NCBI GenBank assembly: GCA_902793125.1
Contig: CADBCC010000010.1
Coordinates: forward strand, 1 to 42,457
From: an uncultured Ruminococcus sp.
GTDB lineage: Bacteria; Bacillota; Clostridia; Oscillospirales; Acutalibacteraceae
Direction: 5' to 3'
DNA length: 42,457 nucleotides
This document shows, piece after piece, positions 1 to 42,457 of the stretch (within the stretch, counting starts at the first letter, position 1; the number at the start of each line of letters is the position of its first letter). Position numbers and translations under genes: made by a program. The notes under the pieces are model-generated. The model had not been told where the DNA came from. It did not search any database and saw only the letters and a list, made by a program, of their open reading frames with translations.

Positions 1-300
1 TTTTTATCGGATTTTTTTACTCACAATATCTGACCGCGAGATTTCTTTAACAACGAAAAAACATATTGCTGTTATTTAAAACAGAGTGGAGCTGTACTCC
101 TATCCGATACGCATTATATATTACGCGTCGATATACAATGCGATGTGAACACAACGATGTTCATAGTGATATTTTAACACAAAACCATTAAACAAACAAG
201 CGATTTTTGGTGACACTTTACTAGTATTAACGTACAAATTAACAGCCGCTTTCGGACGTTATACAGTCATTTTGCACAAAATTATTTTTATAATTGCTAT
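1..300. other. Gene-less left edge
   Basis: No ORF with a plausible start and ribosome binding site is visible on either strand. The stretch is AT-rich. It contains one GGTGACAC octamer at 209-216, which recurs four more times (both orientations) between 619 and 712. It may be the upstream region of a gene lying outside the window, but no convincing promoter was found. Confidence 0.5.
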
Positions 301-345
301 TAGGAATTATAAAGGGGTAAGGGCTAAGGATTAAGGGGTAGTGAG

Positions 346-514
346 CAGTTCACAGTTCTCAGTTCTCGGTTAGTTCTCAGTTCTCAGTTCTCGGTTCTCA
401 GTTAGTTCGCAGTTCTCAGTTCTCGGTTAGTTCGCAGTTCTCAGTTCTCGGTTCTCAGTTCTCGGTTCACAGTTCATAGTTCTCAGTTCTCAGTAGTAAG
501 TTCGCAGTTAGTTC
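346..514. repeat. Tandem short repeat, AGTTCTC-type units
   Basis: About twenty imperfect 7-10 bp units of the form CAGTTCTC / GGTTCTC / AGTTCGC follow one another head to tail. The same kind of array, in reverse orientation and with more AGTGAGA/AAGTGATA-like units, lies at 32160-32231. In both places the array abuts the 16-mer GTAGGGGCGGAGCACC. It has no coding potential and is low-complexity DNA likely to vary in copy number. Confidence 0.8.
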
Positions 515-527
515 ATTAATAACCACC

Positions 528-712
528 GTAGGGGCGGAGCACCAAAACCTTAATATAACCCTATAACTTTAAAAAAATAAAATATTATTTTTTTTTAACG
601 CATAATGTATAGTAATTTGGTGACACTGGTGACACTAACACCTTGAAAGCCCCATTATAACTGGCTTTTTGGGGTGTCACCAATTTATTTTTTGCTGACA
701 CTTTGGTGACAC
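528..712 (+). repeat. Dispersed palindromic repeat, copy A
   Basis: This copy has four parts: the 16-mer GTAGGGGCGGAGCACC (528-543), an AT-rich core (544-618), two direct GGTGACAC octamers (619-626 and 629-636), and a 39-nt palindrome (674-712) with 8-bp arms GTGTCACC and GGTGACAC. An inverted copy lies at 31837-32159 with the 16-mer identical, the core about four fifths identical, and a palindrome of exactly the same length whose arms differ by compensatory changes. No transposase is encoded. It is best read as a non-autonomous repeat or RNA/DNA-hairpin element. Confidence 0.7.
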
Positions 713-716
713 TTTA

Positions 717-998
717 TCATAAATTACAGTTCTTGATTGGTAATAAATATGTTTTTGAATGCTTAACTTTCCTCTTAACCACCCTATCGTCATCTTCGGA
801 CAGTTTTGTAAGTATACGTCCGACCTGCGAAGCGGTAACTCCGCCGACGAGGTAGGCAATCTTCGCGGGAGTAACCTCTCTACAGTTCTCCTCGGGCTAA
901 TATTTTTCATTATACCAAAACTGGTATTTACCACTTTTTGTATTTTTCACATCCAAAAACTTCTTCCCGTTTTTGTGCAATTCGCACAGGCACAGTAA
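717..998 (-). pseudogene. Decayed small DNA-binding ORF with internal stop
   Basis: One minus-strand frame stays open for about 90 codons apart from a single TAG at 897-899. Before the stop it reads a Cys-containing segment (CLCELHKNGKKF) ending in QFWYNEKY. After it comes a stretch that looks like a winged-helix/HTH end, with VTPAKIAYLVGG, SQVGRILTKLSED and KTYLLP. No ATG and no ribosome binding site precede it, and its 5' end runs into a hairpin at 1000-1027. I read it as a remnant rather than a live gene; the family is unknown. Its 3' end touches the GGTGACAC palindrome at 674-712, so the protein and the octamers may once have belonged to one element. Confidence 0.4.
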
Positions 999-999
999 A

Positions 1000-1027
1000 G
1001 GCCGGGAACTGTATTTAGCTCCCGGCC
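1000..1027 (-). terminator. Hairpin downstream of the glycosidase-like gene
   Basis: An 8-bp stem, GGCCGGGA / TCCCGGCC, with a 12-nt loop lies 11 bp past the stop of the 1318-aa gene. The T-tract on the minus side is short (TTT), while the plus side is followed by GTTTAATTTAATT, so it may act on either strand. Confidence 0.5.
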
Positions 1028-1038
1028 GTTTAATTTAA

Positions 1039-4000
1039 TTATTTTACTTTAACTTTTACTGTTACTTTCTTTGAGCCTGCTTTATAAGAGGCGTTGCCTT
1101 TCGCTTTTACCTGCACTTTAATCTTGTAAGTGCCTTTCTTTGCTTTTTTCCACTTTTTAATTGTGATAACGCCTTTTTTATTTATCTTAACAAGCTTGCG
1201 GATTTTCTTACTTATTCCGCTTTTTATCAGCTTATAAGTAACAGCGCCCTTATTATTCTTAACGGTAATAGTCTTTACTTTCTGAGCTTTCTTTTTAAGC
1301 TTTTTAAGTTTAAGTGTCTTTTTCTTCACCTTAACAGTCATCGGGTTAGGCTTTTTAACCGTCGGTTTGGATGAGGGTTTAGCGGTTGGCTGAACTGTGG
1401 ATGCGGTAGAAATTGTATAACCGGTTCCCGACGGGTTTACTACATTACCGTCCGCTTTTACGACATTATCCCCTATCACATAAATTTCCGACGCGGATTT
1501 GCTTATCTGCCCTACCCAGGTTTCGCCCTTGTACATCTGGTAATAAGCGACGGCGGTATTTATATCCTTGGGAACGCTCGCGCTGTATATCTTTACGCCG
1601 TTTATTTCGTTTTCCGTAGGAGTAAATTCGTAGATATGCGACTTGTTTTCGCTGTCTAAAATAACAAGCTTATAGTTATCGGCGCTCTTTGCGGGCTCGG
1701 TATCAGGCAGGAAGAAGAAGTTTTTAGTCTGTACTTCGGGTTCGGACTGCGTAACATCGGTCGGAATTTCAGCCGAGCTGTCTGTTTCTTCGGATACGCC
1801 TGTAACATCCGTTTCGCCTGTTGTAATCTCGGTTTCTTCGGGAGAAGTAGGCTCATATGTAACAGCTTCACTCTCGTCAGGCTCGGTCGGTAAATCTGCC
1901 TTAGTTTCTGTTTCCGCGGGTTCAGTCGGTTCATCCGTTACAGCTTCGCTCTCGGTAGGAGTTAAAGTTTCGGGCTCGGCGGTTTCGGTAGGTTCGGGTT
2001 CAGTAGTCGGCGCCTGAGTTGTTGCGGGTTCGGTTTCATCCTCTTTAATTTCTCCCGTATAGTCGAAATTAAAGTAATTATATTCTACGTCGTTTTTAGT
2101 TATACTCATATTTCTATCGTACCAGTTAGCGGTATCGTAGAAAATTTTAACGGTATGGGTGCCTTTTTCAAGGTCAAGAGTGAGGTGGGTGCTTGTCTGG
2201 TTTTTAAAGCTGCTGCTTACTTCAGGGAATACAAGCGATCCTTTATCAACTCCGTCAACATAAACGGAACGTATTGCGCAACTGATACCCGATGTCGCGT
2301 CGCCCGAGTTGTTATAAATTCCGCTTAACTGATATCTTCCCGATTTTGAAACGCTTACGCTGAGAGTAAGTTTAGCGCTTTGGGAACGCTTATCTATTAC
2401 GTAGCCGTTGGAGATAAGACTGCTGTTGGAAACCGTGCCGTTTTCCGCCTCGACTTTTATACGATTCGGGCTTACTACAATAGGTTTGCTCAGTTCCGAG
2501 CATACTCCGCCCGAGGAAACCGCCATAAGGCTGTAGCATCCGTAAACACTTTTATCAACAGTATAGCTTCCGCCGCTTACGCTTACATATTCCTTTCCTG
2601 TCCAGAGCTTATAAGTAAGTCCGCTTTTCTGAGTCCAGGTAAGTTTTCCTGATGAACTTGAATAGGACATAGTAGGCATTTCGGGGCATACAACGAGGTT
2701 GTTTTCGGATTTGTTAATCTTATATTCCGTATCGCTGTTTTCCATTACTATTTCAACAGTATGGCTTCCTGTTGAGTCAGCGGAAAATACGTAAGTGTTT
2801 ATATCTTTAGCTGAGCCGTCGACCTTGAACGATTTAACTTTATCGCCCTCGCCCGAGAGTTTTATTTTCAGAGTTGCGTTTCTGTATTTAAGATTGGAAA
2901 GTTCAAACGGGCCCTGCATCCAGTCGGGGATATACGGATTGAAAGTTATTCCGCTTTCATCGTAGTTCATACCGAAAAGCACACGGTAATAACCCGCAAG
3001 CGAGCCCGCGATTGACCAAAGCTGCTGGTCGGACTCTACTCCCTCGCCTGTGCGGTAGTTTATAACTTCTTTCTGAGTAAGGGACGTTGCGGCGCCTCTT
3101 ACGTTGGAGTTGAAAATTTCCTCGGCGAGTTCCTTGTTATTATGATAGCTTGCGCCTACCATAAGAATTGACTCCCAGCCCGGCCATATTCCAAAGTTGT
3201 GATAAATCTTGTTCGCGTTTTTAAGCTTGCCCTGCTTTTGCGGATATACTGTATCAGCTCCGTAAGGTACCAAAGGATAGTTCTCGGAAATTTTATTAAG
3301 CTGGGTATCTGTACCAATGTTAAACCAAAGCGCGAAGCCGTTTCCGAGCACATCGGCTTTTTCGGCAAGAACGCTTCCCATATACTCGGGATACTCCCAG
3401 GATGAGTACAATCCGAGTTTATCGTTCCAAAGTCTTTTGCTAATCTTCGCTTCTAATTTTTCAGCCATCTCCGACCATGCCTGCTCGGCTTGCCCGCCTT
3501 TGTTCAGCACTTTAGCCGCGCTGCTCATAATCTCAAACACACGGCAGTATATTGTATTTACCGACGCGGTTTTGCTTCCGGCAATAGCGCTGAGACCGCT
3601 GTCAACGGTTTCGCTTGTCCAGTCGGGATAAGTCTGGTCACGCCAGTCGAGTCCGCAGGTTTCACCGCGGAAAAGATCCGCGTCTTTGTCGTATGCCACA
3701 TTCAAATCCTGCATAATTGTATTGTTGCATATATCGTAGAAATAGCTTAAATGCTCTTTGTTTCCGTCAACAAGATAGTTTTCCCATACGGAAAGCATTG
3801 TAATTATTTTATCGGTAGAAACGGGATAGGAACCGCCTGTACCTGTGTCCTGCTCAAATACCGAAACATTACTGCTCGTCTTAACTTTTTTACGCTCGCA
3901 GTTGTAGCTGATTTCGGGGAATACCCACGCGAGCGAATATAAACTTGAAAGCGCGGTATCGCGAGTCCAAACCTTATCCCAGTTTGTACCTGTGCGGAAA

Positions 4001-4995
4001 TACCGGGTGCTGTTTTCAGTAAAAATACTCTTTACCGCTTCCTCAAGCGTAAGGTTATAAACAGCCGCCGCGAGCGGAGAATTTTCGGCTTTAAACGCAG
4101 GATAGGACGAAAGGTTTTTAGTTTTAGTCCAGGTTTTAGCGGAGCCCGAAGCGTAGGATGTAATTGATGTAGCCGAATTAGCGTAGGCGTTGTAGCCGTT
4201 GTCAATTACCCTGTCATTTTTCAGCGTGTAATCCTGATAACCCCACTGTGAGCTTGTGTAGTACATCGGAACGTCAGTCGCCTCTGCGTTTCCGTTAAGA
4301 TTTTCAATATTAATAACCGCTTTATCGTTTTTTGTACTTATAAAACGCGCGGCTCCGGTTGATGTATCAACATTCCAGCTTGTATCTCCGCCGTCGGTTG
4401 ACGAAACACAAACAAGCGAGCTTCCGCTTAAAGCGGCGTATTTTTTTGTGGAATTATTCTGGAGATAAAAAGCTCCGCTGCCGTCCGAAATTATATTCCA
4501 GTACGCGGACGCGGGATAGGACGTTTTCGCGCTCTGGTACGAAACTTTGCTGTTTTTTTCTACAAGCACCAAGTCGCTGTGCTCATACCATTTCGATTTA
4601 AGAAGAACATTTTTAACGCCTTTTTCGAGCGAGGAATGAGGATAAGCCTGAATTGAAGGCGAAACATCTTTACTTCCTTTATCCGCGACAAATGTAACGT
4701 CACAGTCTTTATCTAAAATCAAGGTTTCGTTACCCTCAACAGGAGCCTGGAAAGTACTCCAATCAGCAGTAGCCGCCTTATACTCGTAGCTGCCCTTACT
4801 AAGGTGAACTGTTACAAGATAGTGGTTGTTGCTGTCTAAGGTCATAACGTAATCATTTTCAGCCTCCCAGCCGTTGAACGTTCCGCGCAGATAAACTGCC
4901 GCCGCCTCGGCGCCGGGTACAGCCGAAAATACTACTGTAAAACATATTAAAACCGCGCAAATAATACTTGCTGTTTTAACGGTAAATCTTTTCAT
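1039..4995 (-). CDS. Secreted multidomain six-hairpin glycosidase-like protein
   Basis: The 1318-aa product starts with a signal peptide (about 1-31). An X25/CBM20-like beta domain follows (33-105, YLRGTFNGW), then a ricin/trefoil-like segment (about 130-258, with WNI, FYLQN and KYAAL). Residues about 310-690 resemble an (alpha/alpha)6 glycosidase, with WTRDTALSS at 343, RGETCGLDWRD at 443 and GEGVESDQQLWS at 650. A CBM6/35-like domain (about 845-985, KVEAENG) leads into an acidic Thr/Pro/Glu linker (985-1090). A beta module (1092-1190) recurs in the starch-binding protein at the right edge. A very lysine-rich Ig-like tail (1215-1318) ends the protein. I cannot assign the GH family or substrate; alpha-glucan is favoured by the modules. 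The start is supported by GAGGTG seven bases upstream of ATG. An extended -10 (TGGTAAAAT) lies at 5027-5035. There is no dockerin or sorting signal, so the cationic tail may hold it to the wall. Confidence 0.8.
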   Translation of the reverse strand: MKRFTVKTASIICAVLICFTVVFSAVPGAEAAAVYLRGTFNGWEAENDYVMTLDSNNHYLVTVHLSKGSYEYKAATADWSTFQAPVEGNETLILDKDCDVTFVADKGSKDVSPSIQAYPHSSLEKGVKNVLLKSKWYEHSDLVLVEKNSKVSYQSAKTSYPASAYWNIISDGSGAFYLQNNSTKKYAALSGSSLVCVSSTDGGDTSWNVDTSTGAARFISTKNDKAVINIENLNGNAEATDVPMYYTSSQWGYQDYTLKNDRVIDNGYNAYANSATSITSYASGSAKTWTKTKNLSSYPAFKAENSPLAAAVYNLTLEEAVKSIFTENSTRYFRTGTNWDKVWTRDTALSSLYSLAWVFPEISYNCERKKVKTSSNVSVFEQDTGTGGSYPVSTDKIITMLSVWENYLVDGNKEHLSYFYDICNNTIMQDLNVAYDKDADLFRGETCGLDWRDQTYPDWTSETVDSGLSAIAGSKTASVNTIYCRVFEIMSSAAKVLNKGGQAEQAWSEMAEKLEAKISKRLWNDKLGLYSSWEYPEYMGSVLAEKADVLGNGFALWFNIGTDTQLNKISENYPLVPYGADTVYPQKQGKLKNANKIYHNFGIWPGWESILMVGASYHNNKELAEEIFNSNVRGAATSLTQKEVINYRTGEGVESDQQLWSIAGSLAGYYRVLFGMNYDESGITFNPYIPDWMQGPFELSNLKYRNATLKIKLSGEGDKVKSFKVDGSAKDINTYVFSADSTGSHTVEIVMENSDTEYKINKSENNLVVCPEMPTMSYSSSSGKLTWTQKSGLTYKLWTGKEYVSVSGGSYTVDKSVYGCYSLMAVSSGGVCSELSKPIVVSPNRIKVEAENGTVSNSSLISNGYVIDKRSQSAKLTLSVSVSKSGRYQLSGIYNNSGDATSGISCAIRSVYVDGVDKGSLVFPEVSSSFKNQTSTHLTLDLEKGTHTVKIFYDTANWYDRNMSITKNDVEYNYFNFDYTGEIKEDETEPATTQAPTTEPEPTETAEPETLTPTESEAVTDEPTEPAETETKADLPTEPDESEAVTYEPTSPEETEITTGETDVTGVSEETDSSAEIPTDVTQSEPEVQTKNFFFLPDTEPAKSADNYKLVILDSENKSHIYEFTPTENEINGVKIYSASVPKDINTAVAYYQMYKGETWVGQISKSASEIYVIGDNVVKADGNVVNPSGTGYTISTASTVQPTAKPSSKPTVKKPNPMTVKVKKKTLKLKKLKKKAQKVKTITVKNNKGAVTYKLIKSGISKKIRKLVKINKKGVITIKKWKKAKKGTYKIKVQVKAKGNASYKAGSKKVTVKVKVK

Positions 4996-5116
4996 AAAAA
5001 CACCTCGCTTTTATACTTCACTTTTTATTTTACCATATATCTGACTCGTTTTTCATTTGATTTATTTAACAAAGTTTAGCCCTTCAATTTGTATAACTTG
5101 TACTAAGAACAATACT

Positions 5117-5160
5117 AAAAAAACTCACCGCCCATTATCATTACAATAATAAGCGGTGAG
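5117..5160 (-). terminator. Rho-independent terminator
   Basis: The stem CTCACCGC / GCGGTGAG (5124-5160) is followed on the minus strand by seven T. It lies just past the stop of the acidic-repeat membrane protein. Confidence 0.85.
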
Positions 5161-5174
5161 CAATATTATTAATT

Positions 5175-6041
5175 TTATCCGAAAAAGTAATCGTTATCCG
5201 ATTCGCTGATCATACCTTCTTTATATTTGTCATCGTCATCTTTTACAAAGAAAACTTCATCGTCCGAAGCTTTCGCCGCAATTTCATTTTCGGCGTTTTC
5301 ATCCTCGCTTACAAAGAAAACTTCGTCGTTCGAAACCGCCGCCGCGATTTCATTTTCCGCGTTTTTATCCTCGTTTACAAATAAAACATCGTCGTCCGAG
5401 GCGACCGCAATTTCGTCATCGGTGTTTTTATCATCACGCACAAAGAAAACATCATCGTCCGAAGCAGCCGCCGCAATTTCGTCTTCAGCGTTTTTATCTT
5501 CTTTTACAAAAAATACTTCTTCCTCAGACGCTCTTACTATTCGTCCGCTTTCATCTCTTTCAACACCCTTATCATCGCCCGAGGAAACTTTTAAGCGTAT
5601 TATTTTAAAGACAAGGAACACTGCTTTTACGAGCAGGAAAATAATCATCCAGAAAAGCAGCACATATCCTAAAACGGAGTTATACAGATGGAACCTGAAC
5701 GCCAAAAACAGGTACGCAAATCCCAAAACAAATTCAACAACCGTAGCCGCTTTCGGGGCGAAAATTGTAATCGCCAAAAATCCTAACATAACTACAATCC
5801 AGGATACAAGAAGAATTGTTCCGTTAAGATTTACGCCCGGAAAATACGGAGCGATAACACCGTTGATTCGTCCCAAAATAACGTTCACGGGAATAATATA
5901 GAGCAAAAACGGAACTATTCTCTTCGCGAATAAGGAATACCAAAATCCCATCGACTGTTCCATATCGTCAATTTTAATAACAAGCTTCTCCAAAGGCGAG
6001 GGAGCCATTTCTAATTCGTTGGTTTTTTCTGTATTTGCCAT
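5175..6041 (-). CDS. Membrane protein with five acidic C-terminal repeats
   Basis: The 288-aa protein is not recognised. Residues 1-40 are hydrophilic. About four membrane segments follow (41-58, 74-95, 101-117, 122-148). After a short basic stretch, residues 172-268 consist of five imperfect 21-23-residue repeats built on SDDDVFFV-x-EDKNAEDEIAAA, with a related acidic tail ending in DNDYFFG. The repeats are strongly acidic and each carries a conserved hydrophobic VFFV core. This suggests a cytoplasmic or extracellular array of identical short binding motifs, but I see no known domain. It is monocistronic: promoter at 6072-6100, ribosome binding site AGGAG before ATG, terminator at 5117-5160. 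Confidence 0.8.
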   Translation of the reverse strand: MANTEKTNELEMAPSPLEKLVIKIDDMEQSMGFWYSLFAKRIVPFLLYIIPVNVILGRINGVIAPYFPGVNLNGTILLVSWIVVMLGFLAITIFAPKAATVVEFVLGFAYLFLAFRFHLYNSVLGYVLLFWMIIFLLVKAVFLVFKIIRLKVSSGDDKGVERDESGRIVRASEEEVFFVKEDKNAEDEIAAAASDDDVFFVRDDKNTDDEIAVASDDDVLFVNEDKNAENEIAAAVSNDEVFFVSEDENAENEIAAKASDDEVFFVKDDDDKYKEGMISESDNDYFFG

Positions 6042-6071
6042 ACGATTACTCCTAATACTTTTAATATTTTT

Positions 6072-6100
6072 ATTCTAATACAAAACAGCTTTAAAATCAA
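6072..6100 (-). promoter_or_regulatory. Sigma-A-type promoter of the acidic-repeat gene
   Basis: TTGATT (6100-6095), 17-bp spacer, TAGAAT (6077-6072), about 30 bp upstream of the start codon at 6041. Confidence 0.65.
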
Positions 6101-6131
6101 TGCCGCGTCAAAAAATGTAAGATTTTTTTAC

Positions 6132-6162
6132 AAAAAACTATCGGCTCAAGAAAGAGCCGATA
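6132..6162 (-). terminator. Rho-independent terminator
   Basis: The 9-bp stem TATCGGCTC / GAGCCGATA (6139-6162) is followed on the minus strand by a T-run. It closes the unit that ends with the dockerin gene. Confidence 0.85.
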
Positions 6163-6164
6163 AA

Positions 6165-7037
6165 TTAAAATTCTCTTATAATTTTTGCAATCTTCATCTG
6201 TATAAGGGTTACATCACGCACGTTTACAACACCGTCGCGGTTAACGTCCGCGTAGTTTTTCCCCTGGTAAACGGGAATAACCGCTTTTCCGACTTTCGAA
6301 AGCTGGATATTTGTGGCGTCGCGGATATTAAACTTTCCGTCGAGATTAACGTCGCCGAGCTCAAAATCTTTTATAACTCTGTAATTCATTCCGTTTTCCT
6401 CGGCGATATCTGCCGCGGCGGAATCTTCGTTACAGAAAATTATAAGATTCGCGCAGTTTTTAAACGAGTTTTTGTCAATTGAGGTAACGCTGTCGGGAAT
6501 CTCGATTTCTCTGAGATTCGGACAATTCGCGAAAGCGACATTTCCGATCGATTCAACCGACTCGGGAATCACAACGCTTTTCAAAGACTCGCAGTTATAA
6601 AAAAGCTGTTTCGGGAGCGATGTTATTCCGTTTTCTATAGTAACGTTTTCGAGAGACGAACAATTTTGGAAAGCGCCGAATCCGATATTCGTTACAAAGG
6701 ACGGAATATTCAGGTTCTTCAGATTATCGCATCCGTTAAAAGCGTTAGCGCCGATTTTTTTAAGATGGGACGCGTTTTCGAAAGAAACTGAATTTATACT
6801 TTTATCGTTAAAAAATGTATAGTCATCAATCTCGGTAACATAAGCTTCAAGCAGCTTTTCGGGAATAACAACATCGCCCGAGCGGTCGTCGTAATCGTGG
6901 ATAACCGCTTCGCCGTTTGAATTAATATCAAAGGTAAAACCGTAAAGCGTAACGTACGAATCATCAGCAAAAACGGTTACGCTGCCCATAATCAAAACAG
7001 CTAAAGCTACACAAATAATTTTAACTAAACTTTTCAT
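6165..7037 (-). CDS. Secreted BspA-like leucine-rich-repeat protein with type I dockerin
   Basis: The 290-aa product has a signal peptide (1-24). Next come BspA/LRR_5-type repeats (about 60-205) with the usual pattern of F-x-NC-x-x-L-x-x-(V/I)-x-I-P-x-S-(V/F)-x-x-I. A C-terminal type I dockerin (about 227-288) has two calcium-loop segments, GDVNLDGKFNIRDA and ADVNRDGVVNVRD. The dockerin should bind a cohesin on a scaffoldin or the cell surface; no cohesin gene is in the window. The ATG lies two bases after the stop of the 63-aa gene, and its Shine-Dalgarno (GGGGA) is inside that gene, so translation is probably coupled. Confidence 0.9.
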   Translation of the reverse strand: MKSLVKIICVALAVLIMGSVTVFADDSYVTLYGFTFDINSNGEAVIHDYDDRSGDVVIPEKLLEAYVTEIDDYTFFNDKSINSVSFENASHLKKIGANAFNGCDNLKNLNIPSFVTNIGFGAFQNCSSLENVTIENGITSLPKQLFYNCESLKSVVIPESVESIGNVAFANCPNLREIEIPDSVTSIDKNSFKNCANLIIFCNEDSAAADIAEENGMNYRVIKDFELGDVNLDGKFNIRDATNIQLSKVGKAVIPVYQGKNYADVNRDGVVNVRDVTLIQMKIAKIIREF

Positions 7038-7039
7038 AA

Positions 7040-7231
7040 TTAATCCCCAAACAAATCGTCATCATCAAAATCACCGGGATCATCAAATATCGGATCATCG
7101 CCCCAGTCACTACCGCTACCGCCGTTGTCGTCACCTGTACTTGAATAATCCTCAACCGCGCTGGAGAGCAGCACATCGTAAAGCTCAACGCCGATAAAAA
7201 GGAACTCGGGCGAGATGTATTCAGTTTTCAT
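7040..7231 (-). CDS. Small acidic peptide of the Y-x-x-PE type
   Basis: The 63-aa product has no signal peptide. Residues 1-25 contain YISPEFLFIGVELYDVLLSS; short proteins beginning with a Tyr-x-x-Pro-Glu segment and a nearby Asp-Val/Ile + Ser cluster are, to my memory, common in gut Clostridia and of unknown function. Residues 27-63 are almost only Asp, Gly, Ser and aromatic residues (DWGDDPIF, DDDDLFGD). The ribosome binding site AAGGGGGAG is strong. It lies 60 bp after the giant gene and 2 bp before the dockerin gene with no terminator on either side, so it is probably co-transcribed with both. A secretion-linked or precursor-peptide role is possible but unproven; it has no Cys and no maturation enzyme is nearby. 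Confidence 0.7.
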   Translation of the reverse strand: MKTEYISPEFLFIGVELYDVLLSSAVEDYSSTGDDNGGSGSDWGDDPIFDDPGDFDDDDLFGD

Positions 7232-7291
7232 AACAATCTCCCCCTTTTCCTTCCTTTAAATCAGATAATTCTAAAAAGCTTTTCAGTCGTT

Positions 7292-10200
7292 TTAGTTATT
7301 AGCTCCGTTGATTTCCGTCATTCCGTTAACTGCCATATCGTTTAACGCTTCATCATACAAGCATACAAAGACGGAATTACTGAATATCGTGTTATTTTCG
7401 GGGTCGGTCTTATCCATAAGATAAGCCGTAACTTTCATTATATATGTTTTATTAGTATAGCTGATTTTATCGCCGTTAACTTTATAGGTGTTTCTGTAGC
7501 CTTTAAAGAATTCAACACGGTTTTTATTAGTCAGGCTTTCGGTAGATATTTCGCTTATCTGAATAGAACGTCTTTTACCGCCGTTTGTCGCGTTTCCTTT
7601 GTAATAGTAGACGGTGGCTTTATCCTGAATAGCCTGAATAAGATTAGCTTGGTCGGAAACGTATTTGCTGTAGTCACCGTCCGGGTCGAACGTTTCATTC
7701 TCGCCAAGCTGTTTGCAAAGCTCAACTACAACACCCGTTTCATATTTATCGGAATCATCGTTGTAGATTCCCTTATCCTTGTTATTGAAAGAAATTTCGA
7801 AGTCGGCGTAAAGCAGATCGGTTATACCGCTCGGCGCGATATCGCCGTTTTCGTCAGTCCAGCGGTTACGCGAATAATCGAGATGTCTTAGTTTTATTTC
7901 CTCGTAATCGGGATCATCCTCGGCGTTGGTTTTTCCGTTAAAGACAGGAGTAATATAATAATTATCCATCATACAGAAGGTAAACCACGGTTCATAGCAC
8001 TTCGCAACAACTTCGCCGTCGGGATCATCGGTTTTTCTGATTTCCCAGTAGCTGAACTCCTTGCCTTCGTAGGTCAGACCTGTGGCGTTAATCGCCTCAA
8101 GTTTTTCGTCGGTCTTTCTGTTAGCTCCGATTGTTGTTTCAATCGTTGTAAACTCGTCGTCCGACGGAAGGAGCTTATAGTTGGCGTAAGCGGATTTAAC
8201 GCTCTGCTCGGCGGTTACGGTAGCCACCATATGGTCTACCTTATCCGAATTTTTCTCTGCGTCCGGATCACCCTTAACCGAAGTCGTCTCGACTTTCATA
8301 TCGGTCCACTTAAGAGTTTCTCCGTGGTTGCTCTCGTAGGGAGCGTTCGAAAGAATAAACTCTTTTTTCAGACGATAGTAACCGTCGTCTGTAATCTTAC
8401 AGGACGACTTACTCTCGTCGAGGTCGTCGCCCGTAAGCGTGCCTTTCTTTACAAAAGTACGCTCAACGCCGTGGCGGTCCTTATATACATAGTTGATATT
8501 ATAAGGAAGCGAAGTTACATCATCTCTCCGCGCGTATACGGCAATAAGATACTGGTCTTTGTTTCTCGCAAGCTGCTGAGACAGCTGGTCGGGATTCCAG
8601 CCGTCGGGGCTGTTCCAGTTATCATGCCTGGTTAACTCGTTGTTATTGTCCTCGTTAATCGACCACCACTCGGCGAACTCGTATTTATATGCACGCTCGT
8701 CAATATCATCCATACTCAGCGAGTAACCGTCGTTACGATGCCATGGAATTTCATTATGGTTTTTAAAACCGTTAGGCGCGGTGAATGTAACCTTCTTACC
8801 GACATGCTCGCCTGTAAGATGGACTTTTTCGCTGTCGGACACATTTTCGTTATTCTGATTATCTACAGCCGCCTGAATACGGGGAGCCAGGTTATCGTCA
8901 ATCTCGTTTCTGAATCCGTCAACAGTATAATCGTCGGTATAATAGAACATAACGTCCATCTTTACCATATCCTGCTTTACAAGGGCATAGTACTTAGTGT
9001 CCCTTTCGGGTAGCTCGCCGTTAGTTCCCAAAAGATCCTTCGAGAGAGTTTCGTTCGTCGTCAGACGTCCGACCTCGGGATGATCTTCGTCATAATCCGG
9101 CGTAGTGTACCATCCGAGGAAGGTATAGCGGTGCAGGTGCAGATATGTAGGCGGAGTAGTAGTATCGTCCACCACTTCGTTGTTGGTATCGTGGAATACG
9201 ATATTCTGGATATCTTCGTAATCGAGTACAGTCTGCATCGATTGATTAAGTCTTCCGAACTTAGGCGTACCGTCATCATAATAATCGGTATCGGAGTTAT
9301 TGTTCACGCATACCATTTTATAAGTAAGCTCGCGCTCGATGTCCTTGCGGTAATAAATCTTAACCGTGTTCCAGGATTCATTAGACTGAACCGTCAGCTT
9401 AACGGGAGCCAGCTCACCGTCGTCATTTGTGATACGCGTATAATTAACATCTTCACCTTCCGAGGAATCATGATAGGTATAATCCGTATCGGGATTAATC
9501 GTAATCTCCTGCTCAACCTGACCTGTAAAGTACTGGTTATTGCTGTCTTTTTCGAACGTAGCCATAACGCCGTCCCACGGAGCGCCCGCGGTAGGATCGG
9601 GATCATCCTTATGTTCCTCTAAATAACTCAGATAAATCTTCTCGGCTGTATGGTCGATATACTGATATTTATACTTATAGGAATTACGGTTAAAGTAAAT
9701 CTTAATTGTCTTTTTATCGTTACTCGAAATCGAAACAGTTCCGTTATCGGCTACGGGAATTTCGGTGGGATCAACCACGCCGCCAGAGTCGGTTACAGTA
9801 TATTTACATCCGCCTTCTACACGGGTAAAGCCCGAATCGGTAAGATAATCCGCAATCGGTCTGTCAAACAGCTCGGCAATCGATAAAGAAGCCGCGACTC
9901 CCTGAGTCTGAAGCGGTATCGTAAGCGTTTCGGACGAGTACTTAGAGTAGGTATTAGCGCCGAGGTCCTGAGTAAGGTACTCAACCTCGTACATATACTC
10001 GGTCTTATTCTCGTCATACAGGAAGGTTATAACGTTAGTCGCAAGCTCTTCCTCTTTCGCTTCGTCGGGGTCGGAATCGGTCGAAGCGGTAAGTACAAGC
10101 GAATGAGTAGCGTCTCTCGCGACATACCCGGGGAGAATCCTCGCGGATTCCGTAACGGAGTCGTGAGTACTTTCCTTTCTAACCTCTTCATATAAAGGCT

Positions 10201-13200
10201 TACGGCTGGAGGCGTCAAGATATTGCACCTTATACCATACCTTGGATTTTTGGATATACTCGAACGTTATATTGTTCGGAGAGTATTCATCATCCGCGTT
10301 ATTCGCCTTTATAACCATTGAGGAGGAGTTGGTAGTAGGCCACCAGTTAGTACCTTCATCCTCTTTTTCTTCGTCCCATTTATATTCGTCGTAAAGCTCG
10401 CTTCCCGACTTCGCGTTAAAGGTTTTAGTCTTATAAACGTACGCTCTGCCTATAGTCGGCGGGGCGATTTCTACACTTTTATCCTCCGCCTTAACGTATT
10501 TTACCTTATACTTAGCAACGTCCTTAGTAACCCATTCCGCGAATAATCTCAGCTTAGCGTTATCGCCTGTCGCTTCTTCGTTAAGCGCGGTAACGGGAAC
10601 GTTCTCGGGCTCAAAACGCACGGGTACACGGTTACGGATATAGTACCATCCCGCGAACGAAGCGCCCTCGGCGATAGGATTAAGCTTAGGTCTCGGATTA
10701 TTGGGACTGTCGTCGTCAACAGGGATAGACATCAGCGGTGTATATGAACCGTAGTCAACTTTAACATCGGTAATATCGTTATCATTTTCGTCCTTACCGA
10801 GGACTACTCTGTTTTCGGGGTGCTGACCCTTTCGGTCGCTGTAATAGTCGTCATAGTCGTCGTAGAAAATAACGTCAATCGACTTCGGAACCCATTTCGC
10901 GAATAACGTATCGTCATCGGCGGGCATCGTCTGGGTATCCAAATCGAAGGGCTCCTCATAACGCGGGTCGTTATACCAGCCTTCGAAGGTAAAGAAGTCG
11001 CGGCGGTTCTCGTCGAAATACTCGGGATCTGGCCAGTAATAACGGTAGTCGCCCGCTTCGTGTCCGTTTTCCGATACCTGATAGGTCGAGTTTATAGGCG
11101 CGCCGTACATAACCGTACGCGTACGGCTTTCGTCCTTATGGTTACCGTTACGGTATTTCAGCGTATACTCGCGGCGTTGGTAGAAGAATTTTATCGTGCA
11201 GCGGCGGTAGTTTTTGGTATCCTCTGACCAGTCGATCTCCGTGTTGTCAGGATCGAGGACGATCAAGCCTTTATCGGTCGTGCGATAGTATTCCAGCTCA
11301 AAGCCCGTCATAGACGTCGGCGTCTGGTTTTTATAAACGGCGCTGTTATTATTCGATCTTTTGGAAGGGTCAGATATATAGTTATACTGATTGCCGGAGT
11401 CGATGGTCTCGTAAACGTGATCGGTAGATAAGCCGTACCATTTTGTTTTTGTGACATAAGAACCGTTTTCTTTTACCTTGGTCGTGAATTGTCTGACATC
11501 GGTATAGTTTCCCTCAGCAAGCAGCGCCTCTTTTCCGTCGTGTTCGAGGATCTCTATCTCTCTGGGGAGCAGCTCGGTGTAGTTCTCATACCTGAAGTGC
11601 AACACATTTTGTATACTGCTGTTCCAGCCATTGTTGGTCAAACTTGTATTAGTCCATGAAATCAAAAAGTGCAGTTCCGTATAGTCTATGTTTCTGCTCT
11701 TCATAGTATTGCGGGCATTTTCTGTAAACATAATACCCTTACCGAGCTTTTCGTAGACGCCCTTTACCGTAAAGTTACCGGAGTCTTTACGCTCTTGGTA
11801 AGATTGGTTATGATATTCAGTCGCGATACTGCCCGGATAACATATTTCCGCCTCACCCGCGCCCTTCCTGTGTACCGTATTGAGCGCGTCGATCAGCCAT
11901 TTATTCGTCAAAGGCTCGTTGTACTTTGCCTCTATTTGATAGTAATAATACCTGTATTTCTTTTTATTGACGGTTTTATCTTTATAATCAATATAATTTA
12001 GTTCTGTAATAGGACCGCCGTTTTCTTGAAGATATTCGGACTTGATTTGCGGCATGGAATCGGCGCAGTCCGACTCCCAGGAGCCTTTAGCCAAAGCCTC
12101 AAGGTAATTATACTCATGATTGCTGTCAAGATATGCCTGCTGATTAAATCCCTTTGTAGAGTTAGTCAGCGTAGCGTATGTTGTTTCGAGCTGATTCTGG
12201 TCGCTGTCGTTATATTTTTGTCTCGCGTAGAAGAACTTCAGGGTAAATGTTTTTCTCTTGAAAAATACGTTAAAGCGGGTAGTACCGTCGCCTCGAACCG
12301 AAACGGATGTATCGGTAATATACCTCGGATCGGAAGTGTTTTCGGAAGTATTCAGTTCGAAAAAGTCGCCGCAACCCGCAAGCTCGTTACTGGTACCCGG
12401 GCTGATGTCGTTAAAATCGATAATCCTGTTACAGGTATGATTTGCGTTTGCGTTCGAAGCAGTATCGTATTCAAATTTATATTTATAATTCAAAGAGCTG
12501 GGGTTATAATTCGGGTCGTCAGGATCGAGTTCATCGTTCCTCGAGTCATTAGGATTAGCGTATCCGAGATTAAAATTAAATAAATCAACAATCTTTTCCG
12601 ATTTCGCTTTATTTCCAGCTTGACTGCTCGTAATAACGCCGTCGGCAACCGCATACTTAGTTGCGTTGTTTATCTTGTGGTCGGGCGTAATTGTCATACC
12701 TGCAGTAACATCCGTCAGCTGATTGTTAACGTATACCTGAGTTACGTCCTTCGCTAAAAGAGCGGTGTAGCCTTCGTTCTCGGCGTTCTCGAGCCAGTAC
12801 ATAACCGTGAAGTGGGTTGTGCCCGGCGTCCAGATTGCCTTATAATAGGTATTCTTAGCAGGGATAGTCTGGTTACCTTGGAGAGATACGGGAGAGGCTT
12901 TCGCCTGTGCTTCGGTTATAATGTTTCCGTTTGAGTCAATATAGTGCCAGCCGTCTTCATCTTCACCTGTGGCGTCATATGTATTTATGGAAGAATCCTT
13001 ATCGGTACGCGCCCATCCGAGGAAGGTATAACCCATACGGGTAGGCGTTTCTATACGGTAAACAGACTCGAACTTCGCGTAAATAGGCTCTACGCCGTAA
13101 CCGCCCTCGCCGAGGTCAAAGTTTACGGAATAGTAGTTTCGGTCGAAATATACGCGGAAGACCGTTGAGCCGTCGGCGGCGATAGCGTCGGGCTCGTGGA

Positions 13201-13726
13201 AAAGGCTCGTAAAGCCCGGAATTTCCTCAGCTTCCAAGTCTTCGGGAGCTGTGCCCGTTTTTCCGAGACGGTTCTGGTTAGCGTCAGTACGCTCACGGTC
13301 GAGAGTATATAAATCATCGTAAACATTCTGAAGGTAATAACGCGCGGCGTAATGGGTATCACCCGCGACATAGTAGATATTATAGGTAAGGTCTTCGTTA
13401 AGGTTTTCGAAACTTATATGAGTTTTCTTCTCTTCGGTACCGCCCGTGGGTAATTGCTCGGGGTCGTTCCCCGCGTCATTGAGCGCGTAAGGAGTAAAAC
13501 CGTTAACATTAGGGTTAGTAACTTCGTAATCCTTTGTTTCGTTAACAGTATAGGTCGCGATATAAGGATCGTGAGCGTGGCGTCCGTCGGTGAAATAATA
13601 ATTTATGCGGACAGTATAATACGACACGGCGGAAACCGTAGCCGCGATAAGCTCAAACATCAACACCAGCACTATGATAAGTGATGATACTCTGATGTGG
13701 AATTTATCCTTAAAAAACCTTTTCAT
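7292..13726 (-). CDS. Giant InlB-repeat / MucBP-like surface protein
   Basis: The 2144-aa product starts at the ATG at 13726, which has AAAGGGG ten bases upstream. The frame is open 24 codons further, but those lack a ribosome binding site. A hydrophobic segment (IIVLVLMFELIAATVSAV) near the N-terminus should act as signal or anchor. The rest is a string of Listeria-Bacteroides (InlB B / Flg_new) repeats, recognisable by GYTFLGWARTDKD, FTFEGWYNDPRY, FAGWYYIRNRVPV and HRYTFLGWYTTPDYD. MucBP-like segments (YKVQYLDASSRKPLYEE) alternate with them. No LPxTG motif, dockerin or C-terminal membrane anchor is seen. It is acidic and Asp/Tyr-rich, typical of adhesins. Promoter at 13827-13855. It heads a likely operon with the acidic peptide and dockerin protein. 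Confidence 0.85.
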   Translation of the reverse strand: MKRFFKDKFHIRVSSLIIVLVLMFELIAATVSAVSYYTVRINYYFTDGRHAHDPYIATYTVNETKDYEVTNPNVNGFTPYALNDAGNDPEQLPTGGTEEKKTHISFENLNEDLTYNIYYVAGDTHYAARYYLQNVYDDLYTLDRERTDANQNRLGKTGTAPEDLEAEEIPGFTSLFHEPDAIAADGSTVFRVYFDRNYYSVNFDLGEGGYGVEPIYAKFESVYRIETPTRMGYTFLGWARTDKDSSINTYDATGEDEDGWHYIDSNGNIITEAQAKASPVSLQGNQTIPAKNTYYKAIWTPGTTHFTVMYWLENAENEGYTALLAKDVTQVYVNNQLTDVTAGMTITPDHKINNATKYAVADGVITSSQAGNKAKSEKIVDLFNFNLGYANPNDSRNDELDPDDPNYNPSSLNYKYKFEYDTASNANANHTCNRIIDFNDISPGTSNELAGCGDFFELNTSENTSDPRYITDTSVSVRGDGTTRFNVFFKRKTFTLKFFYARQKYNDSDQNQLETTYATLTNSTKGFNQQAYLDSNHEYNYLEALAKGSWESDCADSMPQIKSEYLQENGGPITELNYIDYKDKTVNKKKYRYYYYQIEAKYNEPLTNKWLIDALNTVHRKGAGEAEICYPGSIATEYHNQSYQERKDSGNFTVKGVYEKLGKGIMFTENARNTMKSRNIDYTELHFLISWTNTSLTNNGWNSSIQNVLHFRYENYTELLPREIEILEHDGKEALLAEGNYTDVRQFTTKVKENGSYVTKTKWYGLSTDHVYETIDSGNQYNYISDPSKRSNNNSAVYKNQTPTSMTGFELEYYRTTDKGLIVLDPDNTEIDWSEDTKNYRRCTIKFFYQRREYTLKYRNGNHKDESRTRTVMYGAPINSTYQVSENGHEAGDYRYYWPDPEYFDENRRDFFTFEGWYNDPRYEEPFDLDTQTMPADDDTLFAKWVPKSIDVIFYDDYDDYYSDRKGQHPENRVVLGKDENDNDITDVKVDYGSYTPLMSIPVDDDSPNNPRPKLNPIAEGASFAGWYYIRNRVPVRFEPENVPVTALNEEATGDNAKLRLFAEWVTKDVAKYKVKYVKAEDKSVEIAPPTIGRAYVYKTKTFNAKSGSELYDEYKWDEEKEDEGTNWWPTTNSSSMVIKANNADDEYSPNNITFEYIQKSKVWYKVQYLDASSRKPLYEEVRKESTHDSVTESARILPGYVARDATHSLVLTASTDSDPDEAKEEELATNVITFLYDENKTEYMYEVEYLTQDLGANTYSKYSSETLTIPLQTQGVAASLSIAELFDRPIADYLTDSGFTRVEGGCKYTVTDSGGVVDPTEIPVADNGTVSISSNDKKTIKIYFNRNSYKYKYQYIDHTAEKIYLSYLEEHKDDPDPTAGAPWDGVMATFEKDSNNQYFTGQVEQEITINPDTDYTYHDSSEGEDVNYTRITNDDGELAPVKLTVQSNESWNTVKIYYRKDIERELTYKMVCVNNNSDTDYYDDGTPKFGRLNQSMQTVLDYEDIQNIVFHDTNNEVVDDTTTPPTYLHLHRYTFLGWYTTPDYDEDHPEVGRLTTNETLSKDLLGTNGELPERDTKYYALVKQDMVKMDVMFYYTDDYTVDGFRNEIDDNLAPRIQAAVDNQNNENVSDSEKVHLTGEHVGKKVTFTAPNGFKNHNEIPWHRNDGYSLSMDDIDERAYKYEFAEWWSINEDNNNELTRHDNWNSPDGWNPDQLSQQLARNKDQYLIAVYARRDDVTSLPYNINYVYKDRHGVERTFVKKGTLTGDDLDESKSSCKITDDGYYRLKKEFILSNAPYESNHGETLKWTDMKVETTSVKGDPDAEKNSDKVDHMVATVTAEQSVKSAYANYKLLPSDDEFTTIETTIGANRKTDEKLEAINATGLTYEGKEFSYWEIRKTDDPDGEVVAKCYEPWFTFCMMDNYYITPVFNGKTNAEDDPDYEEIKLRHLDYSRNRWTDENGDIAPSGITDLLYADFEISFNNKDKGIYNDDSDKYETGVVVELCKQLGENETFDPDGDYSKYVSDQANLIQAIQDKATVYYYKGNATNGGKRRSIQISEISTESLTNKNRVEFFKGYRNTYKVNGDKISYTNKTYIMKVTAYLMDKTDPENNTIFSNSVFVCLYDEALNDMAVNGMTEINGANN

Positions 13727-13826
13727 AAAATCAACCCCTTTTTTAAATTTCGTACTTCTAAATAATCTATAAAATTGAAATTTTGCATAGAGATACAATT
13801 ATACTATTATCTTTTTATACACTAAT

Positions 13827-13855
13827 ATTATAGCATCTTTGCACAAAGGATTCAA
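13827..13855 (-). promoter_or_regulatory. Promoter of the giant surface-protein operon
   Basis: TTGAAT (13855-13850), 17-bp spacer, TATAAT (13832-13827), with an extended -10 (TGC before TATAAT). It gives a leader of about 95 nt before the ATG at 13726. Confidence 0.75.
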
Positions 13856-14144
13856 TGAATTTATGTACACCTTCACCAGTTTTTCAAGAACTTTGTATAC
13901 TTCACCAACAAAGGTATTTTTTAAGGTGATTCGGTTGTGTAATATTCCTTCACAGAAATTGTAAACCTGAAATGTTGCACAATCGGACAATAAAAAACGC
14001 CTGTCGGTTTGTGCAATATTTTGTGTTAAAAAATTGTCAGAACCCGCATAAATACTGAAAATTTTAGCGTATTAGCGAACTTAATCGGGAGGGGTAATTC
14101 GATTAAAGAATTATAATTTGTGGTGTTACGCCACGTTAAAACGC
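13856..14144. other. Intergenic region with a 15-bp imperfect inverted repeat
   Basis: There is no gene here. The notable element is an imperfect inverted repeat with arms at 13975-13989 (TTGCACAATCGGACA) and 14002-14016, 13 of 15 pairs matching across a 12-bp spacer. It lies about 120 bp upstream of the surface-protein promoter. Three CTTCACCA/CTTCACAG copies occur at about 13870-13955. Either could be a regulator site. Confidence 0.5.
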
Positions 14145-14178
14145 CAAAAAACCTCCGAAAGCCGAAGCCTTCGGAGGT
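14145..14178 (-). terminator. Rho-independent terminator of trpB2
   Basis: The stem ACCTCCGAA / TTCGGAGGT (14151-14178) contains a nested GGCTTCGGC hairpin and is followed on the minus strand by six T. Confidence 0.9.
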
Positions 14179-14217
14179 CGATAAACACTAATATTTAATT
14201 ACTAACCGTTATTTTAA

Positions 14218-15606
14218 TTACTCCTGTCCGGGAACCTTGGGGAGTTTAGCAACGCTCTTGGCGATGTCTTCGTCAGTCGGGATATAGTCGCTCATCTCGC
14301 CGTCGTTGAACTTCTCGTAAGCAACCATATCAAAGTAGCCTGTACCTGTAAGTCCGAATACAATAGTTTTCTCCTCGCCTGTTTCCTTGCACTTAAGCGC
14401 TTCGTCGATTGCGACGCGGATTGCGTGTGAGCTTTCGGGAGCGGGAAGTATACCCTCGACACGGGCGAACTGCTCAGCAGCCTCGAATACGGAAGTCTGC
14501 TCAACTGCGCGCGCTTCCATAAGTTTATCATCATAAAGCTGGCTTAATGTTGTACTCATTCCGTGGAATCTTAATCCGCCCGCGTGGTTCGCGGAAGGAA
14601 TAAAGCTTGAACCTAATGTATACATCTTGGCAAGAGGACAAATCATACCTGTATCGCAGAAGTCGTAAGCGTATGTTCCGCGTGTAAAACTCGGACATGA
14701 AGCGGGTTCTACAGCGATAATCTGATAGTCTGCCTCGCCTCTGAGCTTTTCGCCCATAAACGGAGCGATAAGTCCGCCTAAGTTCGAACCGCCGCCCGCG
14801 CATCCGATAATCATATCGGGCTTGATGTTATATTTATCGAGAGCAGCCTTTGTTTCGAGACCGATTACACTCTGGTGAAGAAGAACCTGGTTAAGAACGG
14901 AACCGAGAACGTAACGGTAACCATCGTTTGTAACGGCAGCTTCTACGGCTTCGGAAATAGCGCAGCCGAGGCTTCCCGTTGTATTGGGGAACTCAGCCAA
15001 GATTTTCTTACCAACTTCGGTTGTTGTTGACGGAGAAGGTGTAACCTCGGCGCCGTAAGTACGCATAACCTCGCGTCTGAAGGGTTTTTGCTCGTAGCTT
15101 ACTTTTACCATATAAACTTTTAAATCAAGTCCGAGATACGCGCAAGCCATCGAGAGAGCCGTACCCCACTGGCCTGCTCCTGTTTCGGTTGTAACACCCT
15201 TTAAGCCCTGCTTTTTAGCGTAATAAGCCTGAGCGATAGCGGAGTTGAGTTTATGGCTTCCGCTTGTGTTGTTACCCTCGAATTTATAGTAAATCTTAGC
15301 GGGTGTGTCTAAAGCTTTCTCTAAACAATAAGCTCTAACGAGCGGAGACGGACGGTACATTTTGTAGAAGTCCTGAATCTCCTGGGGAATATCAATGTAA
15401 GGTGTTGTATCGTCGAGTTCCTGGTCAACTAATTCTTTACAGAAAATTCCGCTCATCTCTTCGGCTGTAAGCGGTTTTCCTGTTCCGGGATTAAGAAGCG
15501 GAGCGGGTTTGTTCTTCATATCCGCTCTGAGGTTGTACCACTGCTTCGGAATTTCGTTTTCACTTAAATATATTTTATACGGGATTTTCATTTTGTTTTC
15601 TGACAT
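14218..15606 (-). CDS. trpB: Tryptophan synthase beta-like protein (TrpB2 type)
   Basis: The 462-aa PLP enzyme condenses indole with serine (or a serine derivative) to tryptophan. The family signatures are visible: GSHKLNSA with the PLP lysine at K119, ETGAGQWG with the catalytic Glu at about 141, and the phosphate-binding GGGSN at 271-275. The length and the N-terminal extension (KIYLSENEIPKQWYNL) fit the longer TrpB2 subfamily rather than TrpB1, which normally sits beside trpA. No trpA or other trp gene is present, and the gene is monocistronic. A tryptophan T-box leader precedes it, which confirms the amino-acid specificity independently. TrpB2 is often considered an indole-salvage enzyme. 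The ribosome binding site AAGGAGAAA supports the start. Confidence 0.93.
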   Translation of the reverse strand: MSENKMKIPYKIYLSENEIPKQWYNLRADMKNKPAPLLNPGTGKPLTAEEMSGIFCKELVDQELDDTTPYIDIPQEIQDFYKMYRPSPLVRAYCLEKALDTPAKIYYKFEGNNTSGSHKLNSAIAQAYYAKKQGLKGVTTETGAGQWGTALSMACAYLGLDLKVYMVKVSYEQKPFRREVMRTYGAEVTPSPSTTTEVGKKILAEFPNTTGSLGCAISEAVEAAVTNDGYRYVLGSVLNQVLLHQSVIGLETKAALDKYNIKPDMIIGCAGGGSNLGGLIAPFMGEKLRGEADYQIIAVEPASCPSFTRGTYAYDFCDTGMICPLAKMYTLGSSFIPSANHAGGLRFHGMSTTLSQLYDDKLMEARAVEQTSVFEAAEQFARVEGILPAPESSHAIRVAIDEALKCKETGEEKTIVFGLTGTGYFDMVAYEKFNDGEMSDYIPTDEDIAKSVAKLPKVPGQE

Positions 15607-15713
15607 AATAATTTCTCCTTTATTAAAAAATTTAATTGTTTACTGTTTTACTGTTTTTTGCGGCTGATTTCACCATCGTTTTGTAAGAAGAATCATAAAT
15701 ACCACCTTTAAAA

Positions 15714-15978
15714 ATAAAAAAATCCTGTCCCTGCAATATTGCAAGGACAGGAATAATCCTGCGGTGCCACCTCGCTTGACGTTTTTAACGTCCGCTCAAC
15801 GCGTACTAACATACGCTGACTTAATTATACGGATAGTCTTTCCGTCTCACATACTCCGCTACGCGTTTCTGCTCGCCCTCAGAAGCCCATTCGAAACTGC
15901 TTTCTCTGCGACATTTCCACCATCCGCCGCTCTCTAAGAGAGAAGATACAGAGTCTACTCACTCTTCCTCATCGGTTT
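15714..15978 (-). promoter_or_regulatory. T-box leader, tryptophan-specific
   Basis: The leader shows T-box hallmarks on the minus strand: an AG-rich stem I with GCGGATGGTG, a specifier segment GAATGGGCT with the codon TGG (Trp) at 15889-15887, and an antiterminator AGGTGGCACCGC whose TGGC (15769-15766) can pair with the GCCA end of uncharged tRNA-Trp. The competing terminator is the stem at 15724-15751 followed by a T-run. Uncharged tRNA-Trp should allow readthrough into trpB2. Confidence 0.95.
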
Positions 15979-15984
15979 AAAAGC

Positions 15985-16013
15985 ATTTTACTATAATAAA
16001 GTTTATTTGTCAA
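15985..16013 (-). promoter_or_regulatory. Promoter of the trpB2 T-box transcript
   Basis: TTGACA (16013-16008), 17-bp spacer, TAAAAT (15990-15985), immediately upstream of the T-box. Confidence 0.85.
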
Positions 16014-16051
16014 TAGGTGTTTTAAATTTTTCACCACATTAAATCATTAAA

Positions 16052-16639
16052 TTATTCTTTAATGCTCTTTTTCTCTATATTTTTCCGAATGATTTCGTCA
16101 ACAACCTCAAACAGTTTTTGCGAGCCGAGTTTGGTTTTATTCTGGCGGGAATAGACCTGTTCGGCTGTTACATTATGCTCGCGCCAATCGCTCCCGCCGT
16201 TCGAGTTATTAAGAATAAGGGGCTGGAGATTGTCCATAGCGTGGGCGAATTTTGATTCCGCTGTTTCGTACTCCTCGAACTCGTCGAAAATAGAGATAAA
16301 CTCGGACTTTATATCGTCGGGCAAAATTGAAAAAATACGCTCTTTTGCCTTTTCTTCCCTGAGTTTTTGAGTTTTAATATTCTCCGAATCGTAGGCGTAA
16401 GTATCACCCGCGTCTATTTCGACAATATCGTGAATAAGGCACATTATCATAACTTTAGCGATATCCACCCGCTCGTTTGAATATTCCCTTAAAAGATACG
16501 CCATAACCGCCATATGCCACGAATGCTCGGCGTCGTTTTCTTTTCTGCCGCTGCCTGAAAGGCTCGTCTGCCTGAAAACGTTTTTTGTCTTGTCGATTTC
16601 AAGCGAAAAATCAAGCTGCTTTTTTAATCGTTCATCCAT
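16052..16639 (-). CDS. HD-domain phosphohydrolase (HDDC2/YfbR-like)
   Basis: The 195-aa protein has the HD-fold metal motif: H from AEHSWHMAVMAY (about 38), HD from CLIHDIVEIDAGD (about 69-77), and a distal D in AHAMDNLQPL (about 137). This pattern matches the HDDC2/YfbR group, known mostly as 5'-deoxynucleotidases; the actual substrate cannot be told from sequence. It starts 4 bp after znuA and is the third gene of the fur-znuA-HD operon, an unusual partner for metal uptake. HD enzymes need divalent metal, so co-regulation is plausible but unproven. Confidence 0.85.
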   Translation of the reverse strand: MDERLKKQLDFSLEIDKTKNVFRQTSLSGSGRKENDAEHSWHMAVMAYLLREYSNERVDIAKVMIMCLIHDIVEIDAGDTYAYDSENIKTQKLREEKAKERIFSILPDDIKSEFISIFDEFEEYETAESKFAHAMDNLQPLILNNSNGGSDWREHNVTAEQVYSRQNKTKLGSQKLFEVVDEIIRKNIEKKSIKE

Positions 16640-16643
16640 AATA

Positions 16644-17591
16644 TCACTTTAAAGCCTCTTTAAGTATATCTCGGTTATTTTCCATAATAGAAATATAATT
16701 TATCTTTTTCTTAACGTCATCAATGGTTTTATTCTGCATTGAATCAAGGGTAAGGATTTTCTGATTTTGGGTCTTGGTATTCTCCTTTACCGTTTCGGCT
16801 AATTTTTTATCCGAGGTTTCGATTTTTAAAATCGCGTTGAGTTTATATTCGTCCGCTTTATCCGCTAAAAAAGCTATTGTTTTAAAGCTTGCTTCGGTTT
16901 CGGCGGAACATCCCGAAAATGCCGCGTAGTATTTTAAACCGTAATCATCGGCAAAATATCGGAACGGAAAACGGTCGGCGAATACCATTGTATTCTTATC
17001 GGCGTTTTTAACGGTTTCTTCGAAGTTTTTATCAAGCTGTTGAAGCTTCGCCGTATAATTTTCGGTATTTTTTTTATAGTAATCTTTATTTTTTGAATCG
17101 AGATTAATCAGCTTTTCCGAAACAACTGAGCAGCATTTTTCGGCGTTTCTGAGTGATAGCCATATATGCTCGTCGTTCTCGGCCTCATCGTTTTCTTCGC
17201 CTTCCATTCCCTCAACTTTTTCTTCTTCTTTTAAATCCTCTTTTAAAACATCCATAAGGTTAATTGCGGTCATATCTTTATTCACTTTTTCTTTAAGAGC
17301 GTCTTCCACCCAGCTGTCGGATTCTCCGCCGACATAGATAAACATATCGCAGGTCGACATTTTTACAATATCATCAGCCGACGGCTGGAAGCTGTGCATA
17401 TCAACTCCGTTATCAAGAAGCATAGTAACGTCCGCCTTATCCCCCGCGATTTTACTTATCCAGTCGTAAAGCGGAAAAATAGTGGTTACAATATTAATTT
17501 TTCCGCTGCCTCTTTTTTCCGGGGAAGCGCATCCCGATAAGGATCCCGAAACAATAATCAGGGATAAAAGAATCATTAGTATTTTTTTCAT
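16644..17591 (-). CDS. znuA: Metal ABC transporter substrate-binding lipoprotein (ZnuA/AdcA family)
   Basis: The 315-aa product has a type II signal peptide with lipobox LSGC (Cys21). ZnuA-family features follow: NIVTTIFPLYDWISKIAG, the first ligand His in GVDMHSFQPSADD, an acidic loop (about 118-142) ending in DEHIWLS with the second His, and the C-terminal lobe with LKIETSDKKLAETV. The acidic rather than His-rich loop and the exact metal (Zn or Mn) are open. It overlaps the upstream Fur-family gene by 4 bp (ATGA). No permease or ATPase gene is adjacent, so it must share a transporter encoded elsewhere. Confidence 0.92.
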   Translation of the reverse strand: MKKILMILLSLIIVSGSLSGCASPEKRGSGKINIVTTIFPLYDWISKIAGDKADVTMLLDNGVDMHSFQPSADDIVKMSTCDMFIYVGGESDSWVEDALKEKVNKDMTAINLMDVLKEDLKEEEKVEGMEGEENDEAENDEHIWLSLRNAEKCCSVVSEKLINLDSKNKDYYKKNTENYTAKLQQLDKNFEETVKNADKNTMVFADRFPFRYFADDYGLKYYAAFSGCSAETEASFKTIAFLADKADEYKLNAILKIETSDKKLAETVKENTKTQNQKILTLDSMQNKTIDDVKKKINYISIMENNRDILKEALK

Positions 17592-17980
17592 TGCTTTTTG
17601 CAGTCCTTACAAATTCCGTAAAGAACTGTCCTTTCCTTATCAATATCAAAATCTTCGTTTTTCATTACGCTGTTAATAATTTTTTCAGCCGCCGCGTTTT
17701 CCATATGGTAGGTTTTTCCGCAGTTTTTACAGCTGAGATGCAGGCAGTCGTGGCATTTTTCTTCGTCAACATACTGGTAAATAATCTCTCTTGAACCTTT
17801 GGACGCGACGCGTCTGAGCTTGCCCTCGGCTTCCATATCGGCTAAATTTCGATACACCGCGCTCTTGCTTATTTTATCGGCTAAAGCTTCGGCAATCTGG
17901 TTCGCGGAGATACTCTCGTCGGTACGTTTAGAAAGATATTCGGTTAAAAGTTTACGTTGCTTTGTCATATATTTAGGCAT
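17588..17980 (-). CDS. Fur-family metal-responsive repressor
   Basis: The 130-aa protein has the Fur layout. The N-terminal winged helix (1-80) includes ISKSAVYRNLADMEAEGKL. The C-terminal dimerisation domain carries CHDCLHLSCKNCGK and CKDC, the structural zinc cysteines. Its neighbour znuA suggests a zinc-sensing Zur-like role, though PerR/Fur cannot be excluded from sequence. The gene heads a three-gene operon. An 8-bp perfect palindrome lies between the -10 box and the start codon, consistent with autorepression. The ribosome binding site GAGGTGGG supports the ATG at 17980. Confidence 0.93.
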   Translation of the reverse strand: MPKYMTKQRKLLTEYLSKRTDESISANQIAEALADKISKSAVYRNLADMEAEGKLRRVASKGSREIIYQYVDEEKCHDCLHLSCKNCGKTYHMENAAAEKIINSVMKNEDFDIDKERTVLYGICKDCKKQ

Positions 17981-17992
17981 AAACCCACCTCA

Positions 17993-18013
17993 ATTTGCGA
18001 CTTATTCGCAAAT
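17993..18013. promoter_or_regulatory. Palindromic operator of the fur-znuA operon
   Basis: The palindrome is ATTTGCGA, 5 bp, TCGCAAAT, with perfect 8-bp arms. It sits 1 bp from the -10 box and just upstream of the ribosome binding site. The 21-bp size and placement fit a Fur/Zur-family box; the arm sequence is not the classic Bacillus Zur box. Confidence 0.75.
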
Positions 18014-18014
18014 C

Positions 18015-18043
18015 AGTATAGCACAAGAAAACGCGTTAGTCAA
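18015..18043 (-). promoter_or_regulatory. Promoter of the fur-znuA-HD operon
   Basis: TTGACT (18043-18038), 17-bp spacer, TATACT (18020-18015). The -35 box lies inside the upstream gene's terminator stem. Confidence 0.85.
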
Positions 18044-18061
18044 ATGACCAACGCGTTTTAT
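18027..18061 (-). terminator. Terminator of the zinc-ribbon gene, overlapping the fur promoter
   Basis: The stem AAAACGCGTTGGTCA / TGACTAACGCGTTTT has a two-base loop and ends in TTTTCTTGTG on the minus strand. Its right arm contains the -35 box of the fur operon. Confidence 0.8.
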
Positions 18062-18074
18062 ATTAATTTACAGT

Positions 18075-18854
18075 TTATACCGCCGCGCCTCCGCAGAATT
18101 CACAGCGTCCGTTAGCGTCGGGGATTGTTGACGCTCCGCAGCACTGACAAACAACAGCCTGCTTAGGCACTTGAGCCGCTGCCGCTTCATCTCTAACCTG
18201 CTGGCGCGCGGATGTAAGCGCCTGTTTAATTTCTTCCGCCATCCTCTTATACTCGCTGTAATCCTGGTTTGATTCGGGATACGGTTTCATATTCGCGGGC
18301 ACTCCCCCGTTCGGAGTAATATCAACGTCGGAAGAATTAAGGCGGAATTTCATCTCGTCAAAATAAGGGTTGTTAACTCTTATAATAATATTGAAATCGT
18401 AGCTGTAGAAATATCTCGGCGGATTGTAGCTTTCGGAATTTCCGTCGTTGTCCTCGCGCATATCTTCGCTCGAACTTTCCTCGATGTCGATATCTACACC
18501 CGTTACCATCGAATAATCCAGAACATCGGGATTATCTTCCGCGAATTTTCTCGGGTTGGAGCTTGTAACCATAAACTTTCTGTTATCCTCGTCAAGATAA
18601 ACCTTTGTGCTGTCTCCGTAGGTACGGGTTACATTAAATTTAGCAACCTCGTCTTTATTTGCCTCGCGGTAACTCAGCTGCTCTTTAATGCTGTCTACTG
18701 TGCTTCTGCGTCTGTCGCTGAACCACGGCGAAAGTTTCGCGGCGCATTTTTTACACATATTGCCGTCTTCAAGCTTTCGGTTGCCTAACATACCGATTTC
18801 TCCTCCGCAGATAGCGCAGATTTTCTTTTCAAACATTTTTCCGAATAAGCCCAT
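18075..18854 (-). CDS. Zinc-ribbon protein, DUF4428-like
   Basis: The 259-aa product starts at the ATG at 18854 (AAGGAGA upstream); the frame is open 13 codons further without a ribosome binding site. An N-terminal treble-clef-like motif (CAICGGEIGML ... CKKCAAKL, residues about 12-40) resembles DUF4428. The middle is a beta-rich domain with FMVTSSNPRKFAED and YSYDFNIIIRVN. The C-terminus has a second zinc ribbon, CQCCGAST ... CEFCGGAA. It is probably soluble and cytoplasmic, of unknown function. Promoter at 18925-18953. Confidence 0.8.
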   Translation of the reverse strand: MGLFGKMFEKKICAICGGEIGMLGNRKLEDGNMCKKCAAKLSPWFSDRRRSTVDSIKEQLSYREANKDEVAKFNVTRTYGDSTKVYLDEDNRKFMVTSSNPRKFAEDNPDVLDYSMVTGVDIDIEESSSEDMREDNDGNSESYNPPRYFYSYDFNIIIRVNNPYFDEMKFRLNSSDVDITPNGGVPANMKPYPESNQDYSEYKRMAEEIKQALTSARQQVRDEAAAAQVPKQAVVCQCCGASTIPDANGRCEFCGGAAV

Positions 18855-18924
18855 AACATTTCTCCTTAACAATTGAAATAAATAACATAGCAAGACGCGT
18901 AATCGCGACTTTTAACTCATTATC

Positions 18925-18953
18925 ATTTTACCACACACTTCATATATATGCAA
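18925..18953 (-). promoter_or_regulatory. Promoter of the zinc-ribbon gene
   Basis: TTGCAT (18953-18948), 17-bp spacer, TAAAAT (18930-18925) with extended -10 TGG. Confidence 0.65.
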
Positions 18954-19056
18954 TAAAAAATTGTTAATATACAGCAAAAATCTATACAAAAATAATAAAT
19001 ATGAATTCACCATCCTTATTAATGCGGTAATGTATATTCCCAAAAAGCACTTTATG

Positions 19057-19065
19057 TGCTATAAT
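19057..19065 (+). promoter_or_regulatory. Extended -10 element upstream of pdxK
   Basis: TGCTATAAT (19057-19065) has no good -35 at the right distance (TTCCCA). A hairpin with arms around GTGTGAA / TTCACAC lies between it and the start codon (about 19090-19117). Confidence 0.5.
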
Positions 19066-19131
19066 GTGCTCATCAGCAGACTCAGTAGGATGGTGTGAAA
19101 ATTCACACTAATCCAATTTTGCGGAAAGGCT

Positions 19132-19974
19132 ATGGAAATCACTATGAAAAGAATAGTTACTATACAGGACATTTCCTGTGTGGGAAAATGCTCGCTCACA
19201 GTTGCTCTGCCGATTATTTCGGCTGTAGGAGTTGAGGCGGCAATAATCCCGACTGCGGTTCTTTCAACTCATACAATGTTTAAAAATTTTACATGCAAAG
19301 ATTTAGACGATCAGATTCTTCCGATTGCAAAGCATTGGAAGAGTGAAAATATTAAGTTTGACGCTTTTTATACGGGCTACCTCGCTTCATCAGGACAGAT
19401 TGACAAGGTTATTTCGCTTATAAATTCACTTAAGCGTGAAAACGACCTCGTTATAATCGACCCGGCTATGGCGGATAACGGAAAGATGTACCCCGCTTTT
19501 GACGAAAGTTTCCCCCGCGATATGGCTCGGCTCTGCGCCGAAGCGGACATCATCCTCCCGAATATTACCGAAGCGTGCTATTTAACAAATACTCCTTTTA
19601 AATCCGAATACAACGAAGCGTTCGCAAAGGAAGTTATGGAAAAATTAGCCGCGCAGGGAGCTAAAAAAGTCATACTCACGGGAGCGGAATTCGACGGAAA
19701 ATACGGCGTAATGTTTTTCGACAGCGAAACCCAAAAATACTATAATTATTATACTGATAAAATCGACGCGATTTTCCACGGCACGGGCGATATTTTCAGC
19801 TCGGCATTTACCGGTTTAATCGTAAGCGGAAAGACTATCGAAGAAAGTATTGCGATCGCCGCGGACTTCACCGCCGAATGTATAAGAATAACTAAAAACA
19901 CCGAAAACGCCAACTGGTACGGGGTTGATTTCGAAAAAGCCATCCCCTACCTTATAGACAGAATAAGAAAATAA
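19132..19974 (+). CDS. pdxK: Pyridoxamine/pyridoxal kinase
   Basis: The 280-aa PfkB/ribokinase-fold kinase phosphorylates vitamin B6 vitamers to supply PLP. Evidence includes the N-terminus IVTIQDISCVGKCSLTVALP, IIPTAVLSTHT, the middle VIIDPAMADNGKMY and LPNITEACYLT, and the nucleotide/anion-hole region HGTGDIFSSAFTG near 220. The annotated ATG is preceded by GGAAAGG at short spacing; the ATG four codons later (19144) gives the more typical family N-terminus and is possible. It is monocistronic, with a bidirectional terminator at 19977-20011. Confidence 0.9.
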   Translation: MEITMKRIVTIQDISCVGKCSLTVALPIISAVGVEAAIIPTAVLSTHTMFKNFTCKDLDDQILPIAKHWKSENIKFDAFYTGYLASSGQIDKVISLINSLKRENDLVIIDPAMADNGKMYPAFDESFPRDMARLCAEADIILPNITEACYLTNTPFKSEYNEAFAKEVMEKLAAQGAKKVILTGAEFDGKYGVMFFDSETQKYYNYYTDKIDAIFHGTGDIFSSAFTGLIVSGKTIEESIAIAADFTAECIRITKNTENANWYGVDFEKAIPYLIDRIRK

Positions 19975-19976
19975 AA

Positions 19977-20011
19977 AATCAGCGTCCGCTCAGAAAATGC
20001 GGACGCTGATT
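19977..20011. terminator. Bidirectional terminator
   Basis: A 13-bp stem AATCAGCGTCCGC / GCGGACGCTGATT lies between convergent pdxK and the small secreted protein gene, with A-rich and T-rich flanks on both sides. Confidence 0.85.
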
Positions 20012-20021
20012 TACTTTTCGA

Positions 20022-20429
20022 TTATAATTTAACTCTCATAACATTTTTCTTTGTATCAACAAAGATTTTCATCGGGACGGTTACCCACTTATTTTTATTT
20101 TTCATATATTTAAGCTTAACCTTGGTGAGGCCGTATTTTTTGCCCTTTACTCTGAAAGTATAATTCTTAGTTTTAAAATCATACTTACAGCTTACTTTTA
20201 CATTTTTTGTATTAATTTTATATGTCCAGTCATAGCCGTAAGGAGCCTTGCCTTTAACCACGTATTTAAAGGTTTTCGCAAATCTGTTAGCCTTTTCGGT
20301 AGACGCGGGAATTTTCGTTACATAATCAGAAGCAGCAGACGCCGAAACAGCCGACGCTGAAAAAACAAATGAAAAAACCATAATCACGCTGAGCGCGAAC
20401 GCTGAAAATTTACCTCTTTTTATTCTCAT
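20022..20429 (-). CDS. Small secreted lysine-rich protein
   Basis: The 135-aa product has a signal peptide (about 1-33, ending SASAASDYV). The mature part is about 100 residues, very rich in Lys, Tyr and Val, with repeated beta-strand patterns (KNVKVSCKYDF, KTKNYTFRVKGKK, KVKLKYMKNKNK). The composition resembles the lysine-rich Ig-like tails of the proteins at 1039 and 24225, so it may be a free-standing cationic wall-binding domain. The family is not recognised. The ribosome binding site GGAGGAGC is strong; a possible promoter is TTGTCA-N16-TATTAT about 60 bp upstream of the start. Confidence 0.75.
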   Translation of the reverse strand: MRIKRGKFSAFALSVIMVFSFVFSASAVSASAASDYVTKIPASTEKANRFAKTFKYVVKGKAPYGYDWTYKINTKNVKVSCKYDFKTKNYTFRVKGKKYGLTKVKLKYMKNKNKWVTVPMKIFVDTKKNVMRVKL

Positions 20430-20598
20430 AAAGCTCCTCCTGAATCCCTCAACATCTTGTGGTTTCCTTTTATCGATAATACTATATCACCATTTTATGA
20501 CAAAATAATTACAAAAAGCAATTATAAAAATTTTATTTAAAAATTTTATATACAAAAATTGGTTTTAATATTTTTTTAATAAATACGCAAAATACTAT

Positions 20599-20615
20599 AG
20601 CAACGTAAAGTTGCT
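20599..20615 (+). promoter_or_regulatory. Small hairpin in the SASP leader
   Basis: AGCAAC / GTTGCT with a 5-nt loop, about 40 bp upstream of the SASP start. It may stabilise the spore mRNA or mark its 5' end. No confident sigma-G promoter was read. Confidence 0.4.
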
Positions 20616-20653
20616 TAAAATAGAAATTTAAAAAAATAAAGGAGAAGTTAACT

Positions 20654-20845
20654 ATGTCTAAGAGCAACATTGTTGTTCCCGAGGCTAAGGAAGCTTTAGA
20701 GCGCTTCAAGATGGAAGCGGCAAACGAAGTAGGCGTAAACCTTAAGCAGGGCTACAACGGAGACCTCACATCTCGTCAGGCAGGTTCTGTCGGCGGTCAG
20801 ATGGTTAAAAAGATGATTGAAAGTTATGAAAAAGGCTTAAAGTAA
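20654..20845 (+). CDS. Small acid-soluble spore protein, alpha/beta type
   Basis: The 63-aa product matches the alpha/beta SASP family: VVPEAKEALERFKMEAANEVG, the germination-protease region near ANEVGV, and the DNA-binding signature GYNGDLTSRQAGSVGGQMVKKMI. These proteins coat and protect spore DNA. The gene is short of the usual family length by only a few residues. Ribosome binding site AAAGGAGAAG. It is monocistronic, with a strong terminator immediately downstream. It is direct evidence that the organism can, or recently could, sporulate. Confidence 0.95.
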   Translation: MSKSNIVVPEAKEALERFKMEAANEVGVNLKQGYNGDLTSRQAGSVGGQMVKKMIESYEKGLK

Positions 20846-20871
20846 TAAAAATTATTACTAAGTAAAAGTCA

Positions 20872-20930
20872 AGTCGGCTTGACGGGTTGGTAAAAACCGA
20901 CCCGATAAGCCGACTGAATTTTGTTTTTAT
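20872..20930 (+). terminator. Strong terminator of the SASP gene
   Basis: A nearly continuous 20-bp stem, AGTCGGCTT + GACGGGTTGGT pairing with ACCGACCCGAT + AAGCCGACT, is followed by GAATTTTGTTTTTAT. Confidence 0.9.
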
Positions 20931-20949
20931 ATATTTCTTTTTTGGAATA

Positions 20950-21471
20950 TTATTTATAAAACACTCTGTTTTCTTTACGCGCGATTATATCCTTTTTCTC
21001 GTTAGGATAGCCTAAAACGCAATGACCGATTCCCTCAAAGTCGCCCTCTATTCCGAGTTCATTAAGTATAGCCTTTCCTTCGTCGCTTTCAAACTCCTCT
21101 TTTGCGCGGTGAATCCAACAGCTTCCGAGCTCAAGCGAATGAGCCGCTAACATTAGATTACCCATAACAAGGCTTCCGTCGTAAAGATAGGTTGGAACGC
21201 TTTTATCGCCGAGCACAATCAAGACCGCGGGCGCTCCGTAGAATGGGTCAAAACCCTCGTCCCATCCGCCGATTTTACGGTTCATCTCGCTGAGTTTATC
21301 CCTAAGATTTTTATCGGTAACGGCAACTATAATAACGCCCTGGAGATTTCTTCCGCTTGCGGCGAAAAGTCCCGCTTCAATAACTTCATCAATCAGATTT
21401 TTCGGGGGCATATCGGGTTTAAAATTTCGTATGCTCCTTCTTTCTTTCATTGCTTTAATAATATCGTTCAC
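20950..21471 (-). CDS. Nitroreductase-family flavoprotein
   Basis: The 173-aa FMN-dependent oxidoreductase has the family N-terminus IKAMKERRSIRNFKPDMPPK, the FMN-binding AASGRNLQGVIIV, APAVLIVLGD, and the C-terminal GIGHCVLGYPNEKK. The substrate is unknown. The start is GTG (21471) with GGAGG seven bases upstream; it overlaps the stop of the phosphopantetheinyl transferase gene by 4 bp (GTGA), so the two are translationally coupled. Confidence 0.9.
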   Translation of the reverse strand: MNDIIKAMKERRSIRNFKPDMPPKNLIDEVIEAGLFAASGRNLQGVIIVAVTDKNLRDKLSEMNRKIGGWDEGFDPFYGAPAVLIVLGDKSVPTYLYDGSLVMGNLMLAAHSLELGSCWIHRAKEEFESDEGKAILNELGIEGDFEGIGHCVLGYPNEKKDIIARKENRVFYK

Positions 21472-22082
21472 AGTATCGCCTCCGGTTTAATAATTTTTAT
21501 TTTTTCGGGTAAAATTTTATCTTCCGTACATAGCATAATTTTTGAGCTGCCGAGCATATACTCTTTAAAAAAGAAGGTTCGTCCGCTGTAGGTGAATTCG
21601 TTTTTTAAAGCGCTTAAATCAACGGACGAAACTTTAAAACCGAAGCCTTTCCCGATACACTTTATAAACGCCTCCTTGCGGGTCCAGAGTTCATAAAAGT
21701 ATTCCTTTTTATCATCGGCTTCGGAAAGTTTCTTCAACTCATTTTCGTGGAAAACAATTTTTCCCGTACGTTCAAAATCAAGCTCTTTTTCAAATTCAAT
21801 ATCGCATCCGATTTCAAAATCGCTTAAAGCGATAATTACATAATCTCCGCTGTGCGAAAGATTAAAACACTTTCCGCTTTCGGAATAAGGTTTTCCGTAT
21901 TCTCCGACTTTAATATCATCACCGACAAAGTTCTTTACCAAAAGTCCCGCGCAAAGCGATAAAAGCTTATCCTTTGTTTTTTTAAGCCTTTTAATCTTTT
22001 CGATACGGTATTCGGGAAGAGAATTAATGTATTTTTCTTTTAAAGAATAATCGTTTATATCTGTAATAAAAATTTCCGCCAT
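21468..22082 (-). CDS. 4'-phosphopantetheinyl transferase, Sfp type
   Basis: The enzyme transfers phosphopantetheine from CoA to a carrier protein. Family motifs are KPYSESGKCFNLSHSGDYV, the metal-binding IGCDIEFEK, and FYELWTRKEAFIKCIGKGF. I chose the ATG at 22082 (204 aa, MAEIFITDIND) because it matches the usual Sfp N-terminus; a GTG at 22133 would add 17 basic/hydrophobic residues and neither site has a clear Shine-Dalgarno. No carrier-protein or polyketide/peptide synthase gene is nearby, so it probably serves fatty-acid ACP or a distant cluster. Confidence 0.88.
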   Translation of the reverse strand: MAEIFITDINDYSLKEKYINSLPEYRIEKIKRLKKTKDKLLSLCAGLLVKNFVGDDIKVGEYGKPYSESGKCFNLSHSGDYVIIALSDFEIGCDIEFEKELDFERTGKIVFHENELKKLSEADDKKEYFYELWTRKEAFIKCIGKGFGFKVSSVDLSALKNEFTYSGRTFFFKEYMLGSSKIMLCTEDKILPEKIKIIKPEAIL

Positions 22083-22205
22083 AATTAAGAAAGCGCGCGC
22101 AATCAGCGCGTCAGCCTTTCGTTTAGTTATCACTCACGCCCGTAAAGCCGGACGTATAATACAAGGTTTTTTTACATAAAACAACCCGCATTTTGTTATT
22201 AAAAC

Positions 22206-22224
22206 AGGGGCGGCAAGCGCCCCT
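22206..22224 (-). terminator. Terminator of the dCMP deaminase gene
   Basis: A 7-bp stem AGGGGCG / CGCCCCT is followed on the minus strand by GTTTTAAT. Confidence 0.75.
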
Positions 22225-22242
22225 ATCTTTTAATCAGATTTA

Positions 22243-22731
22243 TTAATAGCCTTCTTTACCGGTTAAGGAGTCGTCGTCAACAATCCAATCCTCAACATAA
22301 ATCGCGGTAAAGTCTTCTTTGCTGTTTCTAATAACAACGCGTTTTATTCCCGCGTTAATTATCATACGCTTACACATAGCGCAGGAGTTAGCGTTCGCGA
22401 CATAATTTCCGGAGCCAAACTCTTTACCGACAAGATAAAGCGTGGCGCCGATCATCTGCTCACGCGGAGCGTGGATAATCGCGTTCGCTTCAGCGTGAAC
22501 GCTTCTGCAAAGCTCATAGCGTGTACCGCGCTGTACGTTCATTTGCTCACGGATACAGGTTCCGAGATCGCTGCAGTTTTTTCTGCCTCTCGGAGCACCG
22601 ACATAACCCGTTGAAACAATCTGGTCGTTATTAACGATAATCGCGCCGTAATTCCTGCGGATACAGGTTCCTCTTTCCAAAACAGTTTCGGCAATATCAA
22701 GATAATAATTCTCTTTATCAATTCGTGCCAT
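22243..22731 (-). CDS. comEB: dCMP deaminase (ComEB family)
   Basis: The 162-aa zinc enzyme deaminates dCMP to dUMP for dTMP synthesis. It shows the cytidine-deaminase fold motifs HAEANAIIHA (zinc His and catalytic Glu, about residue 78) and CAMCKRMIINAGI (two zinc Cys, about 115), plus the N-terminal GTCIRRNYGAIIVNN and VGAPRGRKNC segments that distinguish deoxycytidylate deaminases. Ribosome binding site GGGGAGGG. Confidence 0.95.
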   Translation of the reverse strand: MARIDKENYYLDIAETVLERGTCIRRNYGAIIVNNDQIVSTGYVGAPRGRKNCSDLGTCIREQMNVQRGTRYELCRSVHAEANAIIHAPREQMIGATLYLVGKEFGSGNYVANANSCAMCKRMIINAGIKRVVIRNSKEDFTAIYVEDWIVDDDSLTGKEGY

Positions 22732-22784
22732 AGGATTCCCTCCCCAACTTTATACTATAATAATAAAGTATTTACGCGGATTTT

Positions 22785-23024
22785 TCAAGAGTTATTTAGC
22801 TCTTTTACGCAACTTTCGCAAACGGTTTTACCCATAAACTTTTTAAGCTGTCCTGTTTTTCCGCAAAACACGCAGGTGTCTTCGGCTTTGGAAATAACTA
22901 TCCTTTCATTTTCAACATCAATTTTAAGCATATCGTTAAGCCTAAGGCCGACTTCTTCGCGAATATCTTTAGGTAAAACAACACGTCCGACATCATCAAT
23001 TTTTTTGTAGCTTGTATATGCCAT
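22785..23024 (-). CDS. SpoVT/AbrB-type regulator with C-terminal zinc ribbon
   Basis: The 79-aa product starts at the ATG at 23024, preceded by GGAAAGGAAG; an upstream in-frame ATG (23057) overlaps the promoter. Residues 1-48 form a swapped-hairpin AbrB domain (KIDDVGRVVLPKDIREEVGL, ENERIVISK). Residues 49-79 form a zinc finger with CVFCGKTGQLKKF and VCESCVKEL. AbrB proteins are transition-state regulators. It is divergent from spmAB, and two 11-bp direct repeats lie in the shared intergenic region. Confidence 0.9.
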   Translation of the reverse strand: MAYTSYKKIDDVGRVVLPKDIREEVGLRLNDMLKIDVENERIVISKAEDTCVFCGKTGQLKKFMGKTVCESCVKELNNS

Positions 23025-23047
23025 ATCGCCACTTCCTTTCCTGATGT

Positions 23048-23076
23048 ATTTTACCAAAAATTGTCAAAATAATCAA
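23048..23076 (-). promoter_or_regulatory. Promoter of the AbrB-like gene
   Basis: TTGATT (23076-23071), 17-bp spacer, TAAAAT (23053-23048). One AAAAATTGTCA repeat occupies the spacer. Confidence 0.65.
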
Positions 23077-23106
23077 TTCTTTACAACTAAATGTCAAAAA
23101 TTGTCA
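23056..23106. repeat. Pair of 11-bp direct repeats in the abrB/spmA divergent region
   Basis: AAAAATTGTCA occurs at 23056-23066 and 23096-23106, exactly 40 bp apart start to start (about four helical turns). The first is inside the abrB-like promoter. This is a candidate autoregulatory operator. Confidence 0.6.
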
Positions 23107-23121
23107 CATAGGTGATACTTA

Positions 23122-23709
23122 ATGATGAACTATATTTTTGCGGGTATAATTATAATCTCGCTTATCTGCGCATTTATAACAGGAAAAACACAAGCGCTCT
23201 CCGAGGCAGTAGTAAACGGCGCGTCGGAAAGCGTAAAACTGCTTATGACTATGGCGGGAATGCTTACGCTCTGGTCGGGAATAATGGAAGTTGCCGATAG
23301 AGGCGGACTTACAAAACTGCTTTGCAGAATACTTTCCCCGGTACTTAATTTACTATTCAAAAACATAGATAAAAAAAGCAGAGCTTTAAAATACATAAGT
23401 ATGAATGTAAGCGCGAACTTACTCGGTATCGGAAATGCCGCAACGCCGTTCGGAATTCAGGCGGTAAAGGAGCTGAAAAAATTAAACGGAGAAAGCGCTG
23501 CCGCCTCGGATGATATGGTTGTTTTTGTTGTGATGAACACCGCTTCAATCCAACTTATTCCGACTATGGTGGCGGCTTTAAGGCAAAGCTACGGAAGTTC
23601 GCGCCCGTTTTCAATTCTCCCCTGCGTATGGATAAGCTCCGCCTGCGCGTTAGCCGTCGGGCTTTTTATAGCGAAAATTTTTAAAAGCAGGAATAAAAAT
23701 GACCTTTGA
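23122..23709 (+). CDS. spmA: Spore maturation protein A
   Basis: The 195-aa membrane protein of the nucleoside-recognition (Gate) fold has at least four hydrophobic segments and the family segments LWSGIMEVADRGGL, SANLLGIGNAATPFGI and MNTASIQLIPTMVAAL. With SpmB it is needed for spore core dehydration. Start ATGATG with AGGTGA upstream. It overlaps spmB by 11 bp. Confidence 0.94.
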   Translation: MMNYIFAGIIIISLICAFITGKTQALSEAVVNGASESVKLLMTMAGMLTLWSGIMEVADRGGLTKLLCRILSPVLNLLFKNIDKKSRALKYISMNVSANLLGIGNAATPFGIQAVKELKKLNGESAAASDDMVVFVVMNTASIQLIPTMVAALRQSYGSSRPFSILPCVWISSACALAVGLFIAKIFKSRNKNDL

Positions 23710-24214
23710 TTTTTTTATCCCGGGGTTTATTGCTACAGCGGTAATATTCGGGCTGATAAAAAAAGTTTCGGTTTTCGACTCTTTTACCGCAGGCGCCGCT
23801 CAGGGATTAAGAACACTCTACTCCTTAGCTCCGACTTTAGTCGGTTTGATTGTCGCCGTAAATATGTTTAAGTCGAGCGGCGCATCAGATTTAATCTGCG
23901 GCGCGGCAAGTCCGCTTTGCGAAGCTCTCGGTTTTCCTAAAGAAATTGTTCCGATGGTAATTTTGCGCCCGGTTTCGGGCGGCGGCTCAACCGCCCTTCT
24001 TACGGAAGTTTACAAAGACTGCGGTCCCGACAGTTTCGCCGGAGAAGTCGCCTCGGTATTGGCGGGTTCAACGGAAACCACTTTTTACGCTATAGCCGTC
24101 TACTTCGGAAGTGCCGGAATAAAGAAAATCCGCCATACGCTTTTTGCTGCGCTGGCGGCTGATTTCACCGCCGCGGTTATGGCGGCGGTGACTGTTAAAT
24201 TAATATTAAATTAA
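23699..24214 (+). CDS. spmB: Spore maturation protein B
   Basis: The 171-aa membrane protein has the Gate-domain features KVSVFDSFTAGAAQGL, LVGLIVAVNMFKSSGA, LRPVSGGGSTALLTEVY and STETTFYAIAVYFGSAGI. It is the partner of SpmA, translated from an overlapping start. It ends 10 bp from the convergent BspA-like gene, with only a small GGTTAA / TTAACC inverted repeat in between. Confidence 0.94.
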   Translation: MTFDFFIPGFIATAVIFGLIKKVSVFDSFTAGAAQGLRTLYSLAPTLVGLIVAVNMFKSSGASDLICGAASPLCEALGFPKEIVPMVILRPVSGGGSTALLTEVYKDCGPDSFAGEVASVLAGSTETTFYAIAVYFGSAGIKKIRHTLFAALAADFTAAVMAAVTVKLILN

Positions 24215-24224
24215 ATTCGGTTAA

Positions 24225-25721
24225 TTATTTAACCTTAACTTTACATTTAAGCTTAATTCCGTTGGTTTTTACGGTAATTGTCGCTTTACCATTTTTAAGG
24301 CATTTAAGCTGTCCTGTTCTTTTATTAATCTTTACGATTTTCTTTTTGCTTGAGGTAAATTTCGCGGAACCGATTTTCCCCTTAATTTTCAGCTTGTAGC
24401 TTTTACCTTGTTTTAATGTAAGCTTTGACTTATTAAGCTTGGGGTTATTTACCTTAATCGAAAAAGTCTTTTTCACTTTATTGTTCTTTACGGTAATTGT
24501 CGCAGCTCCGGCTTTCAGGGCGGTAATTTTACCCGATGAATTAACCTTTGCGACTTTCTTATTTGACGAAGAAAACTCGGTTTTTCCCGAGGGATTTTTC
24601 ACCGAAACATTTATCTTTAAGCTTCCTTTTACATAAAGCGAACCCGAAGTTTTATTTAATGTTAAGAATGTTGTATAAACATCCTCGAACTCAAAACCGA
24701 CTTCATCCGCGTATTTTTTCGCGGCGGAATTCGGAGCGCCGAGAACTGTAAAATTAAGGTACGGATAATTAACGCCGTCCTCGTAGTAATATCCGAAAGC
24801 GCCCTCGCTGATTGTTGTAACATAGGGAGATATTTTTACCTTCGCAAGATATTCGCAATTCTGGAACGCCCATTTTCCGACTTCAGTTACCGAGTCGGGA
24901 ATCTTTACGCTTGAAAGCTCAGCATTATAAAATGCAAGTCTGCCTATTTTTTTAACGGGGTAACCGCTTACTTCGGACGGAATTGTAACGGATTTAGCCG
25001 AACCGTTATACGAGATTAGCTCGGCGTTGCCGCTGTAATCAACTAAAAAGTCCATATTGTTTACGGTAAAGGCGTTCGCTCCGTTATCAAGCGCGTAAAA
25101 ATCAAGCTGATGTTTTTGCGCGTATACAGACGCAATGCTGTCGGAATAACCGAGAACGGTAAAATCCGAACGCTTATAATCATAATACTTTTTATCCTCA
25201 GGATCGCTCTCATAGTAATATCCGAAAGCGCTGTAGCCGATTTCTTTAACTGATTCGGGGACGATAACATAAGTCATGCTCCAGCAGTCCTCAAACGCGG
25301 AATCGCCGATACTTTGCAGCGAATCGGGGAACCTCAGAGCCGAGGACAAGTTCTCGCAATTATAAAAAGCGGTATCGCCTATTTCTTTCAGAGTTGAGGG
25401 GAAACTTACGCTGACTAAAGATTTACAGTCCGCAAAAGCGCTCTCGCCCACGGTTTCAAGTCCTTCGGGTAAATCAACGCTTTTAAATCCGCATCTTCTG
25501 AAGGCTGAATAGCCGATAGAAGTAACCGCCATTCCCCTTATGGTTTCGGGAATTACAAGCGAAGTTTCAGCTCCGCTGTAGGACAATATTTCAACTTCAT
25601 TTCCGTTTACTTTATATTCAAACCCACCCGAATTCAACGCTTCGGTATTAATCGGAATAACAAGAAAACTCAGTACAAGCGCTAAAGAAAGCGCCGAGCT
25701 TATTAACTTTTTAAATTTCAT
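24225..25721 (-). CDS. Secreted BspA-like leucine-rich-repeat protein with Ig-like tail
   Basis: The 498-aa product has a signal peptide (about 1-28). Two blocks of LRR_5/BspA repeats follow (about 40-205 and 215-345), each closed by an FTVLG-type capping segment (FTVLGYSDSIASVYA, FTVLGAPNSAAKKYA). The C-terminus (about 355-498) has two Big_2-like bacterial Ig domains (SSNKKVAKVNSSGKITALKA; SSKKKIVKINKRTGQL) that are very lysine-rich. It probably mediates host or substrate adhesion, with the cationic tail near the wall. It starts 23 bp after lepA with GGAGGCG upstream and may be co-transcribed with lepA. Confidence 0.88.
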   Translation of the reverse strand: MKFKKLISSALSLALVLSFLVIPINTEALNSGGFEYKVNGNEVEILSYSGAETSLVIPETIRGMAVTSIGYSAFRRCGFKSVDLPEGLETVGESAFADCKSLVSVSFPSTLKEIGDTAFYNCENLSSALRFPDSLQSIGDSAFEDCWSMTYVIVPESVKEIGYSAFGYYYESDPEDKKYYDYKRSDFTVLGYSDSIASVYAQKHQLDFYALDNGANAFTVNNMDFLVDYSGNAELISYNGSAKSVTIPSEVSGYPVKKIGRLAFYNAELSSVKIPDSVTEVGKWAFQNCEYLAKVKISPYVTTISEGAFGYYYEDGVNYPYLNFTVLGAPNSAAKKYADEVGFEFEDVYTTFLTLNKTSGSLYVKGSLKINVSVKNPSGKTEFSSSNKKVAKVNSSGKITALKAGAATITVKNNKVKKTFSIKVNNPKLNKSKLTLKQGKSYKLKIKGKIGSAKFTSSKKKIVKINKRTGQLKCLKNGKATITVKTNGIKLKCKVKVK

Positions 25722-25744
25722 ATCAACGCCTCCTGTATAATTTA

Positions 25745-27565
25745 TCAGTCGGTATCAAGTTTAAGCACAGCCATAAACGCTTCCTGCGGAACCTCTACGG
25801 TACCGAGCTGGCGCATACGCTTTTTACCTTCCTTTTGCTTTTCAAGCAGCTTTTTCTTTCGGCTGATATCGCCGCCGTAGCACTTCGCAAGTACGTCCTT
25901 GCGCATAGCCTTTACGGTTTCGCGCGCGATAATCTTTCCGCCGATACAAGCCTGAATAGGAACCTCGAAAAGCTGTCTCGGGATTTTATCTTTAAGTTTT
26001 TCTGCCATTTTACGAGCGCGCGGATAAGCTTTATCTTTATGAATAATAAAGCTGAGCGCGTCTACAATTTCGCCGTTAAGCATAATATCAAGTTTAACAA
26101 GCTCAGATCTTACATACTCCGCAAGCTCGTAGTCAAACGAAGCGTAACCCCTTGTGCGGGATTTAAGAGTATCAAAGAAATCGTAAATAATCTCAGCAAG
26201 CGGGAGCTTATAGTGAATATCAACACGGTCGGAATCGATATAATCCATACCGACAAACACACCTCGCCTGTCCTGACAAAGCTCCATAATATTTCCGACA
26301 TATTCCGACGGCGAGTAAATATGAGCGTCGGTCATCGGCTCCTCCGCGTATTCAATAAGCGCGGGATCGGGGTAGTTTGTGGGGTTATCAATATTTTCAA
26401 TCGTTCCGTCGGTTTTATGAATCTTATAAATTACGCTCGGAGCGGTTGTAATAAGGTCAAGGTTATACTCACGCTCAAGTCTTTCCTGGATAATTTCCAT
26501 ATGGAGAAGTCCCAAAAATCCGCAACGGTATCCGAATCCGAGAGCTACGGAAGTTTCGGGCTCAAAGGTAAGAGAGGCGTCGTTGAGTTTCAGCTTTTCG
26601 AGCGCGTCTTTCAAATCGCCGTACTTTGCGCCGTCAAGCGGATAAATTCCGCAGAACACCATAGACTGGGCTTCTCTGTAGCCGGGCAGCGGTTCTTCGG
26701 CGGGATTATCAACCAAAGTAATTGTATCGCCTACCTGAGCGTCGGAAAGCGATTTAATTGAAGCCGCTATATAGCCGACCTCGCCCGCGTAAAGCGCGTC
26801 GGTCTGTTCAAGCGAAGTCGCGTGCATAAGTCCGCACTCAACAACATTGAATACTGAACCCGTAGCCATAAGCTTAAAGTCATCGCCCGGGTGAATCTGT
26901 CCTTCTTTTAATCGGACGTAAATAATTACGCCTTTATATGAATCGTAGTAGCTGTCGAAAATAAGGCCTCTCAGCGGAGCGTTTATATCTCCCTCGGGAG
27001 CCGGAATATCCGTAACAATTTTTTCAAGAACATCGTGGATATTCAATCCCTGCTTTGCGGAAATTTTAGGAGCGTCCTCGGCGGGAATACCGATTACGTC
27101 CTCAATCTCAGCTATAACCCTGTCGGGGTCGGCGGAAGCCAGGTCAATTTTATTTACGACAGGGACAATTTCAAGCCCGCTGTCAACCGCTAAATATGTA
27201 TTCGCTAAAGTCTGCGCCTCAATTCCCTGCGAAGCGTCAACAATAAGCACAGCGCCCTCGCAAGCGGCGAGCGAACGGCTTACCTCGTAATTAAAGTCAA
27301 CATGCCCGGGGGTATCAATAAGATTTAAAAGATATTCGTTTCCGTCGTCCGCGCTGTAGACGGTTGTAACGGCGCGCGCTTTTATAGTAATTCCGCGTTC
27401 ACGCTCAAGCTCCATATCGTCAAGAATCTGGGCTTCCATATCGCGCACGGCTACGCTTTTTGTAAGTTCAAGGATACGGTCGGCGAGCGTACTTTTACCG
27501 TGGTCAATATGAGCGATTATAGAAAAATTACGGATTTTATCCTGTTCAAATTTCAAATTCATCAC
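25745..27565 (-). CDS. lepA: Elongation factor 4 (LepA)
   Basis: The 606-aa translational GTPase acts on stalled or mispositioned ribosomes. G1 [16 protein letters not shown]2/switch [16 protein letters not shown]3 [12 protein letters not shown] and G4 NKIDL are all present. EF-G-like domains III/V and the LepA-specific C-terminus ([23 protein letters not shown]) follow. The frame opens with GTG-ATG at 27565/27562; AGGTGA sits so close that a TTG at 27556 is also possible. Promoter at 27586-27615. Confidence 0.97.
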
Positions 27566-27585
27566 CTGATATAATTATTCATATT

Positions 27586-27615
27586 ATTATATCATATTTC
27601 ATTTAGTACAGTCAA
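27586..27615 (-). promoter_or_regulatory. Promoter of lepA
   Basis: TTGACT (27615-27610), 18-bp spacer, TATAAT (27591-27586). Confidence 0.75.
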
Positions 27616-27645
27616 ATATTTATTTTCTTTTTTATTTAAAAAATC

Positions 27646-27682
27646 CCGAAACAATCTTTTAAAAGCGCAAAGACCGTTTCGG
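27646..27682 (-). terminator. Terminator of the DUF5658-like gene
   Basis: CCGAAAC / GTTTCGG stem with a partly paired 23-nt loop (CTTTTAAAAG inside), followed on the minus strand by GATTTTTT. Confidence 0.75.
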
Positions 27683-27688
27683 AAAAAA

Positions 27689-28057
27689 CTAATTGGAAGA
27701 ATAAAGACTTATAAAATTAATAATATGAACTATAATAACGGCGCTGTACAGCACAACCCCGCTGTAAATCACTATATTCGTAAACTTGCTTTGGCCAAGC
27801 TTAAACACCCTGTAAAACAGCCAGATTATTATACTCAGCGCCAGCGGCAATACGCACTTAACAAAAAATCCTACAATCGGGTATTCCATTATCCACGCCA
27901 TAAAAGGATTAGCCTCGTGAAAACGTCCCGTATCAATCAGAACCTGGGTACAGAACCAGTCGCACACATTAAGAAAATAAAGAAAGAAAAGTTTTGCTCC
28001 GAACCCGTACTGGCGCACCTCTTCGCTGTTATTATATGGAAAAACTAATTCAGACAT
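27689..28057 (-). CDS. DUF5658-like small membrane protein
   Basis: The 122-aa protein has about three membrane segments (22-40, 60-82, 94-117). FLYFLNVCDWFCTQVLIDTGRFHEANPFMAW matches the N-x-x-D ... T ... G-x-x-EANP pattern that I associate with DUF5658. The function is unknown. It follows trkH by 53 bp, but a stable hairpin (28066-28092) lies between and contains the Shine-Dalgarno (GATGAGG) of this gene in its 3' arm. Confidence 0.75.
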   Translation of the reverse strand: MSELVFPYNNSEEVRQYGFGAKLFFLYFLNVCDWFCTQVLIDTGRFHEANPFMAWIMEYPIVGFFVKCVLPLALSIIIWLFYRVFKLGQSKFTNIVIYSGVVLYSAVIIVHIINFISLYSSN

Positions 28058-28065
28058 AAAAACAC

Positions 28066-28092
28066 CTCATCGGTAGTATTGACCGATGAGGC
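28066..28092 (-). promoter_or_regulatory. Hairpin enclosing the Shine-Dalgarno of the DUF5658-like gene
   Basis: The stem is CCTCATCGGT / ACCGATGAGG with a 7-nt loop. On the minus strand it is followed by TGTTTTTATG, where ATG is the start codon. It may be the trkH terminator, a translational switch, or both. Confidence 0.65.
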
Positions 28093-28110
28093 TGAATTTA
28101 TTAATATTTT

Positions 28111-29556
28111 TTAATTTTTCTTCCATGCCGCGGGCATAAATATCAGAAGCATCGGATAAATCTCAAGTCTTCCCGCTAACATATTAAAGATAAATACAAT
28201 TTTCGAGAATATAGAGAACGAGCTGTAGTTACCGGCTGAACCGACTATAGAGAAACCGGGACCTGTGTTATTGAAAGTCGCGAGCACACTTGTAAAGTTA
28301 GTTGTAAAGTCAAATCCGTTAATCGAAATAAGCGCTGTGCTGAAAACTACAATCAGAATATAAACTATAAGATAAACGCTTACATTCCGGGTTACTTCGT
28401 GGCTTACTTTTTTTCCGTTAACCTTAACGGTCTGAACGGTACGCGGATGAACAATTAATCGGAATTCCTTTCGGGCTTCTTTGCAAAGAATAAGAATTCT
28501 CGAAACTTTGAATCCGCCGCCGGTACTTCCCGCGCAGGCTCCGATACAGGTAACTACGCATATAATAGCCTTACTCAACTCAGGCCACTTATCGGTGTTA
28601 TCAATCGCGAATCCCGTACTCGACATAATCGAGCTGACATAGAAGAAACTCTGATGGAAAGAGTCAAACGCGTTTTTATAAATGTTCATTATATTTATGC
28701 CTATTACGAGCGTCGAAAAGCCAATAATTCCTAAATACCACCAAATTTCCTCTATCTTCAGGATTGATTTAATTTTCTTTGTAAGAATTAAAATATATAC
28801 GTAGAAATTAAGACCGAACAGCATCATAAATACAGACACAACACCCTGGAGATAGTAGCTGTTATAATGAGCGATAGAATTATTGTACAGCGCGAAACCA
28901 CCGGTACCCGCTGTAGCCATAGCGGTTGTAACCGCGTCGAAGAAATACATTCCGCCGCACATAAGCAATATTGTTTCAATAACAGTAAGTCCTACGTAAA
29001 TTGAATAAAGCACCATAGCGTATTGGCGGAGTTTCGGCATTGTTTTATCAACTTCGGGACCTGTTGATTCGGCTTTCATCAGGTTGATTCCCGCGTTTCC
29101 GCCGAGCTTTGGAATAAGCGCAAGCAGGAATACGATTACACCCATACCGCCGAGGAAGTGGCTGAGGCTTCGCCAGAAAAGCATACAATTATCGAGCGCC
29201 TCAATATCCTGAAGAATAGTCGCGCCCGTCGTTGTAAAACCCGACACCGTCTCGAAAAACGCGTCGATAAAACTCGGGATTGAACCGCTCAGCCAAAGCG
29301 GAACCGCTCCCGCTAAAGAAAGCACAATCCAGCTCATCGCCGTAGCGGCAAATCCGTCTTTGCGCTGCATATAAAACTTCTTCGGTTTATTAAGAATTAC
29401 AATACCGCCTAAAAGTATAAGCGCTAATCCCGTAAACAGGAAATACACATATGTACTTTCATGGTACCATAAACCGACTATGGTACTCGCCTGCATCGCG
29501 AGTCCCTCAATAAAAAGCACCCAGCCTAAAATGTAAATTACAGTTCTTTTATTCAT
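28111..29556 (-). CDS. trkH: Potassium uptake channel subunit TrkH/KtrB family
   Basis: The 481-aa integral membrane protein has about ten hydrophobic segments and the repeated selectivity-filter loops of the SKT superfamily: TVSGFTTTGATIL, TAMATAGTGGFALYNNS, SSIMSSTGFAIDN and TFNNTGPGFSIVG. It forms the potassium-conducting pore that the RCK protein TrkA gates. The start is supported by AAGGTGATTTTATG. It is the third gene after trkA and an unknown membrane protein. Confidence 0.95.
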   Translation of the reverse strand: MNKRTVIYILGWVLFIEGLAMQASTIVGLWYHESTYVYFLFTGLALILLGGIVILNKPKKFYMQRKDGFAATAMSWIVLSLAGAVPLWLSGSIPSFIDAFFETVSGFTTTGATILQDIEALDNCMLFWRSLSHFLGGMGVIVFLLALIPKLGGNAGINLMKAESTGPEVDKTMPKLRQYAMVLYSIYVGLTVIETILLMCGGMYFFDAVTTAMATAGTGGFALYNNSIAHYNSYYLQGVVSVFMMLFGLNFYVYILILTKKIKSILKIEEIWWYLGIIGFSTLVIGINIMNIYKNAFDSFHQSFFYVSSIMSSTGFAIDNTDKWPELSKAIICVVTCIGACAGSTGGGFKVSRILILCKEARKEFRLIVHPRTVQTVKVNGKKVSHEVTRNVSVYLIVYILIVVFSTALISINGFDFTTNFTSVLATFNNTGPGFSIVGSAGNYSSFSIFSKIVFIFNMLAGRLEIYPMLLIFMPAAWKKN

Positions 29557-29590
29557 AAAATCACCTTAAAATCTTAAAGACTTTGAAAAC

Positions 29591-30079
29591 TCAGAAGAAA
29601 ATTCCGCGCGCTCTCGTATACGCTAAAATACAAATAATACCCGTGAATACAATAGTGGTTAAAACTCTTTCACCGTAGCTTACGCTGTTTCCTTTTGTAC
29701 CGATTCCAAGCCTTGTATAGTTTTTAACGGTAGCGAAAGTCGTAATAATACAGTACACGGCAAAAACCATAAGGCTTACGGCGATATAAAACTTTACGTC
29801 CATTTTTTTAACCGCCATAAAGAAAATCGCGCCAAGACAGGGAAAGCTTAATAAAATAAAAGAATTCAAAACAGGTAAAATTATTCCGATTTCTTTTATT
29901 GACTTCGAATAGAAAAGCCACTCACTTATTCCGGTATAATGGTTTCTTATATAGTTTTTACTATGGTGACCTCTTAACATATCATATTTCCAGATATTTA
30001 CATCCAGCATTTTAAACACGAAAAGAAGTACAGCGATGATAATAACCATCACCCTATCGTCACTCAATTCGATGTGCAA
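29591..30079 (-). CDS. Unknown membrane protein between trkA and trkH
   Basis: The 162-aa product starts at TTG (30079), which has AAGGTGA six bases upstream. There are four hydrophobic segments (about 10-25, 65-85, 95-112, 135-155). The loop after the first contains KYDMLRGHHSKNYIRNHYTGISEW. I do not recognise the family. It lies 42 bp after trkA and 34 bp before trkH with no terminator, so it is probably part of the potassium-uptake operon and could be an accessory subunit. Confidence 0.75.
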   Translation of the reverse strand: MHIELSDDRVMVIIIAVLLFVFKMLDVNIWKYDMLRGHHSKNYIRNHYTGISEWLFYSKSIKEIGIILPVLNSFILLSFPCLGAIFFMAVKKMDVKFYIAVSLMVFAVYCIITTFATVKNYTRLGIGTKGNSVSYGERVLTTIVFTGIICILAYTRARGIFF

Positions 30080-30121
30080 CCCGACTCACCTTAACTTACC
30101 TTAAATAAAAAATAAAATATC

Positions 30122-31477
30122 TTACTTTAATATATCCTTTAAATCAAAAAGTCCCTTATGCTTTGTAACTACAATAACGGTATCTCCGAGTTCAATAGTA
30201 TCTTTACCGCTCGGAATAATAATCCTTCCGTTTCTGTTTATGCATGCAATCTGTAAATCAGATTTAAGATTAAGCATGGAAAGCGGAACTCCGATAGCCA
30301 TATTATCTTCTCTTGCCTTAAACTCAAGCGCTTCAGCCTGGCCGTTGCAGATTGAATACAGAGTTTCGATATTACTTCCGAAAGAATTCTGCATAGCGCG
30401 TACATAACGGATAATGTACTGGCCTGTGAGATGTTTCGGATGGATAACCGAATCAAGCGGCAGACTATCGATAATACTGAAGCTGATGTTGTCGATTTCG
30501 GTAATGATTTTCGCGTCGGGATTTACGTCCTTTGCGAAAAGCGAAACGATAATATTTTCTTCGTCCGTATCCATAAGCGCGACAATCGCGTCGGCGTGCT
30601 CAATACCCTCGGACAGGAGAAGATCCTGGTTCATACCGTTTCCGTGGATAATAACAACGTCGTCTAAAATATCGCTTAAATGCTCGCAGCGCTTCTGGTC
30701 GGTTTCGATAATCTTTACCTTGATTCCGGAATGGCTGAGCGATTTTGCGAGATAGTAGGCGATTTTGCTTCCGCCTAAAATCATAACATTACGGCTTTTT
30801 CCGTTGATTACGCCGAGGTTTTTAAACAGCTTAGCCGCGGTTTTACTCTCGGAAATAATCGAAATAACGTCGCCGGGTTTTATCTCAAAATCACCGTTGG
30901 GGATAAAGCCTTCGTTGCCTCTTTCAACGGTACAGATTCTCAGTCCGCTTTTAAACAAGCTTGCGCAGTCTACAACCTTTTTATTCGCCAAAGCGGATTT
31001 TTCATTTATCTTAACTTTAATAAGGTCGACTACGCCCTTTGCGAACGAATCAATCTCAACCGCTCCGGGGAATTTTATAAGACGGTTTAATTCGCGCGCG
31101 CAGGTCTGTTCGGGGTTAATCGCGAGCGAAAGCCCAAGCTCATCCTTTAATCTCGGAACGTCGGTTGTATACTGAGGATTTCTTACGCGGGCGATAGTTC
31201 TCGGAGCGCCGGCGGTTTTAGCAATAAGACAAGCGTATAAATTAAGCTCATCCGAAGCGGTAACCGCAATCATAAGATCGCTGTCTTTAATTCCGGCGTC
31301 ATTCTGAATTTCGAAAGTCGCGCCGTTTCCTACTACTCCCATAACATTCTGAGTTCCGGCTACCGACTGCAAAGCGTTAGGATCGGTATCAATTACGGTA
31401 ATACTGTGTCCTTCACGGTTAAGCTGGTCGGCAATTGTGCGTCCTACGCGTCCGCATCCAACAACAATAATTTTCAT
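30122..31477 (-). CDS. trkA: Trk potassium uptake regulatory subunit TrkA
   Basis: The 451-aa cytosolic protein is a tandem of two RCK units: TrkA_N (1-120, IIVVGCGRVGRTIADQL), TrkA_C (about 135-220), TrkA_N (about 228-345, MILGGSKIAYYLAKSL) and TrkA_C (365-451). The first half has the canonical GxGxxG NAD(H)/nucleotide loop; the second has a modified GGSKIAY loop. The gene is first in the operon, downstream of a good sigma-A-type promoter; ribosome binding site AAGAGGTAATC. Confidence 0.96.
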   Translation of the reverse strand: MKIIVVGCGRVGRTIADQLNREGHSITVIDTDPNALQSVAGTQNVMGVVGNGATFEIQNDAGIKDSDLMIAVTASDELNLYACLIAKTAGAPRTIARVRNPQYTTDVPRLKDELGLSLAINPEQTCARELNRLIKFPGAVEIDSFAKGVVDLIKVKINEKSALANKKVVDCASLFKSGLRICTVERGNEGFIPNGDFEIKPGDVISIISESKTAAKLFKNLGVINGKSRNVMILGGSKIAYYLAKSLSHSGIKVKIIETDQKRCEHLSDILDDVVIIHGNGMNQDLLLSEGIEHADAIVALMDTDEENIIVSLFAKDVNPDAKIITEIDNISFSIIDSLPLDSVIHPKHLTGQYIIRYVRAMQNSFGSNIETLYSICNGQAEALEFKAREDNMAIGVPLSMLNLKSDLQIACINRNGRIIIPSGKDTIELGDTVIVVTKHKGLFDLKDILK

Positions 31478-31518
31478 AAAGATTACCTCTTTAAATAATT
31501 TAAATCATACGTAAATGT

Positions 31519-31547
31519 ATTATAATATATCATCCCCATAAAATCAA
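31519..31547 (-). promoter_or_regulatory. Promoter of the trk operon
   Basis: TTGATT (31547-31542), 17-bp spacer, TATAAT (31524-31519), about 40 bp upstream of trkA. Confidence 0.8.
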
Positions 31548-31626
31548 GCCTTTTTATTTGTATGAGTCAGTATTTCTTTTTTGAATTTTTTGCATACTTT
31601 TATGCAATTTCGACGTATTTTGTATA

Positions 31627-31836
31627 TATGTATGGGGGTAGTGATAAGTGGTAAGTAATTAAACATACGCGACAGCGTATTTCATTAACTATAGTTTATT
31701 TCATTCGCATAAGCGTATTTCATTATTTTAGGATGTAGGGTTTTAAGTTTTAAGTTATAAGGGATAATAAACTTTATCTAAATAATTCTTAAAACCTAAA
31801 ACTTAATACTGATAAACAATGATATTTCGCAAGCGA
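31627..31836. repeat. Low-complexity intergenic repeats
   Basis: The stretch has no gene. It contains a GTGATAAGTGGTAAG stretch, the palindrome ATACGC-GACA-GCGTAT (31665-31680), two copies of GCGTATTTCATTA (31675-31687 and 31713-31725), and TTTTAAGTTTTAAG / CTTAAAACCTAAAAC stretches that pair with each other. Confidence 0.6.
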
Positions 31837-32231
31837 GTGGCAGCAATATGGTGGCAAAGAAAAATTTGCTGCCACACCGCAACCCCAATGTTTATGCGGG
31901 TTTCAGATACCTATGGTACCAATGGCGGCAAATTACTATACATTATGCTTTTTAAAAAATAATATTTTATTTTTTATAATTATATAGTTATATAAAGGTT
32001 TTGCCGTCACAGTTTTAGTTTTATGTTTTAAGCATACGTTAACTATTTGTATTAGAAAATTTCCTTTTGCCAACGGCTAAAATATCAAGAATATAGTTGT
32101 ATGCCTTGTCCTTACACACTTGTATACCATGTTACTCTTGACAGGTGCTCCGCCCCTACCGAGAACTGAGAGCTGACTACTTCTCACTTATCACTTACGA
32201 CTTCCCGCTTATCACTTCCCACTTCTCACTT
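31837..32231 (-). repeat. Dispersed palindromic repeat, copy B, with tandem array
   Basis: This is the inverted counterpart of 528-712: a 39-nt palindrome (31837-31875, arms GTGGCAGC / GCTGCCAC), an AT-rich core (31930-32002), the 16-mer GGTGCTCCGCCCCTAC (32144-32159), then a tandem array of short CTTATCACTT/CTTCTCACTT units to 32231. The interval 32003-32143 (about 140 bp) has no counterpart in copy A. Confidence 0.7.
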
Positions 32232-32243
32232 TACAAACAACAA

Positions 32244-32265
32244 GCCCGCGGCAAATGCCGCGGGC
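32244..32265 (-). terminator. Terminator of the mini-ORF transcript
   Basis: A 9-bp GC stem GCCCGCGGC / GCCGCGGGC with a 4-nt loop, followed on the minus strand by TTGTTGTTTG. Confidence 0.75.
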
Positions 32266-32551
32266 AAAAACTACTTAGATCATTGGACTATCCTCAACCT
32301 TTATTCAATTTTAGTCGAGTATAAATTAATTAGAACATTGGTCTATTCTCCATAAATATAATAAAAACAGTTTCTTAGTCTGCTCGAAAATCAAATTAAA
32401 CAAATCATGGGACTATCCCCTATCTATAAAAAACTAAAACTCAAAAATCTATAATTAAAATATTACACCGGACCAGTCTCCGTAAAACTAATTTTATTTT
32501 TTATAAACTTCAATGATTTATTTTTCAAGATGCGCCGCCGATGCGGCTGAC

Positions 32552-32614
32552 TTAGTTAGGCGGGAAACTCCGCTTGAGGTCTTTGATAGAAATTCTATAT
32601 GGTCTATGTAACAT
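32552..32614 (-). CDS. Predicted 20-aa leader-like peptide
   Basis: The ORF encodes 20 residues: N-terminus MLHRPYRISIK, C-terminus KRSFPPN, then TAA. Its ribosome binding site (AAAGGAGG, eight bases before ATG) is among the best in the window, and a consensus promoter lies about 35 bp upstream. The peptide is basic and ends in Pro-Pro-Asn; Pro-Pro near the exit of a short ORF is a context where ribosomes tend to pause. The stop is followed at once by a GC-rich hairpin. It is too short to classify and could be a leader peptide or a secreted/toxic micropeptide. Confidence 0.55.
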   Translation of the reverse strand: MLHRPYRISIKDLKRSFPPN

Positions 32615-32647
32615 CTGAAAAACCTCCTTTTGTTTTTTGTTGTCTAT

Positions 32648-32676
32648 ATTATATACTACTATTTTTGATTTGTCAA
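32648..32676 (-). promoter_or_regulatory. Consensus sigma-A promoter of the mini-ORF transcript
   Basis: TTGACA (32676-32671), 17-bp spacer, TATAAT (32653-32648). This is the only perfect two-box match that I found in the window, and it drives no ordinary gene. Confidence 0.9.
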
Positions 32677-32699
32677 TACTTTTATTTAAATTTTTTCAA

Positions 32700-32989
32700 C
32701 TTTTTTAAAAACTTTTTTATATTTTTTATACCAAAACCATATAATTATGCTAAAAAATGAAAAATATTCACATTTTTCGTTATTTTATGCCAAGCTATCC
32801 GGCTTCTGTTGATAATATTAACAAACCCGCCGCTGTCGTTTTATAAAATTTTACAAATTTATTTTGTGCAGCAGCTCGTTTTTTTCATTCAGATTACTTA
32901 AATTTATTTATCTTTTGTAATATCGTCACAATAAAAACTGTCTCAGGAAAACTTAAACTGAAATATACCTGTATAACTTCCCTGTTTGA
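32700..32989. other. AT-rich divergent intergenic region
   Basis: The region lies between the minus-strand mini-ORF transcript and the proB promoter. No gene, strong hairpin or repeat was seen. Confidence 0.5.
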
Positions 32990-33018
32990 TTGACTAAAAC
33001 ACGCTTTAGTGGTATTAT
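32990..33018 (+). promoter_or_regulatory. Promoter of proB
   Basis: TTGACT (32990-32995), 17-bp spacer, TATTAT (33013-33018), 38 bp upstream of the proB start. Confidence 0.8.
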
Positions 33019-33056
33019 ATACAATTGACGATAAAAGATTATAAAGGCGGGTAAAT

Positions 33057-33827
33057 ATGAGAATTGTAATTAAGATAGGAACCTCAACATTAGCCCATCC
33101 CACAGGACTTCTTAACATCAAAAGAGTTGAGCAGATGTGCAAGGTTATTTCCGACTTAAAAAATGCCGGACATGAAATTGCTATCGTAAGTTCGGGAGCT
33201 ATCGGAATGGGACTCGGAAAAATCGGCTACACAAAACGTCCCGATGACATTCCGACAAACCAGGCAGCGGCGGCAATCGGCCAGTCGGAGCTTATGTACA
33301 CCTACGATAAGATGTTTTCCGAATACAACCACACCGTAGCGCAGATACTTATGACCGGCGCGTATGTTGCGCTTGAGGACTACGGAAAGAATCTTAACAA
33401 CACCCTGTACAGACTTCTTGAACTCGGTGTTATTCCGATAATCAACGAAAACGATACTGTAACCACCGACGAAATTGTTATCGGCGACAACGATACTTTA
33501 GGCGCTACAATCGCGCTTACGCTTAAAGCCGACCTTCTTATACTTCTTTCCGATATTGATGGACTGTTTACGGACGATCCAAACGTAAATCCCGACGCAA
33601 AACGAATTGATATTGTTGAGGAAATTACGGAAGATATCGAAAGCTTAGCTGGTAAAAAGGGATCCGTACTTGGAACAGGCGGTATGATTACGAAAATCAA
33701 CGCCGCTAAAATGGTTACGGAAAAAGGAATCGAGATGGTAGTAGCCAACGGCAGAAACCCCGAAATCCTGTATGACATTCTGAACGGTACAGCCATCTGT
33801 ACAAGATTTAAAGCGAAAAGTAATTAA
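33057..33827 (+). CDS. proB: Glutamate 5-kinase
   Basis: The 256-aa enzyme phosphorylates glutamate in the first step of proline synthesis. Amino-acid-kinase motifs are IVIKIGTSTLAHPTG, IVSSGAIGMGLGKIG, PIINENDTVTTDE, GDNDTLGATIAL, LLSDIDGLFTDDP and GSVLGTGGMITKINAA. The protein ends after the kinase domain; the C-terminal PUA domain found in many ProB proteins (about 370 aa) is absent, as in other short forms. The ribosome binding site AAAGGCGGG supports ATG. First gene of proB-proA-proC. Confidence 0.96.
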   Translation: MRIVIKIGTSTLAHPTGLLNIKRVEQMCKVISDLKNAGHEIAIVSSGAIGMGLGKIGYTKRPDDIPTNQAAAAIGQSELMYTYDKMFSEYNHTVAQILMTGAYVALEDYGKNLNNTLYRLLELGVIPIINENDTVTTDEIVIGDNDTLGATIALTLKADLLILLSDIDGLFTDDPNVNPDAKRIDIVEEITEDIESLAGKKGSVLGTGGMITKINAAKMVTEKGIEMVVANGRNPEILYDILNGTAICTRFKAKSN

Positions 33828-33916
33828 AAGGATAAGAAATGTTAAGGTATAGTTCATTATTCCTTAAAACCTAAAAATAATAGTTAAATAAATCATTAAG
33901 AAAGGAACGTCCGTAA

Positions 33917-35185
33917 TTGATGCGGACAAACAGAAAAATGACAACACAGGAATTACTTATAAAAGCGAAAAACGCTAAAAGCACATTAAACGCGCTTTCT
34001 GTTGAGGATATTAACAAAGCGCTTGAGGCTATGGCGGACGCGCTTATTAAAAACACGGAAATTATCCTTAAAAACAACGCGGAAGATATCGAAAAGTCCA
34101 GAGGCGTTGTAAGCGACGTTATGATAGACAGGCTCTCGCTTTCCGAAGAAAGAATCGAGGGAATGGCACAGGGAATCCGCGACGTAGCGAAGCTCCCCTC
34201 GCCTGTCGGAAAAGTTCTTAAAAGCAACGAACAGCAAAAAGGACTCGTTATTGAAAAAACATCGGTACCGCTCGGCGTAGTAGCGATCATCTACGAAAGC
34301 CGTCCGAACGTTACCTCCGACGCCGCAGCTCTCGCTCTTAAAAGCGGAAACGTCTGTGTACTCCGCTGCGGAAAAGAAGCTCACAGGAGCGCTTCGGCAA
34401 TTGTAAGCGCGCTTCAGGACGGACTTGAAAGCGTGGGAATCAACAGAGATTTAGTTCTTCTCGTTGAAGATACAACACGCCGGAGCGCAAACGAACTTAT
34501 GACAGCGAACGGATACATCGACCTTCTTATCCCCCGTGGCGGAAAAGGTCTTATAAACGCCTGCCTTAAAAACGCTACAGTACCCTGTATTCAGACAGGT
34601 ACGGGTATCTGCCACATTTATGTTGACGGCGACGCGGATGTCGATATGGCGCTTAATATTGTTGAGAACGCCAAGACAAGCCGTCCGTCGGTATGCAACG
34701 CCGAGGAAGTTTTGGTTGTAAGCAAAAAAATCGCTGACGAGTTTTTACCGAAACTGAAAGAAAGAATTGTTGACGGCAGAAAAGATAATCCCGTTGAGCT
34801 CAGGCTCGACGAAGACGCTCAGAAAATTATTGACGGCGTGCCCGCCGGAGAGAACGACTTCGATACTGAATTTCTGGATTATATCCTTGCCGTTAAGATT
34901 GTTAACGACGTTGACGAAGCTATAGCTCACATCAACACCCATTCAACAGGTCACAGCGAAGCAATTGTAACAAACAACAAAGAGGCCGCGGAAAAGTTCA
35001 CCCGCTCAATCGACAGCTCGTCGGTTTACGTAAACGCAAGCACACGCTTTACCGACGGCGGCGAGTTCGGCTTAGGCTGCGAGATGGGAATTTCTACACA
35101 GAAACTACACGCCAGAGGCCCGATGGGACTCGAGGAACTTAATACATATAAGTTCATAATAAGAGGTCAGGGAAATATCAGATAA
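33917..35185 (+). CDS. proA: Gamma-glutamyl phosphate reductase
   Basis: The 422-aa aldehyde-dehydrogenase-fold enzyme reduces glutamyl-5-phosphate with NADPH. Seen: VPLGVVAIIYESRPNVT, LKSGNVCVLRCGKEAHRS, LIPRGGKGLI, the catalytic Cys region TVPCIQTGTGICHIYVD, and FGLGCEMGISTQKLHARGPMGLEEL. The start is uncertain: TTG at 33917 (ten bases after AAAGGA), ATG at 33920, or ATG at 33938, which gives the typical N-terminus MTTQELL. The 89-bp gap after proB contains a CCTTAAAACCTAAAA stretch also found near 31790. Confidence 0.96.
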   Translation: MMRTNRKMTTQELLIKAKNAKSTLNALSVEDINKALEAMADALIKNTEIILKNNAEDIEKSRGVVSDVMIDRLSLSEERIEGMAQGIRDVAKLPSPVGKVLKSNEQQKGLVIEKTSVPLGVVAIIYESRPNVTSDAAALALKSGNVCVLRCGKEAHRSASAIVSALQDGLESVGINRDLVLLVEDTTRRSANELMTANGYIDLLIPRGGKGLINACLKNATVPCIQTGTGICHIYVDGDADVDMALNIVENAKTSRPSVCNAEEVLVVSKKIADEFLPKLKERIVDGRKDNPVELRLDEDAQKIIDGVPAGENDFDTEFLDYILAVKIVNDVDEAIAHINTHSTGHSEAIVTNNKEAAEKFTRSIDSSSVYVNASTRFTDGGEFGLGCEMGISTQKLHARGPMGLEELNTYKFIIRGQGNIR

Positions 35186-35263
35186 AAGTTAACTGTACTC
35201 CTCCCCGCTGTTTTAAAGAACAGAATTTAATAAATTATCAAACACAAAAGGATGAATAAATCT

Positions 35264-36058
35264 ATGACATATGGTTTCATTGGTGCGGGAAATATGGGCG
35301 GAGCGCTCTGCAAAGCTGTTTCCAAAAGCACAAAAGACATTTTAATCGCGGATTATTTAGATGAGAAAGCGGAAAGATTAGCATATAAAACAGGCGGAAA
35401 AACCGCCGACAACAACACAATCGCCGAACAATGCGATTGCATCTTCTTAGGCGTTAAACCTCAGATGATGGCGGAGATGCTCGGCGGAATACAAGACGCC
35501 CTTAAAAACAACAGCGGCGTTGTACTCGTTACAATGGCGGCGGGACTTTCAATTGATACAATAAAAAAGATGGCAGGCGGAGATTATAATGTAATCAGAA
35601 TTATGCCTAATACTCCCGTCGAAGTCGGTGAAGGCGAAATCCTCTATACAAGAGGAGAAAATGTCAGCAACAGCGAACTAAGCAATTTCCTTGACAATAT
35701 GAAATACGCGGGCAACCTTACCGCTATTCCCGAAAGTCTTATGGACGCGGGATGTTCGGTTTCGGGCTGCGGACCGGCGTTTGTGTATATGTTCATAAGA
35801 GGTCTTGCCGAGGGCGGAATGGAATGTGGAATCGACAAAAAAACCGCCGTTGATATGGCGGCTCAGACCGTACTCGGAAGCGCTAAGCTCTTAATGGAAA
35901 GTAAAGAAGACCCCTCATCCCTTATTGAAAAGGTCTGCTCACCCGGCGGAAGCACAATCGAGGGTGTAAAATCGCTCGATAACGATAACCTCGAAGATGT
36001 AATAGTTGAAGCCGTAAAAGCGGCGTATAAGCGAAATATAGAGCTCGGAAAAGCATAA
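35264..36058 (+). CDS. proC: Pyrroline-5-carboxylate reductase
   Basis: The 264-aa enzyme carries out the last step of proline synthesis, reducing P5C with NAD(P)H. Seen: the Rossmann motif YGFIGAGNMGGAL, IFLGVKPQMM, VIRIMPNTPVEVGEG, and the C-terminal SVSGCGPAFVYMFI, MAAQTVLGSAKLL and CSPGGSTIEGVKSL. I prefer the ATG at 35264 because AAAAGG lies upstream at usable distance and the N-terminus fits the family; an in-frame ATG at 35252 would add four residues but abuts the AAAAGG. It lies about 80 bp after proA. Confidence 0.95.
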   Translation: MTYGFIGAGNMGGALCKAVSKSTKDILIADYLDEKAERLAYKTGGKTADNNTIAEQCDCIFLGVKPQMMAEMLGGIQDALKNNSGVVLVTMAAGLSIDTIKKMAGGDYNVIRIMPNTPVEVGEGEILYTRGENVSNSELSNFLDNMKYAGNLTAIPESLMDAGCSVSGCGPAFVYMFIRGLAEGGMECGIDKKTAVDMAAQTVLGSAKLLMESKEDPSSLIEKVCSPGGSTIEGVKSLDNDNLEDVIVEAVKAAYKRNIELGKA

Positions 36059-36145
36059 GTAACCCTACAGTTACGGATAGCTAATCTCCGTAATATACGG
36101 GACTTATTATAGAAAAAGCGTATAATTAAAATTTTGTCATAATTA

Positions 36146-36175
36146 TTGATAAACAAAAGCGTTTTATGTTATAAT
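36146..36175 (+). promoter_or_regulatory. Promoter of the glycosyltransferase gene
   Basis: TTGATA (36146-36151), 18-bp spacer, TATAAT (36170-36175) with extended -10 TGT. Confidence 0.7.
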
Positions 36176-36227
36176 AATATGAATAATAAAAATCTATACA
36201 TTTCTGTGAAGTGTACGGAGGATTTAT

Positions 36228-37259
36228 ATGGAAGCTACAGAAAAAGTTATAACATTCGCGGTACCGTGTTACAATTCCGCGGAATATATGGACCATTGCA
36301 TAAGCACTCTGCTTTCAGTCGGAGAAGACGCTGAAATTATTTTAATTGACGATGGTTCCACAAAAGACAGAACTCCCGAAATCTGTGACCAATATGCCGA
36401 AAAATACCCCAACATTATTAAAGTAATTCACCAGGAAAACGGCGGTCACGGCGAAGGCGTTAACCAGGGACTCCGCCACGCTACAGGTACATATTACAAA
36501 GTAGTCGACAGCGACGACTGGCTTGATACAGACTGTTTGCGCCAGGTGCTTGTAAAACTTAAAGAACTTGAAAACAAAAACCTCGATATGATGATTTGCA
36601 ACTATGTTTACGAACACGTCGAGGACAATACAACCCACACAATGCACTACAAAAATGTTTTCCCGCAGAATACAATTTTCTCCTGGGACGACATCAGCGG
36701 TTTCAGCATTTCACAATGCCTTTTAATGCATTCGGTAATTTACCGCACGCAGCTCCTTAAAGACTGCGGTGTAGAACTTCCGAAGCACACATTCTACGTT
36801 GATAATATTTTTGTATATACACCGCTCCCCTACGTTAAGAACATCTACTATATGGACCTTGATCTGTACCGTTACTTTATCGGTCGCGAAGACCAGAGCG
36901 TTAACGAGCAGGTTATGGCGTCAAGAATCGACCAGCAGCTCAGAGTTACAAAGATTATGATTGACGCGCACCATATCGACGATGTTTTTAAAGTAAGTAA
37001 AAAACTCGGAAAATATATGAGAAAATACATCGCGATGATGATGACGATTTCCAATATTTTCTGTGAGTTGTGCGAGTACGAAGATAAAGACGAAAAGCGG
37101 AAAGACCTATGGCAATACCTGAGAAATTCCGACGAAAAGATTTATTACTTCGTACGATATAAAACTATTTGGAGTCTGGCCTGCGTTCAGAATAAACCCG
37201 GACGTAAGATTGCCGTATTCCTTTACAGAATCGCAAGAAAAATTTATAAATTCAACTGA
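36228..37259 (+). CDS. Family 2 glycosyltransferase
   Basis: The 343-aa GT-A enzyme has the nucleotide-sugar site ITFAVPCYNSAEYMD, IILIDDGSTKDRT, the GEGVNQGLRHATG acceptor loop, and the metal-binding DSDDW (about residue 93). The C-terminal 130 residues are helical and variable (MRKYIAMMMTISNIF). No TM segment is evident. The acceptor and sugar are unknown; a cell-surface polysaccharide or teichoic-acid-like role is possible. It is a single gene with its own promoter and a terminator immediately after the stop. Ribosome binding site ACGGAGG. Confidence 0.92.
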   Translation: MEATEKVITFAVPCYNSAEYMDHCISTLLSVGEDAEIILIDDGSTKDRTPEICDQYAEKYPNIIKVIHQENGGHGEGVNQGLRHATGTYYKVVDSDDWLDTDCLRQVLVKLKELENKNLDMMICNYVYEHVEDNTTHTMHYKNVFPQNTIFSWDDISGFSISQCLLMHSVIYRTQLLKDCGVELPKHTFYVDNIFVYTPLPYVKNIYYMDLDLYRYFIGREDQSVNEQVMASRIDQQLRVTKIMIDAHHIDDVFKVSKKLGKYMRKYIAMMMTISNIFCELCEYEDKDEKRKDLWQYLRNSDEKIYYFVRYKTIWSLACVQNKPGRKIAVFLYRIARKIYKFN

Positions 37260-37260
37260 G

Positions 37261-37288
37261 AAAAGCTCCCTTTCGGGAGCTTTTTTTA
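37261..37288. terminator. Bidirectional terminator
   Basis: AAAAGCTCCC / GGGAGCTTTTTTT stem with a TTTC loop lies between the convergent glycosyltransferase and Na/Ca exchanger genes; it overlaps the stop of the latter. Confidence 0.85.
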
Positions 37289-38251
37289 ATGAAACATAAA
37301 AGTATAAACCATATACGCCGCGTATACAATAAGCAAGGCCGCGCCCTGCCAGCGGGAGAATTTTTTTGTAAAGAAAGTCGGTACAAAACAGAAAAGAGAT
37401 AATCCCATAAGCACAGGCAAATCGGTATAAAGCGTTCCCGCGGAGACGGGCAGGCTTTTTCCGTAAGCAAGCATACAGGGCGGAAGAATAAAAGTAATAT
37501 CGATAATATTAGAACCGAGTATATTTCCGATTGAAAGCGACGCCTGCTTTTTCCTTATAGCTGAAATCGTAGTTACAAGCTCGGGAAGAGATGTTCCGAT
37601 AGCGACAGCCGAGATACTTATTATTCTCGTCGGCACGCCTAAAGACGAAGCTATTGCCGATCCATAATTAACAAGAAGCTCGGAGCCCGCGATAATTCCC
37701 GCGCATCCTAATACAAACAACACAATCTTTTTTAATACAATAGCTTTCGTTACTTCTTCTTTTTCAACTGCTGCCGTATCATCCTGTACCGATATATTTT
37801 TCTTGGCGCTTCGGACGTTTTCGTAAACAAATACAGCAAAAATAATCAGCAGAACAACTGACGCGATAATCGAAATTTCTCCCGAAATTCCGAAAAGCCA
37901 GATTGCGGCTATTGAAGCCAGAAGCAGGATTATTTTCGGCAAATAATCTTTCAGCTTTACAACTATCGGCATAAACAAAAGACTTATTCCGAGTATTAAT
38001 CCTGTGTTGGCGGTTACGGAACCAATCGCGTTACCTGTCGCCATTTCAACGTCACCCTGCGCGGCGGCAATCACCGAAACAATTACCTCGGGCAGCGATG
38101 TCGCGAATCCGACTATTGTAGCACCCACGATAAAATGCGGAATACCTGAAATTTCGGCAAACCATACCGCGGCGTCAACAAACCAGTCGCCGCCTTTTAT
38201 TATCAGTAAAAGACCGACAGCAAATAAAAAATACATTAAAAAAACTTCCAT
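37286..38251 (-). CDS. CaCA-family sodium/calcium exchanger (YrbG-like)
   Basis: The 321-aa membrane protein has about ten segments in two inverted halves, each with an alpha-repeat: VGATIVGFATSLPEVIVSV with GNAIGSVTANTGLILG (N-terminal), and AVAIGTSLPELVTTISA with GNILGSNIIDITFILP (C-terminal). The conserved acidic residues (E in LPE) needed for calcium binding are present. It exports Ca2+ in exchange for Na+ (K+ dependence possible). Ribosome binding site CGGAGG. Last gene of the operon, 11 bp after queH. Confidence 0.93.
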   Translation of the reverse strand: MEVFLMYFLFAVGLLLIIKGGDWFVDAAVWFAEISGIPHFIVGATIVGFATSLPEVIVSVIAAAQGDVEMATGNAIGSVTANTGLILGISLLFMPIVVKLKDYLPKIILLLASIAAIWLFGISGEISIIASVVLLIIFAVFVYENVRSAKKNISVQDDTAAVEKEEVTKAIVLKKIVLFVLGCAGIIAGSELLVNYGSAIASSLGVPTRIISISAVAIGTSLPELVTTISAIRKKQASLSIGNILGSNIIDITFILPPCMLAYGKSLPVSAGTLYTDLPVLMGLSLFCFVPTFFTKKFSRWQGAALLIVYAAYMVYTFMFH

Positions 38252-38262
38252 ATATCCTCCGT

Positions 38263-38859
38263 TTATTTACGCGAAAATACGCAACCGCAGTAATTCTGGC
38301 GGTAAAGATTGTATTCTTCGGAAAGCTCGATTGAGCGTTTATAACCATTCTTCTTTTTAAAATCGGAAGGCAGGTACTTCACCCCGTACTCATCGGCAAT
38401 CCTGTTTCCGATTTCGTTAATTTTTTCCGCGTTTTTAAGCGGAGAAATTGTAAGCGTGGTAAGAAAATAATCAGCGCCGATTTCTTTGCATTTTTTCGCA
38501 GCCTCGCTAAGGCGAAGCTCAAAACATTTTTCACAGCGTTTACCGCCCTCGGGCTCGTTCTCCAAACCCTTTACGGCTTCAATAAAAGCTTTTGGATTAT
38601 ACTCCCCTTTTATCAGCTTTACGGGGTTTTTAACAGGGAGCTCGTTTATAAGCCTTTCTTCTTCCGAAAGGCGGTAATTATACTCCTCGGGGTTTGTAAT
38701 ATTCGGATTATAGTACAGGATATTTATATGAAAATACTCTGATAAATATTCGATGACATAGCTTGAACACGGAGCGCAGCAGGCGTGAATCAGCAAAGTC
38801 TCAGTTGAGTTAAGATTTTCAATTACCGCGTCCATATTTTTTTGAGCATTAGTTTTCAT
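38263..38859 (-). CDS. queH: Epoxyqueuosine reductase QueH
   Basis: The 198-aa enzyme of the QueH (former DUF208) family reduces epoxyqueuosine to queuosine in tRNA. The cluster-binding cysteines are visible: HACCAPCSSY (about 26), KRCEKCFELRL (about 108), and the C-terminal YCGCVF. It overlaps the HAD gene by 11 bp. No other queuosine gene is nearby. Confidence 0.93.
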   Translation of the reverse strand: MKTNAQKNMDAVIENLNSTETLLIHACCAPCSSYVIEYLSEYFHINILYYNPNITNPEEYNYRLSEEERLINELPVKNPVKLIKGEYNPKAFIEAVKGLENEPEGGKRCEKCFELRLSEAAKKCKEIGADYFLTTLTISPLKNAEKINEIGNRIADEYGVKYLPSDFKKKNGYKRSIELSEEYNLYRQNYCGCVFSRK

Positions 38860-39508
38860 TTATATACTCCAAAATTTCATCGGCGCTTGAAGCGACAAAC
38901 TCCGCTCCCGCGTCAATAAGTTCCTTCCTTTCGCGGAATCCCCAGTCCACTCCGAGCATATCCACTCCCGCGTTTTTCGCGGTGAAAATATCCACGTCGC
39001 TGTCGCCGATATAAAGACATTCGGATTTTTTTACTTCTAATTCTTTTAAAATAGCGTTAAGCGCTTCGGGATCGGGCTTCACGGGATACCCGGGCTTTTT
39101 GCCCCAGGCTGAGTCAAATTTATGCTCGGGATAAATCTTATTTAAAATCCCGCTAACAAATTCATCGGGCTTATTCGAAAGCACTGCGGTTTTTACTCCC
39201 GTTTTCTTAAGTTCGGACAATAGCTTTTCGCAGCCGTTATAAGAGGTTGTGTTATCGTTGCAATGCTCTTTATAGAAAGTATCAAAAGTATCTTTAACAA
39301 TATTTCTGAGTCTTTCGTCTTTACAGCTTTCGCCCATCGCTCTGTCGATTAACTTTTCTCTTCCGTTTCCGACGAACTTCTTATACTTTTCTACCTCGTG
39401 GGGTTTAAGCCCCGCCTTTTTCAAACCCTCGTTTACGGAAACGGCTAAATCTGTAAGAGAGTTTACAAGAGTTCCGTCGAGGTCAAAAACAAGCAATTTA
39501 TACTTCAT
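38849..39508 (-). CDS. HAD-family phosphatase (phosphoglycolate phosphatase-like)
   Basis: The 219-aa HAD IA protein shows motif I LVFDLDGTLVNSLTDL, a helical cap with KFVGNGREKLIDRA, motif II TAVLSNKP, the motif III Lys in KPGYPVKPDPEAL, and motif IV YIGDSDVDIFTAKNAG. It fits the Gph/PGP group, but HAD substrates are hard to predict. It overlaps the preceding cyclase gene by 1 bp (TAATG). Confidence 0.92.
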   Translation of the reverse strand: MKYKLLVFDLDGTLVNSLTDLAVSVNEGLKKAGLKPHEVEKYKKFVGNGREKLIDRAMGESCKDERLRNIVKDTFDTFYKEHCNDNTTSYNGCEKLLSELKKTGVKTAVLSNKPDEFVSGILNKIYPEHKFDSAWGKKPGYPVKPDPEALNAILKELEVKKSECLYIGDSDVDIFTAKNAGVDMLGVDWGFRERKELIDAGAEFVASSADEILEYINEN

Positions 39509-40101
39509 TAAAATCCCTTTTCCTGTTCAAATAGAATCGCTCTGCACGGAGCCGCCTCAAGACCGTCGAGGCGTATCGGAAAGGCGCTGAGCGTGTAATC
39601 GCTTCCCGCGCTTATATCTTCAAGGTTCAGGTTTTCTAAAACCACCTTATTATTTACGGCGAGAATACGGTGGGTTCTGTATTCGTCAAACGGAGCAGCG
39701 ATTGAATCAGAATCGGTTCCGACCAGCACAATATCACTGTCGGCGATAATCTGCGCCGCGGAGGACTCGATATACCCCATACCGTTTCCTCGTATAAGCA
39801 GACGCTTCCGGCATTTAGGGAGAATTTCTTCCATATCCTCGCCCGTTAAAATACGGTCGGTCTCAACCACGGTGCACTTTCCGTAAAATACGGCAAGACG
39901 GATTTCGTCTATTTTTTTACCCTCTTCGTCGTAGTGAAAAGGCGCGTCGATATGAGTAGCGGTATGGCTGCTCATAGAAAATGAGCTTAGGTTATACATA
40001 TCGCCGTTATCTATTGAATTAATAATATTATAATTTGTCTCGGGATCACCCTCGTACGGTTTGGTTTCGGGAATACTCCTGCTTATATCGTAAATAATCA
40101 T
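39508..40101 (-). CDS. Cyclase / kynurenine formamidase-like metal hydrolase
   Basis: The 197-aa protein of the cyclase family (PF04199-type) has the metal motif SSHTATHIDAPFH (about 46-58), an early DISRSIPETKPYEGDP, and the conserved ILFEQEKGF C-terminus. Kynurenine formamidase is one known activity, but no kynurenine genes are here, so the substrate is open. It is first in the operon with the HAD phosphatase, queH and the exchanger; the promoter is TTGTTA-N16-TATAAT at 40134-40161. Confidence 0.88.
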   Translation of the reverse strand: MIIYDISRSIPETKPYEGDPETNYNIINSIDNGDMYNLSSFSMSSHTATHIDAPFHYDEEGKKIDEIRLAVFYGKCTVVETDRILTGEDMEEILPKCRKRLLIRGNGMGYIESSAAQIIADSDIVLVGTDSDSIAAPFDEYRTHRILAVNNKVVLENLNLEDISAGSDYTLSAFPIRLDGLEAAPCRAILFEQEKGF

Positions 40102-40133
40102 CTTTCCACAACCTTTTGAAAATCGCTGTTTCT

Positions 40134-40161
40134 ATTATAACATATTTTCAATTTTTAACAA
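40134..40161 (-). promoter_or_regulatory. Promoter of the cyclase-HAD-queH-exchanger operon
   Basis: TTGTTA (40161-40156), 16-bp spacer, TATAAT (40139-40134), extended -10 TGT. Confidence 0.65.
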
Positions 40162-40170
40162 GTACATCCC

Positions 40171-40200
40171 AAAAAAACTCCGCAGCCGAAGCTGCGGAGT
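40171..40200 (-). terminator. Terminator of the starch-binding protein gene
   Basis: ACTCCGCAGC / GCTGCGGAGT stem with a 4-nt loop, followed on the minus strand by seven T. Confidence 0.9.
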
Positions 40201-40249
40201 AATTCTATTTAATTATCACAAATCTTAATCAGATTATCAGATTATTAAA

Positions 40250-42457
40250 TTACCAGGAAGCAACTACATATTTACCGTTTTCGGTATTGCCGGGAATATA
40301 GTAGCCTTCCTTAGACTGGTCGATTGTAACGTCTACAGTCTGGGTACCGTTTCCGTTAGAGAAGATCATCTTAGTATAGCTCTTGTCTAATGTTACGGTG
40401 TACTGCGTTTCGCCGTAGTCGTTAGCTGCCTTTACTGTCTGCTTAACTCCGGGCCAGTTTCCGTTGTTGCCGCTGTCATTCCAAGCGTAAACATATACAT
40501 TTGCCCAGTTCAGGTTGTTTGTAAACTTAAATGTATAAGTTGAAGACTGTGTAGGAACCTGTGTGGGCGCCTGTGTAGGAGCCTGTGTAGGAGCTTCTGT
40601 AGGAGCTTCTGTAGGAGCCTGTGTGGGAGCTTCTGTAGAAGGAGCGTCCGTAGGAGCCTGTGTAGGAGCTACTGTTTCGGGAGCTGTTGTAGTTAATACA
40701 TACTTACCGTTGTTATCCTTTTCGTTGAGTAAGTAGTATTTCGCGTTGTTAACTGACTTAACGTCAATTGTCTGAACGTCAACACTATCCCAGCTATTCG
40801 CGGAACTGTGATCCTGAACATGAGCTAAGAGGAAGTTATCCTTAACTTCAGCGCTGCTGTTGTAAATATAAGACCAAATGCCTTGCGCGTCGCCGTCGTT
40901 CCATGTGTATACACGCCACTGACCTGACATACCGCTTACAGCCATTAAGTCAAGCTTAACTGACTTAGTTGTATCAGCAGGATTTGTTACAACGATATCA
41001 GTACCTTCAACGCTTCCGTTATCAACCTCATAAGGATTTACAGAACCGTCAGCCTTAACTAATTTTTCATCTAAATCAGCTAAAGCAACCTTACCGGATA
41101 CTGTAGTCTGTGTAACCCATGTCTCGCCGTTCCAGGTCTGGAACTGAATCTCATTAGCCTTTGTATAGTCAGCTGTAAATGTAGCTTTGTATACCGGTAC
41201 TCCGTCTACTTTATCGTCAGTCTTTGTCATTGTGAACTGATGCCAATACTGAGGATCTGTGCCGGCTTCATCATTAATGTTAAGCTTGAATGTGTAGCCT
41301 GCTGCGGGAGTTGAACCGGGAACAAAGTAGTAAGTGTAGCTGTTATCGGGAGCCTGAGTCTCGGGAGTCGCTGTAGAAGCAGCTGTGGGAGCCTGTGTAG
41401 CTTCGCCTGTTGCGGGAGCGTCAGTCCATGAACCTACTTCCCATTTATTATCTTTCTTCTCTTTCGGATAGTAGCCTGTTACCTTGTTATCATAATCGAT
41501 ATCAACAGTCTGCTCTGATCCGCCGTTGTTGAAGATGATACTTGTATACTTGGAATCGAATGTTGCTGTGTACTGCTCTTCGTTGTATGTGTTTGTGCTC
41601 TTGTCTGTGAGCTTAACTCCGGGCCACTGAGCGTTGTCGCCGTTATCGCCCCAAGCGTAGAGATATACATCTGTCCAACCCTGGTTGTTTGTGAACTTAA
41701 CTGTGTTCTTATCAGCGGGAGCCTCTGTAGGAGCTGCTGTAGGAGCTGCTGTAGGAGCCTCTGTAGGAGCCTGTGTGGGAGCTACTGTCTCAGGAGCTTC
41801 TGTGGGAGCCGCTGTAGGAGCAACTGTCTCGGGAGCTTCTGTAGGAGCCGCTGTCTCGGGCTCAACGTTTACTAACTGAACACGGTTGTGACCGGCGTCG
41901 TCTGTAGTCTCTAATGCGTACCACCATGCGCCGTTTTTGATATTCTCTGTGATATCTACAGTCTGGCGACCGTTGCCGTTAAAGATAACACCAACAACGT
42001 CAGCGGGGATTTCTGCGGAATAAACCTGCTGAGAATACTCGTTAATATTAACCTTTGTCATTGCTTTTCCGGGCCAGTCTCCGCCGTTCATCCAATAATA
42101 TACGTTTACATCACCATAGAACATAGAGTCTGTAAAGTAAACTGTGATAGTATCGGAAGACTCAGTCGTTGTAGGAGCAACTGTGGGAGCTGCTGTAGGA
42201 GCCTGTGTAGCTTCACCTGTTGCGGGTGCTGCTGTAGGAGCCTGTGTAGCTTCGCCTGTTGCGGGAGCGTCTGTCCAGGAATCTACTTTCCACTTATCGC
42301 CTTCTTTTTCTGTCGGATAATAGCCTGTTACCTTGTTATCATAATCGATATCAACAGTCTGTTCTGATCCGCCGTTGTTGAAGATGATCTTTGTGTACTT
42401 GGAATCGAATGTAGCTGTGTACTGTTCTTCCTGATAGCCGTTTACAGTTTTGTCTGT
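40250..42457 (-). CDS. Secreted modular starch-binding protein (CBM26-like), 5' end outside window
   Basis: The frame is open without interruption from 40250 to the right edge: 735 codons are visible and the start is missing. An internal Met at 42124 is not the start, because module sequence continues upstream of it. Reading from the edge: a partial CBM26-like module; a variant (VYFTDSMFYGDVNVYYW); a full module (VKFTNNQGWTDVYLYAW ... QTVDIDYDNKVTGYY); the beta module shared with the protein at 1039 (YYFVPGSTPAAGYTFKL ... NGETWVTQ); another beta domain (WRVYTWNDGDAQGIWSY); and a terminal CBM26-like module (FKFTNNLNWANVYVYAW). Linkers are TEAPTQAPTE-type. No catalytic domain is visible. Starch-binding is inferred from the aromatic/Asn pattern; a cell-surface starch-adherence or amylase-tail role is likely. 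Confidence 0.85.
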   Translation of the reverse strand, partial: TDKTVNGYQEEQYTATFDSKYTKIIFNNGGSEQTVDIDYDNKVTGYYPTEKEGDKWKVDSWTDAPATGEATQAPTAAPATGEATQAPTAAPTVAPTTTESSDTITVYFTDSMFYGDVNVYYWMNGGDWPGKAMTKVNINEYSQQVYSAEIPADVVGVIFNGNGRQTVDITENIKNGAWWYALETTDDAGHNRVQLVNVEPETAAPTEAPETVAPTAAPTEAPETVAPTQAPTEAPTAAPTAAPTEAPADKNTVKFTNNQGWTDVYLYAWGDNGDNAQWPGVKLTDKSTNTYNEEQYTATFDSKYTSIIFNNGGSEQTVDIDYDNKVTGYYPKEKKDNKWEVGSWTDAPATGEATQAPTAASTATPETQAPDNSYTYYFVPGSTPAAGYTFKLNINDEAGTDPQYWHQFTMTKTDDKVDGVPVYKATFTADYTKANEIQFQTWNGETWVTQTTVSGKVALADLDEKLVKADGSVNPYEVDNGSVEGTDIVVTNPADTTKSVKLDLMAVSGMSGQWRVYTWNDGDAQGIWSYIYNSSAEVKDNFLLAHVQDHSSANSWDSVDVQTIDVKSVNNAKYYLLNEKDNNGKYVLTTTAPETVAPTQAPTDAPSTEAPTQAPTEAPTEAPTQAPTQAPTQVPTQSSTYTFKFTNNLNWANVYVYAWNDSGNNGNWPGVKQTVKAANDYGETQYTVTLDKSYTKMIFSNGNGTQTVDVTIDQSKEGYYIPGNTENGKYVVASW

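What the first reader, a model, noticed from the sequence alone, without database searches (positions are those of the whole stretch)
32231..32676. Compact minus-strand transcript: perfect promoter, 20-codon ORF, four spaced mini-ORF motifs, terminator
In a 1.5-kb gene-less region, TTGACA-N17-TATAAT drives a roughly 410-nt unit with a strong Shine-Dalgarno, a 20-codon ORF ending FPPN, and four copies of GG-n-GA-n-TAGTCC-n-ATG spaced 55-70 nt. It ends at a GC terminator. In every copy a start codon follows at ribosome-binding distance and stops almost at once (GTG-TAA; ATG-ATT-TGT-TTA-ATT-TGA; ATG-TTC-TAA; ATG-ATC-TAA). Small stems vary in sequence while pairing is kept (CGGA/TCCG, GGG/CCC, TGG/CCA, GGA/TCC). 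Two readings: an RNA with four protein-binding hairpins exposing GGA (as in CsrA-type sponges), or ribosome-capturing minigenes (phage lambda bar minigenes, e.g. ATG-ATA-stop, are a known parallel that depletes peptidyl-tRNA). Function is unknown.
Basis: partly seen in the sequence, partly recalled or inferred. Interest (0 to 1): 0.75.

Follow-up and report, generated by a model that had tools for sequence, protein, structure and literature searches.

The report
Undescribed structured RNA in gut Ruminococcus
The window holds a small, self-contained RNA gene, kept in about half of the sequenced relatives of the gut bacterium Ruminococcus bromii, that encodes a 20-residue peptide ending in a sequence known to slow ribosomes and then carries several repeated ribosome-site-like motifs; its job is unknown but most likely involves ribosomes.

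Summary
In detail: on the minus strand at 32235-32676 lie a perfect TTGACA-N17-TATAAT, a strong Shine-Dalgarno, the ORF MLHRPYRISIKDLKRSFPPN, four GG..CC-(A/G)TG motifs 55-70 nt apart and a terminator. It is a family: 81 of 161 genomes of the genus of Ruminococcus bromii YE282 carry it at E < 1e-8; samples of the family and order gave no convincing match outside the genus. RS[L/F]PPN is kept in 75 parsed loci with silent changes, yet Arg-Ser is always NGG-AGY, so GGAG is fixed in the RNA. A stem-loop of changing sequence starts 5-8 nt after the Asn codon. The RNA folds better than 100 of 100 shuffles. No Rfam match. A CsrA sponge is refuted: 0 of 161 genomes pass the CsrA cut-off. Minigenes remain possible: 175 of 212 ATG copies meet an in-frame stop first, but the last copy often reads AAG. 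Best explanation: a trans-acting RNA worked by ribosomes, with a programmed pause at PPN and a ribosome-binding array. The mechanism is inferred, not shown.

The parts
32648..32676 (-). promoter: TTGACA (32676-32671), 17-nt spacer, TATAAT (32653-32648)
   Evidence: the -10 region and ATAGACAA after it are among the most conserved columns of A2 (43 relatives chosen from 54 references prepared)
32623..32630 (-). Shine-Dalgarno AAAGGAGG of the micro-ORF
   Evidence: GGAGG invariant in the 43 sequences of A2; L103, not in A2, reads GGGGG
32552..32614 (-). micro-ORF MLHRPYRISIKDLKRSFPPN + TAA; C-terminal RS[LF]PPN is the conserved core
   Evidence: no Pfam or NCBIfam match for four family members
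32568..32571 (-). GGAG inside the Arg-Ser codons, fixed at nucleotide level, 7 nt before the second Pro codon
   Evidence: 75 of 75 parsed loci: Arg CGG 73 / AGG 2, Ser AGY 75; CGG is 2.3% of Arg and AGY 37% of Ser codons in 16 window ORFs
32534..32547 (-). stem-loop GCCGC-ATCG-GCGGC starting 7 nt after the Asn codon
   Evidence: 43 of 67 loci have a stem at offset 5-8 better than 95% of shuffles, against 4, 2 and 3 of 67 at control offsets; 60 of 67 have at least 4 bp, 39 distinct 5' arms (offsets chosen)
32422..32508 (-). A/U-rich helix (32508-32490 with 32441-32422) enclosing motif copy 1: predicted three-way junction
   Evidence: 23 short-form sequences folded one by one; GGA/UCC hairpin of copy 1 in 17 of 23 by my count; stability modest, median z -1.6, 5 of 23 below -2 (L013 left out)
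32463..32482 (-). motif copy 1: CGGA-GACTGG-TCCG then GTG-TAA
   Evidence: ATG in many relatives
32391..32420 (-). motif copy 2: GGGGATAGTCCC-ATG and mini-ORF ATG-ATT-TGT-TTA-ATT-TGA
32330..32351 (-). motif copy 3: GGAGAATAGACC-A-ATG-TTC-TAA
32275..32295 (-). motif copy 4: GAGGATAGTCC-A-ATG-ATC-TAA
32235..32265 (-). intrinsic terminator, 9-bp all-GC stem and U-rich tail

Best explanation
SHOWN by sequence: a free-standing RNA gene family of the R. bromii genus, with consensus promoter, micro-ORF, a hairpin at fixed distance after the ORF, an array of usually 3-5 hairpin/start-codon motifs and a terminator; the long form of the family adds a covarying branched domain. INFERRED: it works through ribosomes. 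A ribosome translating the micro-ORF pauses with Pro-Pro at the end of its nascent chain and Asn in the A site (PPN), helped by the GGAG just upstream (anti-SD pairing) and by the stem-loop at the mRNA entrance. That 5' roadblock keeps the RNA from 5'-end decay and/or sets its fold, while the downstream SD-like/ATG motifs bind 30S subunits or are translated as mini-ORFs, so that the RNA acts in trans as a ribosome-occupied decoy or sensor of translation state. Each mechanistic step is unproven: pause about 0.6-0.7, array engages ribosomes about 0.4.
For: Peptide conserved at amino-acid level up to PPN, with silent changes at Leu/Pro/Pro/Asn and variable tails after it. PPN was found only in the pausing set of PPX motifs in E. 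coli lacking EF-P (PMC4140641, passages). GGAG fixed against codon usage and a stem-loop of changing sequence 5-8 nt after PPN (4 of its 7 pairs have double changes in the long form) complete the layout of a programmed pause. Array: SD-like purines; in a scan with the start triplet masked, ATG stands in 209 and AAG in 33 of 268 distinct hits; in-frame stop first in 175 of 212 ATG copies, not counting the TGA that overlaps ATG itself in 79; copy number 3-5 in 64 of 75 loci, range 1-7, automatic count. No single regulated neighbour: trkA is among the next three genes in 16 of 22 short-form loci, a pgm-like gene on the opposite strand follows in 21 of 45 long-form loci. A long-form motif pattern occurs in 25 of 161 genomes, each of them a genome with the ORF, and never in reverse. 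Precedents: a stalled ribosome or strong SD near the 5' end stabilises long untranslated RNA in B. subtilis (PMC3997798, passages); SD-minigenes can protect transcripts (PMC8708949, passages).
Against: No expression, stalling or ribosome data. Internal SD sequences had no effect on EF-P-dependent translation in E. coli (PMC4140641, abstract passage). The last array copy reads AAG in the long form (39 of 43 AAG matches are the last of their array by automatic count, a few of them false), 40 of 212 ATG copies lack an early in-frame stop, and the letters between SD and ATG are conserved, which translation alone does not need. Copies within a lineage are not independent, so the frame count overstates the signal. 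80 of 161 genomes of the genus do not reach my cut (many are incomplete), so it is not essential to the genus. The 75 loci were found with a profile and an expression that favour the RS[LF]PPN motif, so its invariance is partly by selection.
Confidence: 0.45

Rival explanations
1. Array as binding sites for an unknown RNA-binding protein (a sponge or scaffold, not CsrA): each GGN-loop-NCC-A(U/A)G hairpin is one site, and AUG and UAA letters are protein-contact letters rather than codons.
For: Letters between the purines and AUG conserved; last copy AAG instead of ATG; some support for the stem (third pair; GGA/UCC predicted in two of five aligned unit classes); copy-number variation fits additive sites; the UAA of the window's copy 1 lies in a predicted hairpin.
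Against: First stops fall in frame at several offsets (mostly 3, 6, 9 or 12) in 175 of 212 copies, and ATG reads GTG in 3 cases. No second set of such sites: the 16-nt motif with up to 2 mismatches gave 32 matches in 8 genomes, 8 of them in the family's own loci, so 24 elsewhere against 21 for the reversed control. No protein partner identified.
Confidence: 0.27
2. Lambda bar-like minigenes: translation of 1-5-codon ORFs releases peptidyl-tRNA and depletes particular tRNAs or blocks ribosomes, a self-poisoning or growth-slowing device.
For: ATG-TTC-TAG, ATG-CGC-TAG, ATG-ATC-TAG, ATG-TAC-AGT-TAA classes with SD-like purines; minigene toxicity depends on length, last codon and SD (PMC8708949, passages).
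Against: AAG in the last copy; the ATG-TAA class makes no peptidyl-tRNA beyond fMet; second codon not conserved; no in-frame stop within 4 codons in 40 of 212.
Confidence: 0.1
3. The peptide itself is the product (signal, antimicrobial or toxin-like peptide) and the tail is only a 3' UTR.
For: Amino-acid-level conservation of a basic 20-35-mer.
Against: Conserved residues end at PPN while tails vary from 0 to 14 residues; no hydrophobic stretch seen by eye; GGAG fixed at nucleotide level; structured, conserved RNA after the ORF; no one neighbour gene family in more than 21 of 67 loci.
Confidence: 0.08
4. Cis-acting leader of trkA-trkH (potassium uptake) or of the neighbour gene.
For: In the short form trkA is among the next three genes on the same strand in 16 of 22 loci.
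Against: A terminator lies between; other ORFs intervene in 8 of these 16; the long form sits elsewhere, often convergent with a pgm-like gene.
Confidence: 0.05
5. CsrA-sequestering RNA (CsrB type).
For: GGA in several hairpins.
Against: 0 of 161 genomes over the CsrA cut-off, none at all in the own genome; three sub-cut-off partial matches lie in genomes without the RNA (control genomes E. coli, B. subtilis and T. maritima rang); GGA not invariant.
Confidence: 0.01

Closest known systems
RAPP-like and related C-terminal arrest peptides (ApdA, ApdP, SecM; CliM of Clostridia)
   Same: short ORF with a conserved C-terminal Arg/Pro-Pro motif next to an RNA element that a stalled ribosome would occupy
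   Different: motif is R-S-[L/F]-P-P-N, not R-x-P-P; no conserved downstream gene; stall not tested (PMC12992588, passages; PMC13183943, start of abstract in a listing only)
Minigenes (phage lambda bar, recalled; axe-txe leader, B. subtilis ycbK, EHEC LEE4)
   Same: SD + ATG + one to a few codons + stop, thought to act through ribosome occupancy
   Different: here in arrays, usually 3-5, on an RNA without a downstream gene, with a conserved sequence around the start and a last copy often without ATG (PMC8708949, passages)
5' ribosome roadblocks such as the ermC leader stall in Gram-positive bacteria
   Same: ribosome pausing near the 5' end could protect a long untranslated tail
   Different: no downstream ORF; protection not measured (PMC3997798, passages)
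Large structured bacterial RNAs (OLE, GOLLD, ROOL, raiA motif/ModT)
   Same: free-standing structured RNA of unknown role in Bacillota
   Different: no match to any Rfam 15 family at the gathering score; carries a conserved ORF (these papers seen only as a search listing)

Membership tests
CsrA sponge RNA (CsrB/RsmZ type) | host encodes CsrA | tested here: not met
   PF02599: 0 of 161 genus genomes over cut-off; 3 weak partial matches, none in the own genome
CsrA sponge RNA (CsrB/RsmZ type) | repeated GGA in hairpin loops | tested here: not met
   GGA absent from common copies GGTGGTTAGACC, GGTACAGTCC; GG lies on the 5' stem side
bar-type minigene | SD, start codon, stop within a few codons | tested here: inconclusive
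   ATG 209 and AAG 33 of 268 hits of a masked scan; 175 of 212 in-frame stop first; 40 of 212 no in-frame stop within 4 codons
bar-type minigene | peptidyl-tRNA release and toxicity when Pth is limiting | not testable with these tools
   needs expression in a laboratory strain
RAPP-like arrest peptide | R-x-P-P core at the C-terminus | tested here: not met
   R-S-[L/F]-P-P-N in the 75 parsed loci
regulatory arrest peptide in general | conserved nascent-chain motif ending at a stall codon | tested here: inconclusive
   conservation ends at PPN, tails vary; stalling itself not measured
regulatory arrest peptide in general | regulated gene downstream in the same transcript | tested here: not met
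   terminator follows in the window; downstream genes differ among 67 named loci, no family in more than 21
Rfam structured RNA families (incl. ROOL, GOLLD, OLE, raiA) | covariance-model match over the gathering score | tested here: not met
   none in the window; in 12 relatives only one tRNA beside a locus; permissive search only below the cut-offs
Type III toxin-antitoxin RNA | repeat RNA directly before an endoRNase toxin gene | tested here: inconclusive
   no gene family common to most of 67 loci, but neighbours were not searched with toxin models
dual-function small RNA (RNA action plus peptide) | both peptide and RNA parts under selection | tested here: met
   silent third-position changes in conserved codons; covarying helices in the long form, 13 of 18 pairs with double changes, covariation score reached by 0 of 500 shuffles (part of the structure was derived from the same alignment)
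dual-function small RNA (RNA action plus peptide) | transcript and both activities demonstrated | not testable with these tools
   no expression data available here

The most novel reading that the evidence does not exclude
A new class of trans-acting, ribosome-operated RNA: a programmed pause (PPN, upstream GGAG, entrance hairpin) at the 5' end acts as the switch, and a tandem array of SD-ATG-stop hairpins downstream captures ribosomes, giving gut Ruminococcus an RNA-made ribosome decoy or translation-stress sensor with no large protein product and no downstream gene.
Probability: 0.3. Interest if true: 0.88.

Novelty: categorically new. Interest (0 to 1): 0.72.

Why it matters
Ruminococcus bromii is a keystone starch degrader of the human and ruminant gut (recalled). 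A conserved RNA that joins an arrest-like micro-ORF to an array of ribosome-site-like hairpins does not fit any family tested here, and the capped lists of two paper searches on R. bromii with RNA terms (15 and 8 titles shown) show nothing like it. If the array binds ribosomes, it would be an RNA decoy for translation itself and would show a use of polyproline pausing other than control of a neighbouring gene. The question is directly testable, because two named strains that are not labelled as metagenome assemblies, YE282 and P7, carry it.

Tried and rejected
CsrA sponge: rejected. Regulon idea (a protein whose mRNA targets carry the same motif at their start codons): the 16-nt motif with up to 2 mismatches in 8 genomes gave 32 matches, 8 in the family's own loci and 24 elsewhere, against 21 for the reversed control. 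Of 13 sites elsewhere that I read, 8 lie in a same-strand open frame of over 100 codons, 3 (two different genes) sit before a plausible start codon (two of these 3 are also among the 8), and 4 are in no such frame; the opposite strand was not checked. One of the 4, L210 in R. bromii, stays unexplained. Cis-regulation of trkA: rejected by neighbourhood. Terminator after the ORF: no U-run seen behind the post-ORF hairpin. Programmed frameshift at CCN-CCN-AAY: looked at by eye in a few sequences, no conserved extension seen, not computed. Pairing of the motif to the 16S 3' end beyond the SD: considered from recalled letters, not computed; the base before CC varies (T 212, A 62 of 279). Signal peptide or signalling: not supported, by eye only. 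Outer helix around each array unit: not found in five unit classes. Consensus folds of the whole short and long forms gave little beyond local hairpins; sub-alignments did better. Single-sequence stability of the post-ORF hairpin is modest (median z -1.2, 16 of 68 below -2) and of the short-form junction too (median -1.6, 5 of 23 below -2), so the positional and covariation tests carry those claims.

Limits of the searches: the order sample (295 genomes) gave 129 genomes at E <= 1, the best other than the own at 0.0155, none of them inspected. The 5' model tallied 137 of 161 genus genomes at E <= 0.01 and 46 of 250 family genomes at E <= 0.001; I kept only E < 1e-8, because there is a gap (next 2.8e-6 in the genus, 1.0e-5 outside it, at most 27 bits) and weak ones cover mainly promoter and SD; they were not inspected one by one. 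Rows dropped: of 79 peptide matches, one near-identical second place in G384 was not read; 78 loci were read and 75 parsed. The expression allowed variants of the motif but needed an SD; L103 (variant SD) and L125 (cut by the contig end) were then read by eye with RSFPPN and RSLPP; L128 stays unresolved. Motif counts come from an expression that requires ATG or AAG, misses GTG and takes in some false matches. The A2 model used 43 of 54 references, four loci having been set aside before. Papers: PMC8040213, a catalogue of candidate structured RNAs from human microbiomes, does not hold the word Ruminococcus in its main text; its supplement could not be read, so an unnamed prediction there is not excluded.

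Full report
WHAT IS THERE. On the minus strand of the window, between trkA (30122-31477; TrkA_N) and an AA_kinase gene (33057-33827), lies a transcription unit of about 405 nt. It has TTGACA (32676-32671), 17 nt, TATAAT (32653-32648), AAAGGAGG (32630-32623), an ORF at 32614-32552 (MLHRPYRISIKDLKRSFPPN), a GC stem-loop right after it (32547-32534), four motif copies of the type GGA-loop-TCC-A-ATG, and a 9-bp all-GC terminator (32265-32244). The RNA folds at -104.8 kcal/mol against -81.4 (sd 5.2) for shuffles, 0 of 100 as good.

IT IS A FAMILY. A DNA search of 59 genomes found clear relatives in the same genus. A profile of 13 peptides (A1) finds the ORF in 77 of 161 genomes of the genus at E <= 0.001 (39 of 81 high-quality ones). 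A sequence-only model of the -10 region, leader and ORF (R1, 43 sequences) gives 83 matches below E = 1e-8 in 81 of 161 genomes; the tool's own tally at E <= 0.01 is 137 of 161, but the next match is at 2.8e-6 and such weak ones cover mainly promoter and SD. The four genomes gained by R1 also encode RSLPPN. Outside the genus I found nothing convincing in the samples searched: order, 295 genomes, best other E = 0.0155; family, 250 genomes, only G000 and G033 strong, both of the genus, all others under 27 bits. A scan of the named genome collection with a degenerate 33-nt pattern made from this family (it fits 65 of the 75 loci) gave 67 hits, all labelled Ruminococcus, Ruminococcaceae, Oscillospiraceae, Clostridia, Clostridiales or just bacterium; two titles, Ruminococcus bromii YE282 and Ruminococcaceae bacterium P7, are not marked as metagenome assemblies or uncultured. 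G002 has the contig length of the YE282 record (78554) and G376 that of the P7 record (251441), so the window's genus is that of R. bromii YE282 (GTDB name Ruminococcus_E recalled). No viral contig matched the pattern.

THE ORF. In 75 parsed loci the peptide has ..RS[L/F]PPN, followed by nothing or by a variable tail; the search favoured this motif, and one further locus (L128) is unresolved. Third positions vary at Leu, Pro, Pro and Asn (for example first Pro CCA 31, CCG 25, CCC 19; Asn AAT 38, AAC 37), so the amino acids are selected. But Arg is CGG in 73 and AGG in 2 of 75, and Ser is AGY in 75 of 75, although CGG is 2.3% of Arg codons and AGY 37% of Ser codons in 16 window ORFs. The letters GGAG are therefore selected as RNA. 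Their place, 7 nt before the second Pro codon in the window, is where an internal Shine-Dalgarno could pair with a ribosome that has this codon in its P site (inference). In E. coli lacking EF-P, PPN was seen only in the pausing set of PPX motifs; the same paper's abstract reports no effect of internal SD sequences on EF-P-dependent translation, which counts against synergy (PMC4140641, passages).

THE HAIRPIN AFTER THE ORF. At offsets 5-8 after the Asn codon, 60 of 67 distinct loci have a stem of at least 4 bp; 43 of 67 are better than 95% of their shuffles, against 4, 2 and 3 of 67 at three control offsets, and the 5' arm has 39 different sequences (the offsets were chosen after looking). 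Seven loci have no such stem. On the long-form alignment A3 (27 sequences) four of its seven pairs show double changes. A stem at the mRNA entrance of a ribosome paused at PPN completes the layout of a programmed pause: upstream SD, difficult peptide bond, downstream stem (inference; the layout resembles that of programmed frameshift sites, recalled, but I saw no conserved alternative frame in the few sequences I looked at).

TWO FORMS. The short form, to which the window belongs, has a peptide beginning ML and an array starting about 60-85 nt after the PPN codons; trkA is among the next three genes in 16 of 22 short-form loci of the named set. The long form has a peptide mostly beginning MK and an array starting at about +230 to +350; of 45 long-form loci 21 have a pgm-like gene on the opposite strand downstream, others lie near genes that look like tsaB, rpiB or spo0A (gene names are my reading of printed sequences except TrkA/TrkH). 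In the long form a branched domain fills the gap. Its closing helix keeps 89.6% of cells paired with double changes at 9 of 11 pairs; for that helix and the post-ORF hairpin together the covariation score is 0.426 against 0.260 in shuffles (0 of 500) and at most 0.143 when partners are slid (the helix was derived from the same alignment, so the slid control leans its way). In the short form an A/U-rich helix with changed arms encloses copy 1; the GGA/UCC hairpin of copy 1 inside it appears in 17 of 23 single folds by my count.

THE ARRAY. In 75 loci an expression that asks for ATG or AAG found 286 motif matches, 3 to 5 per locus in 64 of 75, range 1 to 7 (the window's GTG copy is missed by it, and some false matches are included). 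ATG stands in 243 and AAG in 43; 39 of the 43 AAG are the last match of their array. A scan with the start triplet masked gave 268 distinct hits: ATG 209, AAG 33, other triplets 26; among those others that I judge to belong to an array, ATG has become GTG (3), ATA (1) or ATT (1), and the last-copy AAG has become AAA or GAG. Of 212 distinct ATG copies, the first stop triplet after ATG is in frame in 175 (69 of 74 short-form, 106 of 138 long-form), mostly at offsets 3, 6, 9 or 12; the TGA that overlaps ATG itself (79 copies) is left out of this count; 40 have no in-frame stop within four codons. Copies of one lineage are not independent. The stem GGN/NCC has modest support: 153 of 204 third pairs standard against a shuffle mean of 126, maximum 145; the outer pair is within the shuffle range. 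GGA is not invariant, and 0 of 161 genomes pass the CsrA cut-off, so a CsrA sponge is excluded. A long-form motif pattern is found in 25 of 161 genomes, each a genome that has the ORF, and never by the reversed control. The short motif is not clearly enriched elsewhere in eight genomes: 24 matches outside the family's loci against 21 for the control.

HOW IT MOST LIKELY WORKS. No neighbour is common to the loci and a terminator closes the unit, so it probably acts in trans. I favour a ribosome-operated RNA: a pause at PPN near the 5' end, and an array that engages ribosomes. In Gram-positive bacteria a stalled ribosome or a strong SD near the 5' end protects long untranslated RNA (PMC3997798, passages), and SD-minigenes can protect transcripts (PMC8708949, passages). 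The shown part ends at conservation and structure; pause, occupancy and effect are inferred. The main rival is an array of sites for an unknown RNA-binding protein, favoured by the conserved letters between purines and ATG and by the AAG of the last copy.

KNOWN OR NEW. No Rfam family matches at the gathering score (below it only weak hits) and no Pfam or NCBIfam family matches four peptides. It is not a CsrB-type RNA, not an R-x-P-P arrest peptide, not a leader of a conserved gene. I rate the architecture as new in kind; that is a statement about the anatomy, since the mechanism is not demonstrated. Paper searches for R. bromii with RNA terms, for arrest peptides, minigenes and candidate structured RNAs listed nothing that describes it; the lists are capped, supplements were not readable, and subscription papers are mostly not held.

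Noticed in passing
window 32175-32226, minus strand: Directly after the terminator lies a degenerate run of GTGATAAG / GTGAGAAGT-like units (by eye).
   Followed up: no
L210 (R. bromii YE282, G002:C32:17467-17482): An isolated copy GGAGATGAGTCCAATG-GAT-TAG outside the main locus, in no long same-strand frame; may be a stray or second small RNA.
   Followed up: partly
G000:C2:33123-33183 (near L003): A second place in the own genome resembles the promoter-leader-SD part (24 bits with model R1); it may be just another strong sigma-A promoter.
   Followed up: no
window 32552-32630, minus strand: In the predicted fold the SD GGAGGUUUU pairs with AAAGACCUC inside the same ORF, so the window's ORF could mask its own ribosome site; the CCUC is not kept in all relatives.
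   Followed up: partly
L108, L110, L010, L103: Array copies with shared spacers (for example TAACGTAAGCAGG in L108) suggest recent tandem duplication of units of about 55-58 nt.
   Followed up: no
G372 (L104 and L130): One genome has two different members of the family; whether this is duplication or a mixed assembly was not tested.
   Followed up: no
window 1039-4995 and 7292-13798, minus strand: A 1318-residue protein with a match to a glycogen/starch-binding module and a 2168-residue protein with Flg_new repeats.
   Followed up: partly
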